Source of the DNA: Brevibacillus brevis
GTDB lineage: Bacteria; Bacillota; Bacilli; Brevibacillales; Brevibacillaceae
NCBI RefSeq assembly: GCF_900637055.1
Contig: NZ_LR134338.1
Span: forward strand, 2,986,001-3,050,000
Reading direction: 5' to 3'
DNA: 64,000 nt
Shown here piece by piece: positions 1 through 64,000 of this stretch (the first letter of the stretch is position 1; each line of letters opens with the position of its first letter). A program made the position numbers and the translations under genes. Below the pieces are notes generated by a model that made no database searches, was not told the origin of the DNA, and was given only the letters and a program-made list of their open reading frames with translations.

Positions 1-2
1 TG

Positions 3-1067
3 GCGCAGGTTCCTCATTTTGTAGGGATATCGACTTTGACTTATGTTTTTGTTGCCATTACTTTAATCATTGTATATGTTGTACCTAGATTTTTCAAAGC
101 GATACCAGCCCCTTTAATTGCAATTATTGTGTTAACTGCCGCCTTCATTTGGGGACAATACGATTTAAGGACGGTTGGCGATCTAGGTAAAATCACGCAA
201 ACATTGCCTTCCTTTTTTATACCAGACGTTCCATTTAATTTAGAAACGTTACAAATCATTTTTCCCTATTCCATTGCTTTAGCCATTGTCGGACTATTAG
301 AATCGTTGCTAACATCCTCCATTGTTGATGATATGACAGGGACCGATAGCAATAAAAATCGAGAATCCAGAGGTCAAGGGATCGCAAATATTATTACCGG
401 CTTCTTTGGTGGAATGGCTGGATGTGCCATGATTGGCCAGTCTGTGATCAATGTCAAATCAGGCGGACGAGGCAGATTATCCACTTTGATTGCAGGACTA
501 TTCTTATTATTTCTCATAATGGTCTTGGGTGGATTGGTTGTGCAGATACCAATGCCTGTGCTGGTTGGGATTATGATTATGGTTTCCATTGGCACATTTG
601 ATTGGTCATCGTTCTCCTATTTGCGTAAAGCTCCAAAGTCTGATTCCATTGTCATGTTGACTACTGTAATTATTGTGGTGGCAACGCATGACCTTTCTAA
701 AGGAGTTATTGCTGGTGTCATTCTTAGCGCGATCTTTTTTGTTGCCAAGATCTCAAAGCTGGAGGTTAAAAAACGCCAGGCGAACGAAGAGATTATCTTT
801 GATGTAACAGGTCAATTGTTTTTTGCTTCTGTGGAGGGTTTTGTCAACCAGTTCGACTTTACTATTGCTGAAAAAGAAATCGTTATTGATTTCTCTCAAG
901 CACATATTTGGGACGATTCAGCGGTTGGTGCGGTAGATAAAGTGGTCATCAAGTATCGTGACAATAATAATCATGTAAGGATCACAGGACTAAATGCTTC
1001 CAGTAAGAAATTAATAGATAAGTTAGCCATCTATCACGATAAAAATGCCCAACTAAAAACACATTAA
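3..1067 (+). CDS. SulP-family anion transporter with STAS domain, 5' end cut off
   Basis: The reading frame is open to the left edge, so the first third of the gene is missing; a TTG at 36 is inside the gene and is not the true start. About 355 residues remain. Several hydrophobic segments form the C-terminal half of a SulP transporter core, and the last ~100 residues form a cytoplasmic STAS domain. SulP proteins move sulfate, bicarbonate or related anions through the cytoplasmic membrane; the substrate cannot be told here. The stop lies 18 bases before the start of a universal stress protein, and the two probably form an operon. The family call is firm and the substrate unknown. Confidence 0.88.
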   Translation, partial: AQVPHFVGISTLTYVFVAITLIIVYVVPRFFKAIPAPLIAIIVLTAAFIWGQYDLRTVGDLGKITQTLPSFFIPDVPFNLETLQIIFPYSIALAIVGLLESLLTSSIVDDMTGTDSNKNRESRGQGIANIITGFFGGMAGCAMIGQSVINVKSGGRGRLSTLIAGLFLLFLIMVLGGLVVQIPMPVLVGIMIMVSIGTFDWSSFSYLRKAPKSDSIVMLTTVIIVVATHDLSKGVIAGVILSAIFFVAKISKLEVKKRQANEEIIFDVTGQLFFASVEGFVNQFDFTIAEKEIVIDFSQAHIWDDSAVGAVDKVVIKYRDNNNHVRITGLNASSKKLIDKLAIYHDKNAQLKTH

Positions 1068-1085
1068 TAAAAGGGAGAGATGATG

Positions 1086-1505
1086 ATGTATCAGCGTATT
1101 TTACTGGCTGCTGACGGTTCAAAGAACTCCATTCGTGCGGCCCAGGAAGCTGCGAAAATTGCTTCTTTGGCTCCTGATTCATGTGTAGAAATCCTATTTG
1201 TTGCAGACATGGACAAGGTAAAGAATGAGGTGCTCCATTCACAAGGTCATGAAGAAATCGAGCTAAAACGACAACAAAAGTTGATTCCCATCGCAGAGCA
1301 GCTGTCGGCTAAGAATGTTAATCATAAAACAAAGATTATTATCGGAGATCCTGGCCCGGCTATTGTAGAATATGCAAATAATGAAAAAGTGGATTTGGTC
1401 GTTATAGGAAGCCGAGGGCTAAATGCATTCCAAGAATTTGTTTTGGGTAGTGTCAGTCATAAGGTAGTTAAGAGAGTACAGTGCCCAGTTATGGTTGTAA
1501 AATAA
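1086..1505 (+). CDS. Universal stress protein, UspA family
   Basis: The 139-residue product is a cytoplasmic single-domain Usp. The ATP-binding signature G-2x-G-9x-G(S/T) is present near the C-terminus as GSRG, nine residues, then GS, so this is probably an ATP-binding Usp. Three ATG codons lie in a row at 1080, 1083 and 1086; the AGGGAG site at 1072-1077 best fits 1086. It follows the SulP gene closely and ends just before a strong terminator. SulP-Usp pairs are common in Bacillota, and a modulatory role on the transporter is only inferred. Confidence 0.9.
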   Translation: MYQRILLAADGSKNSIRAAQEAAKIASLAPDSCVEILFVADMDKVKNEVLHSQGHEEIELKRQQKLIPIAEQLSAKNVNHKTKIIIGDPGPAIVEYANNEKVDLVVIGSRGLNAFQEFVLGSVSHKVVKRVQCPVMVVK

Positions 1506-1517
1506 ATAATCCACAGT

Positions 1518-1563
1518 AAAAGCAGTACCCTTGTACTTAGTAAGGGTGCTGCTTTTGTTTTTA
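1518..1563 (+). terminator. Intrinsic terminator after the SulP-Usp operon
   Basis: A 15-bp stem (1518-1532 with 1542-1556, one wobble pair) is followed by a T-rich run. It lies 12 bases after the usp stop. Confidence 0.9.
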
Positions 1564-1564
1564 C

Positions 1565-1818
1565 TATGCTTGATTGATAGGATCATAAATGATGCATCGT
1601 TGAAATTATTTTGATGCGATTACTTTTCCAGACGAATTTCTGCTCGCTCAGTTCGTAGTCGCCAAATTGAAGCCATTGTCTTCTTTATAGCAACTCAACA
1701 CCTTATCTACCGCAGATTCCTTTTGTTGAATAATAATACTAGCGTTAGAAATAAGTGATGTAATCGGATGCAAGTAAACGTTTTTCAATGTTCAACTATT
1801 TATTATTGCAAGGCAGTA
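1565..1818. other. Non-coding stretch between terminator and arsenic island
   Basis: No complete gene is seen. The minus strand gives a short open stretch without a start codon or ribosome site, which may be the remnant of a lost gene downstream of the 67-residue protein. Confidence 0.4.
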
Positions 1819-2022
1819 TCAGCAGGTTGAAGTCAGCTCATCATAGGCATTTAAAAAATTTCGTTGCGTTTCTCCACCATAAACATCCAAATCCCCGTGA
1901 AAAAGACTCTCAACGGTTTTCACCTTCGCCTCGTCCGCAGTACACTGAAATACACGCATAACATGGGTAAGATACGCGAGAAAATACTCCTTACTAAGCA
2001 CGCTGCCCCTATTTACCTTCAT
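1819..2022 (-). CDS. Small hypothetical protein, last gene of the arsP operon
   Basis: The product is a 67-residue soluble protein of unknown family with a Cys in mid-chain and a Cys as its last residue. Its ATG overlaps the 3' end of the N-acetyltransferase gene by 14 bases, which suggests translational coupling. Hydrophobic and charged residues are mixed, and there is no signal peptide or membrane segment. The tight coupling supports a real gene. A truncated protein is possible, because the DNA downstream looks eroded. Confidence 0.55.
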   Translation of the reverse strand: MKVNRGSVLSKEYFLAYLTHVMRVFQCTADEAKVKTVESLFHGDLDVYGGETQRNFLNAYDELTSTC

Positions 2023-2530
2023 TACTCTCCTTACCTCCTATAAGAACTTTTTCCATTGCCATCACATCTACAAAACTTCCATCTAAGATTCCCTGGTTAT
2101 GAAATACACCGACTTCGCGGTACCCGCATTTTTTATATAGCCCTTGCCCTAGTTCATTAAAAGGAAAGGTAAACAACACGATTTTATAAAACTGGTGGGA
2201 TCGGGCAGTCTCTTCAAGCTTACGTAAAAGTACCTTTCCAACACCTTTCCCACGGTAATCTCGCTCAATATAAATAGATAAATCTGCGACACCATCATAG
2301 GCACAACGATTCGAGTAACGATTGAGAGAAGCCCATCCAATGATGGTATTATCCACCTCTGCCACAAGGACTGTATACCGTCCCTGATGCTCATCAAACC
2401 ATTTTCGGATATAGGTGTAAGCCTTTACTTCTGTTTCAAGCGTGGCAATTCGATCAACGATCCCCTGATTGTAGATAGCTAGGATGGATTCAAGGTCTTC
2501 GTCACTTGCTTTTCGAACGAAAAGATTCAT
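2009..2530 (-). CDS. arsN1: GNAT N-acetyltransferase, ArsN1-like (arsinothricin resistance)
   Basis: This 173-residue protein is a single GNAT domain. The N-terminal stretch YNQGIVDRIATLET is typical of the ArsN1/phosphinothricin acetyltransferase group, and the acetyl-CoA loop is visible as RGKGVGKVLL. ArsN1 acetylates the alpha-amino group of the arsenic antibiotic arsinothricin; related enzymes act on phosphinothricin or methionine derivatives. The gene lies downstream of arsP and a CC-rich mini-protein in the same direction, and this setting favours ArsN1 over a herbicide acetyltransferase. The substrate is inferred from family and context. Confidence 0.8.
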   Translation of the reverse strand: MNLFVRKASDEDLESILAIYNQGIVDRIATLETEVKAYTYIRKWFDEHQGRYTVLVAEVDNTIIGWASLNRYSNRCAYDGVADLSIYIERDYRGKGVGKVLLRKLEETARSHQFYKIVLFTFPFNELGQGLYKKCGYREVGVFHNQGILDGSFVDVMAMEKVLIGGKESNEGK

Positions 2531-2553
2531 GGTAGGCCTCTCCTTCGGACAGT

Positions 2554-2706
2554 TTATTTACAGCAAGAATCGTTTTTTATTCTGCTTCTTTTTTTTACTG
2601 TCTCCTCTTGATTACAGCAGTCATCTTTCGTTTCTTTTACCTCTTCGATCTTCACATTGCAGCAAGAACCTTCTTTTTTTCCAAACAAACTTTTCAAGAA
2701 TCCCAT
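2554..2706 (-). CDS. CC-rich mini-protein (50 residues), arsP operon
   Basis: The start at 2706 is set by AAGGAGGAG just upstream; longer versions reading into arsP lack this support. The 50-residue product begins with a hydrophobic, basic segment (MGFLKSLFGKK) and then carries three vicinal cysteine pairs (SCC, DCC, SCC) in a Lys/Glu-rich, probably unstructured chain. Vicinal cysteines are the classic ligands of As(III), Sb(III) and methylarsenite. The gene sits 13 bases after arsP and before arsN1. It does not resemble ArsD. A role as arsenical chaperone, buffer or scavenger is inferred; no family is recognised. Confidence 0.75.
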   Translation of the reverse strand: MGFLKSLFGKKEGSCCNVKIEEVKETKDDCCNQEETVKKRSRIKNDSCCK

Positions 2707-2719
2707 GTTAGACTCCTCC

Positions 2720-3586
2720 TTAGATGATATAGAATAACAATCCAGAAATAGTGGACATAGTGAACACAGATACAACAAAGGCTCCCACTAATCGCTTTTT
2801 AAAAATGGAGTTGAGCAAAGCCAATTCAGGTAAACTTGCTCCCGCAGAGCTGATCATTAATGCCATTGCTGGACCAAGCGCCATTCCTTTAGCAATCATG
2901 ATTTGTGAAATGGGAATCATGGTCGACAATCGAATGTATAGTGGTATACCAATAATGGCTGCGATCGGCACCATCCACCACTTATCACCACCAATATAGG
3001 TCGTAATCCACTCGGTCGGTACTACACCATGAATGACGGCTCCAATAGCAGCACCAATGATGAGATATGGGTATACCGTTTTCATCAACCCCATCGTTTC
3101 TATGAGAGCTACCTTCAGGCTAAAGGACTTCTTTGTCTCGTTGTATCCAGTCATAACGACTTGTTTCACTTGTTTTTCAAACCCTAATCGTTCAAGAGTA
3201 AACCCGATGATAACCGATAACACGGAAGTGATGATCGTATAAGCAATGGCTACTTTTGCACCAAGCATTGCTGCCATGAGAGTAATAATGGTTGGGTCCA
3301 GAACTGGTGAGGAGAAAAGGAACACCATTACGATTCCGAATTGAATTCTTTTGTTTAACAAATTAACAACTACCGGAATCGTTGAACATGAACAAAATGG
3401 TGTAACAAAAGCAAATACCAACGCCATGAGGGCTCCCAAGGCCGCGTTTTTCCCAGCTAAGAATTTTTCAACCTTTTCGTACGGGATAAAGCCCTGGAGC
3501 AAACTGATAGCAAATGAGATCCCAATAAACAATACTGTTAACTCTAAAGCAATCCACAATAAGCTGTTTAGTACTTCAATCCACAT
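2720..3586 (-). CDS. arsP: ArsP-type permease (organoarsenical efflux)
   Basis: The 288-residue integral membrane protein has about eight hydrophobic segments and the DUF318/UPF0718 signature TPFCSCSTIPVV in the first half. Proteins of this family called ArsP export trivalent organoarsenicals such as methylarsenite and trivalent roxarsone. The start at 3586 follows AAAGGGTGG; the longer frame from 3610 would begin inside a regulatory palindrome and lacks a ribosome site. It leads an operon with a CC mini-protein, arsN1 and a small protein. A MarR regulator lies directly upstream and a matching palindrome precedes the gene. Substrate is inferred from family and context. Confidence 0.85.
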   Translation of the reverse strand: MWIEVLNSLLWIALELTVLFIGISFAISLLQGFIPYEKVEKFLAGKNAALGALMALVFAFVTPFCSCSTIPVVVNLLNKRIQFGIVMVFLFSSPVLDPTIITLMAAMLGAKVAIAYTIITSVLSVIIGFTLERLGFEKQVKQVVMTGYNETKKSFSLKVALIETMGLMKTVYPYLIIGAAIGAVIHGVVPTEWITTYIGGDKWWMVPIAAIIGIPLYIRLSTMIPISQIMIAKGMALGPAMALMISSAGASLPELALLNSIFKKRLVGAFVVSVFTMSTISGLLFYII

Positions 3587-3604
3587 ACGTACCACCCTTT
3601 TTAT

Positions 3605-3617
3605 TTGCATTTTGCAA
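3605..3617. promoter_or_regulatory. MarR-type operator upstream of arsP
   Basis: The 13-bp palindrome TTGCATTTTGCAA lies between the MarR stop and the arsP ribosome site. It matches in length and outer bases the palindrome TTGCGAATCGCAA in front of the MarR gene. Confidence 0.65.
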
Positions 3618-3640
3618 GTATTATTGAAAGAGAAATGGGT

Positions 3641-4090
3641 TTAATCACCCATCGGATTACAACATTGCTTGGTTTTTGCCATTGCTTGATTGAACAATTT
3701 TAAGGATCGAATAACTGTTTCCTTTTCAAATTCGGACATATGAGAAAAGATATCGTCATAATACGCATTCATCGTCCGATCCATGTAATCATGCATGCGT
3801 TCGCCTTTTTCTGTTAAAGAAAGAATCTGTACCCTACGATCTTCTGCATAAGGAGTCTTTTTCACGAGCTCCGCATCGACCAATACTTGAACCTGTCGGC
3901 TAAATGTCGTTACATCCATTCCAAGAATCTCGGCAATTTGTTGGATGGATGGTTGATGGTTTCTGTGTATTTCATAGATGATGTGGCTTTGTGCAACCGA
4001 TATGTCAATCCCTTCAACCGAACAACAATTCTTATTTAACAGTCCAATACGTCGAGTCATCGTTTGTACAATTTCACGTATATTTTCCAT
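3641..4090 (-). CDS. MarR-family regulator with two cysteine pairs
   Basis: This 149-residue protein has the winged-helix MarR core. The DNA-recognition region lies at about residues 48-75, followed by the DRR wing motif at 84-86. It carries vicinal cysteines at 22-23 (NCC) and 143-144 (QCC), near the two ends that form the dimer interface in MarR proteins. The start at 4090 follows a GGAGGAGAGGTGAGGAA stretch. It lies upstream of the arsP operon, and similar palindromes precede it and arsP, so it probably represses both. Sensing of trivalent arsenicals through the CC pairs is inferred. Confidence 0.85.
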   Translation of the reverse strand: MENIREIVQTMTRRIGLLNKNCCSVEGIDISVAQSHIIYEIHRNHQPSIQQIAEILGMDVTTFSRQVQVLVDAELVKKTPYAEDRRVQILSLTEKGERMHDYMDRTMNAYYDDIFSHMSEFEKETVIRSLKLFNQAMAKTKQCCNPMGD

Positions 4091-4125
4091 TTCCTCACCT
4101 CTCCTCCTATTTATACACACATTAT

Positions 4126-4138
4126 TTGCGAATCGCAA
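4126..4138. promoter_or_regulatory. MarR operator in its own promoter region
   Basis: TTGCGAATCGCAA is a perfect palindrome 36 bp upstream of the MarR start and shares its form with the arsP site at 3605-3617. It points to autoregulation. Confidence 0.65.
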
Positions 4139-4148
4139 CTATTTTTTC

Positions 4149-4223
4149 ATCAAAAAAATTTGATGTTACCCATTGCTAATTTACAAATGGAGGAGTATAG
4201 TAATGTCATCAAGAAAAATTGAT
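4149..4223. promoter_or_regulatory. Two ArsR boxes (ATCAA-N6-TTGAT) around the arsR start
   Basis: Two exact ATCAA-N6-TTGAT palindromes are seen, at 4149-4164 and 4208-4223. This is the standard ArsR/SmtB operator form. The first lies in the divergent region shared with the MarR gene. The second covers codons 2-7 of the arsR gene if translation starts at 4203. Confidence 0.75.
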
Positions 4224-4565
4224 GAAGGTGACAATATGTTAAAAGAACTACCGATCCTACATACGAATAACGATACCTTCTTTGAGAAGTATGAAGCAAA
4301 GTTTAAAGCTCTTGCAGATAAAAAACGACTTCAGATTATGTATGAACTAACCCAAAAAGGGAAAGTTTGTGTCACCGATTTAGCGGAAATTGTAGATATG
4401 GCCCAATCTAAACTTTCGTACCACTTGAAGATCCTTTTGGATGCAAATCTGATTCTGAAAGAGACAGAGGGTACCATGAACTACTACTCCCTAAATCCTG
4501 ACGAAGTGAATCACCTTTTATCTGAAGAACTTTGCTGTATCTTCCGCCGAAATAATTGCTGCTAG
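4203..4565 (+). CDS. arsR: ArsR-family repressor with C-terminal cysteine pairs
   Basis: The 120-residue protein has a winged helix at about 35-100, with a recognition helix around QSKLSYHLKIL. It lacks the CVCDL metal site; instead it ends with Cys pairs at 111-112 and 119-120. This C-terminal placement resembles ArsR types whose As(III) or methylarsenite site is C-terminal. The start at 4203 is set by GGAGGAG seven bases upstream; ATG 4236 is an alternative. ATCAA-N6-TTGAT boxes lie before it, at its start and downstream, so it probably controls itself and the following small gene. Confidence 0.85.
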   Translation: MSSRKIDEGDNMLKELPILHTNNDTFFEKYEAKFKALADKKRLQIMYELTQKGKVCVTDLAEIVDMAQSKLSYHLKILLDANLILKETEGTMNYYSLNPDEVNHLLSEELCCIFRRNNCC

Positions 4566-4584
4566 TTCTTTTTTTCACCTTTTA

Positions 4585-4622
4585 ATCAATTTTTTTTGAT
4601 ATATACATCAAATAATCTTGAT
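4585..4622. promoter_or_regulatory. Tandem ArsR boxes after arsR
   Basis: Two exact ATCAA-N6-TTGAT palindromes occur at 4585-4600 and 4607-4622, a 22-bp pitch or about two helical turns. They lie directly before the ribosome site of the 58-residue gene, so the upstream ArsR probably also controls an internal promoter here. Confidence 0.75.
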
Positions 4623-4638
4623 ATAGGAGCTGATTCGT

Positions 4639-4815
4639 ATGATTTTGCATGATGTACTCGCACAAATGCTTTTTGAAGAACAAAAACAAAAACTTGAGTT
4701 CGTCACACGAAGGGCATGGCAGTTTCATCGAGGGGAGAATGTGCAATCTGCAAACAACCCACGCCAACAAACAACGCCCCTCCAAGTCCAGCAGCATCAA
4801 TGCGCAACATGCTAA
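4639..4815 (+). CDS. Small protein ending in CATC, behind tandem ArsR boxes
   Basis: AGGAG at 4625-4629 sits nine bases before this ATG. The 58-residue product has a helical, charged N-terminal half, a Gln-rich tail and a terminal CATC, the only cysteines in the chain. No family is recognised. The preceding tandem ArsR boxes make it likely to be expressed under arsenic control. It could be a true mini-protein with a CxxC metal or redox site, or the start of a gene that has lost its 3' part. Confidence 0.5.
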   Translation: MILHDVLAQMLFEEQKQKLEFVTRRAWQFHRGENVQSANNPRQQTTPLQVQQHQCATC

Positions 4816-4934
4816 TGATAATCTCATCTTTTGCCAATCGTTAAATGATTCAAAGTGGTAACTGATATTGTCTGCAAAATCATTGAATCCCCCTTTCTAT
4901 ACGGGGTTCAAATAAAACGTCTTAGGAGGAATTG

Positions 4935-5096
4935 ATGATGACAAACTTTGTTAAAGGTCCATCCGAAAATGAAAAAGGAGAATGCTGCGGGGGAGAATTA
5001 ACCGCACCGGCATCATGCTGCGAGGCCGAAGAACAAGGAGACAGTTCTTCTTGCTGCACTTCTGATACCAAAGACAATAGTCCGTCCTGCTGCTGA
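4935..5096 (+). CDS. CC-rich mini-protein (53 residues) with four cysteine pairs
   Basis: The sequence TAGGAGGA precedes tandem ATG codons at 4935 and 4938. The product is acidic, has no membrane segment and holds four vicinal cysteine pairs spaced by about 10-13 residues (ECC, SCC, SCC, and SCC at the very end). It is built like the minus-strand mini-protein at 2554-2706, with which it shares little sequence beyond the CC pairs. Binding of soft trivalent metalloids is inferred from the cysteine pattern and from the position between two arsR genes. It is not an ArsD. Confidence 0.75.
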   Translation: MMTNFVKGPSENEKGECCGGELTAPASCCEAEEQGDSSSCCTSDTKDNSPSCC

Positions 5097-5128
5097 TTAC
5101 CACTGAAACCCTTCCAGAATCTTCATAA

Positions 5129-5160
5129 ATGAAATGCGGGATGCCTATCCCGCATTTCAT
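5129..5160 (+). terminator. Hairpin after the CC mini-protein
   Basis: A perfect 14-bp stem (5129-5142 with 5147-5160) with a GCCT loop lies 33 bases after the stop. There is no long T run, so termination or 3'-end protection is only probable. Confidence 0.6.
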
Positions 5161-5204
5161 TAAACGTTAAAATACGATACAGAGACTCTTCAAATGTAAC
5201 GACC

Positions 5205-5251
5205 TTGACATCAACCTAAATTAGACATATTATATCGTTAAATTCCGATAT
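5205..5251 (+). promoter_or_regulatory. Promoter and operator of the second arsR
   Basis: TTGACA (5205-5210), a 17-base spacer and TATTAT (5228-5233) form a near-consensus sigma-A promoter. The inverted repeat ATATCG-N8-CGATAT (5232-5251) overlaps the -10 box and is well placed for repression. Confidence 0.8.
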
Positions 5252-5277
5252 AACGACGGAAGGGATGTTTCTGGTTG

Positions 5278-5562
5278 GTGCAGTTTAACGAAGTACAATC
5301 GTTCTTAAAGGCTCTCGCAAGTGAAAAAAGGCAGGAAATCATGTTTCTCTTTACAGATCGTAAAGAACTTACAGTAGGAGAAGTTGCCCATTTGGTTGCG
5401 ATTGGTCAATCAACAGCGTCAGAACAACTTGCCATACTCAAAAGGGCAGGCTTAGTTCATTCTCGTAAGGACGGAAAAGAGGTTTTTTATTCTCCGAACC
5501 GAGAGCAGATACTAGCATCTATGCAGCAACTCAATACCTACTTGCTCAATTGTTGTAAGTGA
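5278..5562 (+). CDS. arsR: ArsR-family repressor, second type
   Basis: The 94-residue protein is almost only a winged-helix domain, with the recognition helix at QSTASEQLAILKRAG. It lacks CVCDL and ends in NCCK, so the only cysteines are the vicinal pair at the C-terminus. GTG at 5278 is taken as the start; TTG 5275 is also possible. Its ATATCG-N8-CGATAT operator occurs in its own promoter and again before the flavin monooxygenase gene, so the two genes form its regulon. The trigger is probably a trivalent arsenical, by analogy with C-terminal CC-type ArsR proteins. Confidence 0.85.
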   Translation: MQFNEVQSFLKALASEKRQEIMFLFTDRKELTVGEVAHLVAIGQSTASEQLAILKRAGLVHSRKDGKEVFYSPNREQILASMQQLNTYLLNCCK

Positions 5563-5588
5563 AAACTTACAATCTTTTTTCAAGAAAC

Positions 5589-5608
5589 ATATCGTTAAAT
5601 CCCGATAT
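5589..5608. promoter_or_regulatory. Second arsR-type operator, before the arsO-like gene
   Basis: ATATCG-N8-CGATAT is repeated here with a spacer nearly identical to that of the site at 5232-5251. It lies 12 bases before the monooxygenase start and overlaps its leader. Confidence 0.75.
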
Positions 5609-5620
5609 GACGAAAGGAAG

Positions 5621-6673
5621 ATGAACATGACCCGTATTTATGATTGTATTGTCATTGGTGCCGGTCAGGCCGGTTTGGCCGCTGGTTATCACCTTCTGCG
5701 AGAGCAGCGTGACTTTCTTATTCTAGAAGCTACCGATAAACCTGCTGGCTCGTGGCCTCAGTATTATGACAGCCTTACCTTGTTCTCACCTGCAAACTAC
5801 TCTTCTCTTCCTGGATTTGCTTTCCCAGGTGACCCGAACCGATACCCTACCCGTAATGAGGTCGTTGCGTATTTGATCCATTACGCTAAACATTTTAACT
5901 TCCCTATTCTGACCCGTACGACTGTAACGAATGTTCAAAAAGAAAAGGATTTATTTTTGGTCAAAACCCAATCAGATGAGGTATTTCAAGCCAAACATAT
6001 TATCGCTGCGACGGGCGGATTTAGTCGACCCTATCTTCCGCAAATTCCTGGGGTTGAACAATTTCAAGGAATGACTCTCCATTCAAAGGACTATCAAAAC
6101 CCTACCCCTTTTCAAAACCAACGCATCATCGTGGTTGGTGCTGGTAACTCTGCGGTTCAAATTGCAGTGGAGTTGGCTACAAATGCTGAGGTTACTATCG
6201 CCACACGATCACCCATTGTCTTTAAGCCGCAGATCCTTTTCGGCAAGGATATCCACTTCTGGGTCACTGCACTGGGGCTAGACCAATCAGGTTTTGGAAA
6301 GTGGCTACTTCAGTCGAAACCTGAAGGTGTACTGGATACCGGGAGATACCAAATGGCCATCGAAAATCAAAAGCCTGATCGAAAAGCAATGTTCACCCAC
6401 TTTACGAATAAAGGCGTTGTTTGGTCAGACGGTACTCAAGAACAAGTGGATACAGTCATCTTTGCCACTGGTTATCGTCCTAATATCCAATACCTTTCCT
6501 CTCTTCATGCTTTGACCGAAGATGGTTCTCCGCAGCATCAATACGGCGTCAGTACAACAGTTCCAGGCCTGTATTACGTTGGGCTCCCCTGGCAACGGTC
6601 CCTAGCATCGGCTACCCTACGTGGGGTCGGCAGTGATGCAAAATATGTAGTAAAACATATGCAGAACAGCTAA
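5621..6673 (+). CDS. arsO: ArsO-like flavin monooxygenase
   Basis: The 350-residue cytoplasmic protein has an N-terminal FAD Rossmann motif GAGQAG at about residues 13-18 and a central NADPH motif GAGNSA near 179, the layout of group B flavin monooxygenases. ArsO is the name of such proteins in arsenic clusters; their exact reaction is not well settled. The start at 5621 follows AAAGGAAG; ATG 5627 is also possible. An operator for the preceding ArsR lies directly upstream, which ties it to the arsenic response. Oxidation of an arsenical or an antioxidant role is inferred from context. Confidence 0.75.
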   Translation: MNMTRIYDCIVIGAGQAGLAAGYHLLREQRDFLILEATDKPAGSWPQYYDSLTLFSPANYSSLPGFAFPGDPNRYPTRNEVVAYLIHYAKHFNFPILTRTTVTNVQKEKDLFLVKTQSDEVFQAKHIIAATGGFSRPYLPQIPGVEQFQGMTLHSKDYQNPTPFQNQRIIVVGAGNSAVQIAVELATNAEVTIATRSPIVFKPQILFGKDIHFWVTALGLDQSGFGKWLLQSKPEGVLDTGRYQMAIENQKPDRKAMFTHFTNKGVVWSDGTQEQVDTVIFATGYRPNIQYLSSLHALTEDGSPQHQYGVSTTVPGLYYVGLPWQRSLASATLRGVGSDAKYVVKHMQNS

Positions 6674-6682
6674 ACGTTATGG

Positions 6683-6712
6683 AAAAACGACCATGTAGCC
6701 CCATGGTCGTTT
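6683..6712. terminator. Hairpin terminator between convergent genes
   Basis: An 11-bp stem (6685-6695 with 6702-6712) lies 10 bases after the monooxygenase stop and ends in a T-rich stretch on the plus strand. Confidence 0.75.
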
Positions 6713-6758
6713 CTTCGTTTATCGATTTTCTTTTTCTGGTATTCCATTGCTTGCTCTT

Positions 6759-8135
6759 TTATTCAGAAAACAGCTTGTGTAAAACCTCTTTTTGTTTAGG
6801 CTTAATGTTGATTTCTGACCGAATTTCTTTCACTTTTTCTTCTGCTTCTTGCAGCGTACTGCTTAATCCAAGAGAAAGATGTGTACCTGCTGCTACAACA
6901 CCTGTTCTGCCGCGTCCTCCATTACAGTGGAAGGCTACCTTCTTGCCATTTTTGTAAGCTTTCACTACTTCATCAATCGCTTGCTTAAAAAGAGTACCTT
7001 GATCCGAATTGCCTTCATCGCCGAGGGCAATCTGAATCCACTGTACATTCGGATCTGAAAACGCTGGTTGCTGAGCTTCTCCACGTAGATCGACAACGAC
7101 GTCTACACCTTCGTTTTGGATCATGGACTCTACATCTGAGGCACTCCCAAGGAAAATTTTATCTTCGACTAATGCCTGATACTGTTTTGGTTCCGACATG
7201 CTCCAATCATGGACGGCAACGCCTTCCAGGAATCTTTCACAGTCAAGTGCGGCCATGCAGCCTGTCCCAGCTGCCGAAATGGCTTGGCGATACCGGTGAT
7301 CTTGCACATCACCACATGCAAACACGCCAGGAATATTGGTTTCAGTTGTACCTGCTGTTACCATGATATAACCTGTCTCGTCTGTTTTGATTTGCCCCTT
7401 AAGGAAAGTTGTATTCGGTCGATGGCCAATCGCTACAAAAATGCCATCCGTATCGATCGTTTCTTCCACACCAGTGTCATTCTGTTTTACTTTCAGCCCC
7501 GTTACCCCTTTTTCATTAGAGATAACCTCAATGGGAGTAGCGTTTAAACTCCATGTAATCTTCGGGTTATTCCTAGCCCGATCTTGCATGATTTTTGATG
7601 CTCGCAGTTCATTTCTGCGATGAACCACTCTTACTTCCGTAGCGAATTTGGTTAAGAAATTCGCCTCTTCCATTGCAGAGTCTCCACCTCCGACGATAAT
7701 AACATTCTTCCCTCTGAAGAAAAAGCCATCACAAGTGGCACACGTGCTTACTCCACGGCCTATGTTTTCCTTCTCACCAGGAATACCGAGCAGTTTTGCG
7801 GAAGCACCTGTAGAAACGACGAGAGACTCGGCCTGGATTTGGACTGATTCATCAACGGTTAGCGTGAAAGGACGTCTTGATAAATCGACATTGGTTACCC
7901 ACCCCGTCTGAAATGTTGCTCCAAAGCGTTCTGCTTGCTTACGCATGTTTTGCATGAGCTCTGGCCCCATGATTCCATCAGGGAACCCCGGGAAGTTCTC
8001 CACTTCGGTTGTGAGAGTCAATTGACCTCCCGGTTCATTCCCCTCGATCACAAGTGGATTCATATTCGCACGTGCAAGATAAATGGCAGCAGTTAGACCA
8101 GCAGGTCCTGTTCCGAGGACAACAACTTTATGCAT
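6759..8135 (-). CDS. Thioredoxin reductase fused to a Cys-based phosphatase domain
   Basis: The start at 8135 follows AGGAGGGG; the open frame extends upstream but without a ribosome site. Residues 1-310 are a complete TrxB-type reductase: FAD motif GTGPAG at 8-13, redox site CATC at 132-135, NADPH motif GGGDSA at 149-154. Normal TrxB ends there (~310-320 residues). Residues ~315-458 form a dual-specificity phosphatase-like domain with the P-loop HCNGGRGR (Cys404, Arg410). TrxB would supply electrons for the thioredoxin-linked ArsC nearby; the phosphatase domain may itself reduce arsenate or act on a phospho-compound. The domains are seen; the joint function is inferred. Confidence 0.85.
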   Translation of the reverse strand: MHKVVVLGTGPAGLTAAIYLARANMNPLVIEGNEPGGQLTLTTEVENFPGFPDGIMGPELMQNMRKQAERFGATFQTGWVTNVDLSRRPFTLTVDESVQIQAESLVVSTGASAKLLGIPGEKENIGRGVSTCATCDGFFFRGKNVIIVGGGDSAMEEANFLTKFATEVRVVHRRNELRASKIMQDRARNNPKITWSLNATPIEVISNEKGVTGLKVKQNDTGVEETIDTDGIFVAIGHRPNTTFLKGQIKTDETGYIMVTAGTTETNIPGVFACGDVQDHRYRQAISAAGTGCMAALDCERFLEGVAVHDWSMSEPKQYQALVEDKIFLGSASDVESMIQNEGVDVVVDLRGEAQQPAFSDPNVQWIQIALGDEGNSDQGTLFKQAIDEVVKAYKNGKKVAFHCNGGRGRTGVVAAGTHLSLGLSSTLQEAEEKVKEIRSEINIKPKQKEVLHKLFSE

Positions 8136-8159
8136 GATTTCCCCTCCTGATTGGTTTAG

Positions 8160-8187
8160 TAAAATACCCCTCAAAAGCGAGGGGTAT
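8160..8187 (-). terminator. Hairpin between arsI and the trxB fusion
   Basis: On the minus strand a 9-bp stem (8164-8172 with 8179-8187) is followed by TTTTAC. It would end or reduce transcription between arsI and the trxB fusion. Confidence 0.65.
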
Positions 8188-8196
8188 GAATGGTAA

Positions 8197-8661
8197 TTAC
8201 TTTTTCCACGAACCAAATTCAATGGAGACAGGACCAGATGGAGGCGTGCAGCATAAAGAAATATCGCGCTGTTCCCCGGCAGATTCAAATTCAGAGTCAG
8301 CTTTTGTATAGAAGATCTCCCACGCATTGCCATCTGGATCATATACCCAGACTTTATCTTGGACTGCATAACAGCACGTGGTACCCATCTCGTCAATTGT
8401 CAATAAATCAGCCTCGCGCAGACGTTCTCCCATTGCAAGGACATCCTCCGTGTTATCCACTTGAAAACCAAGATGGTTTAGCACGCCCTTTTTTTCAAAA
8501 GGTCGCACATTTAAGGAGAAATGTAAAGCCGGAGAATCCAACTCAAATTTGGCATAGTTGTCTTTTACTTTTGTCGGTTCAGCGTTGAAAAAAAGACGAT
8601 AGAATTTCAGAGAGGCTTCCAAATCGCTGCAATTCACTGCCACATGCATCCGTTTGATCAT
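8197..8661 (-). CDS. arsI: ArsI C-As lyase (organoarsenical demethylase)
   Basis: The 154-residue protein is a vicinal-oxygen-chelate (glyoxalase-fold) dioxygenase. Metal ligands can be placed at His6, His63 and Glu115, and the arsenic-binding vicinal pair is at Cys96-97 (TTCCYA), as in characterised ArsI. The enzyme uses Fe(II) and O2 to cleave the C-As bond of trivalent methyl- and aryl-arsenicals, releasing As(III). An extra CC pair at 137-138 near the C-terminus may help to bind substrate. It lies 14 bases after arsC in the arsR-arsB-arsC-arsI operon, so the As(III) formed can be exported by ArsB. Confidence 0.92.
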   Translation of the reverse strand: MIKRMHVAVNCSDLEASLKFYRLFFNAEPTKVKDNYAKFELDSPALHFSLNVRPFEKKGVLNHLGFQVDNTEDVLAMGERLREADLLTIDEMGTTCCYAVQDKVWVYDPDGNAWEIFYTKADSEFESAGEQRDISLCCTPPSGPVSIEFGSWKK

Positions 8662-8675
8662 ATTTATCCCCCGAA

Positions 8676-9101
8676 TTATTTACCTTCTTTTAGAAACTGC
8701 TCCATTCGCTTTTTGATGGCGTCACGGACCGTCCGGAAGCTATTCATAATTTCTTCTTCGGAGCCGGTTGCTTTCGCCGGATCATCAAAGCCCCAATGCC
8801 ACTTAACCACGTTCTTGTTAGGGATCACTGGGCAATGCTCATCAGCGTGACCGCACAAGGTAATCACATAATCCGCGCGTCCCAAAATTTCAGGGTCGAT
8901 CACATCTGAAGTGTGGCTGCTGATGTCCACACCAGCCTCTTTCATTACCTGAACAGCTCTTGGGTTCAGACCATGCGCTTCCAGACCAGCGCTTTTTACT
9001 TCGTAACGCTCTCCCCCCAACGCTTTTAAAAAGCCATCGGCCATCTGGCTGCGGCAAGAGTTCCCGGTGCAAAGGAAATAAATGAGTGGTTTTTTCTCCA
9101 T
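8676..9101 (-). CDS. arsC: Arsenate reductase ArsC, thioredoxin-coupled
   Basis: This 141-residue protein has the low-molecular-weight phosphatase fold and reduces As(V) to As(III) in the cytoplasm. The P-loop is CTGNSCR with the nucleophile Cys11; the redox pair follows at Cys83 and Cys90 (LCGHADEHC), the triad of the Staphylococcus pI258/B. subtilis type that draws electrons from thioredoxin. That fits the thioredoxin reductase fusion further downstream. The gene lies between arsB and arsI in one direction, with short gaps. Confidence 0.95.
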
Positions 9102-9138
9102 GTGATTCAGTCTCCTTTATTGTGAATAGTAGTAGATG

Positions 9139-10437
9139 TTAAGCGATGATTTGAAGCCACAGATATAGGCCAATAAGCGTGATAAACAATGTTGGAATGG
9201 TCAGGATAATTCCTGTTTTGAAGTATTGTCCCCATGTAATCGTCACGTTTTTACGGGACAACACATGCAACCAAAGCAATGTCGCGAGTGAACCGATGGG
9301 GGTAATTTTAGGCCCTAAATCACTTCCGATTACGTTAGCATAGATTAACGCCTCTCGAATAATACCAGAAGTATTTGTTCCTTGGATGGCCAAAGCGTCA
9401 ATCATTACGGTTGGCATGTTGTTCATGATCGAGGAAAGGATTGCAGACAGGAACCCCATACCTACTGTTGCAATAAACAACCCCTGGTCCGCAAAAGCTT
9501 GAATCAATTGTCCAAGCATGTCAGTCAATCCAACATTACGCAGGCCGTATACAACCACATACATCCCGATGGAGAAGACTACTACTGCCCATGGTGCATC
9601 TTTGATGATTTTCCTAGCCTCAATACCTTTACTGCTCCGTGCAGCCACGATAAAGATGATGGCTGCAATCCCTGCTGTAACAGATACCGGGATGGACACG
9701 ACTTCATTCATCAAGTATCCAACCAGAAGAATCCCCAAAATGATCCACGAGAGACGGAATAGACGAACATCTTTTATCGCTTCATGAGGTTGTTTTAGCG
9801 CACCTAAATCATATTGTTTGGGAATATCGTTTTTGAAATAAAGAAACAATACAAGTAAGCTTGCTCCCAGCGCAAAAAAGTTGGGTACAATCATACGGGT
9901 AGCATACTCAACAAAACCGATATGAAAAAAGTCCGCGGAGACAATGTTGACAAGATTGCTAACGATCAATGGCAACGAAGTAGTGTCCGCAATAAATCCA
10001 CTCGCCATAATGAATGGCAGAATCATTTTATCCGGGAACTTCAGTGCTCTGACTTGTGCAAGAACAATTGGTGTCAATATGAGTGCCGCGCCATCATTTG
10101 CAAAAAAAGCTGCAACAGCTGCTCCCAATAGAACGACATAGACGAACATCCGCCGACCATTTCCTCTGGCCAACCGAGCCATATGCAAGGCAGACCATTC
10201 AAAAAAACCGATTTCGTCTAAGATCAGCGATATCAAAATAATGGCGACAAACGCCAGCGTTGCATTCCAAACGATCCCCGTTACCGTCACAACGTCGGCA
10301 AAACTGACAACACCAAAAACTAATGCTAGGATAGCACCACCTGTTGCTGACCAGCCAATGTTAAGTCCTTTCGGTTGCCAAATGACAAAGGTCAATGTCA
10401 CAGCAAAGATCAGAAAGGCGATCCAAACAGAAAACAT
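9139..10437 (-). CDS. arsB: ArsB arsenite efflux permease
   Basis: The 432-residue polytopic membrane protein belongs to the ArsB/NhaD ion transporter superfamily and has about twelve hydrophobic segments. It exports As(III) and Sb(III), driven by the proton motive force. The length is that of ordinary ArsB, and no arsA ATPase gene is seen in the window. It follows arsR by 16 bases and precedes arsC, as in many Bacillota ars operons. Confidence 0.93.
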
Positions 10438-10453
10438 GCTCTCTCTCCTTTCG

Positions 10454-10777
10454 CTATTCGCAAGTTACGAGGAGGCCTTGTGCCGCCAAGTTCTCGAACT
10501 CTTCTGAGTAATCGGGGAGATTCCCTAAAGCGAAGCGAAGCTGTTCTAAACGCTCTTGATTCAGAGTGTAGATGACCCACTGTCCTCTTCTGGATTCAAT
10601 AACTAAATCTGCACTTTTTAACTTACTCATGTGCTTAGACACGGCAGGCTGAGAAATGCCAAAAATGGGAACTAACTCACAAACACAGCAACTTCGATGG
10701 TTTAATAAACTAATTATTTTTAACCGGGTAGGGTCCGCAAGTGCTTTTAGTGCGTTGACCATTTGCTTTGTGTCCAT
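10454..10777 (-). CDS. arsR: ArsR repressor of the arsBCI operon
   Basis: The 107-residue winged-helix repressor carries the arsenic motif as CCVCEL (Cys30, 31 and 33) at the start of the recognition region, the position of the As(III) site in E. coli-type ArsR. The first cysteine is an addition to the usual CVC. The start at 10777 follows GGAGAGGAGG. It heads the operon with arsB, arsC and arsI, and its promoter holds a perfect palindrome between -35 and -10, so it should be autoregulated and released by As(III) or Sb(III). Confidence 0.93.
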
Positions 10778-10818
10778 GTCTATTTTCTACCTCCTCTCCA
10801 TTCATCAACAATAACCTT

Positions 10819-10847
10819 ATACTATTATAACCATATGGTTATTTCAA
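10819..10847 (-). promoter_or_regulatory. arsRBCI promoter and operator
   Basis: On the minus strand TTGAAA (10847-10842), a 17-base spacer and TAGTAT (10824-10819) form a promoter. The perfect palindrome ATAACCATATGGTTAT (10827-10842) fills the spacer, so a bound repressor would block RNA polymerase. Confidence 0.8.
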
Positions 10848-11007
10848 TATGTAGATTGTAAAGATTTTAGTCCCTTCTTCTTTATATTCAACGTTACAGC
10901 TTCTTCATAATTTGCAATAAATCTGAGAAGTTCGCAATAGTAATACGAATGTATGTCAGGAAGGTTCCTCGACCTTAATCAATTGATTTAATAAAGCTGT
11001 TGTGTTG

Positions 11008-12624
11008 TTAATCCCTTTTTAATGAGTTGGAATAATTCGGCTTACTTATTTTGTAGTAGCGTAGTTGCTGTTTGGCATGTTGTATCTTTTCTCTCCTTTT
11101 AGGATCTCTTCTGCTCTTTACAGTTTGAAAAGGGCATATTTGCTCACTGATAATATTTATTTTGTCAGGAATTGCTTCAGAATGAATCTCATATACCTTT
11201 TGTTCACCGAACGGAAGAACGAGAAAAAACGGTGACAGGTATTCGTATGAAAACGGTGGCAACTGTAACATAATGAATTTAGTCATAAGCTTTTTAGCTA
11301 TAGATAACCACGTCCAAAAAAGGGAGATGGAAACATGAGCAATGCTCCGCCCCAGTACCCACTTTAACGAAGCTCTACTTTCATTGCTAATATCTTCTAC
11401 TTGTGATTTCCATAAATCCACTACATCCTCAAAAAACTCTGAGTACAAGGTAAACGGAAATTGAACAAATCGATGATCAACCGTTTTAGGGCGTTTGTAT
11501 CTAGCCGTGACATGTCTTGGCGATTGGAAGCCTTGGACAAATGATCTCCAATGTACATAAGCAAACGCATAAGGACATTTAGGGGCTGCATTGTCACCAA
11601 GAAAATAACGTTCTATGCAAGTTTTGTGTTTCATTAGTACGGTTTTACGGAGATTTCTTGCGATAGAAGAAATTAGCTGATTATACGAAAGGAATAAGTC
11701 CTCTTGTTGTACACGCAATCGACTTTTTCCCAATGAATACTCACCGATATGGGGATAACTTTTCTTGGAATATGTCATATTTTCATATTTCTCTTGATCC
11801 CCTTTAATCATACTAATTTTTGGGGTAGTTATCTGAGATATATACCGTTTTGGTGTCTTGCTGTTTTCATTAGTAAGAAAACTTAATACTCCATCAAACA
11901 GAGTTGGAGATTGATGTAATCCCTTTTCTGTAAACAAATAGATAGATTCCATCTTCTTACTGTTGTAATTAACTTCGGATAACCAAGTTTTTACCTTGTT
12001 ACAGCGAATAGCATCATCTGTCCCCCATTCCTTATAAAAAAAACGAGCAGCGCTTTCTTGTAGATAAAAATGGCCACATTTGCACACATAAGGGGATAGA
12101 AATCCATCATCAGTCATTTCGTATGTATAGATTTGACTACAATTCGGGCATGCGAAATGTAGAGGAGATAAGTGAAAGGGGCAGTAGTGTAGGAACCTCC
12201 ATTGATGGAATATGCTATGGTAGCCTGTTTTAAGACATGCTTCACAAATGGCGAGATCTTCGCGGAGAAAAAATGTAGTGCGATGCCTTTCTAATAACGG
12301 TGATAAGAGTTGGTTTATTATTTTTTGATGGAAAGAAACCATATCAAAGCCTAGCACATCTTGAACTGTATGTGAATCAAAGCCTGATAAAGTTATCAGA
12401 TTTCGATGGCAACTCCCAATTCCTGCCTTCAGACTTTTTACCCGGTCCGTTCCGAGTATTTTCAATACTTCTCTGGCTGTTAATGTATTGGCGAATTTGA
12501 ACTTTTCAAGAATAGACCAGGATGATTCATACGGCCGTATCCAATTTTTTCTCCATGTGTAGGGATTCATTAGCTTTTGATGGACCTCACTTTCTGATGA
12601 AATTGATATGTCATAAGGATTCAT
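11008..12624 (-). CDS. tnsD: TniQ/TnsD-family target-selection protein
   Basis: The 538-residue protein has an N-terminal TniQ region with a zinc-binding pattern of Cys/His clusters at about 130-190 (CEAC, CPFH, CPNC, CKCG). It also has a long C-terminal region, as in TnsD rather than the short TniQ of CRISPR-linked elements. TnsD proteins bind a fixed chromosomal site and recruit TnsC. ATG 12624 overlaps the end of tnsC, so the genes are coupled. It is the last transposition gene before the arsenic cargo. The target site is not known. Confidence 0.85.
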   Translation of the reverse strand: MNPYDISISSESEVHQKLMNPYTWRKNWIRPYESSWSILEKFKFANTLTAREVLKILGTDRVKSLKAGIGSCHRNLITLSGFDSHTVQDVLGFDMVSFHQKIINQLLSPLLERHRTTFFLREDLAICEACLKTGYHSIFHQWRFLHYCPFHLSPLHFACPNCSQIYTYEMTDDGFLSPYVCKCGHFYLQESAARFFYKEWGTDDAIRCNKVKTWLSEVNYNSKKMESIYLFTEKGLHQSPTLFDGVLSFLTNENSKTPKRYISQITTPKISMIKGDQEKYENMTYSKKSYPHIGEYSLGKSRLRVQQEDLFLSYNQLISSIARNLRKTVLMKHKTCIERYFLGDNAAPKCPYAFAYVHWRSFVQGFQSPRHVTARYKRPKTVDHRFVQFPFTLYSEFFEDVVDLWKSQVEDISNESRASLKWVLGRSIAHVSISLFWTWLSIAKKLMTKFIMLQLPPFSYEYLSPFFLVLPFGEQKVYEIHSEAIPDKINIISEQICPFQTVKSRRDPKRREKIQHAKQQLRYYKISKPNYSNSLKRD

Positions 12625-13639
12625 CAAATTCTACTGCCGGAATGCGAAGCTCAGCATGAATATAACCACTGGCGTATATCGCTTCTTCCCACAATGCCTT
12701 CGTTACCCAACCAATATTCCGACCGTTTGCTCCGAACTCTAAGAGAGCGTATTCAATCGTGGTTATTAAATATTGCATAGGGATCTCAAAGGTTCCTCGG
12801 ATTTTAGCTTGCTGGCGCAAAGAAGAGAAAACATCAAATAGTTCCTCGGAACAATCTTGAAGCCGATTTCCCACTGCATAGGCTTCTGGGAAGAAATACC
12901 GCGTGTATGACCATCCTGATCCTTTTGGAAACTCTGCAAGCTGATCAAAACCACTAAGACAAATGCTTAAATCATCTTTGGTTTTAATTCCTGTAAAACG
13001 ATGCTCATGTACCATGAAACGACCAATAATCTGGTGTCTTTTGGTTTCCATGAACAGAGTCCTACGGTGTAACAATTCTTCTTGTCCCACTAATATCACA
13101 GTCATTGCAATTCGATTCTGGTCAAGTTCATTGTAAATATCCATTAGCCAACCATAGTTGAGTTCATGCAAACATTGCGCTTCATCAATAAACATGACAA
13201 TCCTCTTATGTCTGGATGTGTCCCCTTTTTCTGCTAGGAATTTGGCTAAACGATCCCTTTTGATACTGGGTTTTCCGGAAAATGGGACTCCATGACCAAC
13301 ATCTTTTAACAGTGTTTCAAAGAAAACACCTTCATTGGCAAGCTTCGTATGTAAAGTGCGAATGTGGAATACGGGTAAATCATTCCCAAATTCGTTTGGC
13401 AAAATTCGTAATAGATATTCAATCGCACGTGTTTTTCCTAAGCGTGGTCGACCGTAAATAATCCCTCCTGGTGAACGGTATTTGATCCATTTTGAAATAG
13501 CTTGAAACATTCGTAAAACTTCATTTGTTGGGATAATGTAGGACTGTTCTTCAATTGGATGCGTTCCAGTAGGCACATGAGGTCGAGGCTGCTCTAGGAG
13601 GTTCTCAAAGGATATCTGTTCGTAATGATCTTTGGACAC
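12611..13639 (-). CDS. tnsC: TnsC/TniB-type AAA+ ATPase
   Basis: The 342-residue protein shows a Walker A motif GRPRLGKT at 63-70 and a Walker B motif MFIDEAQ at about 151-157. TnsC links the target-selection protein to the TnsAB transposase and forms ATP-dependent filaments on DNA. A GTG start at 13639 is preceded by GGGGAG. It lies 13 bases after tnsB and overlaps tniQ/tnsD. Confidence 0.9.
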   Translation of the reverse strand: MSKDHYEQISFENLLEQPRPHVPTGTHPIEEQSYIIPTNEVLRMFQAISKWIKYRSPGGIIYGRPRLGKTRAIEYLLRILPNEFGNDLPVFHIRTLHTKLANEGVFFETLLKDVGHGVPFSGKPSIKRDRLAKFLAEKGDTSRHKRIVMFIDEAQCLHELNYGWLMDIYNELDQNRIAMTVILVGQEELLHRRTLFMETKRHQIIGRFMVHEHRFTGIKTKDDLSICLSGFDQLAEFPKGSGWSYTRYFFPEAYAVGNRLQDCSEELFDVFSSLRQQAKIRGTFEIPMQYLITTIEYALLEFGANGRNIGWVTKALWEEAIYASGYIHAELRIPAVEFDESL

Positions 13640-13652
13640 CGAGTACTCCCCT

Positions 13653-15635
13653 TTATAAATTTATGGTTTTAAACTTTTCACGTAGTTTGGATAGATCTGA
13701 TGTTTGACTACCACCCTTATTGGATTGTTTCGATTGTCTATCATGATTTAAGGGTTTCGCATGTTCTGAAGGTTTCGTTTCAGACATGTCCTTTTTTTGT
13801 TCTGGAACCTGGGACTCCATTTGTTTTATGTATCTTTGATGTGTAGCTAATGAATTACGGACCTTTTTATTGTTGGTCGCTTTTTCTTCATAGTATTTAT
13901 TTAAAGCCTCAATTGGATCAGCGTTATTAGCATAGTGCAAAAGTTTATTTCTCTGTAGCGCGTTAATTTGTTTTCGCATTTGCAATGTGTGAGGAGTAAT
14001 ACCCCATCTACCCGTAGCGGTAATGTACCCCAGTTCTCCTCCATCTTTGAGGAACGCTTTTAAATACCGAATGTCATTTGTGTTGACTAGTAAATAAATT
14101 TCTTCCCCAATCAGATCAAATGTATTAGAAAGTAGTTCATTTCTATATTCAACTCCTTCAAATGTGATGTACGGTCTTTTCCCCTGTTTAATATTTCCAC
14201 GAACAGTTCGAATAGCAGGTACACCAAAAAATTCAACTTCTTTTCTTAGCTCTTCAGGCAACCATCTTGGCTCCATACCTCTATGCACCACCCTTTGTTC
14301 CATGACTTCAAGTGGACTCAGATATCCCAAACTACTGTGTGGCTCATGATTGTAATTTGCGATCAGGACAGCTGTGATCTGTTCAAGCTCTTCCACATCC
14401 ATCTCATATTTAATTGCCATCTTTTCTGGATGAGTTCGACGGGGGTCAGTAGGATGACTCCCAGTTGTATTCACAAAACGATGATAACCGTTTTCTTCTA
14501 GGAGCCCAAAGAATCTCTCCACAAATGGCCGACGCTCCGGCATGTTTACGGGACCAGGATTCATAGCACAACCGACGACGTTAGCTAGTCTGTTTGTAAC
14601 AATCTTTGCCAGATTGGCCTTTCCATTGTCATAGCAGAACTCACTCCAAAGCGCCCATTGTGTTTGAGGAATGGCTTCAAAATGAAAACCGCCTTTTGTA
14701 GGATAGTTCAATCCTGGAATGGTGAGCTTTTTAGGAGATGTTGGAACAATTGCATTGCGGATGCAAGCTAATACGTCACTTGCTGAATACTGTGATTGAA
14801 GACAGATATGGTAACCAATAACGACTCGAGTGGCAACGTCTATAATAACGAGTAGCCATATCCTTTCTAACACATCTACGCACTCGTCCCCAAATTGATT
14901 TAGAAATTTGATAGTGAGAATAAGGTCAATTTGATGGCCGTCAAACTCAACTCGTTGAAAGGGTTTTAGAATATGATCCGCATTTTTATGACCAATGCCA
15001 GTGTGCCGGATATGTCGTGCAGCTTCGTCACCGTATCGATTGGCAGCTTGTTTTGGAAGATTTTGCTCCAGTTTTTTTAAGTACCGATAAAGCGATCGTC
15101 TCCCTAAATCCCTCGTACTAAAGGGATAGTCTTTCATTGATAACCCTAAGGATCTGCAAGCATTTAGAAATGTTAAATGTATATGTTTGGGTTTTTTCAC
15201 AGGATCAGTGGCTCTTCCTTGTTTGGTTGTCAAATATTGATCGTGGATGAGTTCTTTAATGTGGGGATGTTTACTTAAGAAATGGTTGAAGATTCCTGTG
15301 AGTTTTTCTGATTTTGAGGATAGATTGGTTCGAGTGTAAGACTTTAGTTTTTTTTGAGGGATCAAGGCACGGTAGCCCCAAAGCAAACCGTTCGAATCTT
15401 CAGACAAACAACGTTTTACAAAGCCTATAAGACGATTCCTTGAAACCCCTGTCTCCCGCGTTATCTGATCTAAAGTAAAATGAGGAGACATATACATTTC
15501 AATAGCTCGTTTTCGAGACAAAAAAGTTTCCCTGTCTTTAGCAGTTAGGGTATCGAGTAAGACTCCTGGCCATGTGGACATATCCAAGTCTGAAGGGTCA
15601 ATGGATTTCCCCTCAAGTATTTTCCTGTGAGCCAT
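13653..15635 (-). CDS. tnsB: TnsB-type DDE transposase
   Basis: The 660-residue protein begins with helix-turn-helix DNA-binding regions. The retroviral-integrase-type core has Asp232 (EFDGHQ), Asp336 (CYDNGK) and Glu373 (VERFFG) as a plausible DDE triad, and a basic tail follows. TnsB binds the repeats at the transposon ends and performs 3'-end cleavage and joining. Its start overlaps the end of tnsA by 23 bases. Length and neighbours fit Tn7-like rather than Tn5053-like elements, which lack tnsA. Confidence 0.93.
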   Translation of the reverse strand: MAHRKILEGKSIDPSDLDMSTWPGVLLDTLTAKDRETFLSRKRAIEMYMSPHFTLDQITRETGVSRNRLIGFVKRCLSEDSNGLLWGYRALIPQKKLKSYTRTNLSSKSEKLTGIFNHFLSKHPHIKELIHDQYLTTKQGRATDPVKKPKHIHLTFLNACRSLGLSMKDYPFSTRDLGRRSLYRYLKKLEQNLPKQAANRYGDEAARHIRHTGIGHKNADHILKPFQRVEFDGHQIDLILTIKFLNQFGDECVDVLERIWLLVIIDVATRVVIGYHICLQSQYSASDVLACIRNAIVPTSPKKLTIPGLNYPTKGGFHFEAIPQTQWALWSEFCYDNGKANLAKIVTNRLANVVGCAMNPGPVNMPERRPFVERFFGLLEENGYHRFVNTTGSHPTDPRRTHPEKMAIKYEMDVEELEQITAVLIANYNHEPHSSLGYLSPLEVMEQRVVHRGMEPRWLPEELRKEVEFFGVPAIRTVRGNIKQGKRPYITFEGVEYRNELLSNTFDLIGEEIYLLVNTNDIRYLKAFLKDGGELGYITATGRWGITPHTLQMRKQINALQRNKLLHYANNADPIEALNKYYEEKATNNKKVRNSLATHQRYIKQMESQVPEQKKDMSETKPSEHAKPLNHDRQSKQSNKGGSQTSDLSKLREKFKTINL

Positions 15636-16290
15636 GAATCCAGACCTCCGTATCTAATCCCAAAAGCGTTTGGTCAATATTCGAGTAAAAAACCCCAAAA
15701 TAGATCATATTGAATATCGTTTCATTTAGGCGGGATGGTAAAAAGTGTGGAAGTTCCGCACGAAGGTGTCTTATTGACATTCGGTGACTACCTACTGCTT
15801 TCAATATTTGGTGCCGGTCAATTTCATTAGGAATTAATTGATTCTTTATCGTTGGGATTAATACTCTTAGGTTATCAAGAAGTATTTGATTAATACGTAT
15901 ATCTTTCTCCGTTTTGATTTCATAATTGAAATTATTTTGTACGCACCATTTTCTTTGAATGGTAGTTTGCCTAATAGAGCGCTCGGATCTTTGGTTTCGC
16001 GGATCTAATTCTTGCGTATATTTAACTTCAATAAAACTTTGGCTTCCGTCTACTCTTTCAATCCACATATCAAAAATACTACTTACCTTAGCACCTTCGT
16101 ACAAACCTTCAATTCTAACTGGTTGTTCACAGAACCGCTTAACTGTTTGGTCAGCTTCTACTAGTAGCCAATGTTCATACTCAAGGTCACTGAAAAAATG
16201 GACCATTCGTTGGAGTTTGGGGCTAAAAACATGCCAATAGTTACTGCCATACCTAGCACTTCGTTTCGTTATGACCGGTTGTTTGTACAT
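15613..16290 (-). CDS. tnsA: TnsA-type endonuclease
   Basis: The 225-residue protein has a restriction-enzyme-like fold: Glu residues near 37-39, Asp74 (IFDMW) and Glu88-Val-Lys90 form the E-D-ExK-type site of TnsA, which cuts the 5' ends of the transposon so that it moves by cut and paste. A C-terminal region for contact with TnsC follows. It is the first gene of the module and lies beside the repeat array, as tnsA does in Tn7. Its promoter must lie within 16291-16420, close to the TnsB-like sites. Confidence 0.9.
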   Translation of the reverse strand: MYKQPVITKRSARYGSNYWHVFSPKLQRMVHFFSDLEYEHWLLVEADQTVKRFCEQPVRIEGLYEGAKVSSIFDMWIERVDGSQSFIEVKYTQELDPRNQRSERSIRQTTIQRKWCVQNNFNYEIKTEKDIRINQILLDNLRVLIPTIKNQLIPNEIDRHQILKAVGSHRMSIRHLRAELPHFLPSRLNETIFNMIYFGVFYSNIDQTLLGLDTEVWIHGSQENT

Positions 16291-16417
16291 GAGTCACCTC
16301 CACAAGCTAATGATCTTATTTTTTCTGAAAATGTTAAATATTATACCTTTTATAAAAATTCTACGTATTTTTATATTTTCCTCTCAAACCATAACAGAAT
16401 CTCGTTCCGCACCTTCG

Positions 16418-16745
16418 GTATACATGTTTGTGTCACAATTCGTGCTGGTATACTTGTTTGTGTCTCAAAAAAATGACACAAACAAGTATACTAAAAGATG
16501 CAAAAAACTTGATTTAACGTCGTTTTCAGCTACACTTTTGGTATACATGTTTGTGTCACTAGACATGTCTGGCGACACAAACATACTACCAATTCACGAC
16601 ACAAACATACTGCTTTAACCAGCGTCATACTTGTTAAATAAATTATTTAGATTATATACGAATTAGAGATTATGGACTTGTTATTGTCGAGTGACACAAA
16701 AATGTACACTAAAATAAGATCATTTGTATACTTGTTTGTGTCACA
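16418..16745. repeat. Array of TnsB-type binding repeats, transposon end
   Basis: The 18-bp unit GTATACWTGTTTGTGTCA occurs forward at 16418-16435, 16448-16465 (last base T), 16541-16558 and 16726-16743. It occurs reversed at 16474-16491 and, with changes, at 16692-16709. Shorter 13-bp reversed copies (GACACAAACATAC) are at 16574-16586 and 16598-16610. The copies have mixed orientations and uneven spacing. The last one is the probable transposon terminus; bases 16746-16750 (GTTTA) would be one copy of a 5-bp target duplication. The region from 16291 to 16417 is AT-rich and holds no gene. Confidence 0.8.
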
Positions 16746-16751
16746 GTTTAA

Positions 16752-17000
16752 TTAATGTAAACAACACGAGTAGCCTAACGATACATAATTGGTGAAATAA
16801 TCTACATCAATATCATCTATAAGTGATTCAAAAGCCCCGATGCATTTACACTTGGTATATACGTTCTCGCGTTCGATCAAAATAAAGTTCAGTTCATGAA
16901 ATAACATTTTTATGAACTGAATATAATTCTGCATAATAGGCTGCTCATCAGCCAGTGATTCAAAATGTAAAAACTGAATTGTCAATAAAAACTCCTGCAC
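16752..17000 (-). CDS. Hypothetical small protein next to the transposon end
   Basis: The 82-residue frame ends 6 bases beyond the putative transposon end at 16745. Residues are mixed hydrophobic and acidic, with four cysteines (CKC and CC). GTG 17000 has weak support; a TTG at 16985 preceded by GCAGGAG fits better. No family is recognised. It may be a chromosomal gene whose 3' end was changed by the insertion. Confidence 0.35.
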   Translation of the reverse strand: MQEFLLTIQFLHFESLADEQPIMQNYIQFIKMLFHELNFILIERENVYTKCKCIGAFESLIDDIDVDYFTNYVSLGYSCCLH

Positions 17001-17382
17001 GGTTTCTTCAAGATACTTATCTTATTTAACATGCCTTAATTCGTTGATAATCCACCGCGCTTATTTTCACCTTCCACAAAAAGCTTTCTCAATCTATTTG
17101 TGGATAATCCTCTACTCTACCTATTCTTAGGATTAATGGAATAACCCAAACACCGTGATACCAAGGGTTGCAACAATAAAGAGGCTCCATGCGAATACTG
17201 AATGAAATGCTGCAAACCTCTGCCGGATTAAACTGATGTAGGAAAGTAGCTTGTATTTTAAGGGGTAAAAAATCCGGGTCCCCTCTCTTTTCCATTCCTT
17301 GCGATGAATATCTTTTTTTCAATTGTTGACTCTAAGTTTCATCATGACGTGTTCAAATCATTTTTCATGGAGATTAAAGAAG
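17001..17382. other. Intergenic stretch, no clear gene
   Basis: A 77-codon frame on the minus strand lacks a ribosome site and a protein-like composition. No repeat or terminator stands out. Confidence 0.4.
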
Positions 17383-17946
17383 ATGAAAACTTTCATTCAC
17401 ATGTGGTCACTTGTAGACAAACTCTATTTTTGCTTATCCCGCTTAGAGTATGTGAATCAATCCGAAAGAAATATTTTTCGTGTAAAACCTCTGTTTTTTC
17501 GCGGTGACGCCCTTTCAATGTCTGACGGAACTTCATTTCGTCCCAACGATCTGCTACTCAAGATCCACTTGCATAACTGCTCACTTTTAAAAGAAATGAT
17601 GACGATAGAAAATGACGTTAAGCGGGCATTGTATGTGTATAATCGGGTTGAAAATTCTCTTCCCGGTTTAGCACAATTCATAGCCAAGCATCCGCAGGAA
17701 AAACTAATCAAAGGAATTATCGGGATTACGCTTTTGACGCGAGGAGTAAAAAAGCTTGGATTTGAGGTTAGAGAAATAAACAATCCACTTTATCTACAAC
17801 TGAAACAAGCCTATTTAAAACCGATGTTTATTTTATGTCATCCGAATCGAAAAAGCATGGCCAAAGAAAAAGATCTGGTCCCGAAATTCCTAATCATGTC
17901 AAAAGAAAAATTGCTGGAAAATTATTTGTCAGCTCCGCCGAAGTGA
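17383..17946 (+). CDS. YkoP-like domain protein
   Basis: The 187-residue soluble protein resembles the domain found at the end of the polysaccharide deacetylase YkoP and as single proteins in Bacillaceae. A basic N-terminal region is followed by a (F/L)xPNDLLLKIHLHN-like motif and a conserved helical part. ATG 17383 is chosen because GGAG and AAAGAAG precede it; upstream TTG codons at 17304 and 17323 are weaker. There is no deacetylase domain here. The function is unknown, and the family call rests on general pattern. Confidence 0.5.
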   Translation: MKTFIHMWSLVDKLYFCLSRLEYVNQSERNIFRVKPLFFRGDALSMSDGTSFRPNDLLLKIHLHNCSLLKEMMTIENDVKRALYVYNRVENSLPGLAQFIAKHPQEKLIKGIIGITLLTRGVKKLGFEVREINNPLYLQLKQAYLKPMFILCHPNRKSMAKEKDLVPKFLIMSKEKLLENYLSAPPK

Positions 17947-18014
17947 ATCGTATTTTTGAAAAAAGGACATAATTATGTTTGTTAAATATCAAATCGAACA
18001 ACAGGAGGTTAAAA

Positions 18015-18203
18015 ATGCCTGATAATCAAGAGCAATCAACACTGGAAGCCACGTCAGCAGCAATTAAAAGAGGGGTTGAAACTGCAACGGATGCTACTCA
18101 AAATGCACTGGAAACTGCCAGTGATGCAACTCAATTTGCTATTGACGCAACGGCGGAAAGCGTTAAAAAAGGTAGTGAAAACATTAACCGAATTCAAAAA
18201 TAA
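18015..18203 (+). CDS. Small helical LEA-like repeat protein
   Basis: The 62-residue product starts after AGGAGG at 18003-18008. It is rich in Ala, Thr, Glu and Lys, with an 11-residue pattern (VETATDATQNA, LETASDATQFA, IDATAESVKKG) that would form an amphipathic helix, as in late-embryogenesis-abundant proteins. It has no cysteine and no membrane segment. A role in desiccation or spore protection is inferred from composition only. Confidence 0.7.
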   Translation: MPDNQEQSTLEATSAAIKRGVETATDATQNALETASDATQFAIDATAESVKKGSENINRIQK

Positions 18204-18287
18204 ACGATCTTGACCTGTTGATAATTCGTCACGATCCTTCACCCTACATTACAGCAGGGTAAGCACATTAATGGCCCCTTTTATAAG

Positions 18288-18322
18288 AGCGAGGCGCTTG
18301 TTTCCGGCGCCTTGCTTTTTTT
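18288..18322 (+). terminator. Intrinsic terminator
   Basis: A 10-bp stem (18288-18297 with 18307-18316, one wobble) runs into seven T residues. It ends transcription of the LEA-like gene. The rest of 18204-18531 shows no gene. Confidence 0.85.
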
Positions 18323-18531
18323 GTGGGAAACTGTCTATACTCGCAAAATAATTCCGTACGATTTTCAATTAAACAACTTACTATAATATTTTTTAATGTT
18401 TCTAAAAAACGTATTCAATTGCCCATATTATGCTTAATGCTTTGTTTTCCATTCATAAATCATTTATATCATCAACACGAACGGTTTATGGATGTTTTGG
18501 GCATACTGAAAACTGTTAGGAGGGAAAAAGA

Positions 18532-18747
18532 TTGGGGAATAACGAAGCAAAGAAAACAATGAGGTTTTGGATATTTGCGGGCATAGCTGCAATTGCTTCA
18601 TCTCAATTACCATTACTACTCAAAAAACAGCAACAAGAAGAAAATCAAACAAAAGAGCCAAAAAAGAAAAAATCAAAGTGGATGAAGTTTCTTATAGGAG
18701 CTGTTTTGTTTGTGGTTATTCTTTGGTTGTTCGATTACTTCATTTAA
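18532..18747 (+). CDS. Small membrane protein
   Basis: A TTG start preceded by AGGAGGG gives 71 residues: a hydrophobic segment at about 10-28, a charged Gln/Lys-rich middle and a second hydrophobic segment at about 50-70. It is likely a two-pass or hairpin membrane protein. No family is recognised. Confidence 0.6.
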   Translation: MGNNEAKKTMRFWIFAGIAAIASSQLPLLLKKQQQEENQTKEPKKKKSKWMKFLIGAVLFVVILWLFDYFI

Positions 18748-18823
18748 TTCATCATCCAGTTCTAAGGAAATGAAATAAACCCGCCTCTTCTGCAGAAACG
18801 GGTTCAATCATATTTTTGTTTCA

Positions 18824-19030
18824 TTACCCCTTCATGTAGTGATCAAGAAATGAATGTAAAGAGTCATCAAGCAAGGTTTCACGTTTAGGATCTTCATTCA
18901 CATCGCTATCGATCTCAAGATTATCACTATGAATGGCTTCGGTATCCTCTTTTTTTCCGGTGATAAAGAATGTGGACATATTTTGTTTTGTGTCATTTTT
19001 AGAATTTTGTATTTTTTCACCTTTATTCAT
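18824..19030 (-). CDS. Small acidic hypothetical protein
   Basis: ATG 19030 is preceded by AAGGAGAAG. The 68-residue product is rich in Asp, Glu, Asn and Lys, without cysteine or membrane segment, and probably disordered. It is convergent with the small membrane protein gene. Function unknown; spore-associated small proteins often look like this. Confidence 0.5.
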   Translation of the reverse strand: MNKGEKIQNSKNDTKQNMSTFFITGKKEDTEAIHSDNLEIDSDVNEDPKRETLLDDSLHSFLDHYMKG

Positions 19031-19642
19031 GCTCTTCTCCTTATCCAGTTTTTTCTGGGGAAATCTCTCGGGCAAGAGAGGGTTATGAAGTTTAGTTTAT
19101 TTGTCATCTTTAGGACTCCCGATTCTAAATTCCTCCTCATGAGTCTGGAAATACTAGTCTATTCTGTGCGGGAGCTTCTATCTAAGATTCGACGTTCCAA
19201 CCTAAGCGAGCTAAATCTAAAGCGATATACACTACGTCACCATTGATCTGCCGATGTAGAATCGGTCGTTCAAAAAGTTCCTCTAGTGATTCCCTATTTA
19301 TCCTTTTCTTACTCTCAATTCAAATACGCTCTGTAAAAACCACTGATATTTCACAACTTCTCAGTTCACTTTATGAACAGAAAAAACATAACCAAGTCTA
19401 ACTGGCATTTGTTTAAGTGGCAAAAATCACTTCGTCATGGAGAATCTTCCTTAATAGTGAAGCTAAGCGTGCAGTACATCCATTCCATAAGCAGAAACCT
19501 GCGATGGAACCCATGGTGATGCCGACGTTATAAGCTCCTTAGCCAGTAGTGTATGTTCAACCAGTCAGGTATATTCCACCTCTGTTAACCATGGGCAAGA
19601 TCTAAGAGAGAGGGATTCCCTCTCTCTGTTCAAGCGAGATCT
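19031..19642. other. Decayed stretch with coding remnants
   Basis: No intact gene is seen. The minus strand has short protein-like pieces cut by stops, one of about 40 residues near 19190-19310 and another near 19430-19550, without starts or ribosome sites. A 11-bp stem-loop (19605-19627) lies just after the DUF1657 gene on the minus strand and may be its terminator. Confidence 0.4.
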
Positions 19643-19786
19643 CTAGAATCCTTTGTACTGCGGTTCCTCGTTTTCCAGTTCTGTTACCCGTTGTTGCAAG
19701 TTGGTAACGATGGCTTGGGTCTGTTCAGCTGCTTGTGTACCTTTCAAGGTGGCAAGAGCTTGCTTTACTTGAGCTGCTACTGTCAT
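19643..19786 (-). CDS. Shortened DUF1657 protein
   Basis: ATG 19786 follows AGGAGGTGAAGGG. The 47-residue product starts MTVAAQVKQALATLKGTQAA and ends with the diagnostic EPQYKGF of DUF1657. Usual members have about 67 residues; here about 20 residues of the middle are missing in frame. DUF1657 genes accompany spoVA-type and YetF-type genes of spore formers, and a YetF remnant lies at 22250. The role in spores is unknown. The in-frame deletion may or may not abolish function. Confidence 0.75.
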   Translation of the reverse strand: MTVAAQVKQALATLKGTQAAEQTQAIVTNLQQRVTELENEEPQYKGF

Positions 19787-20000
19787 ATCCCTTCACCTCC
19801 TGGTACATATAGTTCGGCCCTAAGCCGAAATTTATTCCACCTTAATTGATATGAAGTTTCGATAAAAAAGAATTAGTCGGAACAAGAGAAATACAAAATA
19901 ATTCATTTTACACAAATACCAACCACTCAATTTGGAATAATCACACCTAGGCAAATCCCAGAATAATTTGTATTCAATATTAAACTCTAAGGTGATACTA

Positions 20001-21479
20001 ATGGCAAATACCTCTACACTATCTGAAGCTCAAATGCTTACTCTAATTAAACATGGGCTACCCAAAACTTCTACTCCAAAACACATCGTTATCGTCGGCG
20101 CGGGTATGGCAGGACTGGTTTCAGCCACACTGCTTAAAGACGCGGGACATCACGTAACAATCCTAGAAGCCTCCGACCGGATTGGAGGGAGAGTCTTCAC
20201 ACTTCGTTCCCCTTTTTATGATGATCAGTACATAGAGGCTGGTGCTATGCGGATTCCCAGCAGCCATCAATTAACGATGGAATACGTTTCGAAATTTCAG
20301 CTACCTCTCAATGAATTTTTAAACCTGACACCGAATGATTTGTTGTATGTGAATGGAGTAAGGTCACGTCGATGGGTATATGAACAAGATCCCGACATCC
20401 TTCGCTTTCCGTTAGCACCGCATGAAAGAGGTAAGACTGCTGACGAATTAGCCCAACTTGCAGTCAAGCCGGTCATAGATTTTATAAATCAAGACCCTGA
20501 AAGGCATTGGCCCATCATAATCAAAAAGTTTGATAAATATTCGATGGAACTTTTTTTGCGTAACAACCCTGTGGGCCCATCATTGTCCGCTGCTGCCGTC
20601 AATATGATCAATGTCATGTCTGGTTTTGAAGGTTTTCCCGAACTTTCTTTCCTTGAAATTTTGCGCGACTTCATCCTCTTCACACCCACTACCCGGTTTT
20701 ATGAAATATCAGGCGGGTTTGACAAATTGCCTCATGCATTCCTACCACAATTACAAGAGAATATACACTGCAATTGTAAGATGACCAAAATCATCCAGTA
20801 CGACAACCATGTTACAATCGCTGGCGAACAGACTCAAAACTTTGAGTCATTTCAAGTAACGGCAGACCTTGCAATTATTACCGTTCCTTTTACTGTGCTT
20901 CAATTTGTCGAAGTAGAACCCTTCCATTCGTTTTCTTATCATAAACGGCTCGCCATTCGCCAGCTTCATTATGTCGCTTCAACGAAAATAGGCATCCAAT
21001 TTTCACGCAGATTCTGGGAAGAAAATGGGGTGTATGGTGGCCAAAGTGTTACTGACTTGCCTATTCGCCTTTCTTACTACCCCAGTCATAATTTTAAAAG
21101 TGAAAGTGGAGTTGTTTTAGCTAGTTATACATGGGAAGATGATGCGCTACCTTGGATTAGCATGTCAAAGGAAGAGCAAGTGATGAAGGCTCTCAAGATC
21201 ATGGCTGACATACACGGTGACGTAGTCTACAAGACATTTGTCACTGGAGTCGCACATAATTGGTCGTTAGATCCATTTTCCGCAGGAGCCTTTACCTTGT
21301 TTAAACCATTTCAAGAAACTTATTTATCTCCATACATTGCAACACCTGAGGGAAGAGTTCACTTCGCTGGTGAACATGCTTCTGATTTTCACGGATGGAT
21401 TCAGGGAGCAATACAATCTGCCATCCGTGTGGCGTATGAGATCAACGAAATACCGACTCACTGTTCCTTCAGAACTTAA
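20001..21479 (+). CDS. Flavin amine oxidase (L-amino acid / monoamine oxidase family)
   Basis: The 492-residue protein has the FAD motif GAGMAG at about residues 34-39, the following ERIGGRV-type motif (DRIGGRV) and the C-terminal FAGEHAS-GWIQGA flavin site of amine oxidases. Such enzymes oxidise L-amino acids or amines to imino products with release of H2O2 and ammonia. ATG 20001 follows AAGGTGAT; an upstream TTG at 19968 is not favoured. No signal peptide is seen. It stands alone and ends near a strong bidirectional terminator. The substrate is unknown. Confidence 0.88.
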   Translation: MANTSTLSEAQMLTLIKHGLPKTSTPKHIVIVGAGMAGLVSATLLKDAGHHVTILEASDRIGGRVFTLRSPFYDDQYIEAGAMRIPSSHQLTMEYVSKFQLPLNEFLNLTPNDLLYVNGVRSRRWVYEQDPDILRFPLAPHERGKTADELAQLAVKPVIDFINQDPERHWPIIIKKFDKYSMELFLRNNPVGPSLSAAAVNMINVMSGFEGFPELSFLEILRDFILFTPTTRFYEISGGFDKLPHAFLPQLQENIHCNCKMTKIIQYDNHVTIAGEQTQNFESFQVTADLAIITVPFTVLQFVEVEPFHSFSYHKRLAIRQLHYVASTKIGIQFSRRFWEENGVYGGQSVTDLPIRLSYYPSHNFKSESGVVLASYTWEDDALPWISMSKEEQVMKALKIMADIHGDVVYKTFVTGVAHNWSLDPFSAGAFTLFKPFQETYLSPYIATPEGRVHFAGEHASDFHGWIQGAIQSAIRVAYEINEIPTHCSFRT

Positions 21480-21603
21480 ACTAATTCTCTCAAAGCATCC
21501 TACACTTTCTAAAATACCCATGATCGAGAACAGTAACTATTGGATACAAGAAAATTATAAGCAACAAGCTGGCAATCAAAAACCTCCAGTGTTTGAGATA
21601 TGG

Positions 21604-21641
21604 AAAAGGGCCCTCTTCTGTAAAACGAAGAGGGCCCTTTT
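21604..21641. terminator. Bidirectional terminator between convergent genes
   Basis: A perfect 15-bp stem (21604-21618 with 21627-21641) flanked by A and T runs serves the amine oxidase gene on one side and the CotF-like gene on the other. Confidence 0.9.
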
Positions 21642-21652
21642 GTTGCCACACT

Positions 21653-22063
21653 TTATTGTACAGGTACGGTGACCTGTTCTTGGACGACCTGATACATTCC
21701 ACCAAGAATGTTAGTCGTTGTTTGCGACGCAGATTCCAATGGGTAGAACCCCTTTTTTACCATCCATTGCCAGACGTCATAGGCATGATGAGAACTCATA
21801 CGAAAAGCATCCTCTAAAAAGCTTCTAATCTCCGGATGACTCATCTCCATTGCTGCCCACGCATATTCTCTGCCTGCCCGTTTCAGTGTCAGTAAATAAG
21901 CGGTAGCGATTTCCCGGTCATTAAATTGTTGAACTGTCGTTCTGGGAGTAACTGGAAAAGGGGGCACCGGGGATTGTATGAACGACTGCAGGACTGGCTG
22001 GATCTCAGGCACAGGTAACTTTGACGTTGCACCCTCGGCTTTACCCAAATACTCGGCCTTCAT
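21653..22063 (-). CDS. CotF-family spore coat protein
   Basis: The conserved part, about residues 40-110, follows the CotF pattern: DREIATAYLLTLKRAGREYA, later YDVWQWMVKKGFY with a Pro-rich N-terminal part and a Gln/Val-rich tail. The open frame reaches back to 22198 with a hydrophobic stretch; ATG 22063 (136 residues) is preferred because family members begin near there, although no strong ribosome site is seen. Coat proteins of this group are made in the mother cell during sporulation. Confidence 0.8.
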   Translation of the reverse strand: MKAEYLGKAEGATSKLPVPEIQPVLQSFIQSPVPPFPVTPRTTVQQFNDREIATAYLLTLKRAGREYAWAAMEMSHPEIRSFLEDAFRMSSHHAYDVWQWMVKKGFYPLESASQTTTNILGGMYQVVQEQVTVPVQ

Positions 22064-22249
22064 GTTATAGTCCTGAATATGTAATGGGAAATGTCTTTGC
22101 AGGAGTGATTTTAATTCTAATTTCAGCCAACAGTAGAATGTACAAAAAATTAGATATGCATGCATCATGATTGTAGATGAAAACCTATTTGCATTCATAA
22201 TACCTCTACCATTTGAGAAACCTATACTGATATGGGAAGATGGGGGTAA

Positions 22250-22440
22250 ATGCGAACCGTCGGTGTTATCGTATTAGGTACTCTTTTGCTTCGTATTGCA
22301 GGCAGAAAATCTATCTCCCAAATGACAATGGCCCAAGTAGTTGTCATGATTGGCATAGGAACTTTACTGATTCTATCAACTTAAATCAGATAAACAACCG
22401 GCAACCAAAGAAGATATCCAGAAGTTAATTCATTTTAACT
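22250..22440 (+). pseudogene. YetF/DUF421 membrane protein fragment
   Basis: A 44-codon frame (22250-22384) gives the start of a DUF421 protein: a hydrophobic segment, LLLRIAGRKSISQMT and a second hydrophobic segment, then a stop. After it the other frames show a piece resembling a C-terminal part (KQPATKEDIQKL). Normal YetF proteins have about 160-230 residues, so most of the gene is lost. Together with the DUF1657 gene it suggests a former spore-membrane gene group. Confidence 0.7.
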
Positions 22441-22518
22441 GTCGAAGATAATATTTTTTCAGAAATCAAGCATGGACATCAAACTACTCATTCAGACAAC
22501 CTACAGGAAAGATAAAAA

Positions 22519-22560
22519 ATATCCAAACCGATTGGACGATCCTCCGCTCGGTTTGGATAT
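22519..22560 (-). terminator. Terminator of the ehu-ect operon
   Basis: On the minus strand a 12-bp stem (22560-22549 with 22530-22519) is followed by TTTTTT. It lies 10 bases after the aspartokinase stop. Confidence 0.9.
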
Positions 22561-22569
22561 ACTCAGCTA

Positions 22570-23778
22570 TCAACCAACGATTACCTTCATCTTTGCGTCC
22601 AGCCCAAGTGCCGTATGCAAAGTCTGAATGGCACGCTTGCTGAATTTTTGAGGTACGAGACAAGAAGCCCCTTTCGTTCCCTGTCTCCCCCAGCGAATCG
22701 GAAAAGGGAAGTTTTTAGCCTTTTGCATCAGCTCTTGAATGCTCGACTGATTCACACCAATAATATTGATCTTGGTCCATTCCAACTCTTCCTTCCAAAA
22801 ATCCACGCTGCCGTCCACTTTATCCTGGAGAAGAGAGAGCAAGGGTTTTACCTGGTATGTGGGTAAGCATATGTCGAGGCTGTTTTTTCCCCTCGCCCAT
22901 ACTTCCGCATGAATACCCGCTTCATGAAATAGTCCAGCGAGCTCGGTATCCACTTTGTCAGTGAGATACGATTTTCTCTTCATCGAAAGGACGGACATGT
23001 CTTCTTGATGAGCAATTCCGCATACCTGCTCCGCGCTTCTATTCGTCTCACTTTGGCCTACGTAGGTCCCTTCTCTCTCTGTAAAGCTGGAGCGCACGAC
23101 TAAGGGCACTTGCTTTTTCTTCGCCTCTTCCACAGAACGAGGATGAAGGACACCAGCGCCTGAACGGGCAAGCTCCAGCATATCCGAGTAAGAGATGCGG
23201 TGAATTTTTTGAGCAGTGGGAACGGTTCGCGGGTCAGCCGTGTATACACCTTCCACGTCGGTGAAAATCTCACAAATCGCGGCACCTAAGCTTCCAGCTA
23301 GCGCAACTGCACTTGTATCTGATCCGCCTCTTCCAAGTGTCGTGATTTCCCCGTCCGCCGACACACCTTGGTAACCTGCTACCACCACTACTTTTCCTTC
23401 TTTCAGCCTTTTTTCAATGGGGGTGGGATCAATTTGCACGATTTGGGCATCGGTGTGTTTGGCTTCTGTCAAAATTCCGGCCTGCCACCCGGCAAGAGAA
23501 ATCGCATCGCAGCCCTGTTGCCGCAGAGCAATCGACAGGAGAGCCGCAGCTGCCTGCTCCCCAGTGCTGACCAACATGTCTAGCTCACGTCCTTCTGGGC
23601 AAGGATCGATGTCTGTCGCCATTGTCAGCAGCCGATCCGTGGTTTTCCCCATCGCTGACAAAACTACCACTACCTTGTTTCCGCTTTGTCTTGATTGGGC
23701 AATCCGTTGCGCAACCGCGCGAATTCGTTCCACGCAAGCAACCGATGTGCCACCATACTTTTGTACAACGAGAGCCAT
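22570..23778 (-). CDS. ask: Aspartate kinase of the ectoine operon
   Basis: The 402-residue enzyme phosphorylates L-aspartate, the first step towards aspartate semialdehyde, the precursor of ectoine. The N-terminal kinase motif VQKYGGTSV is clear, followed by ACT-type regulatory domains from about residue 260. Position as the last gene of the ectoine operon marks it as the dedicated Ask_Ect type, which in other bacteria is less inhibited by lysine and threonine. The start follows GGGAGGAG. No aspartate semialdehyde dehydrogenase gene is seen in the operon, so the housekeeping enzyme must serve. Confidence 0.92.
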   Translation of the reverse strand: MALVVQKYGGTSVACVERIRAVAQRIAQSRQSGNKVVVVLSAMGKTTDRLLTMATDIDPCPEGRELDMLVSTGEQAAAALLSIALRQQGCDAISLAGWQAGILTEAKHTDAQIVQIDPTPIEKRLKEGKVVVVAGYQGVSADGEITTLGRGGSDTSAVALAGSLGAAICEIFTDVEGVYTADPRTVPTAQKIHRISYSDMLELARSGAGVLHPRSVEEAKKKQVPLVVRSSFTEREGTYVGQSETNRSAEQVCGIAHQEDMSVLSMKRKSYLTDKVDTELAGLFHEAGIHAEVWARGKNSLDICLPTYQVKPLLSLLQDKVDGSVDFWKEELEWTKINIIGVNQSSIQELMQKAKNFPFPIRWGRQGTKGASCLVPQKFSKRAIQTLHTALGLDAKMKVIVG

Positions 23779-23821
23779 TTTTCTCCTCCCATTAGCTTGC
23801 TAGACTTGTGAGCCGTACTCC

Positions 23822-24718
23822 TTAGTCCCTTGTGGCGATGTAATCCGGTCTTGGTTTTTGGCCGGAAAAAGGAGCTACCAACCGATTTTCTACGCTGTTG
23901 TAGACCATGAATACATTGCTTCGCGGCATAGGTGTTATATTTCCATTGGAGCCGTGCATGGTATTGCAGTCAAAAAAGACTACTGAACCGGAAGGACCGA
24001 TCATCGTATCGATACCGTGCTGCTCTACCATTTTCTTCAAGCTCTGCTGATCTGGGACACCGTACTCCTGTTTGCGCAAGGATTGCTCATAATGAGACTC
24101 TGGCGTCTGACCTACGCATGAGACAAACGTTTGATGCGAGCCTGGCAGCAATAGCAGCGGCCCGTTGTAATGATAGTTTTCTTCCAGTGAAATCGAGCAA
24201 CTGAGTGCTCTCATGCGCGGCATCCCGTCCTCGACATGCCAGGTCTCGAAGTCGGAGTGCCAGTAAAATTCTTTCCCTGTAAAACCATGCTTGTAATTGA
24301 TCCGGGATTGGTGGATGTAAACCTCACTCCCCAAAATCTGTTGAGCGATAGAGACTAAGCGCGGATGACGAGACAAGTGTTGAAACACGAGGTTATCACG
24401 GTGAACGGCAAAAATGGAACGGACTTCGTTGCTATGCGGCTCGCAAATAACCTCTTTGCGTGTGGACCCGCGGTTTTCTTGCCAGAGTTTGGTCAATTCA
24501 TCGCGCAATTCCTGCACTTCCTCCGGCGAGAAAAATCCTCGCAGACTGATGTAGCCTTTTTTCTCATACGATTGCAGCGACTCCTGCGTAAGCGGCCCTT
24601 CCTTTGTCTTTTCATTCCAGTAGACGACAGGATCTACTCGTTGCAGGAGTGCGGGATGCTCATGGATGCGGGAAGGGTATTGATCTTCTATCAGTAGTTC
24701 AGGTCTTGATTGCTTCAT
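23822..24718 (-). CDS. ectD: Ectoine hydroxylase EctD
   Basis: The 298-residue protein is a non-haem Fe(II)/2-oxoglutarate dioxygenase that converts ectoine to 5-hydroxyectoine. The iron ligands are visible as the HxD of WHSDFETWH and the distal His of NTMHGSNGN; the EctD signature FYWHSDFETWHVEDGMP is intact. Length and motifs are those of working EctD. It follows ectC by about 30 bases and has a strong GGAG-rich ribosome site. Confidence 0.95.
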   Translation of the reverse strand: MKQSRPELLIEDQYPSRIHEHPALLQRVDPVVYWNEKTKEGPLTQESLQSYEKKGYISLRGFFSPEEVQELRDELTKLWQENRGSTRKEVICEPHSNEVRSIFAVHRDNLVFQHLSRHPRLVSIAQQILGSEVYIHQSRINYKHGFTGKEFYWHSDFETWHVEDGMPRMRALSCSISLEENYHYNGPLLLLPGSHQTFVSCVGQTPESHYEQSLRKQEYGVPDQQSLKKMVEQHGIDTMIGPSGSVVFFDCNTMHGSNGNITPMPRSNVFMVYNSVENRLVAPFSGQKPRPDYIATRD

Positions 24719-24748
24719 ACGACAGCTCCTTTCTCCTTTTAAAAATCA

Positions 24749-25132
24749 TTACACTTCCAGCAAAGGGTAAACGCCTTCTTCATCATGGACTTCACGGCCT
24801 GTCAGCGGAGGATTGAAGACGCACACCATCCTCATCTGGCTTCTGGCGCGTAAATAGTGTTTTTCATTTTCCGACAAGGCGTACATCATTCCTGGCTTGA
24901 TCTGGTAAGTCTCGCCGCCTACCACCTCGATTTCTCCCTCGCCTTCTATGCAATAGACGGCTTCCAGATGATTTTTGTACCAGATGAAGGTCTCCGTTCC
25001 CGCCTTGATAATCGTGTCATGCATGGAAAATCCCATGCCATCCTTCTTCAAAAGCATCCGTCTGCTGCTCCATGTTGGCGTATCAATGTCATCCTTGGTC
25101 CCCATAATTTCTTCCAAATGCTTGACGATCAT
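24749..25132 (-). CDS. ectC: Ectoine synthase EctC
   Basis: The 127-residue cupin protein closes the ring of N-gamma-acetyl-diaminobutyrate to ectoine in the cytoplasm. Residues of the cupin barrel with the metal and substrate site ([20 protein letters not shown]) are present and the length is normal. Its ATG overlaps the ectB stop by four bases, so translation is coupled. Confidence 0.95.
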
Positions 25133-26436
25133 TTTCCTTCACTCCTTTTTCGAAAATCGCCAGATAGGCACTCCTTCACGGCCTCATCCAGCATGTTCAA
25201 GCCTTTGCGCAGCGCCTCTTCGGTGATGGTCAAAGGCGGCATGACTTTCATGACTTCGCTTTTCGGCCCGGATGTCTCCATAATCAGTCCGCGTTGAAAT
25301 GCCCGCGTGCATATTTCTTCTGCCAACCCGTCGACACCCACGGCGATTCCTTGCATCAAGCCCTTCCCTCTCACTTCTCCCGACAGGTCAGGATACGTTT
25401 GCACCAGATGTGACAAATGCGTTTGCACGATGCTCCCCTTTTGCTTGACTGACTCGCTGAGGCTGTCGTCTCGCCAGTACTCCAGCGCTTCGGCTGCCGC
25501 GATGAAGCTGAGATTATTGCCCCGAAAGGTTCCGTTATGCTCGCCCGGCAGCCACACATCAAGCTCCGGCTTCAGGAGTGTAAGCGAAAAGGGCAAGCCG
25601 AATCCCCCAATCGATTTGGACAGGCACACGATGTCAGGTGTAATGTCTGCCTCTTCAAAGCTGAAGAAAGGACCCGTTCGTCCGCATCCCGCTTGCACGT
25701 CATCCACGATTAACAGGATGTCGTGTTTGCGGCAGATACGCTCGATCTGTCTCAGCCACGAGGCACTCGCTACATGGATGCCGCCCTCCCCCTGAACGGT
25801 TTCGAGGATCATAGCTGCGGGGAGAGGTACGCCGCTGCCATCGTCTTCGAGCAGCCGTTCAATATAAACCGTTGTGTCGATCCCCTCGCCCATGTACTTA
25901 TCAAAAGGCAGAGCCATCACATGGGAGAGCGGGACACCTGCTCCCTTTCTTTTCATCCGGTTGCCTGTGGCAGCCAAAGAACCAAGGGTCATTCCGTGAA
26001 AGCCGTTCGTAAAGCTCATGATCATCTCTCTCCCGGTGGCTTTGCGGGCGAGCTTCAATGCTGCTTCCACCGAGTTGGTCCCGGTTGGCCCTGGAAACAT
26101 CACTTTGTAGGAAAGCCCTCTTGGCGTGAGTATACTCTCGTGAAATTGGGTGAGCAGCGCTTCCTTTGCTTCTGTCGCCATATCCAGGCTGTGCGTGATT
26201 CCGTCCTGTTGCAGGTACTCCATCAGCTTTTTCTTGATCGCAGGGTTGTTGTGTCCGTAATTGAGCGCACCCGCACCTGCAAAAAAGTCGATGTACTCCT
26301 TGCCCTGACGATCCCAGACCGTATGCCCGCTCGCCTTGGTGAAGACGACAGGAAAGCTGCGGCAATAACTTCTCACTTCCGATTCCATCTGGTCAAACAC
26401 AGATAAATGTGATCTCGTCTCGACAATCGTTTTCAT
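25129..26436 (-). CDS. ectB: Diaminobutyrate-2-oxoglutarate transaminase EctB
   Basis: The 435-residue class III aminotransferase makes L-2,4-diaminobutyrate from aspartate semialdehyde with glutamate as amino donor. PLP features are seen: the [15 protein letters not shown] stretch and the lysine in [11 protein letters not shown] 26436 follows AAGGAGG; the open frame extends further upstream without a ribosome site. It lies between ectA (11 bases) and ectC (4-base overlap). Confidence 0.95.
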
Positions 26437-26447
26437 GCAAAACCTCC

Positions 26448-26957
26448 TTATGAAATGGTGGGAACGGGACCGATTCGGTACGTCCATTCCGGCTCGTGTG
26501 TACGTCCCGGAAACAATCTTGCGGGAAAGCACTCCGTTACTTCACATTCGGTAGCAAGCTCGTTGGCGATTTTCGTGAAAAGCGCACGGGAAGCGCCGTT
26601 TGAAGGGGAGACTGTCGCCTCCAAAAAACGCACGTCACTCTTGGCTGTTCGCTGAAGCATTGTCCGGAGCATCGCTTTGGCAATTCCTTGACCGCGCTTG
26701 CTCTCGGATACCCCAATCTGCCAAACAAACAAAGTATCCGGAGACTCTGGCGGATGGAAGCCCATTACAAAACCGACAGCTTTGCCTTCTTCCTCTGCAA
26801 TAAGGCATGTGTCCGAAAAATACTTGGCAAACAACAAGTAGGCATAGGAAGAATTCAGGTCAAGCGTCTTTGAATCTCTTGCCAGCTCCCACATGCTTGC
26901 TCCATCCTCCTCAGTCGGCAGGCGCAGGACGATGCGGTCTCGACTTGTCGCTTTCAA
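26448..26957 (-). CDS. ectA: Diaminobutyrate acetyltransferase EctA
   Basis: This GNAT enzyme of about 169 residues acetylates 2,4-diaminobutyrate at the gamma amino group. The acetyl-CoA motif is seen as [10 protein letters not shown]. The frame opens at a GTG at 26966, but that codon overlaps the GGAGG ribosome site; the TTG at 26957, eight bases after GGAGG, is the more likely start. It links the ehu transport genes with the ect synthesis genes in one operon. Confidence 0.93.
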
Positions 26958-26975
26958 AGATTTCACCTCCTTTCA

Positions 26976-27764
26976 TCAGCCGGCACGAAAGCGGCTCAGA
27001 AACGCCTGCAAACGCGGGCTTTGCGGATTGTAAAAAATTTGCTCGGGAGAACCTTGCTCGACAATCGTGCCACCGTCTGTAAAAATGACGCGATCCGCAA
27101 CATCGCGAGCAAAATCCATCTCATGGGTGATCAACAGCATCGCCATCTCACCTTCCCTGGCGATTTCCTTGATCACGGCAAGCACCTCGCCCACTAGCTC
27201 CGGATCGAGCGCGGACGTTACTTCGTCGAACAGCATGACCTTTGGACGCATCACCAGCGCACGGGCGATTGCCACTCGCTGCTTCTGCCCTCCAGAAAGC
27301 TGGGAAGGATAAGCAGCCAGCTTGTCATCGAGTCCAACTTTTTTCAACATCGTCACGGCCCGTTCTTTTGCCTCCTCCTTGCTCATACCCAAGACATGGA
27401 TCGGAGCCTCTGTTACATTTCGCAGGATGGTCATATGCGGGAACAGATTAAAATGCTGGAAAACCATCCCGATATTCCCACGGATGCTGTGCAAATGCTT
27501 CTCATCCGCCTTGACCAGTCTGCCGCTTACTTGCTTCTGCCATAAATTTTGACCAGCCACCTCAACTGTTCCCTCCGTCGGCTCCTCCAGCGTCATCAAT
27601 ATACGGGCGAGCGTCGTTTTACCGGAACCGCTCGGGCCAATGACCGCAATTTTTTCCCCAGGATGAATATCTAGGTCAATCCCTTTTAAAATTTGCAGGT
27701 CACCATAGGCTTTGCTCACATTTCGGTAACGAACGACTGGTTCCGTCTGTATGCCTGTTTTCAT
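26976..27764 (-). CDS. ehuA: Ectoine ABC transporter ATP-binding protein
   Basis: The 262-residue ATPase of the polar amino acid type has a Walker A motif GPSGSGKTT, the signature LSGGQ, and Walker B VMLFDE. It energises the EhuCD permease. ATG 27764 follows GAGGTG; a GTG at 27773 overlaps the ehuD stop. In this position it serves ectoine and hydroxyectoine import, as in the known ehuABCD system. Confidence 0.9.
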
Positions 27765-27769
27765 GTCGA

Positions 27770-28432
27770 TCACCTCTGCATGTACTGTTTATTCCAAGAC
27801 TGCTCCCATTTTTTGATCAAAAGGGAGGAACCGTAGCTAAGCACCAGAAACAGAAGTCCCACCACCGTGAACGCCTCCAGATAACGGAACGATTCGGCAC
27901 CGATGATCTTGGCTGTCGCCAGCATTTCCACTAAGGTAATCGCTGACAGGATGGGCGTCTCCTTGAACATGACGATCAAATAGTTGCCCAGCACGGGGAC
28001 CACTGGACGGATCGCTTGCGGTAAAATAATGCGCAGCCATGTCTGCCCGATGGAAAAGTTCAGTGCCCGTGCTGCTTCCCATTGCCCGCGGGGGACAGCA
28101 TCAATGCCGGATCGGTATACTTCTGACAAATAGCAGCTGTAATGAATACCCAAACCAAGAACACCAGAGGTTAGGGGACCAAGCGAGATGCCAATCGCCG
28201 GAAGCCCGTAAAAGAGAAAGTACAGCTGCACGAGAAGCGGCGTGCTGCGGACAAATTCGATAAATGCCGCGGAAGACCAGGAGAGCACTCGCCTTTTCGA
28301 CCTGCGCCCGAAGGCAAGTACCAAGCCCCCGACCATGGCTAGGACAAAACCGGCCAGCGTCACCACAATCGTCGTTTGGATCGCTTGCAAAATTTCAGGA
28401 AGGATACTCCACGTAAAAGACCAGCTCCACAT
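27770..28432 (-). CDS. ehuD: Ectoine ABC transporter permease EhuD
   Basis: The 220-residue integral membrane protein of the HisM/GlnP type has several hydrophobic segments and the EAA loop ([20 protein letters not shown]). It pairs with EhuC to form the channel. It lies 5 bases from ehuC and overlaps the region of the ehuA start. Confidence 0.9.
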
Positions 28433-28437
28433 TTTTC

Positions 28438-29079
28438 TTACGCCCTCCCTGCATGAAAGCGCCTTTCAAGCCACCGCATCGCAAGTGTCAGTGGATACGC
28501 CATGAGAAAGTACATAACCAAAATCATAAAGAATATTTCAAATGTTCTGGACGAGTCGGTTGTACGCAATATCATGCCCTGGAACGTCAAATCCGCAAGA
28601 GTAATCAATGAAATCAGGGATGTACCCTTCAAAAGTTCAATCAACAGATTTCCGAATGCAGGAAGCATCATGACGAGGGCTTGCGGCAAGATGACCAGCT
28701 TCATTCGTTGCCATGCTGTCATATTCAAGGCAATCGCCGCTTCGGTCTGTCCTTTTGGAATCGCCTGAATGGAGCTGCGCACAACCTCTGATCCATAAGC
28801 GCCGTAGTTGAGTCCCAGCGCAATGACTCCCGCAGCCAGAGGCGGTAGTTCGATCCCCAACAGCGGCAAAGCGTAAAATAACCAGAACAACTGCACTAAA
28901 AGAGAGGTCCCGCGAAATAACTCTACGTAAACCGTACTCACAATACGAATGCCGCTCCATCGGCTGAGACATCCAAACCCTGCCAGAAATGCAACAAACA
29001 GAGCGACAAGCACCGACAAGACTGTCACCTGGAGAGTGGTTCCAGCTCCTTTTGCCAATAACGGCAGAAGATCACTCAT
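28438..29079 (-). CDS. ehuC: Ectoine ABC transporter permease EhuC
   Basis: The 213-residue membrane protein is of the same family as its neighbour, with an EAA-type loop (EAAIALNMTAWQRMKLVILP). ATG 29079 is chosen because GGAGGGA lies six bases upstream; a GTG at 29094 overlaps the stop of ehuB. It forms a heterodimer with EhuD. Confidence 0.9.
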   Translation of the reverse strand: MSDLLPLLAKGAGTTLQVTVLSVLVALFVAFLAGFGCLSRWSGIRIVSTVYVELFRGTSLLVQLFWLFYALPLLGIELPPLAAGVIALGLNYGAYGSEVVRSSIQAIPKGQTEAAIALNMTAWQRMKLVILPQALVMMLPAFGNLLIELLKGTSLISLITLADLTFQGMILRTTDSSRTFEIFFMILVMYFLMAYPLTLAMRWLERRFHAGRA

Positions 29080-29093
29080 TGCTTCTCCCTCCA

Positions 29094-30008
29094 CTACGGC
29101 TGCAAAAGCTCATTCGCTGTCATATCACCCGGCAGCTCCTGCTCAGTAAAACCGAAAGGCTTCAAAATTTCCAACAGTTCCCCTGATTCTTTCAGCTTTT
29201 GCAACTCCTCATTGTAGGCTTTCACGAACGCTTCATCCTCTTTGCGGAAGGCCGCTGCCCCATAACCGCGTACGCTCTTCCCTTCAATTTCCGGTTGGAC
29301 AAAATCCATCACACGCTCCAGCTGGTCGTCTTTGGCGCTCTCAAGCATGGCTTGCAGGGATGGACCTGTCATCGTTATGGCATCCGCTCTTCCTGCCTGC
29401 AAAGCGGCTATGGCAGAAGGTTGATCAGGAACAAGCACCATCTGTTCCTTTTTCACTCCCGATTTTTCGAGATACTCCGTTTCGATGCCGCCGCTCATCA
29501 CCGCTACTTTTGCCTGCGGCTTAGCCGCAATGTCTTTGTAGCTTTTAAGACCGAGCGGATTGCCCTTCTTCACTGCGAGAGCCTCCCCGATGCTGTATTC
29601 AGGGTTTGCAAACGCAACCTCTTGTGCCCGTTTTGGAGTGATGTACATACCGGCCGTGATGATGTCAAATCGCTTCGCCTTCAGTCCGGGAATCAGGGAG
29701 CCGAACTCGGTAAGCACGCCATTCATCTCATTGATTCCCATCCGTTTCAGGATCACTCGCGCCACCTCGACCGCTTCTCCCGTCAGCTTTCCATCTGGCG
29801 TGGCATAGGCGTACGGCTTTTCATTGGCGAAGCCTACCGTGACAAACCCCTGGCTCTTGGCTTTTTTCAGCGTATCCTGGCCTGATTCAGTGGTATTCCC
29901 GCCTGCTACTTGCTGGGCTTCCTGTGTTCCCGAGCCGCATCCTCCTAACAGCAAGACACACGTCAGGATCGCCATAGCCCCCCATCTCGCTATGCTAGTC
30001 TTTGTCAT
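29094..30008 (-). CDS. ehuB: Ectoine-binding lipoprotein EhuB
   Basis: The 304-residue substrate-binding protein has a signal peptide ending in the lipobox LGGC, so Cys24 is lipidated and the protein is held on the outside of the membrane. The rest is a family 3 solute-binding protein. It binds ectoine or hydroxyectoine and delivers it to EhuCD. It is the first gene of the nine-gene operon and follows a c-di-AMP riboswitch and terminator; its ribosome site is GAGAGGGG. Confidence 0.92.
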   Translation of the reverse strand: MTKTSIARWGAMAILTCVLLLGGCGSGTQEAQQVAGGNTTESGQDTLKKAKSQGFVTVGFANEKPYAYATPDGKLTGEAVEVARVILKRMGINEMNGVLTEFGSLIPGLKAKRFDIITAGMYITPKRAQEVAFANPEYSIGEALAVKKGNPLGLKSYKDIAAKPQAKVAVMSGGIETEYLEKSGVKKEQMVLVPDQPSAIAALQAGRADAITMTGPSLQAMLESAKDDQLERVMDFVQPEIEGKSVRGYGAAAFRKEDEAFVKAYNEELQKLKESGELLEILKPFGFTEQELPGDMTANELLQP

Positions 30009-30042
30009 TCCTCTTGCCCCTCTCTTTTATGAGAAATGGTAG

Positions 30043-30112
30043 AAAAAAAGTCGGCACATCGCTTCCGCTTCAGGAGGGCCATCCCTGACGGAAAAGCAAA
30101 ATGCGCCGACTG
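30043..30112 (-). terminator. Intrinsic terminator of the riboswitch leader
   Basis: On the minus strand an 11-bp outer stem (30112-30102 with 30059-30049, one wobble) is followed by seven T residues about 35 bases before the ehuB start. Lying between riboswitch and gene, it is the likely expression platform. Confidence 0.88.
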
Positions 30113-30224
30113 ATTTCTCTAAATACGCATGCCAAATATCACGGGAAGAGCCAACCATCTCCTCAATGGACATGGGCGCCCGATACTTGCATCAAAAAGA
30201 TGACATGCAACTGATGTAAGATTA

Positions 30225-30350
30225 CTCTGCTTTAGCCGACGAGGTTAGCTGACGGGTAGGATGGCAGTTTTGCACCCCTTCTGTTTGCACAGAATTAACC
30301 CCTGATAGATGGTTCCCCCGCTTCCGCCATGAGCGGAACTAGGCCCTTAT
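30225..30350 (-). ncRNA. ydaO/yuaA-type c-di-AMP riboswitch
   Basis: The minus-strand leader shows ydaO-class landmarks in order: a GGGGGAACC segment (about 30320-30310), an AGGGGT(T)AAT segment, and near the 3' end the highly conserved ACCCGTCAGCTAACCTCGT (30258-30240) followed by the closing stem. This class binds cyclic di-AMP and turns genes off by termination, and it often controls osmolyte and potassium systems. A strong terminator lies downstream. The leader would lower ectoine uptake and synthesis when c-di-AMP is high. Confidence 0.9.
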
Positions 30351-30429
30351 TTGGTTGAGGTTGGTATCTTGTTCTCCTCTCACGAATCATTATGGTTAAC
30401 TTGGGGGTTATGGTAACATAACTGTCTTT

Positions 30430-31286
30430 ACTAGCTCACCCCGCATATTCCCTTATTTTCAGCCCTCACTCCCTCTCAGATGAAGTTACCCCTGATTACC
30501 AGTCGTATCCAAAGATATCCTTCCATATTCTGTCTCGTCCATTCACATTAAACATAATTAGATTAGTCATTTGTAAAAAAGAAAGGCGAACAAACGGCAC
30601 CTTCCTTTTTCCTCTTTTATTTATCTACGGTGTCCCTGACGCTTACGCAGTAAGACTCCCGTTTCATTTTTTAATGAATTGGTTACTTATTTGAAATGTG
30701 CATGCAAGCCAGTTATCCATTCGTATTTTTCACTGAAGGTTTCTTTAGCACTGGTTCACTCCTTATGAAAGTTATTGCGACCATGACTTCTTTCCACTCT
30801 GCGAATTATAGGGGGTAGTGAGATTAAGTAGCCGATTAATCAACATCCAAATCATTTGCAAACCATCTGCTTTTGTAAAAATCACCGGAACACAGGCACA
30901 ATTGAACGAAATCTTTGTTGCCACTTCTTCTACTTCTTCTATACATCTACGGGTGACACGAGCGGCTCACTTGTACAACAACATCAGGATCATCAAGTGC
31001 TAGAATACGGTTGGCCTGTAGTCCATGAGCAAGGAAAGCACCTGAGATGGAACGCAATGACAGGATGTCCAGCCAGTCGAGCAGCTGCATAGGCGTCTGT
31101 GGCAACGGCACAAGCCAAATGAATACCCAGTAATTCCTTCTTTCCTCGTCCTATTTCTCCATGCTTCACGATTAGAAACTGTCCTTCGATTAACTTCCTC
31201 TACCTTTTTATCTATGCAGCTAGTAAGGAAACCGTAAATTGTATTAACAATCATAATTGTGTGGGTGCAGCTGTCTTGCCGTATCC
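30430..31286. other. Long stretch without intact gene, minus-strand remnants
   Basis: The part next to the riboswitch should hold the operon promoter, which is not clearly identified. Further on, at about 30970-31140, the minus strand has protein-like pieces in different frames (for example ACAVATDAYAAARLAGHPVIAF, then ILALDDPDVVVQVS after a frame change), cut by stops. The remnants suggest a decayed gene of unknown family. A 84-codon frame at 31000-31254 is an out-of-frame product of the same stretch. Confidence 0.4.
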
Positions 31287-32164
31287 TTAATCGATGGAGA
31301 GAATGATCTTTCCATGTGCTTTATGATTGATGATTTGTTCATGTGCTTTTTTGGCATCCTCAAGGGCCAATACTTCTCCGATCTCCGGATGTAAAATCCC
31401 GGTTTGGAGGAACGCCTCAACAGCATGTAGACTCTCCTCGTACTCGTCAGGCAGCGCGTTCCAAAGAGCTAGCCCTAAAATATCTGCTTCTTTCATCATC
31501 GCCAATCTCGGATTGATTTCAATACTGCCCCGATTTCCAACTACAACGACACGGCCATAAGGTGCGAGTATTTTTAGATCAGTCTCCAAATTCACATTTG
31601 CCAAAAACTCGATGATTACATCGGGTCCTCTTTCTTGTGTCAAAGACATGATTTTCTCCATTGAATCTTCCGTGATGTGATCGAGCACGTGTGTAGCTCC
31701 TGAAGCTTTCACCAAAGCTTTTCCCTCTTCTGTACTCGCCGTTCCGATCACGGTCGTCCCTAAGCCTTTTGCCATTTGAACAGCCAATAATCCAACACCG
31801 CCGCTTGCCCCGTGTATCAGAACGGTCTCACCTGGCTTGATTTTCGCCCTGTGAAATAGTGCCCGGTAGGCAGTAAGTGCTGGAATGCCAAGAGACGCCC
31901 CTGTTTCATAGGAAATTGACTCCGGCAAGCGATGGACCGCTTTTGCGTTGCATCAATCACACCGGCGCCATCAAATCCAGGGGTATATGGCAGCTCCGGA
32001 ATATAAAAGGAGTACGTCCCAGTGCGAATATACGTTTCATTTGGGTTTACACCTGCTGCATATAGTTTGACACGTACTTCATGAGGAGCTGGGATCGGTT
32101 CGTTTACTTCCGCGTACTGCAAGACTTCGGGTCCACCAAACTCTACTATTTGAATAGCTTTCAT
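31287..32164 (-). pseudogene. Zinc-free alcohol dehydrogenase / quinone oxidoreductase, internal deletion
   Basis: The first part (from ATG 32164) reads MKAIQIVEFGGPEVLQYAEV to PGFDGAGVID, the N-terminal domain of the MDR quinone reductase family. The frame then shifts and resumes at VHRLPESISYETGASLGI, with the NADPH motif GASGGVG and the rest of the protein intact. About 40-50 residues are missing at the junction near 31950-31930 and the frames do not match. The product is therefore broken. A terminator-like stem (32232-32260) lies upstream, behind the yczE-like gene. Confidence 0.8.
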
Positions 32165-32229
32165 TCGTATTCCTCCCATTCATACAAGGATGTAATGGTC
32201 GATCACTTCTCAGGTTCTATCGATGTATA

Positions 32230-32262
32230 AAACCACCACGCGATAAGCTAGCGTGGTGGTCA
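32230..32262 (-). terminator. Terminator after the yczE-like gene
   Basis: On the minus strand a perfect 10-bp stem (32260-32251 with 32241-32232) is followed by TTTTAT. Confidence 0.8.
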
Positions 32263-32271
32263 TACAGAAAT

Positions 32272-32925
32272 CTATTCTACTAGATTGTTCACGGCTTCTT
32301 TTCCATACGGTTTTGCCATCATTCGTTCCCACAACGGGATAAACTGTTTGATTAATGGTCCAATCGCCAAAGCCGTCACCAGTGTCCCCACCGATACAGG
32401 ACCACCGAGTAAAAAACCTAACAATGTCACTGTGCATTCAATTCCGATTCTGGCTTTGCCGATGTCCCAACCCATTCGTTCATGTAGGGCCAACATGAAG
32501 CTGTCGCGTGGTCCAGCCCCTAGACGTGGCGAGATGTACATTCCTGTACCGAAAGTATAGATGAGCAAACCCGCGGCGAAAAAAACGACTCGCTCCATGA
32601 CTGTCTCTCCGATGGGAACCCATTTCAGCCACATGAATAAGTCGATAAACAGCCCGAAGAAGATCATGTTCAAAAACATGCCCACGGTAGGCTTTATTTT
32701 ACCAATGATATAGGATGCGAAAATAATGCTCGCACCCATGATTTGTGACCACATGCCGATCGTTAATCCAAATGTCTTTTGCAATCCGATATGCAGGGTA
32801 TCCCACGGGGCAACACCCACATTGGCTTCGATCATCGTGGCAATTCCAAATCCCATGACGGCCAATCCAAGCATAAACACACTATACCGAACGATAAGTG
32901 GATGAAACAACAGCTTCCTGTGCAT
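32272..32925 (-). CDS. YczE/YitT-like membrane protein
   Basis: The 217-residue protein has five or more hydrophobic segments and the family motifs EANVGVAPWDTLHIGL and RLGAGPRDSFML, both typical of YczE. ATG 32925 is preceded by AAGGGGG. In many Bacillota such genes lie beside MocR-type regulators; here only a short plus-strand frame of about 29 codons near 33003 remains opposite, with no regulator domain. Transport function is unknown. Confidence 0.85.
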   Translation of the reverse strand: MHRKLLFHPLIVRYSVFMLGLAVMGFGIATMIEANVGVAPWDTLHIGLQKTFGLTIGMWSQIMGASIIFASYIIGKIKPTVGMFLNMIFFGLFIDLFMWLKWVPIGETVMERVVFFAAGLLIYTFGTGMYISPRLGAGPRDSFMLALHERMGWDIGKARIGIECTVTLLGFLLGGPVSVGTLVTALAIGPLIKQFIPLWERMMAKPYGKEAVNNLVE

Positions 32926-33217
32926 GATTTTCCCCCTTATGGGGGTGTTCAACCCCCTCATTCATTGCCCTCTTTCGTTACAACAAGGGGGAGATTGAGC
33001 GAATGCTACGCATCCTTTTGTATCAACAACTGCCAAGACTTGACCAAGCATACGATCACCTACTTTCCTGCCGTGTAAATGATATGGGTTCATGAACTAC
33101 CATTAGGGGGAAATGGCTTCATGTATTCGTTTGCTCTGATTATCAATCAAGTCACATATTTTGTCTACAACTTAAACCATTGAATTCCAGCTTGATATTA
33201 TGCTGGGTTTGTCGAAC
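32926..33217. other. Intergenic stretch
   Basis: It contains the promoter side of the yczE-like gene, a GGGGGT/ACCCCC stem at about 32935-32957 and no intact gene. Confidence 0.4.
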
Positions 33218-34236
33218 TCAAAAAAGACCGCTTATGACTTCCCATATAGAACGGAACAGTAGTCGAAACCAACCTGCCTTTTCCAATTGTTCCGCAGAAA
33301 CCACGTTTACCGTTTTCTCTTGGATCATGTCCATTCCTTGCATTTGGTACGTGTAAGTAATGGTCCCCACCTTTGTTCCGGCAGGAAAAGGTGCAGTGAC
33401 TTCTACTGGCACGAAATTCGTCTGATAGAAAAGCTGAGAAGCATCAGTGCCTTTGGGAACAAGAAAAGAAACGGCTTGCTCAGACAGCACAGGAACCTCT
33501 GTTTTTGTACCCATTTTGACTGGAACGCTCTCCATGCCTTTTGGCGTACTCTTAGCTGCTACCACTTGTTTGAGCTCAAAGTAATCAAAGCCATAGTCCA
33601 CATCTCCGGGTGATCCTGAATAATCGATTTTACCATCGTTGCAACGTCCATTGCGGACATCACGTTTTCCCCCAGTTTCTGGGGGCGGAATGGGATTGGC
33701 ATATCTGTACGGTCAAGTCCAGATACATTGATGAAATGAGATTGTTTCATTCCCAGCCGCTTGGCTTCCGCGTTCATCAATGCTACGAATTGCTGCTCGG
33801 ATCCCGATGCATACTCCGCTAGGGCAACGGCAGCGTCATTTGCAGAATGGACGAGCATTGCCGCAAATAGCTCTTTTACCGTATGCCTCTCCCCGTTCGC
33901 AAGGTCAACGCGAGAACCTATCGTTTTCGAAGCATTTCCCTTGACAGTTACAACATCGCTCCAAGAAATTTCTCCTTTTTTGACTTTATCCGCGATGATG
34001 TATCCGGTCATCATTTTTGTCATACTTGCTGGAGCATACGCTTGGTCTGCGTTTATAGACAATAAGACCTGACCGGTTACTGGTTCAACAAGAACTGCTG
34101 ATCTGAGTTCTAGATCAAGTGATTGAATAGATGGTATTTTCGCAGCTTCAGCAAAAGTAGAGACAGGAGCTACCAAAAGGCAAAGCAAAATCATGAAGCT
34201 AATAAAATAGTTTCTTCCTTCTTTGTTTTTTCTCAA
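33218..34236 (-). pseudogene. D-alanyl-D-alanine carboxypeptidase (DacF/DacA type), internal deletion
   Basis: The upstream frame encodes a signal peptide, the SxxK motif SMTK and the SxN motif SAN of peptidase family S11. After DHPEM the reading frame changes and resumes at DYGFDYFELKQVV, the C-terminal PBP5 domain ending in a hydrophobic anchor helix. About 80-100 residues with the third motif (KTG) are missing, so an active enzyme cannot be made. The break lies near 33600. In spore formers these enzymes trim peptidoglycan. Confidence 0.85.
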
Positions 34237-34466
34237 AATAATCTTACCTCTCCCCTTCAGAATGCCTTTATAGTCTGCGTTATCTAACAGTCCGGCAACT
34301 AAGTGACCCGAAATATTGATAATACCCCTTTTCTTTCCTTATGGGAAAGTCAAAGGGGTAACTTCACGTCAAATTCAAATTTCTCTCGTATACAACCTTC
34401 GATCCTTTACCAGACTATGCATTAATGTAAAGGGCACCGCTTGAAATAAGCACACTGAAAAACCCT

Positions 34467-34673
34467 CTATCTTACATCGTTCTCCTTGGCTATGGGATTG
34501 GTTCCACTATTAGATGCTTGCGTTAGGGTTTGAAAACTGTTAAGAATACTCGTCATCCTTTTTACATCTTCGTTCAGCTCATTGGGGGAGTTCACATGTT
34601 TTTTGATATCCAAGGCAAGTCCCTCCATTTGATCAGCTAGCCTGTGCACTAAGCCAACATCGAATTGAGTCAT
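34467..34673 (-). CDS. Small hypothetical protein
   Basis: ATG 34673 is preceded at good distance by AAGGAGG (ATG 34679 is too close to it). The 68-residue product is soluble and helical, without cysteine. Family unknown; the length and the strong ribosome site suggest a sporulation-type small protein, which is only a guess. Confidence 0.6.
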   Translation of the reverse strand: MTQFDVGLVHRLADQMEGLALDIKKHVNSPNELNEDVKRMTSILNSFQTLTQASNSGTNPIAKENDVR

Positions 34674-34798
34674 TTTCATCCCTCCTTTGAAAGTAATCGT
34701 GTTAAATCGAAGATCATTTATTCCGGATTCGTGAAAAAAGCGCTCAAATCGAGCACCTGATTATGCGGAAAAACACGGTATTTGTTCAAAACATCGCA

Positions 34799-34942
34799 TC
34801 AGTTTTCAGGGTTTTTGCCGACCCCTGGGATTTCCTTTCTCATTTCAGCGTTTTTATTTTCAGGTTCATTCTGTACTTTCTTTGCACTTTTGGCGAAGCC
34901 CTCTGCTTTCAGCCTGTCCACTAATAGCTCTTTGTCGAGCAT
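34799..34942 (-). CDS. Very small hypothetical protein (47 residues)
   Basis: The frame reads MLDKELLVDRLKAEGFAKSA and ends in GVGKNPEN. It is Lys/Glu-rich, helical at first and disordered after. A weak GGTGAT site precedes it. It lies opposite an unlikely hydrophobic plus-strand frame and has a more protein-like composition. Function unknown. Confidence 0.5.
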   Translation of the reverse strand: MLDKELLVDRLKAEGFAKSAKKVQNEPENKNAEMRKEIPGVGKNPEN

Positions 34943-35075
34943 CCTATCACCAACTTTACATAGCGTAGGGGAGAAATTCCCCTCGCCTTTTATAATGAAC
35001 CGAGATGTTTACATCTATATGCTACTTTCCTTCTTTCATTTTTTTGGAACAAAAGATCAGCCATTCAAATTTTAT

Positions 35076-35537
35076 CTAGGTGGACAGCAGCTTTTCTGTA
35101 TGAACCAGTTTTCGTAACTCAGGGATAATTCGCTCCTTTTCTTGATTGCTATCCCATTCTTCTTCAATAGCGCTATAAAGCCGTTCGTATTCTTCCACCG
35201 TAATAACCTTTCTGATTAACAACTGATAAAAACTATCCAGTTTGTCCTGCGTCCGCTTCACAATCTCTTTGTAGGACAACCCGTTTCGCATCATACGCCG
35301 ATTGTAGATAACATGGCCTACCTCATGCGCTAGTATGTCAGAGAACGTATCGAGGCTGATGTCCTCCTTGTCCGCCAATATGTATATAATGTTTTTTCCG
35401 TTTCGATATTCCACAAAGCCATTTGCTTGCCTGGAATGCTCTAAAAAATAAACTTCACAATCATAATGGGCTTCAACCCAGGACATCATCCGTGCGAACG
35501 TTTCATCGTTCCTCGATTGTTGTGGACTGTTCATCAT
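35076..35537 (-). CDS. ImmA/IrrE-like zinc metallopeptidase
   Basis: The 153-residue protein has the zinc site HEVGH at about residues 91-95 after a hydrophobic strand, and a helical C-terminal part. ImmA/IrrE-type proteases cleave repressors; other small HExxH proteins of this kind have no known substrate. Two Met codons stand at the start. No repressor or phage gene is seen beside it. Confidence 0.7.
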   Translation of the reverse strand: MMNSPQQSRNDETFARMMSWVEAHYDCEVYFLEHSRQANGFVEYRNGKNIIYILADKEDISLDTFSDILAHEVGHVIYNRRMMRNGLSYKEIVKRTQDKLDSFYQLLIRKVITVEEYERLYSAIEEEWDSNQEKERIIPELRKLVHTEKLLST

Positions 35538-35617
35538 GTCATCTCCTTTTCCATCAATAAAGCGATCTGTCCACGTACATAATAAGCGAGACTTACGAGA
35601 GCAGGAGGGATTGTATC

Positions 35618-35872
35618 GTGGAAATTGATAATCGGATTACAGTTGAGGATGAGCAAGGTAATGAAAAAGAATATGCTGTTGAAGCTTTATTCGATATGAA
35701 CGAAGAATTCTATGCCCTTTTAACATCAGATAAGGATCGAATTCTTATGCGAGTGGTAGACGTGGAGGGGGAAGACCAATATCTGGTGGGGATTGATGAT
35801 CCCGAGGAAGCAGCATCTATATTGGACGCCTATCAAATTGCATTGGAAGCAGATGAAGTAATTCCAGATTGA
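35618..35872 (+). CDS. DUF1292 protein
   Basis: The 84-residue acidic protein starts with GTG after GGAGGGA and follows the DUF1292 pattern (ITVEDEQGNEKEY, EFYALL, and VGIDDPEE near the end). Such proteins are widespread in Bacillota, often near yrrK/yrrL; their function is unknown. Confidence 0.85.
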   Translation: MEIDNRITVEDEQGNEKEYAVEALFDMNEEFYALLTSDKDRILMRVVDVEGEDQYLVGIDDPEEAASILDAYQIALEADEVIPD

Positions 35873-35901
35873 TGATGGTGTTTTCTACCCGACGTAAAAA
35901 G

Positions 35902-35947
35902 AAGCCGAGAGAATACGAGATAACCCCACGCATTCTTCTCGGCTTTT
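35902..35947. terminator. Bidirectional terminator
   Basis: Arms at 35902-35914 and 35932-35945 form a stem with A and T runs on both sides. It ends both the DUF1292 gene and the catabolic operon. Confidence 0.85.
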
Positions 35948-35958
35948 CGCCTTACTGC

Positions 35959-36756
35959 CTATCCCGTTTTCACCACAAACTCAATGCTTCCGAGGCCACC
36001 CCATTTGGCGCTTACGACATCCCCTTCCCGTAGCTGGTGGGAACCGGTAATGCCCCCGGACAAAATCAAATCTCCCTTGTGCAGCTTGTGCCCTTCGCGA
36101 GCAAGCATGTTCGCCAGCATCGCGACCGAGCGGGCTGGATGACCGAGAACGGCCGCACTAGCCCCCAAGTCTTTGAGCTCGCCATTGATCGAAAGAGTAA
36201 CGCCTACCAAATCGAGTTCAAGCTCATCAGGCTTTCTCCACGTCGATCCGATAAACACACGGGAAGACGACGTATTGTCGGCAATGACATCCGGCAAGGT
36301 AAACTGGAACTGCGCATACCTGCTGTCGATAATCTCCAGTGCGGGAACCACATAGTCAGTGGCTGCCAGGACATGAGCCTCAGTGATGCCGGGTCCTTCC
36401 AAATCCTCACGCAAAACAAAGGCGATTTCCGCTTCCACCTTGGGATGAATCAATTCATTAATCGGCAGAATGCCGTCCTCGATATTCATATAGTCAAAAA
36501 TGTAGCCCCGAATCGGTTCGTGCACATTCATCTGCTTCATTTTTGCCTGACTGGTCAAACCCATTTTAGAGGCAAAGATTCGATGTCCCTGCTCAAGCTT
36601 GAGGGAGACCAGCTCATCTTGAATACGATATCCATCTTCCACTGTCAGCTCGGGGTATTCAGTCGTCAGTTTCACGACCTCCTCCCTATTTAACTCCGCA
36701 TCCACCAGCTTTTGAGCCAACCGTTTGTACCATAGTTCCGATTGCACGCTGATCAC
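35959..36756 (-). CDS. dmpH: 4-Oxalocrotonate decarboxylase (DmpH/XylI type)
   Basis: The 265-residue protein belongs to the hydratase/decarboxylase family of meta-cleavage pathways and removes CO2 from 4-oxalocrotonate to give 2-hydroxypenta-2,4-dienoate. The stretch GLTSQAKMKQMNVHEPI is typical of the decarboxylase branch. The acidic metal ligands of the PKVEAEIAF region are present. Its place after dmpG-type aldolase, as in dmpEFGH, supports this over the hydratase, which is encoded at 38718. It is the last gene of the catabolic operon. Confidence 0.85.
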   Translation of the reverse strand: MISVQSELWYKRLAQKLVDAELNREEVVKLTTEYPELTVEDGYRIQDELVSLKLEQGHRIFASKMGLTSQAKMKQMNVHEPIRGYIFDYMNIEDGILPINELIHPKVEAEIAFVLREDLEGPGITEAHVLAATDYVVPALEIIDSRYAQFQFTLPDVIADNTSSSRVFIGSTWRKPDELELDLVGVTLSINGELKDLGASAAVLGHPARSVAMLANMLAREGHKLHKGDLILSGGITGSHQLREGDVVSAKWGGLGSIEFVVKTG

Positions 36757-36759
36757 CCC

Positions 36760-37782
36760 CTATCTGATTTTGGTAGAGCTGTTTAGTTGGGCGATTTCCG
36801 CTGCGACATCCACGATCATGTCTTCTTGTCCCCCCACGACCTTTCGTCTTCCCAGCTCGATCAAAATATCCCGGGAGTCGATGCCGAATTTCCTGGCTGC
36901 ACGCTCGGCATGAAGCCGGAAGCTGGAATAGACACCCGCGTATCCGAGAACGAGAGCGTCTCTGGTAATTTCCTGTGGTACTTGAAGAAGCGGCGACACG
37001 ATTTCCTCTGCCAGGTCCATCATTTTGTACAAATCGACGCCCGTTTGAATGCCCATTCGATCCAGTACAGCAAGGAGAACCTCGGTTTGTGTATTGCCCG
37101 CACCTGCACCCAAGCACCGAACACTGCCATCAATCCAGGTGGCACCCTCTTGAATGGCGACGAGTGTATTGGCCATGGCTAAAGACAAATTGTTATGTGC
37201 ATGGAAGCCAACAGGAATATGCAGACATTGCTTCAACGTCCGGACTCGTTCCCCTGCTTGATCAGGTAGCAGAGCGCCAGCAGAATCGACGATATACACG
37301 ACATCGGCTCCATAGCTTTGCATGAGTCCAGCTTGCTCCGCCAGTTTTTCCGGAGCAGCCATATGCGACATCATCAAAAAGCCAACTGTCGTCAAACCAA
37401 GCTCTTTAGCCTGATAAATATGCTGAGCTGATACGTCCGCTTCGGTCGCATGTGTGGCGATTCGTGCCATGCCTACCCCTAGCCCTGCAGCCGTCTTCAA
37501 ATCTTTGATCGTGCCGATTCCCGGCAACAAGAGCACGCCAACTTTCGCTTGTTTACAAACGGAAACGGCCGCCTCGATCAGCTCCAGTTCAGGGGTCCTG
37601 GACAGCCCATACTGCAGGGACGATCCGGCCAATCCATCTCCATGGGAGACTTCGATATACGGTACGTTCGCTTTATCTAATGCGCGCGCTACCTCGACTA
37701 CTTGTTCCACAGTAAATTGGTGATTGATCGCATGGCTCCCATCTCGAAGCGCTACCTCTGTGATCACAATATCACGAGTCAT
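36760..37782 (-). CDS. dmpG: 4-Hydroxy-2-oxovalerate aldolase
   Basis: The 340-residue class II aldolase splits 4-hydroxy-2-oxovalerate to pyruvate and acetaldehyde. It opens with ITEVALRDGSHAINH, which carries the catalytic Arg-Asp and metal ligand, and has HAHNNLSLA further on. DmpG works as a complex with the acylating aldehyde dehydrogenase next to it, so the acetaldehyde is channelled. It lies 3 bases from the decarboxylase gene. Confidence 0.93.
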   Translation of the reverse strand: MTRDIVITEVALRDGSHAINHQFTVEQVVEVARALDKANVPYIEVSHGDGLAGSSLQYGLSRTPELELIEAAVSVCKQAKVGVLLLPGIGTIKDLKTAAGLGVGMARIATHATEADVSAQHIYQAKELGLTTVGFLMMSHMAAPEKLAEQAGLMQSYGADVVYIVDSAGALLPDQAGERVRTLKQCLHIPVGFHAHNNLSLAMANTLVAIQEGATWIDGSVRCLGAGAGNTQTEVLLAVLDRMGIQTGVDLYKMMDLAEEIVSPLLQVPQEITRDALVLGYAGVYSSFRLHAERAARKFGIDSRDILIELGRRKVVGGQEDMIVDVAAEIAQLNSSTKIR

Positions 37783-37807
37783 ATGCGGTTCCTCCTTTCA
37801 TTCTCGG

Positions 37808-38695
37808 CTATATACCCGTGCCGATGCCGACAGCATGCTTGGCATATGCCTCTGCTACCTTCACCGCTGTCGCTGTCATGATATCCAGATTGCCTGAATA
37901 TGTAGGGAGGTAGTCGCCCGCGCCTTCCACTTCCAAAAAAACGGTGATTTTGTTTTCATCAAAGATCGGTTCTGTGCGCAGGCGGTAACCAGGAACGTAT
38001 GATTGAATATAGGCAACGGTTTGTTGGATAGCCTTCACGATCGCCTGTTGGTCCGCACCTTCTTCCACTATTGCATAGACCGTATCTCTCATCAGGATCG
38101 GCGGCTCCGCCGGATTCAGGATGATGATCGCCTTGCCTTTCTTCGCTCCGCCGATCGCTTCGATACCATGTGCGGTCGTCTCTGTAAATTCGTCGATGTT
38201 GGAACGTGTGCCAGGACCCGCGCTTTTACTGGAAATAGTGGCCACGATCTCTGCGTATCTGACCGGACTTACACTCCCTATTGAATGAACGATCGGAATA
38301 GTAGCCTGGCCGCCGCATGTGATGAGATTGATGTTCTTTTCATTCAAATGAGCACCGAGATTTACAGATGGTACTACATAGGGCCCCACAGCAGCAGGCG
38401 TCAGATCGATGGCGAACTTTCCAGCCTCTCTGAGCGCCGTGGCATGTCGAATATGTGCTTGGGCTGAAGTAGCGTCAAAGACGATATCCGCAAGATCCAC
38501 ACCGCTTTCCAAAAATGATTGTAATCCGCCGTCAAATACGTAGTATCCAGCTGCCTTTGCTCTATGCAGACCATCCGAATCAGGATCGATTCCAATCACG
38601 GATGTCAGTTCAAGAACCGGCGACCTTCCAAGCTTGGTCATCAGGTCTGTCCCGATGTTCCCCGAGCCCAGTATTGCTACTTTTACTTTCTTCAT
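37808..38695 (-). CDS. dmpF: Acetaldehyde dehydrogenase (acylating)
   Basis: ATG 38695 follows AAGGAG and gives 295 residues; the open frame reaches further back without support. The NAD motif [10 protein letters not shown] is at the start and the catalytic Cys in [12 protein letters not shown]. It turns acetaldehyde, NAD+ and CoA into acetyl-CoA, in complex with the aldolase. Confidence 0.93.
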
Positions 38696-38717
38696 ACATG
38701 CACTCCTTTCATGTTTT

Positions 38718-39503
38718 TTACTTGCCAAACCTGACTCCTGCTGAACCAAGTCCAGCAATCCGTGTGAGAAATACATCGCCAGGCTTAGCTTCAACCGCTG
38801 CCGATAACGCACCAGACAAGATGATTTCTCCTGCTTTGAGTGTAATCCCTAATTCGTACAGCTTGTTCGCTAACCACGCCACACAGGATGCGGGATTGCC
38901 CAATGCGGCGGCACCAACACCGGTATTGACCAGCTCCTGATTTTTATAAAACGCCATTCCTACCAGAGGAAGATCCAGATCTTGCGGTTTCACGGGATGT
39001 CCACCCAGCACATAGAAGCCCGAGGATGCATTGTCCGCAACGGTGTCTTCTAGCTTGATTTGCCAGTTGGCTATACGGCTGTCCACGATTTCCAAAGCAG
39101 GCACTACATATTCCGTTGCCATCAAGACGTCATAGGTTGTTACACGTGGACCTTCCAGATCGCGCTTCAGCAGGAAGGCAATTTCTGCTTCTACCTTTGG
39201 CGAAAGGACATACTCGAAAGGCAGTTCTCCGTTGTTTTCCACGACCATGTCGTCCAATAGATGTCCATAGTCTGGCTGTTCCACGCCAAGCAGTATCTGC
39301 ATGGCACGAGAGGTCAGGCCGATTTTCTTCCCTGTAATTCTCGCGCCTTTTTTCACTTTTCGCTCAATCGTCTTCAATTGAACGTGGTATGCCTCTATCT
39401 CGCTGATTTGCGGGTCCAGTAAAGTGAGTGGCGCTACTCCCACCCCTTCACGACTCGCCGCCGCTAAATGATCGGCGAATCGTGTGATCTTTTCTATGTC
39501 CAC
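38718..39503 (-). CDS. dmpE: 2-Oxopent-4-enoate hydratase (DmpE type)
   Basis: The 261-residue protein is a paralogue of the decarboxylase at 35959. The stretch [23 protein letters not shown] is that of hydratases of the DmpE/MhpD group, which add water to 2-hydroxypenta-2,4-dienoate to give 4-hydroxy-2-oxovalerate. The gene order E-F-G-H agrees. Confidence 0.87.
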
Positions 39504-39535
39504 ACGGCTCCCTCCCTGATTTGCTGTCCTTCTCG

Positions 39536-41002
39536 CTATAATTTCATTGTGACTGTCTTGACCTCGGAGTAGAATTCGAAGCTGTGACGCCCGCCTTCGC
39601 GGCCAATCCCGCTGTCCTTGGCACCGCCAAACGGAGTTCGCAAGTCACGCACATACCAGCAATTGATCCATAAAAGACCTGACTTCACTCGATCAGCTAC
39701 GCGATGCGCGCGCCGCAGGTTGTTGGTCCAAACCACTCCTGCCAAGCCGTAAACCGAATCATTGGCGATTCGAATAGCGTCTTCTTCTGTACGAAATGGA
39801 ATGATCACGACGACCGGACCGAAAATCTCTTCCTGCGCCACCGTCATTTTGTTGTCTACATCATAGAGAACGGTTGGCTCAAGGAAATTGCCGTCACCCA
39901 GTCCGCTGAATCGTTTTCCGCCGTAACCGAGCTTGGCTCCTTCTTCCAGTCCGATCTGGATGTAGTGCTCCACCGTCTCCAAGTGACTGCGAGACACCAA
40001 CGCTCCCATATCCGTTTCTGGCTCCAGAGGATTTCCCACCTTGATCCTTTGAACAGCCGCCACAAATTTGTCCAGAAACTGATCATATACGCTTTCTTGC
40101 ACCAACAAACGCGATCCTGCCAGACAAATTTCGCCCTGGTTGCGGAAAATCGCCTCGATCGACCCTTTTACCGCTTCATCAAGATCGGCATCTTCAAACA
40201 CGATATTGGCTGATTTGCCTCCCAATTCAAGCGATACCGGAATCAGATGCGAAGCGGCATTCTGCATGACGGTCTTGCCGGTGTTAGATTCTCCCACAAA
40301 AGATATCCGACGCACATGGGGATGGGTTGTCAGCGCCGTCCCGACAGTCCCTCCCGGACCAGTGATGATGTTGAGCACGCCAGGAGGCAGACCTGCTTCA
40401 TTGGCAATCTCTCCGAGCATCACCGCCGAGAGAGGCGTGTACGAGGCAGGCTTTACAACGACGGTATTTCCCGCTGCTAAAGCCGCCGATGCTTTCCAGG
40501 TCATCTGCATGAAGGGCAAATTCCATGGAATGATCAGACTTGTCACACCTGCCGGAGCATATTTGGCGTAGGACATAAAATGGCGCATTTCATAATGCTC
40601 ATGGACCATGTATTTGGCCATTTCGGCAAAGAAGCGCAAATTGGCTGCCGCTCTCGGAATATCGAAGCCCCGGCTTTCTTTGATCGGTTTGCCGACATCG
40701 AGTGTTTCTACCAAAGCGAGTTCGTCCACACGCTCCATCACCAGGTCAGCCATTTTGCAGAGAATCTTGGCGCGCTCATCTACGGACATCTCGCTCCAAA
40801 CACCTGACTCAAATGTACGCTGCGCCACGTCGATCGCCCTTTTTACATCCTGTTCACTTGCATTGGCCACAGAAGCCAGCTTAAGATTTGTCGCTGGGTT
40901 GATCGTATCGAAGGTTTCACCGGAAACAGCGTCCACGTAATCTCCGTCTATGAATAGCTTGGCGTCTTTTCGTACCTGGTTTTCCTTGGCAGTCTGATTC
41001 AT
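39536..41002 (-). CDS. 2-Aminomuconate semialdehyde dehydrogenase
   Basis: The 488-residue aldehyde dehydrogenase has the Glu of LELGGKSANIVFED and the catalytic Cys in QGEICLAGSR. Related DmpC enzymes oxidise hydroxymuconic semialdehyde; next to an ACMS decarboxylase and a RidA-type deaminase the likely substrate is 2-aminomuconate semialdehyde, giving 2-aminomuconate with NAD+. Family certain, substrate from context. Confidence 0.88.
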   Translation of the reverse strand: MNQTAKENQVRKDAKLFIDGDYVDAVSGETFDTINPATNLKLASVANASEQDVKRAIDVAQRTFESGVWSEMSVDERAKILCKMADLVMERVDELALVETLDVGKPIKESRGFDIPRAAANLRFFAEMAKYMVHEHYEMRHFMSYAKYAPAGVTSLIIPWNLPFMQMTWKASAALAAGNTVVVKPASYTPLSAVMLGEIANEAGLPPGVLNIITGPGGTVGTALTTHPHVRRISFVGESNTGKTVMQNAASHLIPVSLELGGKSANIVFEDADLDEAVKGSIEAIFRNQGEICLAGSRLLVQESVYDQFLDKFVAAVQRIKVGNPLEPETDMGALVSRSHLETVEHYIQIGLEEGAKLGYGGKRFSGLGDGNFLEPTVLYDVDNKMTVAQEEIFGPVVVIIPFRTEEDAIRIANDSVYGLAGVVWTNNLRRAHRVADRVKSGLLWINCWYVRDLRTPFGGAKDSGIGREGGRHSFEFYSEVKTVTMKL

Positions 41003-41012
41003 GGGAATCCTC

Positions 41013-41474
41013 CTAATTCTCGATTTCCAAGATCATCTCTACTTCTACGGCGTTATTTAGCGGGAGCTGGGCCATTCCTACAGCGGACCGCCCATGCCTG
41101 CCTTTCTCGCCGAATAGCTCCACCAACAAATCGGATGCTCCATTCATGACTGTAGGCTGATCTATAAAAGCTGGATCGCTGTTAACGAATCCGAGTATTT
41201 TGACCACTCGTTTGACTCTCCCCAGTTCCCCTAGCTCATGCTTGGCGACAGCCAGCAGATTGAGCATGCATTGCCTGGCAGCCAGGTAGCCTTCCTCTAT
41301 CGTGACATCCTGTCCCAGCTTCCCTCGATATTCGTTTGTCCCTTGGCCTGCCAGGAAGAGGAGATTGCCCGCTTGGACACAACCGACATAATTGCCGGCA
41401 GGCTGTCTCGGTTCTGGCAGGTCTAGGCCCATTGCCTGTAGACGTTGTTCCGGCGTTTCAGTCTGATGCTTCAC
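41013..41474 (-). CDS. RidA-family protein, probable 2-aminomuconate deaminase
   Basis: The 153-residue protein belongs to the YjgF/RidA family ([14 protein letters not shown] and the C-terminal VEVEMILE). In pathways for 2-aminophenol and 3-hydroxyanthranilate, a RidA-type enzyme (AmnD/NbaF) deaminates 2-aminomuconate to 4-oxalocrotonate. Its position between the semialdehyde dehydrogenase and ACMS decarboxylase genes fits this step. The start overlaps the end of the ACMSD gene by 4 bases. Confidence 0.8.
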
Positions 41475-42475
41475 AGTCCGTTCCTCTCCTTTATGTTCAG
41501 GAAGCGAAGCGCGTTTTCACCCAGCAACGCCCGCTTCTGTCCGTCAGTCAGCTCCAAAGTATGATCGATGACTTCCCCGGGAGGTGTTTCACGAAGCAGA
41601 AAGGGATAATCCGATCCCATCATGATTCTCTCTTCGCCAAAGCGCTTCATCATGTATTGGATGTTCAGTGGGTCGTACGTCAAGGAATCAAAGTAGAATT
41701 GTTTCGCGTACACACTAGGCGGTTGATCGGTCAGACGCAGATGCGGCCATACCTTCCAGCCTTGGTCCAGCCTGGGGAGAATATAAGGAAAAGAGCCGCC
41801 GCCGTGGGCAAAGCAGATTTTCAGGCGCGGAAACTTCTCGATCACGCCTCCCAAGATAAGACTTGCTGCGGCAAGCGCTGTCTCGCTTGGCATCCCGACG
41901 GTGTACATCAGGTTGTGCCGCGGCATCCGTTCTCTGCCCAGCGTCTCCCATGGATGTACGAAGAGTGGCACATCCCATGTCTGACACATTTCAAAAAAAG
42001 GAATCAGTCCCGGGTCGTCCAGATTGTTGCCATTTACGTTGGTACCGATTTCGATCCCTTTCAGGCCGAGCTCATGCATGCAGCGATCCATTTCCCGAAT
42101 GGCTACCTCGGTGTCTTGCAATGGAACTGTACCCAATCCGATGAAATGATTGGGATGTTGGTTAACCGTCTCTGCGATAAAATCGTTTTGAATCCGCGCC
42201 ATCACTTCTGCTTCGGCAGCCGGGGCCCAGTAGGAAAACGTGACCGGAATGGGTGACAACACCTGCATATCCACGCCTTCCCGTTGCATGTCATAAATCC
42301 GTTTTTGGGGATCCCACACCTGATCCGTCACTTCGCGAAATACCTTACCCCCGACCATGATAGTCGCCCCGCATGTGCAAGTGCGGTGCAGAACTGGCCA
42401 GCGCTCTCCATGAAACCGTTCAGCAAGGTTCGGAATATCCTCTGGAATCATGTGGGTATGGAAGTCTACTCGCAT
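41471..42475 (-). CDS. 2-Amino-3-carboxymuconate-6-semialdehyde decarboxylase
   Basis: This amidohydrolase-superfamily protein of 334 residues has the metal site DFHTH at its start, FAHGGG in the middle and MGSDYPF near the end, all typical of ACMSD. It removes CO2 from ACMS, product of the dioxygenase encoded upstream, to give 2-aminomuconate semialdehyde. ATG 42475 is favoured; a GTG lies at 42481. It overlaps the 3' end of the dioxygenase gene. Confidence 0.92.
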   Translation of the reverse strand: MRVDFHTHMIPEDIPNLAERFHGERWPVLHRTCTCGATIMVGGKVFREVTDQVWDPQKRIYDMQREGVDMQVLSPIPVTFSYWAPAAEAEVMARIQNDFIAETVNQHPNHFIGLGTVPLQDTEVAIREMDRCMHELGLKGIEIGTNVNGNNLDDPGLIPFFEMCQTWDVPLFVHPWETLGRERMPRHNLMYTVGMPSETALAAASLILGGVIEKFPRLKICFAHGGGSFPYILPRLDQGWKVWPHLRLTDQPPSVYAKQFYFDSLTYDPLNIQYMMKRFGEERIMMGSDYPFLLRETPPGEVIDHTLELTDGQKRALLGENALRFLNIKERNGL

Positions 42476-43002
42476 TTCCACTCACTCGCTTCCGGAGACA
42501 TGACGTACCCGCATTTTTGGCATGTCCGCAGCTCCAGATTGCTGTTGAATCCTTCGATCGCGTCTTTTACCTGCACCTCTATGTTGGTCAGTTGAATCCG
42601 TACGCGATGCATTTCGTGGTCGCAGTTTTCGCAGAACCAAGCAAAGTCCTCCAGTTCTCCCTCATCTCTGTTGCGCTCAATCACGAGTCCGATCGTATCG
42701 GCGATCCGGTGTGGGGAATGCGGGACATTCGCAGGAAGAAGGAACATTTCGCCTTCTCTGACCGTAATGATTTCACGCTTCCCATCCTGATTCATGATCT
42801 CTACGAAGCAATCACCCTTGAGCTGGTAAAAGACTTCCTCGGATGGATCAATGTGAAAATCCCGCCGCTTATTCGGCCCTCCCACTACCATGACCATTAG
42901 TTCTGCATCTTTCCAAATCACCTTGTTATTCACCGGTGGCTTGAGCTGATCGATGTGATCCTCGATAAACTTCCACAAATGGATAGGTGCCAATGTACGC
43001 AT
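42466..43002 (-). CDS. 3-Hydroxyanthranilate 3,4-dioxygenase
   Basis: The 178-residue cupin enzyme opens the ring of 3-hydroxyanthranilate with O2, yielding ACMS. The iron site is seen in RRDFHIDPSEEVFYQ, and the C-terminal extension holds two CxxC motifs (CENC, CQKC), the rubredoxin-like iron site of bacterial forms. The gene overlaps the ACMSD gene and follows the monooxygenase gene by 18 bases. Confidence 0.94.
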   Translation of the reverse strand: MRTLAPIHLWKFIEDHIDQLKPPVNNKVIWKDAELMVMVVGGPNKRRDFHIDPSEEVFYQLKGDCFVEIMNQDGKREIITVREGEMFLLPANVPHSPHRIADTIGLVIERNRDEGELEDFAWFCENCDHEMHRVRIQLTNIEVQVKDAIEGFNSNLELRTCQKCGYVMSPEASEWKCE

Positions 43003-43020
43003 GCTCGATTCCCTCCTTGT

Positions 43021-44508
43021 TTAAAGAACCTGCTCCGTCTGCGATGCCGATTTGGCAGCAAAAACGCTGAGCGCGTCATCCACCATCGTGCATGCATGAG
43101 ACTTCTTGTAATTGTTGTAAAAAATCGCTAATTTTCGCACCGGATCACCGGTATAGTACCGCTCGTATTGCAGCAAACGCTGTCCGAAGGCTTCCCCGCA
43201 CAGGTCCCAAGCGAGCTTAAACAGGCGAACCCGATCTGTACCGGAGATACCCTCCCGTCCGGCATAAAACTTTTCCATATCCTCCACCAACTCGGGATGC
43301 TCCATATCACTGTCAGTCGGGGACATGAGCAATCCGCCTGCTCCAATAATTTGGATGACTTCGATCGCCCGCGGGTACAGCTTCGGAAGCAGTCCTCGAA
43401 TGGTTTCGAGCTGTACGTAACCCGGCATGAGCTCGCCCGACGGCAACGTCTCGTATTCCAGCTCAGCTGTCCTCAGGAGGGCTCTGACCGATTCCAGCGA
43501 TTGCGCTAGCTCCCCGAGAATGTTTTGGACATTCGGATAGATGTCTACCCCGATGGAGTCTGCCAGCCGCATGGCAACCTCCGTGGCAAATTGGAGCTTC
43601 AACAGTCCTCTCACCCCTGTCTGGTGCGCCGGCTGCTGTCCGATGCCTGTCTTTGGATAAAGCAGGTTGGCCGCTTCTACATTGTTGTACAGGAATAAGC
43701 GCTCCCAAGGTACAAGCACGTCTTTAAAGACAAGAACCGCATCCATTTCTTCGAAGCGCGATGCTAAAGGATGGTCATAAACCGAACGAATTCCATCCTG
43801 CATGGGCTCTCTACAAATGATGCGCAAGCCCGGCGTGTTAATCGGAATGGCAAAAGCCAAGGCGTAACGCTCATCTCCTGGCTTGAACCCAGGGAACGAA
43901 TAAATGAAGACTTCATCCGTGATTGGCGCCAGTGTTGCGAGCATTTTCGCTCCTTTGACAATCAGGCCTTCCGGTGTCTCCTCTACTGCCCCCAAATGGG
44001 TGTACACATCGTTTTGTTCGTGCGAGGACTTGCTTCGGTCATTTTGCGGATTGATAATCGCATGCGTCAAAAATAGGTCTTGGTCGCGAACATACTTGTA
44101 ATAATTTTTCACGTTTTCCGCCCACTGCGGATTGTACCTTTCCAAGAAAGACGCATTGCTGTATAGCGACGTCAAGACGACATTGAGAAAATCCGGCGTT
44201 CTTCCCATCAAGCCAAAAGTGGCTTCCGCGTAAGCTTCGTACAAGGCTCGTTTCGCCCGCAATTCCTCAGGGGTTTTAGCAACGAGAAAGGCGTTGTTTA
44301 CACGTTCGCCAGTCTCCTGACAAATATGGGTAATCTTTTCCTGGTACTTCTCGTCATGCTGCATGTCATACAGTTTGGCTATTTCATGAATCGGCTGTCG
44401 AAAAACAGATTCCTCACATACGTTTGTCACCTTTCTGCCTTGCAGCCAAATCTCCGGTTGCCGTGATATCAAGCCCCGAATGTATTGGTCACCTGTACGG
44501 ATTCCCAC
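43021..44508 (-). CDS. HpaB-family FADH2 monooxygenase, probable anthranilate 3-monooxygenase
   Basis: GTG 44508 after GGGAGG gives 495 residues, the usual length for HpaB-type oxygenase components; the frame extends upstream without support. The family hydroxylates aromatic rings with reduced FAD supplied by a separate reductase. Being first in an operon for 3-hydroxyanthranilate breakdown, it most likely turns anthranilate into 3-hydroxyanthranilate, as described for a Geobacillus pathway. No reductase gene is seen in the window. 4-Hydroxyphenylacetate hydroxylation is less likely, because no genes for that pathway are present. Confidence 0.82.
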
Positions 44509-44590
44509 CACAATACCTCCCTGCTGTTTTTTGTTGATTGCGCCGTTTTTGTTCTTAAACCGCATTATAGTGTCTGTCTTTTCTGAAAAA

Positions 44591-44677
44591 TGTAACCCAC
44601 TTAACATCACGGCTGAAAAATATAAAATGCCGCTCCCACCTTTCAGGGGAAACTGAGGATATGTAAACGAATTAACA
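44591..44677. promoter_or_regulatory. Two Crp/Fnr-type palindromes in the divergent region
   Basis: TGTAA-N6-TAACA occurs exactly at 44591-44606 and 44662-44677, with centres 71 bp apart. The form TGTNA-N6-TNACA is that of Crp/Fnr operators. They lie between the catabolic operon and two Crp/Fnr genes, the only notable content of 44509-44843. Confidence 0.75.
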
Positions 44678-44843
44678 TTATTTCTGTTTATCTTTCGTAT
44701 GCATGTCATTTTCACGTTGAAATATTGGTAAGGAGCTCTTTGTTTTCATATAATCAAAAGTAGTAAGTTCAGAAAATTAAGATTTAATCTAGAGTAGACG
44801 ATTGGAAGAGGCCAGATCATTGATGAGGAAAGGAGCGGTGATG

Positions 44844-45491
44844 ATGGTATCCCCTTTTGAAACGGATTTGAAATGGGAAACCCTTTTAGAATACGGCACC
44901 CGTCAATTTGTGAAAGGAAAAACAGCAATCTATAAGCAAGAGACGATGGGAGAAGGTTTTTATTACCTTCATAAGGGATTAGTCAAGATTGTGACCTCTA
45001 CCTTCAAGGGGAAAGATCGCCTGGTGAACATCGTAGTCCCTGGTCAAATCATGGGACTTCAAACGATGGATCAACAACCTCATTTCACCACGGCTATTGC
45101 TGTAAAGAATGCAGTCGTCTACCATTTCTCCTGTTTGCAATTCCTCGAAATGCTGAAAGCACGCCCTGAACTCTTGTCTCTTTTCACCCAAACAATCAAT
45201 CAAAAAATGCGGATTCTTCTAACCGCCATCAACATGAAGGCATTGACTTCAGAAGAGCAAATCGCTCGCCTCCTGCTCAACATTTGCGAAGACTTCAAAA
45301 ACCACGAGGTTCCCCTCACGCAACAAGAGCTTGCGGAATGTGCTGGCCTCACCCGTATCACTGTCTACAAGATCCTGAAGGTATGGAAGGAACATGGCAT
45401 CATTGAAATCAAAAACCGATCCTTTGTCGTCAAACGCCCAGATATGCTGAAGCCCCCACAACTCACGGCACACACTGCTCGCACAGTGTAA
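44844..45491 (+). CDS. Crp/Fnr-family regulator 1
   Basis: The 215-residue protein has an N-terminal cyclic-nucleotide-binding fold and a C-terminal Crp helix-turn-helix (TQQELAECAGLTRITVYKILK). AAAGGAG precedes ATG 44844; the open frame begins at 44802. It has no N-terminal cysteine cluster for an Fnr-type iron-sulfur centre. It faces the anthranilate operon and probably controls it together with the next gene. Confidence 0.85.
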   Translation: MVSPFETDLKWETLLEYGTRQFVKGKTAIYKQETMGEGFYYLHKGLVKIVTSTFKGKDRLVNIVVPGQIMGLQTMDQQPHFTTAIAVKNAVVYHFSCLQFLEMLKARPELLSLFTQTINQKMRILLTAINMKALTSEEQIARLLLNICEDFKNHEVPLTQQELAECAGLTRITVYKILKVWKEHGIIEIKNRSFVVKRPDMLKPPQLTAHTARTV

Positions 45492-45517
45492 GTCTATCCA
45501 TGTGAAAGGTGGTCAAA

Positions 45518-46150
45518 ATGGCCTGTCTCCGCTATCAGTGGACCCCGTACCTGATGTATGGCAAGAAGATCGAAATGGGAAAACATACAACGATCTACCA
45601 TCAAGGCGATGTGGGAACTGGATTTTATTATCTAGACAAAGGGAGCGTAAAGATCACTCTCTTATCTGAGAACGGGCATGAGCGGTCTATCGATTACATT
45701 CCCACAGGTGGGTTGTTCGGGGAGCACGGCGCCTATAACGGCACATACCTGACGTCAGCCATAACTACTGCTCCTTCTGTCATTTACTTTTTCTCCGACG
45801 AGGTCTTATCGCGCGTATGCCAAGACCACCCACAGTCGGCAGTGATCTTCACCAATTCACAAATCTATAAACTCCGTCTCCTGGCTGAAATCATCGCGTT
45901 TACTGATAGTCCAATTGAGCTTGCGATGGCTAATTATCTGCTTAAACTGATAGCTGTGTACGGAAATAATCATATCCCTATCGATCAGTTGTCTTTTGCC
46001 CGCTATATTGATACGTCTCGCATTACGGTGAACAAGACTTTGCAGAAATGGCGACAGCAAGGCTTGATAGAGCTATCTGAGCGTAGTGCCATTCGAGTTG
46101 TGGATGTAGAGGGATTGCGTGGGATTTATTCTCGCCTCCAATGTAAATAG
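45518..46150 (+). CDS. Crp/Fnr-family regulator 2
   Basis: The 210-residue paralogue lies 26 bases after the first regulator gene. It has the same two-domain layout (YHQGDVGTGFYYLDKGSVKI in the sensor domain; FARYIDTSRITVNKTLQKW in the helix-turn-helix). ATG 45518 follows AAAGGTGG. Two related but clearly different regulators in a row may act as a heteromer or sense different signals. Confidence 0.85.
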   Translation: MACLRYQWTPYLMYGKKIEMGKHTTIYHQGDVGTGFYYLDKGSVKITLLSENGHERSIDYIPTGGLFGEHGAYNGTYLTSAITTAPSVIYFFSDEVLSRVCQDHPQSAVIFTNSQIYKLRLLAEIIAFTDSPIELAMANYLLKLIAVYGNNHIPIDQLSFARYIDTSRITVNKTLQKWRQQGLIELSERSAIRVVDVEGLRGIYSRLQCK

Positions 46151-46228
46151 GGCGAAGCCTAATCAGGCTCGCCCCTCTGCATTGAAAATAACCTTTGAAA
46201 CTCTTGCTACAGCCCTGTTCGGTCCTGC

Positions 46229-48184
46229 TCAGAGCAGATGCATCTTGGCTTCTGCCTCGTCCCACGGCACCGAGTAGCCTGCCCCCTTGGCGCAAAAGAT
46301 CGAGGAGGATGTATAAAGCGGATCTGCATCCTTTTCATAGCGTTTCCTTTCTATCACTTCCTCCGCGTTATGGCAGCGATCGTATCCGCCAAATACACAG
46401 CGGATGCTGCCTCGTCCATGCGTGAAGGAAGCGAATTCGGTGCTGTAATTCATGAATGTTGCCACGGGCACCCTTCCCGTAATGAACGCATGCGTATCCG
46501 ACATCTGCGGTGGCTCGAACGAACCTGAGGCGCGCTGAATATCCGAAAGTACCCTCCCCATCTCGTTCATTCCCACCTTTATTTTGAAGTCATAGTATGG
46601 TTCTAACAGCATATTCTCCGCTTTCTCCAGTCCCTGCCGCAGCGCGCGGAAGGTGGCCTCACGAAAGTCGCCCCCAGCAGTATGTTCGTTATGCGCACGG
46701 CCTCTTAGGAGCGTAATTTTCATGTCGGTGACCGGCATGCCTGTCAATAGCCCATGATGCTCCCGTTCGTAGAGATGAGACCGAACCAGATTCTGGTAGT
46801 TAAAACTCAGTTCATCAGGATGACATACGCTAGTAAAGTGGATTCCGCTGCCTCGCTCTCCCGGTTCAAGCAGGAGGTGCACTTCCGCGTAATGCCTGAG
46901 CGGCTCGAAGTGCCCATACCCCGTCACAGCAAACTGTATCGTTTCTTTATACAAGATTTCCGGTTGGCCGAAAGAGACAACGAAACCGAAGCGTTCCTTC
47001 ACAACCTGCTCCAGCACTTCTAATTGGATCAGACCCATGACGCGAATGTGAATCTCTTGCAAACTCTCTTCCCAAACCACATTCAGAGACGGGTCCTCCG
47101 CATTCAGAATGCGAAACGCAGCGAGCACTTGCTGCACGTGAAGCGAACCGTCAAACTGTACTTTGGACTGTAGTGTCGGCTCAGTCTCATAAGCAAACTT
47201 GTCTGAGTAGAGCCCCACCCCTTGTCCAGCTTCGGCTTCGGACAAGCCGACGACCGCGAACAAATCGCCGGCAGCTACTTGTTCAACCGCGTGTGATTTT
47301 CTACCATTAAACAGTAAGATTTGTGTAATCTTCTCTTCGTATCGAAGTCCGCCGCTCTCATAGCTAAGCAGCTCCCGTACCTTCAGCTTGCCGCTTAGCG
47401 CTTTGACGAACGTAAGCCTCAACCCGTTTGCTGCGTGTCGAATTTTATAAATGCGCCCCCCGAACGGAGCCGTCTCGTCATAAGACGCAGTCGTCAACAA
47501 AGATAGTTGATTCAGGAATTCTGCCACGCCATCATCCTGTAGTGCCGAGCCGCAGGCGCAGGGGAAAAGACGCCCATCTCGTATCATCTCCTGCAAGGCA
47601 CCCAGCCAGAATTCTTGATCGTCCCTTTCCTCTAAAAATGCTTCCAGCAGTGAGTCGTTCCGCTCTGTCATCATTTCCCGTAGTCCTTCGCTGACAATAC
47701 CGTTAGCGAAATTGTCCCTGATGCAACAGACATCCCCAGTCAACTGACTGCGTATCTCCTCTTCCGTCCTGCTAGCATCCGCGCCGATCCGATCTGTTTT
47801 ATTGATGAAGAAAAATGTCGGTATCCGATGTTTGCGCAACAACTGCCAGACTGTTTCGGTATGACCCTGAACACCTTCTACCGCACTGACAATCACGATA
47901 GCGTAATCCATTACTCCGAGCGCCCGCTCCATCTCGGAAGAAAAATCGACGTGTCCAGGGGTGTCGATCAAATAATAAACATCGCCCTTATGGTGCATAA
48001 CCGCCTGATCGGCGAATACGGTAATGCCTCTTTTCCTCTCGATATCGTGGCTGTCCAAAAAGGCATCTTGATGATCCACCCGGCCCCGCGACCGGATGCT
48101 GTTCGTATGGTATAGCAACTGTTCGGCGAAAGTAGTCTTGCCCGCATCCACATGGGCAAACAAGCCGATCGTAAGACGCTTCAT
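46229..48184 (-). CDS. TetM-like ribosomal protection protein
   Basis: The 651-residue translational GTPase has G1 AHVDAGKTT, DTPGHVDF and NKTDRIGA, and the EF-G-like domains of the TetM/TetO family, including the C-terminal YxxxT-type loop region. Such proteins remove tetracycline from the ribosome; chromosomal variants of spore formers may confer only low or no resistance. It stands alone. It is not EF-G, being shorter and of the RPP branch. Confidence 0.87.
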   Translation of the reverse strand: MKRLTIGLFAHVDAGKTTFAEQLLYHTNSIRSRGRVDHQDAFLDSHDIERKRGITVFADQAVMHHKGDVYYLIDTPGHVDFSSEMERALGVMDYAIVIVSAVEGVQGHTETVWQLLRKHRIPTFFFINKTDRIGADASRTEEEIRSQLTGDVCCIRDNFANGIVSEGLREMMTERNDSLLEAFLEERDDQEFWLGALQEMIRDGRLFPCACGSALQDDGVAEFLNQLSLLTTASYDETAPFGGRIYKIRHAANGLRLTFVKALSGKLKVRELLSYESGGLRYEEKITQILLFNGRKSHAVEQVAAGDLFAVVGLSEAEAGQGVGLYSDKFAYETEPTLQSKVQFDGSLHVQQVLAAFRILNAEDPSLNVVWEESLQEIHIRVMGLIQLEVLEQVVKERFGFVVSFGQPEILYKETIQFAVTGYGHFEPLRHYAEVHLLLEPGERGSGIHFTSVCHPDELSFNYQNLVRSHLYEREHHGLLTGMPVTDMKITLLRGRAHNEHTAGGDFREATFRALRQGLEKAENMLLEPYYDFKIKVGMNEMGRVLSDIQRASGSFEPPQMSDTHAFITGRVPVATFMNYSTEFASFTHGRGSIRCVFGGYDRCHNAEEVIERKRYEKDADPLYTSSSIFCAKGAGYSVPWDEAEAKMHLL

Positions 48185-48387
48185 GTTATCCCTCTTCCAT
48201 AGCTACTCGACTGCCATTTCTTTTTTCATTAAAACATAAGAATGGAGAAGAAGAATAGTTGTCTAACGCTTTCTTGTAAATTGCCGTATCCATTCGCACA
48301 TTTTCATTTACTACAGGCTCGTATCAGTTGCCAAGCTTCCCCCATTTGCATGCTCTATACCATGCAGAGAGAAGCGAGGTGATCACT

Positions 48388-48606
48388 ATGACTGACGTAG
48401 TAGTAATCCTATTCAGACGTATCAGAGTGAATGGCGTACGGAGGCGAATTATTCGCGACGTTAGCATCATTGGAAGTGCCGCACCATGCAGCCAATTATT
48501 AATGATTGGTAGACGTGTGGGTCCTGCTGCACGTTGTCTTTTGAATAACGGGTTCCAACGTGTGTTATCAAGAGATAATGTTTTGGTGTTTATCCGAGTA
48601 AGGTAA
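48388..48606 (+). CDS. Small basic hypothetical protein
   Basis: ATG 48388 follows GAGGTGAT and gives 72 residues, rich in Arg, Val and Ile and with two cysteines. No family is recognised. A terminator lies 12 bases after the stop, which supports a real transcription unit. Confidence 0.6.
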   Translation: MTDVVVILFRRIRVNGVRRRIIRDVSIIGSAAPCSQLLMIGRRVGPAARCLLNNGFQRVLSRDNVLVFIRVR

Positions 48607-48618
48607 ATGAGTTCGTAT

Positions 48619-48658
48619 GAAAACGGTAGCGAATAGGGTTACCGTTTTCTTTTTGTTT
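48619..48658 (+). terminator. Intrinsic terminator
   Basis: A 10-bp perfect stem (48619-48628 with 48640-48649) is followed by a T-rich run. Confidence 0.9.
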
Positions 48659-48692
48659 GTACGCTGGATTATCAAGGGCTTCCATTCGTGTT

Positions 48693-49166
48693 TTACTTCA
48701 TAGCTTCGTCAAACACAGATTCTATTTGATCAACCTCTTTCGACACCGCGAATAAAACAAACTGCCCTTTCGTCTTCAAAACATGCTTTTCGATGAGAAA
48801 ATACTCCTCTGGGCGATAGTCTTTCAATTTGATTGTTTGTGCCTCGATTCGTTGTTGTATGTTCTGTATTACATTTTCGGTGTCGCTCGCATCTTTGACT
48901 TTGATAACAGCCAGTTCTTCCGCTTTCACATTGGATGAAGCCGTGTACAGGATGAAATCCTCCACTTTTCCTGCCTCGATCTGATACAACTTTTGCAGCT
49001 TCTCCAGATCCCCTTGCTTCATATTCTGAAAACTTACCGTTTGTTGAATTTTTTCTCCTACTTCTGCGGCCGAAAGTTCTTCGGAAGTTCCGACGTCACT
49101 GGAGCATCCGGCCAACATTCCCATTCCGATAGCAACCATAAGCAGTACAGACAAAAATCGCTTCAT
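48693..49166 (-). CDS. DUF4358 lipoprotein of the acylation cassette
   Basis: The 157-residue protein has a signal peptide with lipobox LAGC, followed by a DUF4358-like domain. ATG 49166 follows GGAGTG; the upstream gene's stop overlaps the earlier codon. DUF4358 lipoproteins occur beside MBOAT/DHHW genes and are thought to act in surface polymer modification, but no reaction is known. Confidence 0.8.
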   Translation of the reverse strand: MKRFLSVLLMVAIGMGMLAGCSSDVGTSEELSAAEVGEKIQQTVSFQNMKQGDLEKLQKLYQIEAGKVEDFILYTASSNVKAEELAVIKVKDASDTENVIQNIQQRIEAQTIKLKDYRPEEYFLIEKHVLKTKGQFVLFAVSKEVDQIESVFDEAMK

Positions 49167-49171
49167 TCCAA

Positions 49172-50311
49172 TCACTCCATGATGTTCAGAATAGAGGTGT
49201 CTTCAAAAAACGTTTTGACGTTGTAAAGGAATAGCATCTCATGAAACTGCCGATCTTGTATGAGTTTTGTTACGGATTCCTCATAATAGCGAAGGTCAAC
49301 GACATCAATCTCAGCGAAGTGTTCGGACAAAAAGGGAATCAGGCTATTGGCGTACGAATCTTTCACTACCAGCAGCTTCTTCCCGTCCGGATGGTCCGTT
49401 GTGATTCGGACCAGTGCATGGTTGCCGTTCAGGAATACCGCATACTTATCCTTTTTGGCCAAATTGTCCATCTGGTACAAGGAATCCGCGGTACGGCCTT
49501 CGTCCACGTACTCCAGCTTCTTTTTGCTTTCCTCTTTCGGCAGATAAAGATCGATACGATCAGGCTGCAGATGACGGAAGCCGCTTTTCGAATAGAGCGA
49601 TCCGTAGAAGGCGTCCGTCACCTGCCGGATGTTGAACGCAGCTTCGTCTTTTGGAACAATCCCCATCTGCTTGCACAACACCCGATAAGCATAATAAGCG
49701 CCTTTGCTCGTCCAATGATGATCCGTTTTATAAAAAATGGCTTCTTCGCGTCCGGCATACAGCGCGGGATAGACATCAACGAAGCGAATACCAGACGGGA
49801 GCGATTGCCGAACTAGATTCAGCGCTGCATGTTCGTCGCCCATTGGTGCGTAGGCTGGCAGTTTATCCCGAAGCAACGCGGCGGCGGTCGGTACCAGCAT
49901 GATGTACTTGCGAAGGTCGGGCGTTGTCTGGTGAATCGACTGGATGGCCTGAACTCTGTCATTCACCTCTGTTTCCAGCGGCGATGAGAAATGTTGAATC
50001 AGGTACCCATCTTTGCCCAGATAAACACCGTTGCTGTCCTTTTTACCCATAACACGATCCGCATCCGTTTTTAGCCCGATCCAAACGTCCCGGAAAGCAA
50101 ATTGATCGGTGATATAGGTCTCGTAATCAGAAGTGAACTTCCCCGCCAGCAGTGATCGCAGTGAAAAAGGCGGTCTCCTCTCGAGCACCCTGTTTTCCGA
50201 TTCCGAGAATGTCTGATCAGGGGTCAGTATGTTCAAAACGGCCACCATGACGATAAATAGCAAGAACAACAAGCCCGTCACGGCTCGTGTCCGTTTGTCA
50301 TATCTGGTCAA
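49172..50311 (-). CDS. DHHW-family protein (AlgJ/AlgX-like)
   Basis: The 379-residue protein has one N-terminal membrane segment and an extracellular SGNH-like domain with the TDHHWTSKGAY motif. Relatives O-acetylate alginate or other surface polymers using acyl groups brought across the membrane by an MBOAT protein. It lies 15 bases after the MBOAT gene. Confidence 0.88.
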   Translation of the reverse strand: MTRYDKRTRAVTGLLFLLFIVMVAVLNILTPDQTFSESENRVLERRPPFSLRSLLAGKFTSDYETYITDQFAFRDVWIGLKTDADRVMGKKDSNGVYLGKDGYLIQHFSSPLETEVNDRVQAIQSIHQTTPDLRKYIMLVPTAAALLRDKLPAYAPMGDEHAALNLVRQSLPSGIRFVDVYPALYAGREEAIFYKTDHHWTSKGAYYAYRVLCKQMGIVPKDEAAFNIRQVTDAFYGSLYSKSGFRHLQPDRIDLYLPKEESKKKLEYVDEGRTADSLYQMDNLAKKDKYAVFLNGNHALVRITTDHPDGKKLLVVKDSYANSLIPFLSEHFAEIDVVDLRYYEESVTKLIQDRQFHEMLFLYNVKTFFEDTSILNIME

Positions 50312-50326
50312 GTCCGCTCCCTCCCC

Positions 50327-51733
50327 TCAAAACCGAAAATATAAGAATGGATTGTAATCCTCAAAGACCAAATAAGCTGACGACAAAACTAAACTGATGA
50401 TAAAAAGTGCCAATACAGCGATCATGCCTACCGAATTCCATCGCGCTTTCATCTGCTCCCATCCTTTCCGGGGCAGCGGTGTCGCGCACAAGGCCAACAG
50501 AACGAGCAATCCCCCATACGTCGTCAGTTCGTAGAGCGCCTGGCGATCCACCCATTCGTGCGTCCCGAAACCAAACATCGTACTGACGAACATCCACGCG
50601 GAAGGCAAATGTTCGAATTCAAAAAGAACCCACCCGACAACGACAATCAGCAGCGTGTAGAGATGTCCTGCCCAGTTCGGCCAACGCTTTAGCCAATTCA
50701 GCAAAAATAGCTTCTCAACTGCAACGAAACAGCCGAAATACAAGCCCCAGACGATAAAGTTCCAGCTCGCCCCATGCCACAGACCGGTTAAGAACCATAC
50801 GATCAAGAGGTTACGGAACTGCTTGCCCAAGCCCATCCGGTTGCCGCCGAGCGGAATATAGACATACTCCCGGAACCAGGAACCGAGGGAAATATGCCAT
50901 CTTCGCCAAAATTCTGTAACGCTTCGTGAAATATACGGATGCTTGAAGTTTTCCGGGAATTCGAAACCGAACATTTTGCCGAGCCCGCGTGCCATATCCG
51001 AATATCCGCTGAAATCGAAATAGATTTGTAACGTAAACGCCAGAATGCCGAGCCACGCGGAAAGGACAGTCAAGTCCTCTATCGGCGTCGACTTCACGTT
51101 GGTCCATAGCAGTCCGATATTGTTGGCTAGCAGCACTTTTTTGGCCAATCCCCGGATGAACCATTCCGCTCCTTCTCCGAACCGCTCCAGCGTCACTTTA
51201 CGTAAGACCAGTTGCTCGGCGATATCTCCGTATTTGACGATCGGACCTGCGACCAGTTGAGGAAACATCGTGACGTAAGTGCCGAAAGCGACGAAATTTC
51301 GTTGTGCCGGCACTCTACCGAGGTATACATCCACTACATAGGACATCGTTTGGAACGTATAAAAGGAAATACCGACGGGTAGTGGCAAATCAGCCACCTG
51401 TATTTGCAAACCGAATAGATCATTCACATTCGAGACGACAAACCCCGCATATTTGAAGAAACAAAGAATCGCCAGACTGCCGCAGATGGAGCCGAACAGC
51501 ACTGCTCTGGCGATCGGTTTGCGGTGACTGTACTTGTCGATCACGAGCCCGTTGATATAATCAAATACGGTTGTAAAAATCATGAGGATGATATATACCG
51601 GTTCGCCCCATGCATAAAAGATAAGGCTCGCTGCGAACAGAACAGCATTTCTCAGCTTCTTGGGCGACACATAATAAACGAGCAGCACGGCGGGCAAAAA
51701 TTGAAACAGGAAAATCAGACTGCTGAATACCAA
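50327..51733 (-). CDS. MBOAT O-acyltransferase (AlgI/DltB-like)
   Basis: The 468-residue polytopic membrane protein has the MBOAT motif LWHGASWNFIVWG with the active-site His, and the EFWRRWHISL stretch of AlgI-type enzymes. It passes acetyl or similar groups to the outside of the membrane. Neighbouring DHHW and SGNH proteins are its probable partners in O-acylation of a wall or secreted polysaccharide; the polymer is unknown. Confidence 0.9.
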   Translation of the reverse strand: MVFSSLIFLFQFLPAVLLVYYVSPKKLRNAVLFAASLIFYAWGEPVYIILMIFTTVFDYINGLVIDKYSHRKPIARAVLFGSICGSLAILCFFKYAGFVVSNVNDLFGLQIQVADLPLPVGISFYTFQTMSYVVDVYLGRVPAQRNFVAFGTYVTMFPQLVAGPIVKYGDIAEQLVLRKVTLERFGEGAEWFIRGLAKKVLLANNIGLLWTNVKSTPIEDLTVLSAWLGILAFTLQIYFDFSGYSDMARGLGKMFGFEFPENFKHPYISRSVTEFWRRWHISLGSWFREYVYIPLGGNRMGLGKQFRNLLIVWFLTGLWHGASWNFIVWGLYFGCFVAVEKLFLLNWLKRWPNWAGHLYTLLIVVVGWVLFEFEHLPSAWMFVSTMFGFGTHEWVDRQALYELTTYGGLLVLLALCATPLPRKGWEQMKARWNSVGMIAVLALFIISLVLSSAYLVFEDYNPFLYFRF

Positions 51734-51754
51734 CGTTCGTTTCCTCCCGCGCCG

Positions 51755-52441
51755 TTATTTTGCGCTCTTCTTACGATCCAGCTCATCTTTTATGTAATCG
51801 AGCAGGATTGGATAAAACTGGGCTTGGAAATGAATGCCGTCCGCATCGTACATGTCAGGATGATCGGCCACAGTTGACGACACATCGATGTATCCGACTT
51901 GTACCTTGCTTGCCAGCTCCTTCAGTCCCTTATTGTAGTCGCCGATATTTTGATAGCGGGGCTCCGCTTTTTCTGCCTTTGCCGTAACCGGGGTAACGGA
52001 TAAGATCGTGATGTACGCCTTTGGAAGCCTTTCTTTGATGCGATCGATCAATTGGGCGTAGTACGACAACGAATATTCCTTGGGATGGTCGGTCGGCCAT
52101 AAAATGTCGTCTGAACCCAGCTGGATAAAAATATGCTCAGGCTTTCGCTTGACTAATTCGTCCACATCTTCCAGCGCGAATTCGGCCGTTTTCCCTGCAC
52201 CTGCCAGCACGTTCTCCTCTTTCAGCACATCATGGTAAGACAATCCCTCCGTAATCGAATCTCCGAGAAAAACACTTGTTTGGTACAGTGATGAATATGA
52301 GGTTTGCTGCGGAGTGGAGATGTCCCTGGCCTGCCTGGTAATATCGGAAGCAGTTGGTTGTCCAATGATGCCACATGCCGCAACCGATAAGGCGACCATG
52401 GCGAACAGTGTAATACCCATTATTTTCTTTTGCACTTTCAT
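51755..52441 (-). CDS. SGNH/GDSL hydrolase lipoprotein
   Basis: The 228-residue protein has a lipoprotein signal peptide (AAC lipobox near residue 23), block I FLGDSITEG, a QLGSDD-type block and the C-terminal DGIHFQ, the SGNH catalytic motifs. It probably transfers or removes acyl groups at the cell surface. It leads the four-gene acylation operon. Confidence 0.88.
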   Translation of the reverse strand: MKVQKKIMGITLFAMVALSVAACGIIGQPTASDITRQARDISTPQQTSYSSLYQTSVFLGDSITEGLSYHDVLKEENVLAGAGKTAEFALEDVDELVKRKPEHIFIQLGSDDILWPTDHPKEYSLSYYAQLIDRIKERLPKAYITILSVTPVTAKAEKAEPRYQNIGDYNKGLKELASKVQVGYIDVSSTVADHPDMYDADGIHFQAQFYPILLDYIKDELDRKKSAK

Positions 52442-52530
52442 CTTTCCCCTTTCTTCTTGAACAAGATAAAGAGTAATCGTCGGAGATCAAGATTAGATGC
52501 AGATCAGTTGCAGATTGAGTAGAAATGCAA

Positions 52531-52563
52531 TAAAAAAAGTGCAGAACCGAGGTTCTACACTTT
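52531..52563 (-). terminator. Terminator overlapping the histidine kinase stop codon
   Basis: On the minus strand a 13-bp stem with one mismatch (52563-52551 with 52548-52536) runs into seven T residues; its first arm includes the stop codon at 52555. Confidence 0.85.
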
Positions 52564-54375
52564 CTTTTTCTTCAATTCAAAATAGAATAAGACGCCATCC
52601 TCCGTATTCATTGCTCCATAGAACGCCCCATGCAGTTCTAGTATCTGCTTGGAGATCGCAAGGCCCAATCCGGTTCCTCCGGTCGAACGGTTGCGGGAGT
52701 GCTCACCGCGGTAGAAACGATCCCATATCTTCTCCAACTGCTCGGCCGGAATCTGGACGCCTTTGTTTTCGATGCAAATCTTGACGGTATCCTCCCCTTC
52801 AACCGTCGAGATGACAATATCCTCTTGTTCCGGCGTGTAGCGTATGGCGTTTGTCAGGAAATTCACGATCACCTGCTCGATTCGATGCTGATTGGCGATG
52901 ACTTCGACTGGGGCTAAACGGTAGTGCAACTGCAACTGCTTGCCGGCGAGGTCCGATGCCAACTTTACGCAGATTTGCTCCAGTAGCACATCAATCCGGA
53001 ACGAATCCATCTGCATTCTATACGTACCGGATTCATATTTTGCCAATTCCAGCATATCCGTAACCAGCAGGTTCATCTTCTTCACTTCATCTTCCATCGC
53101 AGCAAAATAATAGTCCCGTTTCGGGCTGTCCGCCTTATCCTTCAGAATGTAAAGGCAGCTTTCCATGACGCTGAGCGGAGTTCTCAGCTCATGCGACACG
53201 CCAGCGATAAATTCTTTACGCGTTTGCTCCAGCCGCTTTTCTTTCTCAATATCCTGCTCCAGCTGGACAATATGGGCATGCAGCATATCCGAAAGCCGAT
53301 TAATATTCCGTGACAGGCTGCCGATCTCATCCTCTGTCTTGATCGGAATTTTTTCAGAGAAGTCCAGCTTGGCCATTTTTTGTGTCATGTCGTCCATGCG
53401 GAGCAAAGGAGCTGCTATTCTGCGGGAATAATAGAAGGAGGCGAGCAGAACGAGCAGCAAGGTACCCGCAATGATGTAGCCGTAATAACTTTTCATGACC
53501 TCCGCCGCTTCGTTTACGGGCTGTAGGGATGTCATGGCGAACAGATAGGCGGGCTTCCCTGTTTGATCGGTCACGCGCTCTACGAATATTTTGTACTCCA
53601 TATCGTTCTCTTTGTAGTCCGTTATGGTGCTTGTTTGCTCCACAACATCTCCGTATAGAAGATCCGCTTGAAAAGCTTTCACCCGTTCAAGAAATAAGCG
53701 GTTCGTATAGCGGGATACATCCGCGCCTTGCGGTGTTCGGACCTGTGTGATGGTTCCGCTCATCAAAACGCTGGGATAACGCTCATGGTATTCAGTGCCA
53801 CTCTTGAATCTCGGGACGACCTCATACTCTTTTTTGACGAGTTGCTGATTCTCCAGCTGATCTTCCTCTCTGAGATTGGAGACACTCCTCCCGATCCGCT
53901 GCGCAAACCATTGATTATCGATCATGATCCCTTCCATGGCAATCTGTTGTCCCACTTTAACATAGGTATCGAGGAAGGGGTTATCAGCGGTTACATCCCC
54001 CACATCCATGACCGTGTACAGCGGAACGACAATCGATTTGCCAGAAAGAGCAGGGGTGTCTTCCGAGTACTCCAGACGGACCTCCATCTCGAAATCGTCC
54101 GAGTATTTCAAATGGCCTCTATCATCCAATCGAGCAAACCAGGCATTCGTCTTTTGATAAAACTCCTGTTCCTTCCTGACTTCATCCTGGGAAGCCCCGG
54201 CATGAGTCAACTCGTTTTGCCGATAGGATTGAAGGGCTTCCTTCACCTTTTCTACCTTTTGATGCACATAATACTGCTCGAAAAATACGGTTTGTCCGAT
54301 AAAAATGCTTGCGATCACAAACAAGCATAATCCCGTCGTAAGTAAAAACAGCTTGAGTACAATGCTTGTTCTCAT
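52555..54375 (-). CDS. Sensor histidine kinase
   Basis: The 606-residue membrane protein has an N-terminal membrane segment, a large extracellular sensor domain (about 35-300), a second membrane segment, a HAMP linker, the phosphorylated His in SHELRTP and the ATP motifs NAIRYT and GGTGLGLAI. Its ATG overlaps the response regulator stop by four bases. It is close to the acylation operon in the same direction; a link to envelope stress is inferred. Confidence 0.93.
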   Translation of the reverse strand: MRTSIVLKLFLLTTGLCLFVIASIFIGQTVFFEQYYVHQKVEKVKEALQSYRQNELTHAGASQDEVRKEQEFYQKTNAWFARLDDRGHLKYSDDFEMEVRLEYSEDTPALSGKSIVVPLYTVMDVGDVTADNPFLDTYVKVGQQIAMEGIMIDNQWFAQRIGRSVSNLREEDQLENQQLVKKEYEVVPRFKSGTEYHERYPSVLMSGTITQVRTPQGADVSRYTNRLFLERVKAFQADLLYGDVVEQTSTITDYKENDMEYKIFVERVTDQTGKPAYLFAMTSLQPVNEAAEVMKSYYGYIIAGTLLLVLLASFYYSRRIAAPLLRMDDMTQKMAKLDFSEKIPIKTEDEIGSLSRNINRLSDMLHAHIVQLEQDIEKEKRLEQTRKEFIAGVSHELRTPLSVMESCLYILKDKADSPKRDYYFAAMEDEVKKMNLLVTDMLELAKYESGTYRMQMDSFRIDVLLEQICVKLASDLAGKQLQLHYRLAPVEVIANQHRIEQVIVNFLTNAIRYTPEQEDIVISTVEGEDTVKICIENKGVQIPAEQLEKIWDRFYRGEHSRNRSTGGTGLGLAISKQILELHGAFYGAMNTEDGVLFYFELKKKKV

Positions 54376-55046
54376 GGTCGGTCCTCGAATTTATAACCGG
54401 AACGAACAACTGTGACGATATGCTTCGCATGCTCTCCCAGCTTGGAACGCAAATTACGAATATGGCTGCTGAGCGTTCGATCCTCGCCGACAAAGTCGTA
54501 TCCCCAGATTTTTGTAATGAGCTGTTCTCTGGTGAGGATGATGCCTTTGTTTTTCATCAAGTAAGCCAAAATTTCGAATTCCGTGTGCGTCAGGCTATAG
54601 TTGTTCCCCTCAATTGAAACGGTTCGGGACGGCAAGTGAATCGTAATCCCGCCGCCGGACAACATATCCCCCGGTTCGTGCATTTGCCGGTTTTCCAGCA
54701 ACCGTTTGGCGCGTGCCAGCAGGATGGGAGGACTGCACGGTTTCACCACATAATCGTCCGCCCCGAGCTCGAATCCAAGCAACGTGTCATCCTCATCCGA
54801 ACGAGCTGTTAACATCAGAATGGGGACGTTGGAAACTTTGCGAATGCGTCTGCATACTGACCACCCGTCCAATTCCGGAAGCATAATGTCCAGAATGATC
54901 AAATGCACTTCATGCTCTTGAAATAACGTCAGCGCTTGACTCCCGTCCCCCGCTTCCAGCACTTCGTATCCTTCGTCCATCAAGTATTCCTTCATAATCT
55001 CTCGCAAAACCTGCTGGTCTTCCACAATCAGTATCGTTTTCGCCAT
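54372..55046 (-). CDS. OmpR-family response regulator
   Basis: The 224-residue protein has a receiver domain (phospho-acceptor Asp in ILDIMLPELDG, Lys in VVKPC) and a winged-helix DNA-binding domain (GEDRTLSSHIRNLRSKL). It is the partner of the kinase encoded directly downstream. Confidence 0.94.
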   Translation of the reverse strand: MAKTILIVEDQQVLREIMKEYLMDEGYEVLEAGDGSQALTLFQEHEVHLIILDIMLPELDGWSVCRRIRKVSNVPILMLTARSDEDDTLLGFELGADDYVVKPCSPPILLARAKRLLENRQMHEPGDMLSGGGITIHLPSRTVSIEGNNYSLTHTEFEILAYLMKNKGIILTREQLITKIWGYDFVGEDRTLSSHIRNLRSKLGEHAKHIVTVVRSGYKFEDRP

Positions 55047-55346
55047 GCTAATGACCTCTCGTCCTCTATCTCTCCAAAAGATATTTTTTAGAATGTTATC
55101 ATGACTTTGGGGTCATCACAATATGGGCAGCATAGCCAAAGGTCGTAGAGGACGCCATTTTCTAATCAGGCAACATGTCCGGATTATCCGTGATAAATGC
55201 AACTTCATGGCTGGGTGCACAACAAAAGCCAAATCTTGTCATCTAACAAGATTTGGCTCGTTTCTACTAGAAATCTACTAGTTACAAATTTTCTACCAAA
55301 TGACAGTACCGGCATGCCCTACGAGTTGGACAGTCATCCTGATCGC
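55047..55346. other. Intergenic stretch with terminator
   Basis: A perfect 12-bp stem (55227-55238 with 55247-55258) is followed on the minus strand by a T-rich run and ends transcription from the 55347-58610 group. The remainder carries the promoter side of the two-component system. Confidence 0.7.
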
Positions 55347-55571
55347 TTATTTTTCAACTTTGTAATAGCGATCCCCGGTCTTCGGATTGAAGTATACACG
55401 ACGCTTTTCCTGCGTTACCGGATCGATCGTCACTTCATTCGTCGCCTCAAATCCGGGCGGGACGATTTCTCCGTGGTCTGCGTGAAGCCGTTTGTCCTTG
55501 AATTTAGAAATGACTAGCAAGGTGATGAAAAGCAAGATCTGAAACACAATGTAATAAAGGACATAAATCAT
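55347..55571 (-). CDS. Small hypothetical membrane protein
   Basis: The 74-residue product has one N-terminal membrane helix (about 3-22) and a soluble C-terminal part (DPVTQEKRRVYFNPKTGDRYYKVEK-like, with a PKTGDRYY motif). It follows the YbjQ-type gene by three bases. No family is recognised. Confidence 0.7.
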   Translation of the reverse strand: MIYVLYYIVFQILLFITLLVISKFKDKRLHADHGEIVPPGFEATNEVTIDPVTQEKRRVYFNPKTGDRYYKVEK

Positions 55572-55574
55572 TCA

Positions 55575-55892
55575 TTACACCTTTTCAACGACCACTGCTG
55601 TACCGTATGCGACAACTTCGCCCATATTTCCCATATTTCCCGAATCGTAACGACACATGACCACAGCGTTAGCTCCCATGGCCGTTGCGTTTTTAATCAT
55701 GCGGTCAAGCGCCTGTTTCCGCGCGTCCTCCAGGAGCACCGTGTATTCCTTGATTTCTCCGCCAACTACTGAACGAAGACCTGCCATGATGTCTCCCCCA
55801 ATTCCGCGTGCTCGAACGATTAAGCCGAATGTCGTTCCTTTCACTTCAACGACACGATATCCTGGAATGTTTTCTGTTGTTACGACGATCAT
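55575..55892 (-). CDS. YbjQ/UPF0145 family protein
   Basis: The 105-residue protein matches the YbjQ (DUF74) family: MIVVTTENIPGYRVVEVKG, then ATAMGANAVVMCRYD and a VAYGTAV end. Members form pentamers; the name heavy-metal-binding domain is not based on a shown function. It overlaps the protease gene by four bases. Confidence 0.92.
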   Translation of the reverse strand: MIVVTTENIPGYRVVEVKGTTFGLIVRARGIGGDIMAGLRSVVGGEIKEYTVLLEDARKQALDRMIKNATAMGANAVVMCRYDSGNMGNMGEVVAYGTAVVVEKV

Positions 55893-56665
55893 TTGCTTCT
55901 CCTACTTTCTATCGTTTTATTTTTGAAGATCACATGTAGAACGATGTCAGCGCTAAAATGACTAATGATCGCGGCTTCTAAACCGTATCGCCAATATAGG
56001 AACCCAAACAAGATGCCCAAGATACCGTTTAGCAACAACGTCCATACAGTGACCACGTTGCTTTTTCCGTACGTCATGTAGTTGGTTGGGAGATGGGATA
56101 CAGCGAAAACAATGGCGGCGACACAGATGCCCAGCCAGTAGGAAATTCCCATCCATCCAATCTTCTGTGCCAAAAATACGACAACAGTCATAACCCCTAG
56201 ACGCATGAGCACTTCTTCGCAAACCCCTCCGTAAAAAGACGAGAGAAAGCCGAAGAACCGTGATGAAATCGGTTCTTTACCCATTATTGTGGTCATGTGT
56301 CGTTGAAAGAAAGAACGGTCCACCCATTTTACCAAGAGGCCTACCGCGATACCTGAACCAATAGATACGGCCCAAAACGACCAGATGGAAAAAGGCAGCT
56401 CCGCTCCGGACCCCCAGTGATCGAGAATCCAGAGTCGAAGTCCAGTGGAAGGCATGAGCCATAAGCCTATAGCGGTTGCCAGAGCCAGAAATACACAACT
56501 CTGAATGATCATAATCGCAACCATGACGGAAATTGGCGGGATTTTCTTATTAGGATAGAAGGCGGCTTGCAGCTGTACTTGTTGGCGAATCGTGTTGGAT
56601 TGAATCGGTATAGCGCATAGAGCGCACAGTACACTAACCAACCAGATCAGCCAAAAATGTTCCAT
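55889..56665 (-). CDS. CPBP-family intramembrane protease
   Basis: The 258-residue polytopic membrane protein has the CPBP/ABI motifs: CEEVLMR (motif 1, Glu-Glu-x3-Arg) and a later AVSHLP motif with His. Such proteases are often linked to bacteriocin or lantibiotic immunity. It is in one run with an ABC transporter and near an NRPS gene. Confidence 0.88.
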   Translation of the reverse strand: MEHFWLIWLVSVLCALCAIPIQSNTIRQQVQLQAAFYPNKKIPPISVMVAIMIIQSCVFLALATAIGLWLMPSTGLRLWILDHWGSGAELPFSIWSFWAVSIGSGIAVGLLVKWVDRSFFQRHMTTIMGKEPISSRFFGFLSSFYGGVCEEVLMRLGVMTVVVFLAQKIGWMGISYWLGICVAAIVFAVSHLPTNYMTYGKSNVVTVWTLLLNGILGILFGFLYWRYGLEAAIISHFSADIVLHVIFKNKTIESRRSK

Positions 56666-56680
56666 TTCTACGCCTCCATT

Positions 56681-57466
56681 TTAGATTTCTGATCGTTCTA
56701 AAAAGTACCAGCCCATAAAGAAAAACACGATGTTGAGTGTAAAGACACCTGCGAGGCCAGGTAAACCTGTGATGAAGGCTTGCGACAGAGTTGAGTTTTC
56801 TTGAATAATCATCATCGCCGCATTTGACAATCCACCAGGAGATACCATATCCAAAAATTTACCGAGAAATTGTGGAACCGTGAAGATCAGGATATTGAAT
56901 ACCAGTGAGGCTCCACCGGCTCCAACAGCATTGCTAAAAAAGCTGGAGGCGCACAGCGTTGTTGTGACGACAAGGAATAGATTCGGTATGTACATCAACG
57001 TACCTATCCATACATGGGTCCAATCTAGTTTTCCGAAAAGGATCTCTGTATAGTAGGCGGTTATCCCCATCCCGATCAGCATGCTTGCAATTGTCAAAGT
57101 GTAGTAGGTAATGGCTTTGGCGAGATAGTATTTGGCTCGACTGATGGGCTTGACGAATACCATGGATGCTACCCCAGAGGCTTTCTCTCCTGCAATGGAT
57201 CCCATAACGATAAGGATTAGCACAAACGTGCCGAGTGAGCTAAATTTGCTAATCGCCGTCGAGAGTACTTCCGGAGCAGACGGGGTTGGAATTTTGATGA
57301 CTGCCCCTTCCGGCAGTCCAGTGGAATTGGCCAAAATATCAGGGAGCATTTTCATCGTGATCGGCTGTGTAATCATTAAAGCAATAAACACAATCGGGAC
57401 AATGAGAATCTTGTAGGTTCTGACCAATTCATTGAATTCTTTTCTGATCATCGGGTGGGAAGTCAT
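56681..57466 (-). CDS. ABC transporter permease, YxlG-like
   Basis: The 261-residue ABC-2-type permease has six hydrophobic segments and lies one base from its ATPase gene. With the ATPase and the small PLDc_N protein it resembles yxlEFG of B. subtilis. The substrate is unknown. Confidence 0.88.
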   Translation of the reverse strand: MTSHPMIRKEFNELVRTYKILIVPIVFIALMITQPITMKMLPDILANSTGLPEGAVIKIPTPSAPEVLSTAISKFSSLGTFVLILIVMGSIAGEKASGVASMVFVKPISRAKYYLAKAITYYTLTIASMLIGMGITAYYTEILFGKLDWTHVWIGTLMYIPNLFLVVTTTLCASSFFSNAVGAGGASLVFNILIFTVPQFLGKFLDMVSPGGLSNAAMMIIQENSTLSQAFITGLPGLAGVFTLNIVFFFMGWYFLERSEI

Positions 57467-58383
57467 CAGTTATTCACAACCTTTAAGAAAATATCTTCGA
57501 GGGTCGATGCGGACAAGCGATAATACGCCAGTGTCCCGCCAGATTCCAGAAGAACGTGAGGCAGGAGTGCCTTGGCTTTTTCCATGTCATTGGTAAGAAT
57601 TTTGTAAACACCGCCGTCTAGGCTCCATTCCCTGATCCAGGTTAGCCCATTCAATACAACGGTTAAATCTATGTCCTGTTGATCAAGCTTGAACTCAATC
57701 ATTGGCTCCACATGGTTTGCTCGCAGCTGATCCAAACTGGAAGACAGCACCACCGTACCGTCCTTGATGATGACGATATGGTCGGCGATTCTTTCGATGT
57801 CATCCAAAATGTGGGTCGACATGAAGACAGTCATATGTTGCTTCAGCTTTTCTATTAGCAATAAGACGTCATATCTGCCCATGGGGTCGAGCGCGGAAAC
57901 TGGCTCGTCCAAGACGAGCAGCTTGGGGTTGTGGATGAGCGCCTGGGCAATCCCCAGACGCTGTTTCATCCCTCCGCTGTAACCGCTTATGGGGCGGTTC
58001 CTCGCCTCATTGATTCCGCATAACTCCAAGAGTTCATCTGTCCGCTGTGCGATTGTGTGCTTGTCCAATCCATAAAGTCTCCCCACCCAATGCATCCACT
58101 CTGTCGCTGTCATATAGTTGTAAAAGGCTGGGATTTGTGGGCAATACCCTACTTCACTTGTGACTTTATTGCGATCGGTCACGACGTCGTAGCCTACTAC
58201 TCTCACTTTTCCTCCGGTCGGTGCAGCCAACCCGGTTAGGATGCGGATCGTCGTCGTTTTCCCGGCACCATTCCCCCCAAGAAAACCGACACAACCGATG
58301 CCGTCGACGGAAAAGGTTACGTTCTTTAACGCTTTATGGTCTTTATATTCCTTCGTGAGGCCTTCACATTCAATAACTCGCAA
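57466..58383 (-). CDS. ABC transporter ATP-binding protein, YxlF-like
   Basis: The 305-residue ATPase has Walker A GGNGAGKTT, the signature YSGGMKQRL and Walker B LLVLDEP, with a C-terminal extension common in antibiotic-resistance and bacteriocin-immunity exporters. It pairs with the permease at 56681. Confidence 0.92.
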   Translation of the reverse strand: MRVIECEGLTKEYKDHKALKNVTFSVDGIGCVGFLGGNGAGKTTTIRILTGLAAPTGGKVRVVGYDVVTDRNKVTSEVGYCPQIPAFYNYMTATEWMHWVGRLYGLDKHTIAQRTDELLELCGINEARNRPISGYSGGMKQRLGIAQALIHNPKLLVLDEPVSALDPMGRYDVLLLIEKLKQHMTVFMSTHILDDIERIADHIVIIKDGTVVLSSSLDQLRANHVEPMIEFKLDQQDIDLTVVLNGLTWIREWSLDGGVYKILTNDMEKAKALLPHVLLESGGTLAYYRLSASTLEDIFLKVVNN

Positions 58384-58415
58384 AGAATGTCAACCCTTTC
58401 CTCGGTTCTCTAGAG

Positions 58416-58610
58416 CTAGTCTTTTCTGCCTACAAAGAAATACACGATCGGACCCAAGGTGTTTATAAAGATAATGCCGAGAGCCCACGGCCATTTTTTT
58501 CCACCTGCAACTCGGTACGCTTCGCGTCTAGCCAAATCAATTAAAGCAATAACAGCTAGTATCAATTGAATAGCAATAATAGGTGCAAGAAGCTGAATAT
58601 CGATTGGCAT
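58416..58610 (-). CDS. PLDc_N small membrane protein, YxlE-like
   Basis: ATG 58610 follows GGAGG. The 64-residue protein has two membrane helices and the PLDc_N pattern (WPWALGIIFINTLGPIVYFFVGRKD). In B. subtilis, YxlE precedes YxlFG and affects SigY; no sigY gene is seen here. It heads the transporter group. Confidence 0.87.
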   Translation of the reverse strand: MPIDIQLLAPIIAIQLILAVIALIDLARREAYRVAGGKKWPWALGIIFINTLGPIVYFFVGRKD

Positions 58611-58714
58611 GGATAAAACCTCCAATTTTTATAGTTATTTTAAAGTTTATCATTATTTTGATAATTTTCCCACCCGCCGCCATGAAATGAGGTGACGGAT
58701 GGGCTTTTATTTTT

Positions 58715-61700
58715 TTATTGTAAAGCTTGTTCCGGTAATTTTAGTTGGCCGCTTCTGATAAAGTAATCAAGGACTTTACCAAAAACTTCTTCGTCGATTT
58801 CCGCGCATTCAATGTCGTTTTGGCGTAGCAAACGAGTCGTTTTATTGCCTACATAGACGACACTTCCTCTGCTAGTGTGGCCGTCTGTGAATAGGTTGCC
58901 GAGTGGAGCGGCCGAATTGGCCTCGTTGCCTTTTTCTTTCGCATCTTCTTGCACCGCTTCAATCCACTCATCCATGGTGACTCGATCCAAAACAAATCCT
59001 CTGTTTTCAATCGCCGAAATCAGGTCTTCGTAATCGGTTGAGTTCGGGTTGAGTAAGTGGAAGTTTTCGCTCAAGCTCTGTTCGGTCATGGAGAGATGAA
59101 CGATTCCTTTACTTGCAAAATCAACTGGCATCATGTCCAGATCGCCGCTCATGTCAGGAGCTTTGCCCAGATCTATAATCCCTGCAGCAATTCTCCACAT
59201 CAGGTCGTCCTTCTGGCATGCTCCTGTTTCGCTGTCCCCAGTCATCCGTCCGCAACGGTATATCGCCGCTGGAATGCCGCGTTCGCGTGCGAGATTGACG
59301 AGATGCTCGGCTACCCACTTGCTCTGTGTATAACCGGAAGTAAGGACGCGACTGTTCTCTGGCATATCCTCTTCGCGGAAGGCCATGGATTCTTCCGTTT
59401 CTTCGGAGGCAAACGTGAAAATCGTTGAGACGAAATGCACAGGCTTGGTCTTTTTGGCTACAGCAAGGCGGAGGATTTCCTCAGTCCCTTTTACGTTTGC
59501 TTTCTTCAGAGCTGCGTACGGATAGACAAAGTTAACGAGAGCACCGTTGTGGTAGACCACATCCACTTTTTCAGCCAGCTCGGAAAACTGATCGTCGGAC
59601 AGATTGAGTCGTGGCTGTGCCAAATCACCGATGACAGGAATGATCCGATGCGCCTCTTCCTCATTCCATAACTCGTACAGCTCTAATGTTTTGCGTAGGC
59701 GTGCCATTCCTTCCTCTTCGTCAGAAGCTCGAACGAGGCAGTAAATGTCAGCGTCTGTCATCTGTAGAAGGTCCCGCAACAAGAAAGCACCAAGGAAACC
59801 AGTGGCTCCTGTCAACAATGCCGCTTGGAACTGGCTTGGATCGCCCACGTACGGATGTTCAGGCTGAATCGCTGGATCGAGTACGACTTCATCCTTGAGA
59901 TCCTTGGCATCGATGTCATGGGAAACAGCAGAAAGACCGTGTTTGAGAATTTCCTCGATGGTCTTGGCCATACCCGCAATAGTCGGGGTCTCGAACAGGA
60001 TTCGCAGCGGTACCTCAAGCTGTAGCTCTTCGCGAATCTTGAAGATAAGCTGGGTAGCGAGCAATGAGTGACCGCCAATCTCAAAGAAGTTGTCGTGCAC
60101 TCCGATTTTGTCCATTTCCAGTACGGCGGCCCAGTGCGTATGCAACATGATCTCGACTGGCGTTTGCGGTGCCTGATATTCGACGCCTGATTCCGAGCGA
60201 TCGTATTCCGGTTTCGGTAGCGCTTTGCGATCCAGTTTACCGTTTGGCGTCTTCGGCAAGCTCTCCATGATCATAAAGTGTTGCGGGATCATATAGGCTG
60301 GAAGCTTGTCAGTCAGGAAGTGGTTCAGGTCATAAGACGTACTTGCGTGATTCTCTTCGAACACGATGTACGCTACCAGACGTTTGTCTCCTTCTCTGTC
60401 TTCACGAGCGATCAGCACGACTTCCTTGACATCAGGGTGGCGTCTCAGGACAGATTCGATTTCGCCCAATTCGATGCGATAGCCGCGGATTTTGACCTGG
60501 TAATCAACACGTCCCATAAACTGAAGATTCCCATCTGGCAAGTAGCGTACGAGATCTCCAGTCCGGTACATTCTCTCCCCTGGCCCACGGAACGGATTTT
60601 GCACAAAGCGTTCCATAGTCAGATCGGGGCGGTGGAGATAGCCACGCGCTAAGCCTGATCCACTGAGGTACAATTCTCCCGGCACCCCTACAGGAACTGG
60701 TTTTCGATGACTATCTAATACAAATACTTGCGTATTGAACTGCGGTCGTCCAATCAGTGGTTCGCTGATGGCTCCTTTTTTCACGATGGAGTGAGTCGAG
60801 TAAACGGTATCCTCTGTCGGTCCGTAGAGATTAAAGACTTTTTCTACGTTTTCAAAGGTATACAATTCCTGTGCAAGCTTGTTAGAAAGTGGTTCACCGC
60901 ATAGGTTCATGACGCGCACCGACGCTGGAATCCCTTTCATACGCACAAGCTCCATCGCTGCTGACGGGACGGTATTGATCAGTGTCACCTGATTGGCTGC
61001 TGGCAAGGCTGGCAATTGTAGCGCATTTTCCGCCATGATCACTTTGCCACCCATGGTCAGTGTTGCGAACATTTCGTAGACAGACAAGTCAAAGCAGATT
61101 GACGTGGAGAACAGTACTCCGCTCATCTCCTCTGGTGTGAATGTGTCGTGTGCCCACGATAGGAAGTAGCTGACACTGCGATGTTCGAGTGCTACACCTT
61201 TTGGATTGCCTGTAGAACCTGACGTGTAGATGACATAGATCAAATTGTCGGAAGTCCCAAGCTTGGTCGGGTTTTCCTCGCTTTCGTCGGCAACTGCTTC
61301 CCAATCACGATCTAGGCAGATCACTTTGGCGTGGTGCTCAGGCAGAGTTGGCAGCAGATTTTCTTGCGTTAATAGGACTGGAACCTGTGAGTGCTCGATG
61401 ATGTAGGCAATGCGGTCTGCCGGATAGCTTGGGTCGATTGGCACATAGGCCCCGCCCGCTTTCATAATGGCCAAAAGTCCAATCATCATCTCGGTTGTCC
61501 GCTGGGCGCATACTCCGACGAGCACTTCGGGTCCTACTCCTTGCTTGCGTAAATAATGAGCCAGCTGGTTCGCTTGTCTGTTCAACTCACTGTAGGTAGT
61601 CGTTTGCTCTCCTACAATTAGAGCGATGTTATCCGGGGCTTTCGCCACCATGTCCTCAATCATTTCATAAACGCATTTTTCTTTCGGGTATGGCGCTTCC

Positions 61701-64000
61701 GTACGATTCCATTCGGTAATGAGCCGTTGTTCCTCTTCCTCACGCATGAGCGGTAGCAAAGTGATTGACTGATCTGGGTTGGCAATGATTTCTTCCAGAA
61801 GCTTGTGGAAATGATCAACCATTCGAACGATCGTGCTGTGATCAAACAACGCCTTGTTGTACTCCAAGGTAGCAATGAGACCTTCAGACGTCTCCAACAT
61901 CGTCACCGTCAAATCGAACTTCGAGGTGACGGTTTCCGCGCCGACGTCAAAGCTGCTGATCTGAATATCATCAACAGGATCTACCTGCATCGGGATGTTT
62001 TGCAAAATAAACATCACCTGGAATAGTGGCGAGTAGCTCATGCTACGCTCCAGCTGCAGTTCATCTAACAATTTTTCAAACGGAACGTCTTGGTGTGCAT
62101 AAGCTCCCAGCGCTGTTTCACGAACGCGTGCAAGCAATTCGCGGAAGCTTGGTTGACCTGACATATCTGTTCGTAAAACGAGTGTATTGATGAAGTAACC
62201 GATCAACTGCTCCGTCTCTTGTTTATTGCGTCCCGCAATCGGAGTTCCGACGAGAATATCTTCTTGATTCGTATAGCGGTACAACAGAGTTTGGAAGGCC
62301 GCAACCAATGTCATGAAGAGTGTAGTCGTTTCTTTTCCACTCAGATTACGCAATCCTTCCAAGAGGTCGGTTCCAAACTGAATGGAGAGCTTCTCTCCTT
62401 CATATGTCTGTACAGGTGGGCGCGGTCGATCTGTTGGCAGTTGCAGTAATGGTTCGCTGCCCTTGAGTTTTTCTCTCCAGTACTCGAGCTGTCCATCAAG
62501 AACCTCTCCACTTAACCATTCACGCTGCCAGACGGCAAAATCTGCATATTGGATCGGCAATTCCGTAAGTGGCGATGCCACTCCTTGACTAAACGCTTTG
62601 TAATTGGTCATTAATTCGCTCATCAATATTCCCATCGACCAACCGTCTGCAGCAATGTGGTGCATCACGAACAGGAACACAAAGTCATTTTCGTCGAGCT
62701 GAACCAGATTTGCACGGAGCAATGGACCTTTGGTCAGGTCAAATGGCTCGAGTGTGGCCTGCTCGGCAAGGCGTTTGACTTCTGCTTCCCGTTCAGCAGG
62801 GTCCATAGCCCGCAGATCGGTTTGGTTCATTACCCAATCGTCCTCTGGGTGAATCACTTGAACAGGTCGTCCGTCACGAACCTCAAAGCGAGTACGCAAG
62901 CTCTCGTGACGCTGTATGATGGCTTTCAAGCTTTCTTCCCACGCGAATATGTTGAGGTCTCCTTGGATACGTAGGAAGGATGGAATATTGTTGACTGAGC
63001 TTCCTTGCGTGAACTGCTCCAGGAACCACAAACGCTGCTGGGTAAATGACAATGGGAGCGGTTCTTTGCGAGATACTTTCACAATCGGTGGAGCCATCTT
63101 GATGGATGTTTGCTTGGTGAGCATAACCAGCTGTTCACTAAGCCCTTCGACTGTTGGGTATTCAAACAACGTACGAATTTGCAGCTCTACCCCAAAGATT
63201 TCCCGCAGGCGAGAAACTGTCTGCGTTGCGAGCAGGGAGTGTCCGCCTAATTCGAAAAAGTTGTCATGTACGCCCACTTTCTCTGTGGAGAGGATTTCGG
63301 TAAAGACGTTGGCGACCATTTCTTCCACGGGGGTACGTGGAGCGACATATACAGCTGAAAGCTGTCCCCAATCTGGCGCAGGTAATGCTTTTCTGTCAAT
63401 TTTTCCGTTAACCGTCAGTCGAATTTCCGGTAGCCACATGAAATGCGACGGGATCATGTACTCGGGAAGTTTCTCTTTGAGCCAGAGCTTGATTTCGTCT
63501 ATAGACGTCTCCTGCTCCATCGCATTGGTCAGATACGCTACCAATCGTTTGTCACCAGGTCTAGCTTCTCGCGCAATAACGACTGCTTCTTTGATTGCTT
63601 CATGTTGTCTCAATGCCTCTGCAATTTCGCCTAACTCGATACGGAATCCACGGATTTTTACCTGATCGTCGACACGACCGATGTAGTCCACGTTGCCATC
63701 TGGCAGATAACGAACGAGGTCGCCTGTTCGATAGAGTCGTTCTCCCGGTTGACCGAATGGATTCGGGATAAAACGCTCTGCTGTAAGCTCTGGACGATTC
63801 CAATAACCACGCGACAGACTCTCGCCACCAATGTACAGCTCTCCCGGAACACCGATAGGAACCGGCTGAAGATTTCGATCTAACACGTACAGCTTGGTAT
63901 TCGGGAATGGACGACCAATGGTCGGGGCATTGTCAGCATCCGTTAAAAGAGCGATGACCGTACCAACTGTTGCTTCCGTCGGTCCGTAGCAGTTATAAAA
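58715..64000 (-). CDS. NRPS, 3' part: (A)-PCP-C-A-PCP-reductase
   Basis: The frame is open to the right edge, so the gene begins outside; 1761 residues are present. Order: the end of an adenylation domain (from motif NCYGPTE), a carrier domain with LGGHSLL, a condensation domain with HHIAADG, a full adenylation domain (TSGSTGNPKG, YGPTED), a second carrier with IGGHSLL, and a terminal thioester reductase (LLTGATGFLG, YHNGALVNF). The reductase releases the peptide as aldehyde or alcohol with NAD(P)H. Pocket residues of the last A domain, read by eye, are D-L-Y-N-N-C-L-V-Y; the amino acid is not settled, a small one being possible. Linear gramicidin synthetase of Brevibacillus ends similarly, but identity cannot be claimed. 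Confidence 0.93.
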   Translation of the reverse strand, partial: FYNCYGPTEATVGTVIALLTDADNAPTIGRPFPNTKLYVLDRNLQPVPIGVPGELYIGGESLSRGYWNRPELTAERFIPNPFGQPGERLYRTGDLVRYLPDGNVDYIGRVDDQVKIRGFRIELGEIAEALRQHEAIKEAVVIAREARPGDKRLVAYLTNAMEQETSIDEIKLWLKEKLPEYMIPSHFMWLPEIRLTVNGKIDRKALPAPDWGQLSAVYVAPRTPVEEMVANVFTEILSTEKVGVHDNFFELGGHSLLATQTVSRLREIFGVELQIRTLFEYPTVEGLSEQLVMLTKQTSIKMAPPIVKVSRKEPLPLSFTQQRLWFLEQFTQGSSVNNIPSFLRIQGDLNIFAWEESLKAIIQRHESLRTRFEVRDGRPVQVIHPEDDWVMNQTDLRAMDPAEREAEVKRLAEQATLEPFDLTKGPLLRANLVQLDENDFVFLFVMHHIAADGWSMGILMSELMTNYKAFSQGVASPLTELPIQYADFAVWQREWLSGEVLDGQLEYWREKLKGSEPLLQLPTDRPRPPVQTYEGEKLSIQFGTDLLEGLRNLSGKETTTLFMTLVAAFQTLLYRYTNQEDILVGTPIAGRNKQETEQLIGYFINTLVLRTDMSGQPSFRELLARVRETALGAYAHQDVPFEKLLDELQLERSMSYSPLFQVMFILQNIPMQVDPVDDIQISSFDVGAETVTSKFDLTVTMLETSEGLIATLEYNKALFDHSTIVRMVDHFHKLLEEIIANPDQSITLLPLMREEEEQRLITEWNRTEAPYPKEKCVYEMIEDMVAKAPDNIALIVGEQTTTYSELNRQANQLAHYLRKQGVGPEVLVGVCAQRTTEMMIGLLAIMKAGGAYVPIDPSYPADRIAYIIEHSQVPVLLTQENLLPTLPEHHAKVICLDRDWEAVADESEENPTKLGTSDNLIYVIYTSGSTGNPKGVALEHRSVSYFLSWAHDTFTPEEMSGVLFSTSICFDLSVYEMFATLTMGGKVIMAENALQLPALPAANQVTLINTVPSAAMELVRMKGIPASVRVMNLCGEPLSNKLAQELYTFENVEKVFNLYGPTEDTVYSTHSIVKKGAISEPLIGRPQFNTQVFVLDSHRKPVPVGVPGELYLSGSGLARGYLHRPDLTMERFVQNPFRGPGERMYRTGDLVRYLPDGNLQFMGRVDYQVKIRGYRIELGEIESVLRRHPDVKEVVLIAREDREGDKRLVAYIVFEENHASTSYDLNHFLTDKLPAYMIPQHFMIMESLPKTPNGKLDRKALPKPEYDRSESGVEYQAPQTPVEIMLHTHWAAVLEMDKIGVHDNFFEIGGHSLLATQLIFKIREELQLEVPLRILFETPTIAGMAKTIEEILKHGLSAVSHDIDAKDLKDEVVLDPAIQPEHPYVGDPSQFQAALLTGATGFLGAFLLRDLLQMTDADIYCLVRASDEEEGMARLRKTLELYELWNEEEAHRIIPVIGDLAQPRLNLSDDQFSELAEKVDVVYHNGALVNFVYPYAALKKANVKGTEEILRLAVAKKTKPVHFVSTIFTFASEETEESMAFREEDMPENSRVLTSGYTQSKWVAEHLVNLARERGIPAAIYRCGRMTGDSETGACQKDDLMWRIAAGIIDLGKAPDMSGDLDMMPVDFASKGIVHLSMTEQSLSENFHLLNPNSTDYEDLISAIENRGFVLDRVTMDEWIEAVQEDAKEKGNEANSAAPLGNLFTDGHTSRGSVVYVGNKTTRLLRQNDIECAEIDEEVFGKVLDYFIRSGQLKLPEQALQ

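Follow-up and report, generated by a model that had tools for sequence, protein, structure and literature searches.

Methylarsenite and trivalent roxarsone are exported by the efflux pump ArsP (PMC6205960), and a survey from 2015 left the reason for the ArsP sub-clusters open (PMC4435449). The putative arsenical chaperone described here, CC50, resembles ArsD in its vicinal cysteine pairs (PMC12607644); both are encoded in ars operons, and CC50 would likewise hand over a trivalent arsenical to a pump for efflux. However, CC50 has 50 amino acids against about 115 in ArsD, shows no confident fold and is linked to ArsP, whereas ArsD is linked to ArsA. In line with a preliminary description that had set these mini-proteins apart from ArsD, neither CC50 nor its neighbors CC53 and ORF58 nor any of 30 family members matched ArsD in Pfam or NCBIfam. 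ArsD (PF06953) is absent from the whole genome, and no adjacent ArsA was found, as the four PF02374 matches of the genome all lie outside the window (the 64-kb stretch of Brevibacillus brevis DNA that was analyzed), the strong one at 1,351,685, 1.6 Mb away. Annotated arsD co-occurs with CC relatives on one Staphylococcus and one Enterococcus plasmid.

Like a metallothionein, CC50 is short, cysteine-rich and without a confident fold in the absence of metal. Its cysteines, however, are arranged as CC pairs along a V-x-I-x-E-V frame and its gene is linked to ArsP, and metallothionein profiles matched neither the window proteins nor the 30 members. The likeness to MTH895/ArsE and DUF2703 proteins lies in eight CC relatives that carry a CC leader at the N-terminus of such proteins, whereas the thioredoxin-fold domain is absent from the window proteins (Pfam, NCBIfam) and present only in these fused relatives. 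Another described arrangement, the selenocysteine-assisted organometal operon with SaoE and SaoT, pairs a small thiol protein with a permease resembling ArsP. The window ArsP scores 87 bits against SaoE, below the cut-off of 325, SaoT is not among the NCBIfam matches listed for ten window proteins, and the papers listed by a literature search for the SAO operon were all unrelated.

Three small genes in the ars region

The mini-proteins had been placed in an arsenic island, and arsP, arsN1 and two arsR genes indeed surround CC50, CC53 and ORF58, all three of which were recovered with their CC counts and Shine-Dalgarno (SD)-like sites (Table 1).

Table 1. Genes and palindromes of the ars region (positions within the window)
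Feature	Position	Strand	Remarks
arsN1 family A, arsinothricin N-acetyltransferase	2009-2530	-	NF040503 221.8 bits, cut-off 170; closes arsP-CC50-arsN1
CC50	2554-2706	-	50 aa, 3 CC pairs, ArsP-linked type; 5' SD-like AAGGAGGAG; basis: profile matches in relatives adjoining arsP, pN/pS
arsP permease	2720-3583	-	287 aa, TPFCSC; PF03773 E 1.8e-50
TTGC-N5-GCAA palindrome, possible MarR operator	3605-3617		between marR and arsP; one of 4 matches in the window; equivalent place in 11/25 chosen loci
MarR-family regulator	3641-4090	-	CC pairs near both ends; PF12802/PF01047
TTGC-N5-GCAA palindrome	4126-4138		upstream of marR; equivalent place in 18/25 chosen loci
ATCAA-N6-TTGAT palindrome, possible ArsR operator	4149-4164		upstream of arsR-a
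arsR-a	4203-4565	+	NF033788 89.9 bits; C-terminal end ELCCIFRRNNCC
ATCAA-N6-TTGAT palindromes in tandem	4585-4600 and 4607-4622		5' of ORF58-CC53; similar pairs in loci L100 and L107
ORF58	4639-4815	+	58 aa, C-terminal CATC; upstream AGGAG; second small family
CC53	4935-5096	+	53 aa (52 from second ATG at 4938), 4 CC pairs; diverged CC-module protein; upstream AGGAGG
Perfect 15-bp inverted repeat	5128-5161		3' of CC53; possible end of ORF58-CC53 transcript; no T run
ATATCG-N8-CGATAT palindrome	5232-5251		upstream of arsR-b
arsR-b	5275-5562	+	ends LNCCK; NF033788 71.3 bits
ATATCG-N8-CGATAT palindrome, second copy	5589-5608		5' of the ArsO-like gene
ArsO-like flavin monooxygenase	5627-6673	+	NF040505 298 bits, below cut-off 425

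ORFs of 40-80 amino acids with at least three CC pairs number 2 among 338 in the window and 1 among 26,069 from 60 first-order Markov shuffles of it. The reading frames of all three genes are kept in their relatives, with pN/pS of 0.22-0.24 for CC50 (3/3 pairs), 0.33-0.48 for CC53 (6/6) and 0.29-0.55 for ORF58 (3/3), thus 0.22-0.55 over the 12 pairs and not near one, although the ratios are rough because several pairs have almost saturated synonymous sites. Fisher tests, which cover 5 of the 12 pairs, gave P 2.7e-8 for CC50 (window against L100), 5.3e-5 and 1.1e-5 for CC53, and 4.2e-7 and 0.022 for ORF58. Judged by these sequence comparisons, CC50, CC53 and ORF58 are true genes under purifying selection.

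Conserved palindromes stand before both gene groups and are possible MarR and ArsR operators. A further palindrome (4208-4223) lies within the first codons of arsR-a, so that the true start of this gene may be the ATG at 4236. Promoter and terminator scans gave no excess over shuffles.

A CC-module family without a library model

Whereas the mini-proteins had been called unrelated, CC50 and CC53 share the core CC-x-[VI]-x-I-x-E-V. Their direct comparison is weak (E 0.022) and part of the V-x-I-x-E-V unit is missing from the CC53 of the window, but intermediate members (L082, L103, L107 and L100) link the two and rule out the view of unrelated proteins. Relatives of CC53 were found in L107 (63 aa), L103 (66 aa) and L100 (59 aa). 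ORF58 is a separate family with relatives at the equivalent position in L107 (68% identity) and L100 (57%), also recovered by profile search; among its weak profile matches seven sequences were inspected.

That the proteins match no known family was borne out, since CC50, CC53 and ORF58 hit no family in Pfam or NCBIfam up to E 1. The 30 family members, chosen by hand from profile matches (set A2), likewise gave no model for the family and only weak unrelated matches, the best being Galaxin_repeat in two of them. An SD-like site is present in 29/30 members. With CC50 as reference, the pattern CC-x-[VIFM]-x-[IFMLV] also occurs in 29/30; CC50 combines it with the hydrophobic and basic N-terminus that marks the ArsP-linked type, where this short segment reads MxFxKxLFGKK. 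Two to five CC pairs are found per family protein, the mean net charge after the first CC is -4.6, and in L105 a 15-aa CC module is repeated in tandem. CC50 itself has no CxxC. No solved structure matched, and the AlphaFold model of CC50 is of low confidence (pLDDT 59, pTM 0.16), so that no fold supports docking. An amphipathic N-terminal helix was rejected for the ArsP-linked type, as amphipathicity in its 26 members was not above permutation (fraction 0.197); the corresponding values were 0.018 for all 30 members and 0/1000 for the four CC53-type members.

The CC50 family is widespread, without a model in Pfam or NCBIfam and undescribed in the libraries searched. In the records examined its proteins are annotated as hypothetical where annotated at all (e.g., WP_002509686.1).

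Linkage to one ArsP branch

The proposed link of the mini-proteins to ArsP was followed in 398 Bacilli genomes. Of 43 loci whose ArsP is at least 38% identical to that of the window, 42 have a CC gene no more than 1.6 kb away from it. This cut falls in a gap of identities noticed afterwards (38.8 versus 34.8%), and many of the 42 loci had contributed to the alignment behind the counting profile. Beside more distant permeases (about 37% identity or less) no CC gene was found in 29 loci fetched out of 46 such places, some fetched ones ending less than 1.6 kb from a contig edge (e.g., L198, L202, L208). A Fisher test of 42/43 against 0/29 gave P 2.6e-19, with the reservation that the loci are related and hence not independent. 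The least circular subset is L150-L160, the 11 branch ArsP loci where the first profile search had shown no CC gene, and 10 of these were positive with a profile built without them. In that first search, matches above E 0.001 far from ArsP were taken as noise (including G040, G243, G056, G159, G004, G275, G201 and one of G289), and L090 was counted on a class-profile E of 0.0125 instead of the main threshold of the 43-locus count.

Several loci deviate in detail. ArsP is fragmentary in L102, where the CC gene has differing first codons, and split in L109; only a single CC pair is present in L091 and in L150, and L152, the sole miss among the 43, has a frameshifted ArsP. In the window CC50 lies 13 nt from arsP and CC53 1.35 kb away in divergent orientation.

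In non-Bacilli of the phylum, reading of the loci placed an ArsP ORF or a piece of it next to the CC match or within about 0.6 kb of it in 20/24 genomes; an adjacent intact ArsP was not found in the other four (G676, G698, G753, G630). In G491 no ORF of 30 aa that begins with a usual start codon corresponds to the CC match adjoining ArsP. CC relatives stand beside ArsP on plasmids of Staphylococcus, Enterococcus and Cupriavidus (pRK1-4). In a further set of plasmids, with eight records examined from 60 listed of 936, they lie, by eye only, directly 3' of the permease in Rhodococcus pLW4 and Arthrobacter pA2H1. The permeases on six plasmids (Ruegeria, Pseudoalteromonas, Arthrobacter pA58H2, E. 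coli, Natrinema, Halocatena) have no visible CC partner. Genome G016, in which neither an ArsP (at E 1e-10) nor a CC gene of the arsP-linked type was found, retains CC63 and ORF57; as a CC53-type protein thus occurs where the search showed no pump, delivery to ArsP cannot be the whole story.

The motif TPFCSC is present in ArsP of all 42 fetched CC-branch loci and in the window ArsP. Yang et al. describe tPF preceding C(S/T)C in cluster 2 ArsP (PMC4435449). As a discriminator of the CC branch the motif was rejected, because certain distant permeases that lack a CC gene show it too, and it is therefore not sufficient.

Fusions of the CC leader with a thioredoxin-fold domain occur in eight genomes outside the Bacilli, the partner being DUF2703 in seven (PF10865 E 1e-35 to 7e-39 in 7/7) and an MTH895/ArsE thioredoxin-like domain in one (TIGR00412 E 6e-29). 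In L119 the leader is fused to a part weakly resembling CMD (PF02627 E 0.0067, below cut-off), which in L114 is a separate neighboring gene (E 0.0054). Delivery to ArsI had been suggested as well and is not borne out: the CC-rich tail of the L101 ArsI, at first a candidate fusion, was demoted, as the NCBIfam ArsI model aligns residues 4-158 of 164 including the tail, which may thus be a normal ArsI feature.

A putative arsenical chaperone and its alternatives

The reading of the mini-proteins as arsenical chaperones or buffers has genetic support, while arsenical binding is a prediction. The N-terminus of CC50 probably docks the protein on the membrane or on ArsP. Trivalent arsenicals, most plausibly MAs(III) and perhaps As(III), would be bound through the vicinal thiols of the CC-x-[VI]-x-I-x-E-V-K unit and of the CC pairs that follow it on a flexible, acidic chain, and CC50 would hand them to ArsP for efflux. 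CC53, in a separate unit with ORF58 next to arsR, may serve the same task as a buffer or chaperone inside the cell, with no permease dedicated to it, and MarR and ArsR would control the two groups. We give this explanation as a whole slightly better than an even chance. Against it, ArsP works alone elsewhere: arsP of C. jejuni gave MAs(III) efflux in E. coli (PMC6205960) and a lone arsP gave MAs(III) resistance there (PMC11653729).

A wider proposal is more speculative and in our view rather doubtful. One major ArsP branch would be a two-part machine, in which a tiny thiol peptide docked at the membrane picks up methylarsenite, or else an organoarsenical that is thiolated or an antibiotic, and feeds it into the permease; the fused thioredoxin-fold forms of some non-Bacilli would form a thiol relay that runs from the redox protein through the peptide to the pump, and the second copy by arsR would handle arsenic without ArsP.

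Among the alternatives to the chaperone, a metallothionein-like intracellular sponge that lowers free trivalent arsenical without specific contact to ArsP fares best and is still unlikely. The number of CC pairs, the acidic chain, the low-confidence model and the CC53-type gene of the ArsP-less G016 would suit it, but 50 amino acids with three pairs offer little capacity, the conserved N-terminus and the order of the CC-x-V-x-I-x-E-V unit exceed mere cysteine content, and the linkage is nearly exclusive to one ArsP branch.

We rate a thiol-redox partner somewhat lower. Here the CC protein or its fused form would keep the C-S-C motif of ArsP, or the trivalent substrate, reduced and would carry no arsenic. 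Vicinal CC pairs make poor catalysts of redox reactions, CC50 lacks both CxxC and a confident fold, and the module multiplication in L105 fits capacity better than catalysis; these points weigh against the fusions to thioredoxin-like domains and the constant TPFCSC, which speak for such a role, as does the thiol/disulfide exchange proposed for a DUF2703 protein of a Rhodococcus ars cluster (PMC6514093).

It is improbable that the CC protein is a small structural or regulatory ArsP subunit, or that it gives feedback to the CC-bearing MarR, its cysteines acting as sensor. The gene order marR-arsP-CC, the CC pairs of MarR and ArsR themselves and the palindromes in common would agree with it, but the regulators adjoining the two CC types differ, and PadR or ArsR also accompany the family, which therefore has no one regulator as its partner. 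The very short frames and the incomplete V-x-I-x-E-V unit of CC53 might suggest functionless ORFs, arisen by chance or in decay, but this is hardly credible in view of the pN/pS values, the SD-like sites and the relatives in Bacillota, Cupriavidus and, by eye, two actinobacterial plasmids.

The literature searched, with most subscription papers outside its reach, showed no mention of the CC protein. So far filed as hypothetical proteins, the CC family is, as far as conservation of its sequences can tell, a real gene family, and since it nearly always adjoins one ArsP branch it probably catches toxic arsenic and aids the pump. If it acts on ArsP, the CC protein would be an accessory part of a methylarsenite and roxarsone pump. 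If the chaperone reading is true, the family would add a type of metalloid chaperone beside ArsD and provide a ready-made arsenical-binding peptide.

Small genes of the arsenic island

The arsenic island occupies the first 11 kb of the window (2,986,001-3,050,000 of the single-contig genome of 6.73 Mb) and its genes would form three transcription units (A-C). In unit A, 13 nt separate arsP, which encodes an organic-arsenic permease, from CC50, and 23 nt separate CC50 from arsN1. Further downstream, arsI, arsC, arsB and a third arsR are located on the minus strand.

Features of the arsenic island and one further element of the window (units are putative transcription units)
Feature	Unit	Position	Strand	Profile match
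small conserved ORF (MKVNRGSVLSKEYFLAYLTHVMRVF...)		1819-2022		no Pfam match
arsN1	A	2009-2530	-	
CC50	A	2554-2706	-	
arsP	A	2720-3583	-	
marR	A	3641-4090	-	
arsR-a	B	4203-4565	+	
ORF58	B	4639-4815	+	
CC53	B	4935-5096	+	
arsR-b	C	5275-5562	+	
ArsO-like flavoprotein	C	5627-6673	+	
thioredoxin reductase fused to dual-specificity-phosphatase-like domain		6759-8135	-	TIGR01292 (392 bits), PF00782
c-di-AMP riboswitch		30220-30355	-	RF00379 (72.6 bits)

CC50 and CC53 encode mini-proteins of 50 and 53 residues rich in vicinal cysteines (CC pairs), which the preliminary description had pointed out, and they are real rather than chance frames: ORFs of 40-80 aa with at least three CC pairs account for 2 of 338 in the window vs. 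1 of 26,069 in 60 shuffled windows. Relatives exist and differ chiefly at synonymous sites, with a pN/pS of 0.22-0.24 for CC50, 0.33-0.48 for CC53 and 0.29-0.55 for ORF58 rather than about one (Fisher tests in 5 of 12 relative pairs, P 2.7e-8 to 0.022). In addition, a Shine-Dalgarno-like site precedes the chosen start in 29 of 30 members of the CC family.

The two proteins had been described as unrelated, which does not hold, as their sequences place them in one family. Among 39 genomes of the bacterial family, CC50 has relatives of 69-74% identity in three, with weaker matches elsewhere; relatives of CC53 occur in G016 and G013. The CC53 relatives carry the core unit NCCGVEIKEV (locus L107) or NCCGVDITEV (L103), compared to SCCNVKIEEV in CC50, and a member from the arsP operon of L082 aligns with the CC53 relative of L107 at E 4e-9 (single comparison). 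Compared directly, CC50 and CC53 align weakly (E 0.022), because part of the core unit is lost in CC53 of the window. Thirty hand-picked members share a short F/L/I/K-rich N-terminus, a linker, CC-x-[VI]-x-[IF]-x-E-V-K, an acidic linker and then more CC pairs; in L105 extra tandem copies of the core unit lead to four CC pairs. The preliminary description had matched the proteins to no known family; against Pfam and NCBIfam (E up to 0.1) the 30 members gave just a few weak, unrelated matches, and no solved structure matched members of the family.

ORF58, with 58 residues and a C-terminal CATC, represents a second small family with clear relatives at the equivalent position in L107 (68%) and L100 (57%). 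The arsP operons of L082, L112, L109 and L076 encode more distantly similar proteins whose C-terminal tail contains CC or CxxC. With a five-row profile (E up to 0.01), 12 of 398 Bacilli genomes gave a match, which was strong for the profile's own five rows only. Two further small proteins in Bacilli (L228, L229) resemble ORF58 distantly by eye, with a helix-like start and a cysteine-rich C-terminal tail, a lead which suggests a wider small-protein family.

Three palindromes are candidate operators. TTGC-N5-GCAA has four copies in the 64 kb, one before marR and one between marR and arsP; among 25 chosen loci with a window-type MarR, 18 have it ahead of marR, 11 in the marR-arsP gap and 5 at neither place. 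The window holds four copies of ATCAA-N6-TTGAT, all near arsR-a or ahead of ORF58; this palindrome is found at similar places in L100, L107 and L101 and is absent from L103. ATATCG-N8-CGATAT precedes arsR-b and the ArsO-like gene (two copies in the window) and is absent from the four relatives checked. The MarR of unit A itself carries CC pairs, with the conserved TTGC-N5-GCAA nearby, and may be an arsenical-sensing MarR. The small ORF adjoining arsN1 recurs in L107:12884-13093 and L191:2448-2642 and resembles, by eye, a hypothetical protein whose gene lies upstream of arsR-arsP on a plasmid of Enterococcus hirae.

Association of the CC family with ArsP

In Bacilli the CC family follows ArsP. 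A ten-member CC profile (E up to 0.05) matched 40 of 398 Bacilli genomes, and a search with the ArsP of the window located matching places in 83 of 398 genomes sampled in the same way. All places with at least 38% identity were fetched, 42 in addition to the window, and in 40 of them ArsP has a CC-family ORF no more than 1.6 kb away at profile E <0.01. In L090 the CC gene is supported by the class profile (E 0.0125), and the sole miss is L152, where ArsP is frameshifted and a CC gene is absent. Including the window this amounts to 42 of 43, many of the 42 linked loci being part of the profile's own alignment, vs. 0 of 29 places fetched from the 46 more distant ones (Fisher P 2.6e-19, with related, non-independent genomes and a 38% cut set after the identity gap had been seen). 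The cleanest subset is L150-L160, where the ten-member profile is blank and a profile built without these loci finds the CC gene in 10 of 11. In G016, where ArsP gave no match at E 1e-10, a flavoprotein replaces arsP and CC50 in the marR-arsN1 segment, while CC53-type and ORF58-type genes are retained.

Two neighbors were observed in passing. In L087:4004-6143 a 351-aa ArsM-like methyltransferase lies between arsP and the CC gene (NF040538, 341.8 bits, below the cut-off of 500). An M28-type peptidase gene, which might cut arsinothricin peptides, is a repeated neighbor of CC genes in ars islands (L029:1711-2961, L047:1718-2995 and L081:4815-6059; PF04389 E 1.9e-32 for the L081 copy, the other two by eye).

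Across the phylum, a 30-member profile (E up to 0.01) matched 26 of 398 genomes, 24 of them outside Bacilli, and by our reading an ArsP ORF or piece adjoins the CC match or lies within about 0.6 kb in 20 of these 24. Among these 20, ArsP is broken in G582 and G739, and G491 has a CC match without an ORF that has a usual start. As for the other four, in G676 just an ArsP start is joined to the CC leader, beside an arsenite methyltransferase gene (PRK11873, 330.6 bits); the locus of G753 stops at the contig edge; and no ArsP was found adjoining the match in G698 and G630.

On plasmids a CC gene follows the permease in Paenibacillus (one opened), Priestia (three opened) and Cupriavidus and, judged by eye, in Rhodococcus pLW4 and Arthrobacter pA2H1. 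Of the 26 plasmid records matched by a Staphylococcus query, 24 are from that genus; among three opened, the gene lies directly after an annotated permease in two and has no annotated permease there in one. No CC gene was seen on six permease plasmids (Ruegeria, Pseudoalteromonas, Arthrobacter pA58H2, Natrinema, Halocatena and E. coli).

Fusions and proposed function

Seven non-Bacilli genomes encode a protein of about 230-290 aa that begins with the CC leader and whose body matches DUF2703 (PF10865, 7/7), a domain assigned to a thioredoxin-fold family (PMC6514093); an ArsP ORF or piece lies just upstream in five of the seven. One genome has the leader in front of an MTH895/ArsE thioredoxin-like domain (TIGR00412 E 6e-29). 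The leader in L119 is fused to a segment with weak resemblance to carboxymuconolactone decarboxylases, and in L114 the CC gene and such a decarboxylase-like gene are separate neighbors. Judged from these architectures, the fusions point to thiol chemistry with ArsP. The ArsI of Brevibacillus centrosporus (L101:8480-8974; NF041414, 168.7 bits), which sits behind arsR-a at the position of ORF58-CC53 in the window and has a C-terminal tail with three CC pairs, was not counted as a fusion because the ArsI model extends into the tail; such a tail may be ordinary for ArsI.

Vicinal thiols are strong binders of arsenite, and ArsP exports MAs(III) and trivalent roxarsone (PMC6205960). The CC peptide combines CC pairs with an N-terminus that is hydrophobic and basic, and its gene adjoins one branch of ArsP; this design suits a loader of that pump or a local scavenger serving it. 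A thiol relay would be in keeping with the fusions to thioredoxin-fold domains, and CC53 suggests that the same element is reused elsewhere as a putative buffer. Against this reading stand the CC53-type gene of G016, present without ArsP, an amphipathicity test that was non-significant for the ArsP-linked type, and ArsP proteins reported as functional on their own in E. coli (PMC6205960, PMC11653729). Predicted structure gave no support for the loader or scavenger reading.

The CC family may work similarly to ArsD, yet it has neither an ArsD profile match nor an adjacent ArsA, in agreement with the earlier statement that the proteins are not ArsD. The whole genome contains no ArsD, and of its four PF02374 matches, all outside the window, the strong one, an ArsA-type ATPase gene (G000:C1:1351685-1352587; 324.5 bits), is located 1.6 Mb from the island. 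By profile the family is not a metallothionein, and the stand-alone CC proteins belong neither to ArsE nor to DUF2703. No description of the family was found in the literature searched, outside which most subscription papers lie. We rate the CC family as a new family of putative arsenical-binding accessory proteins, a kind that is already known.
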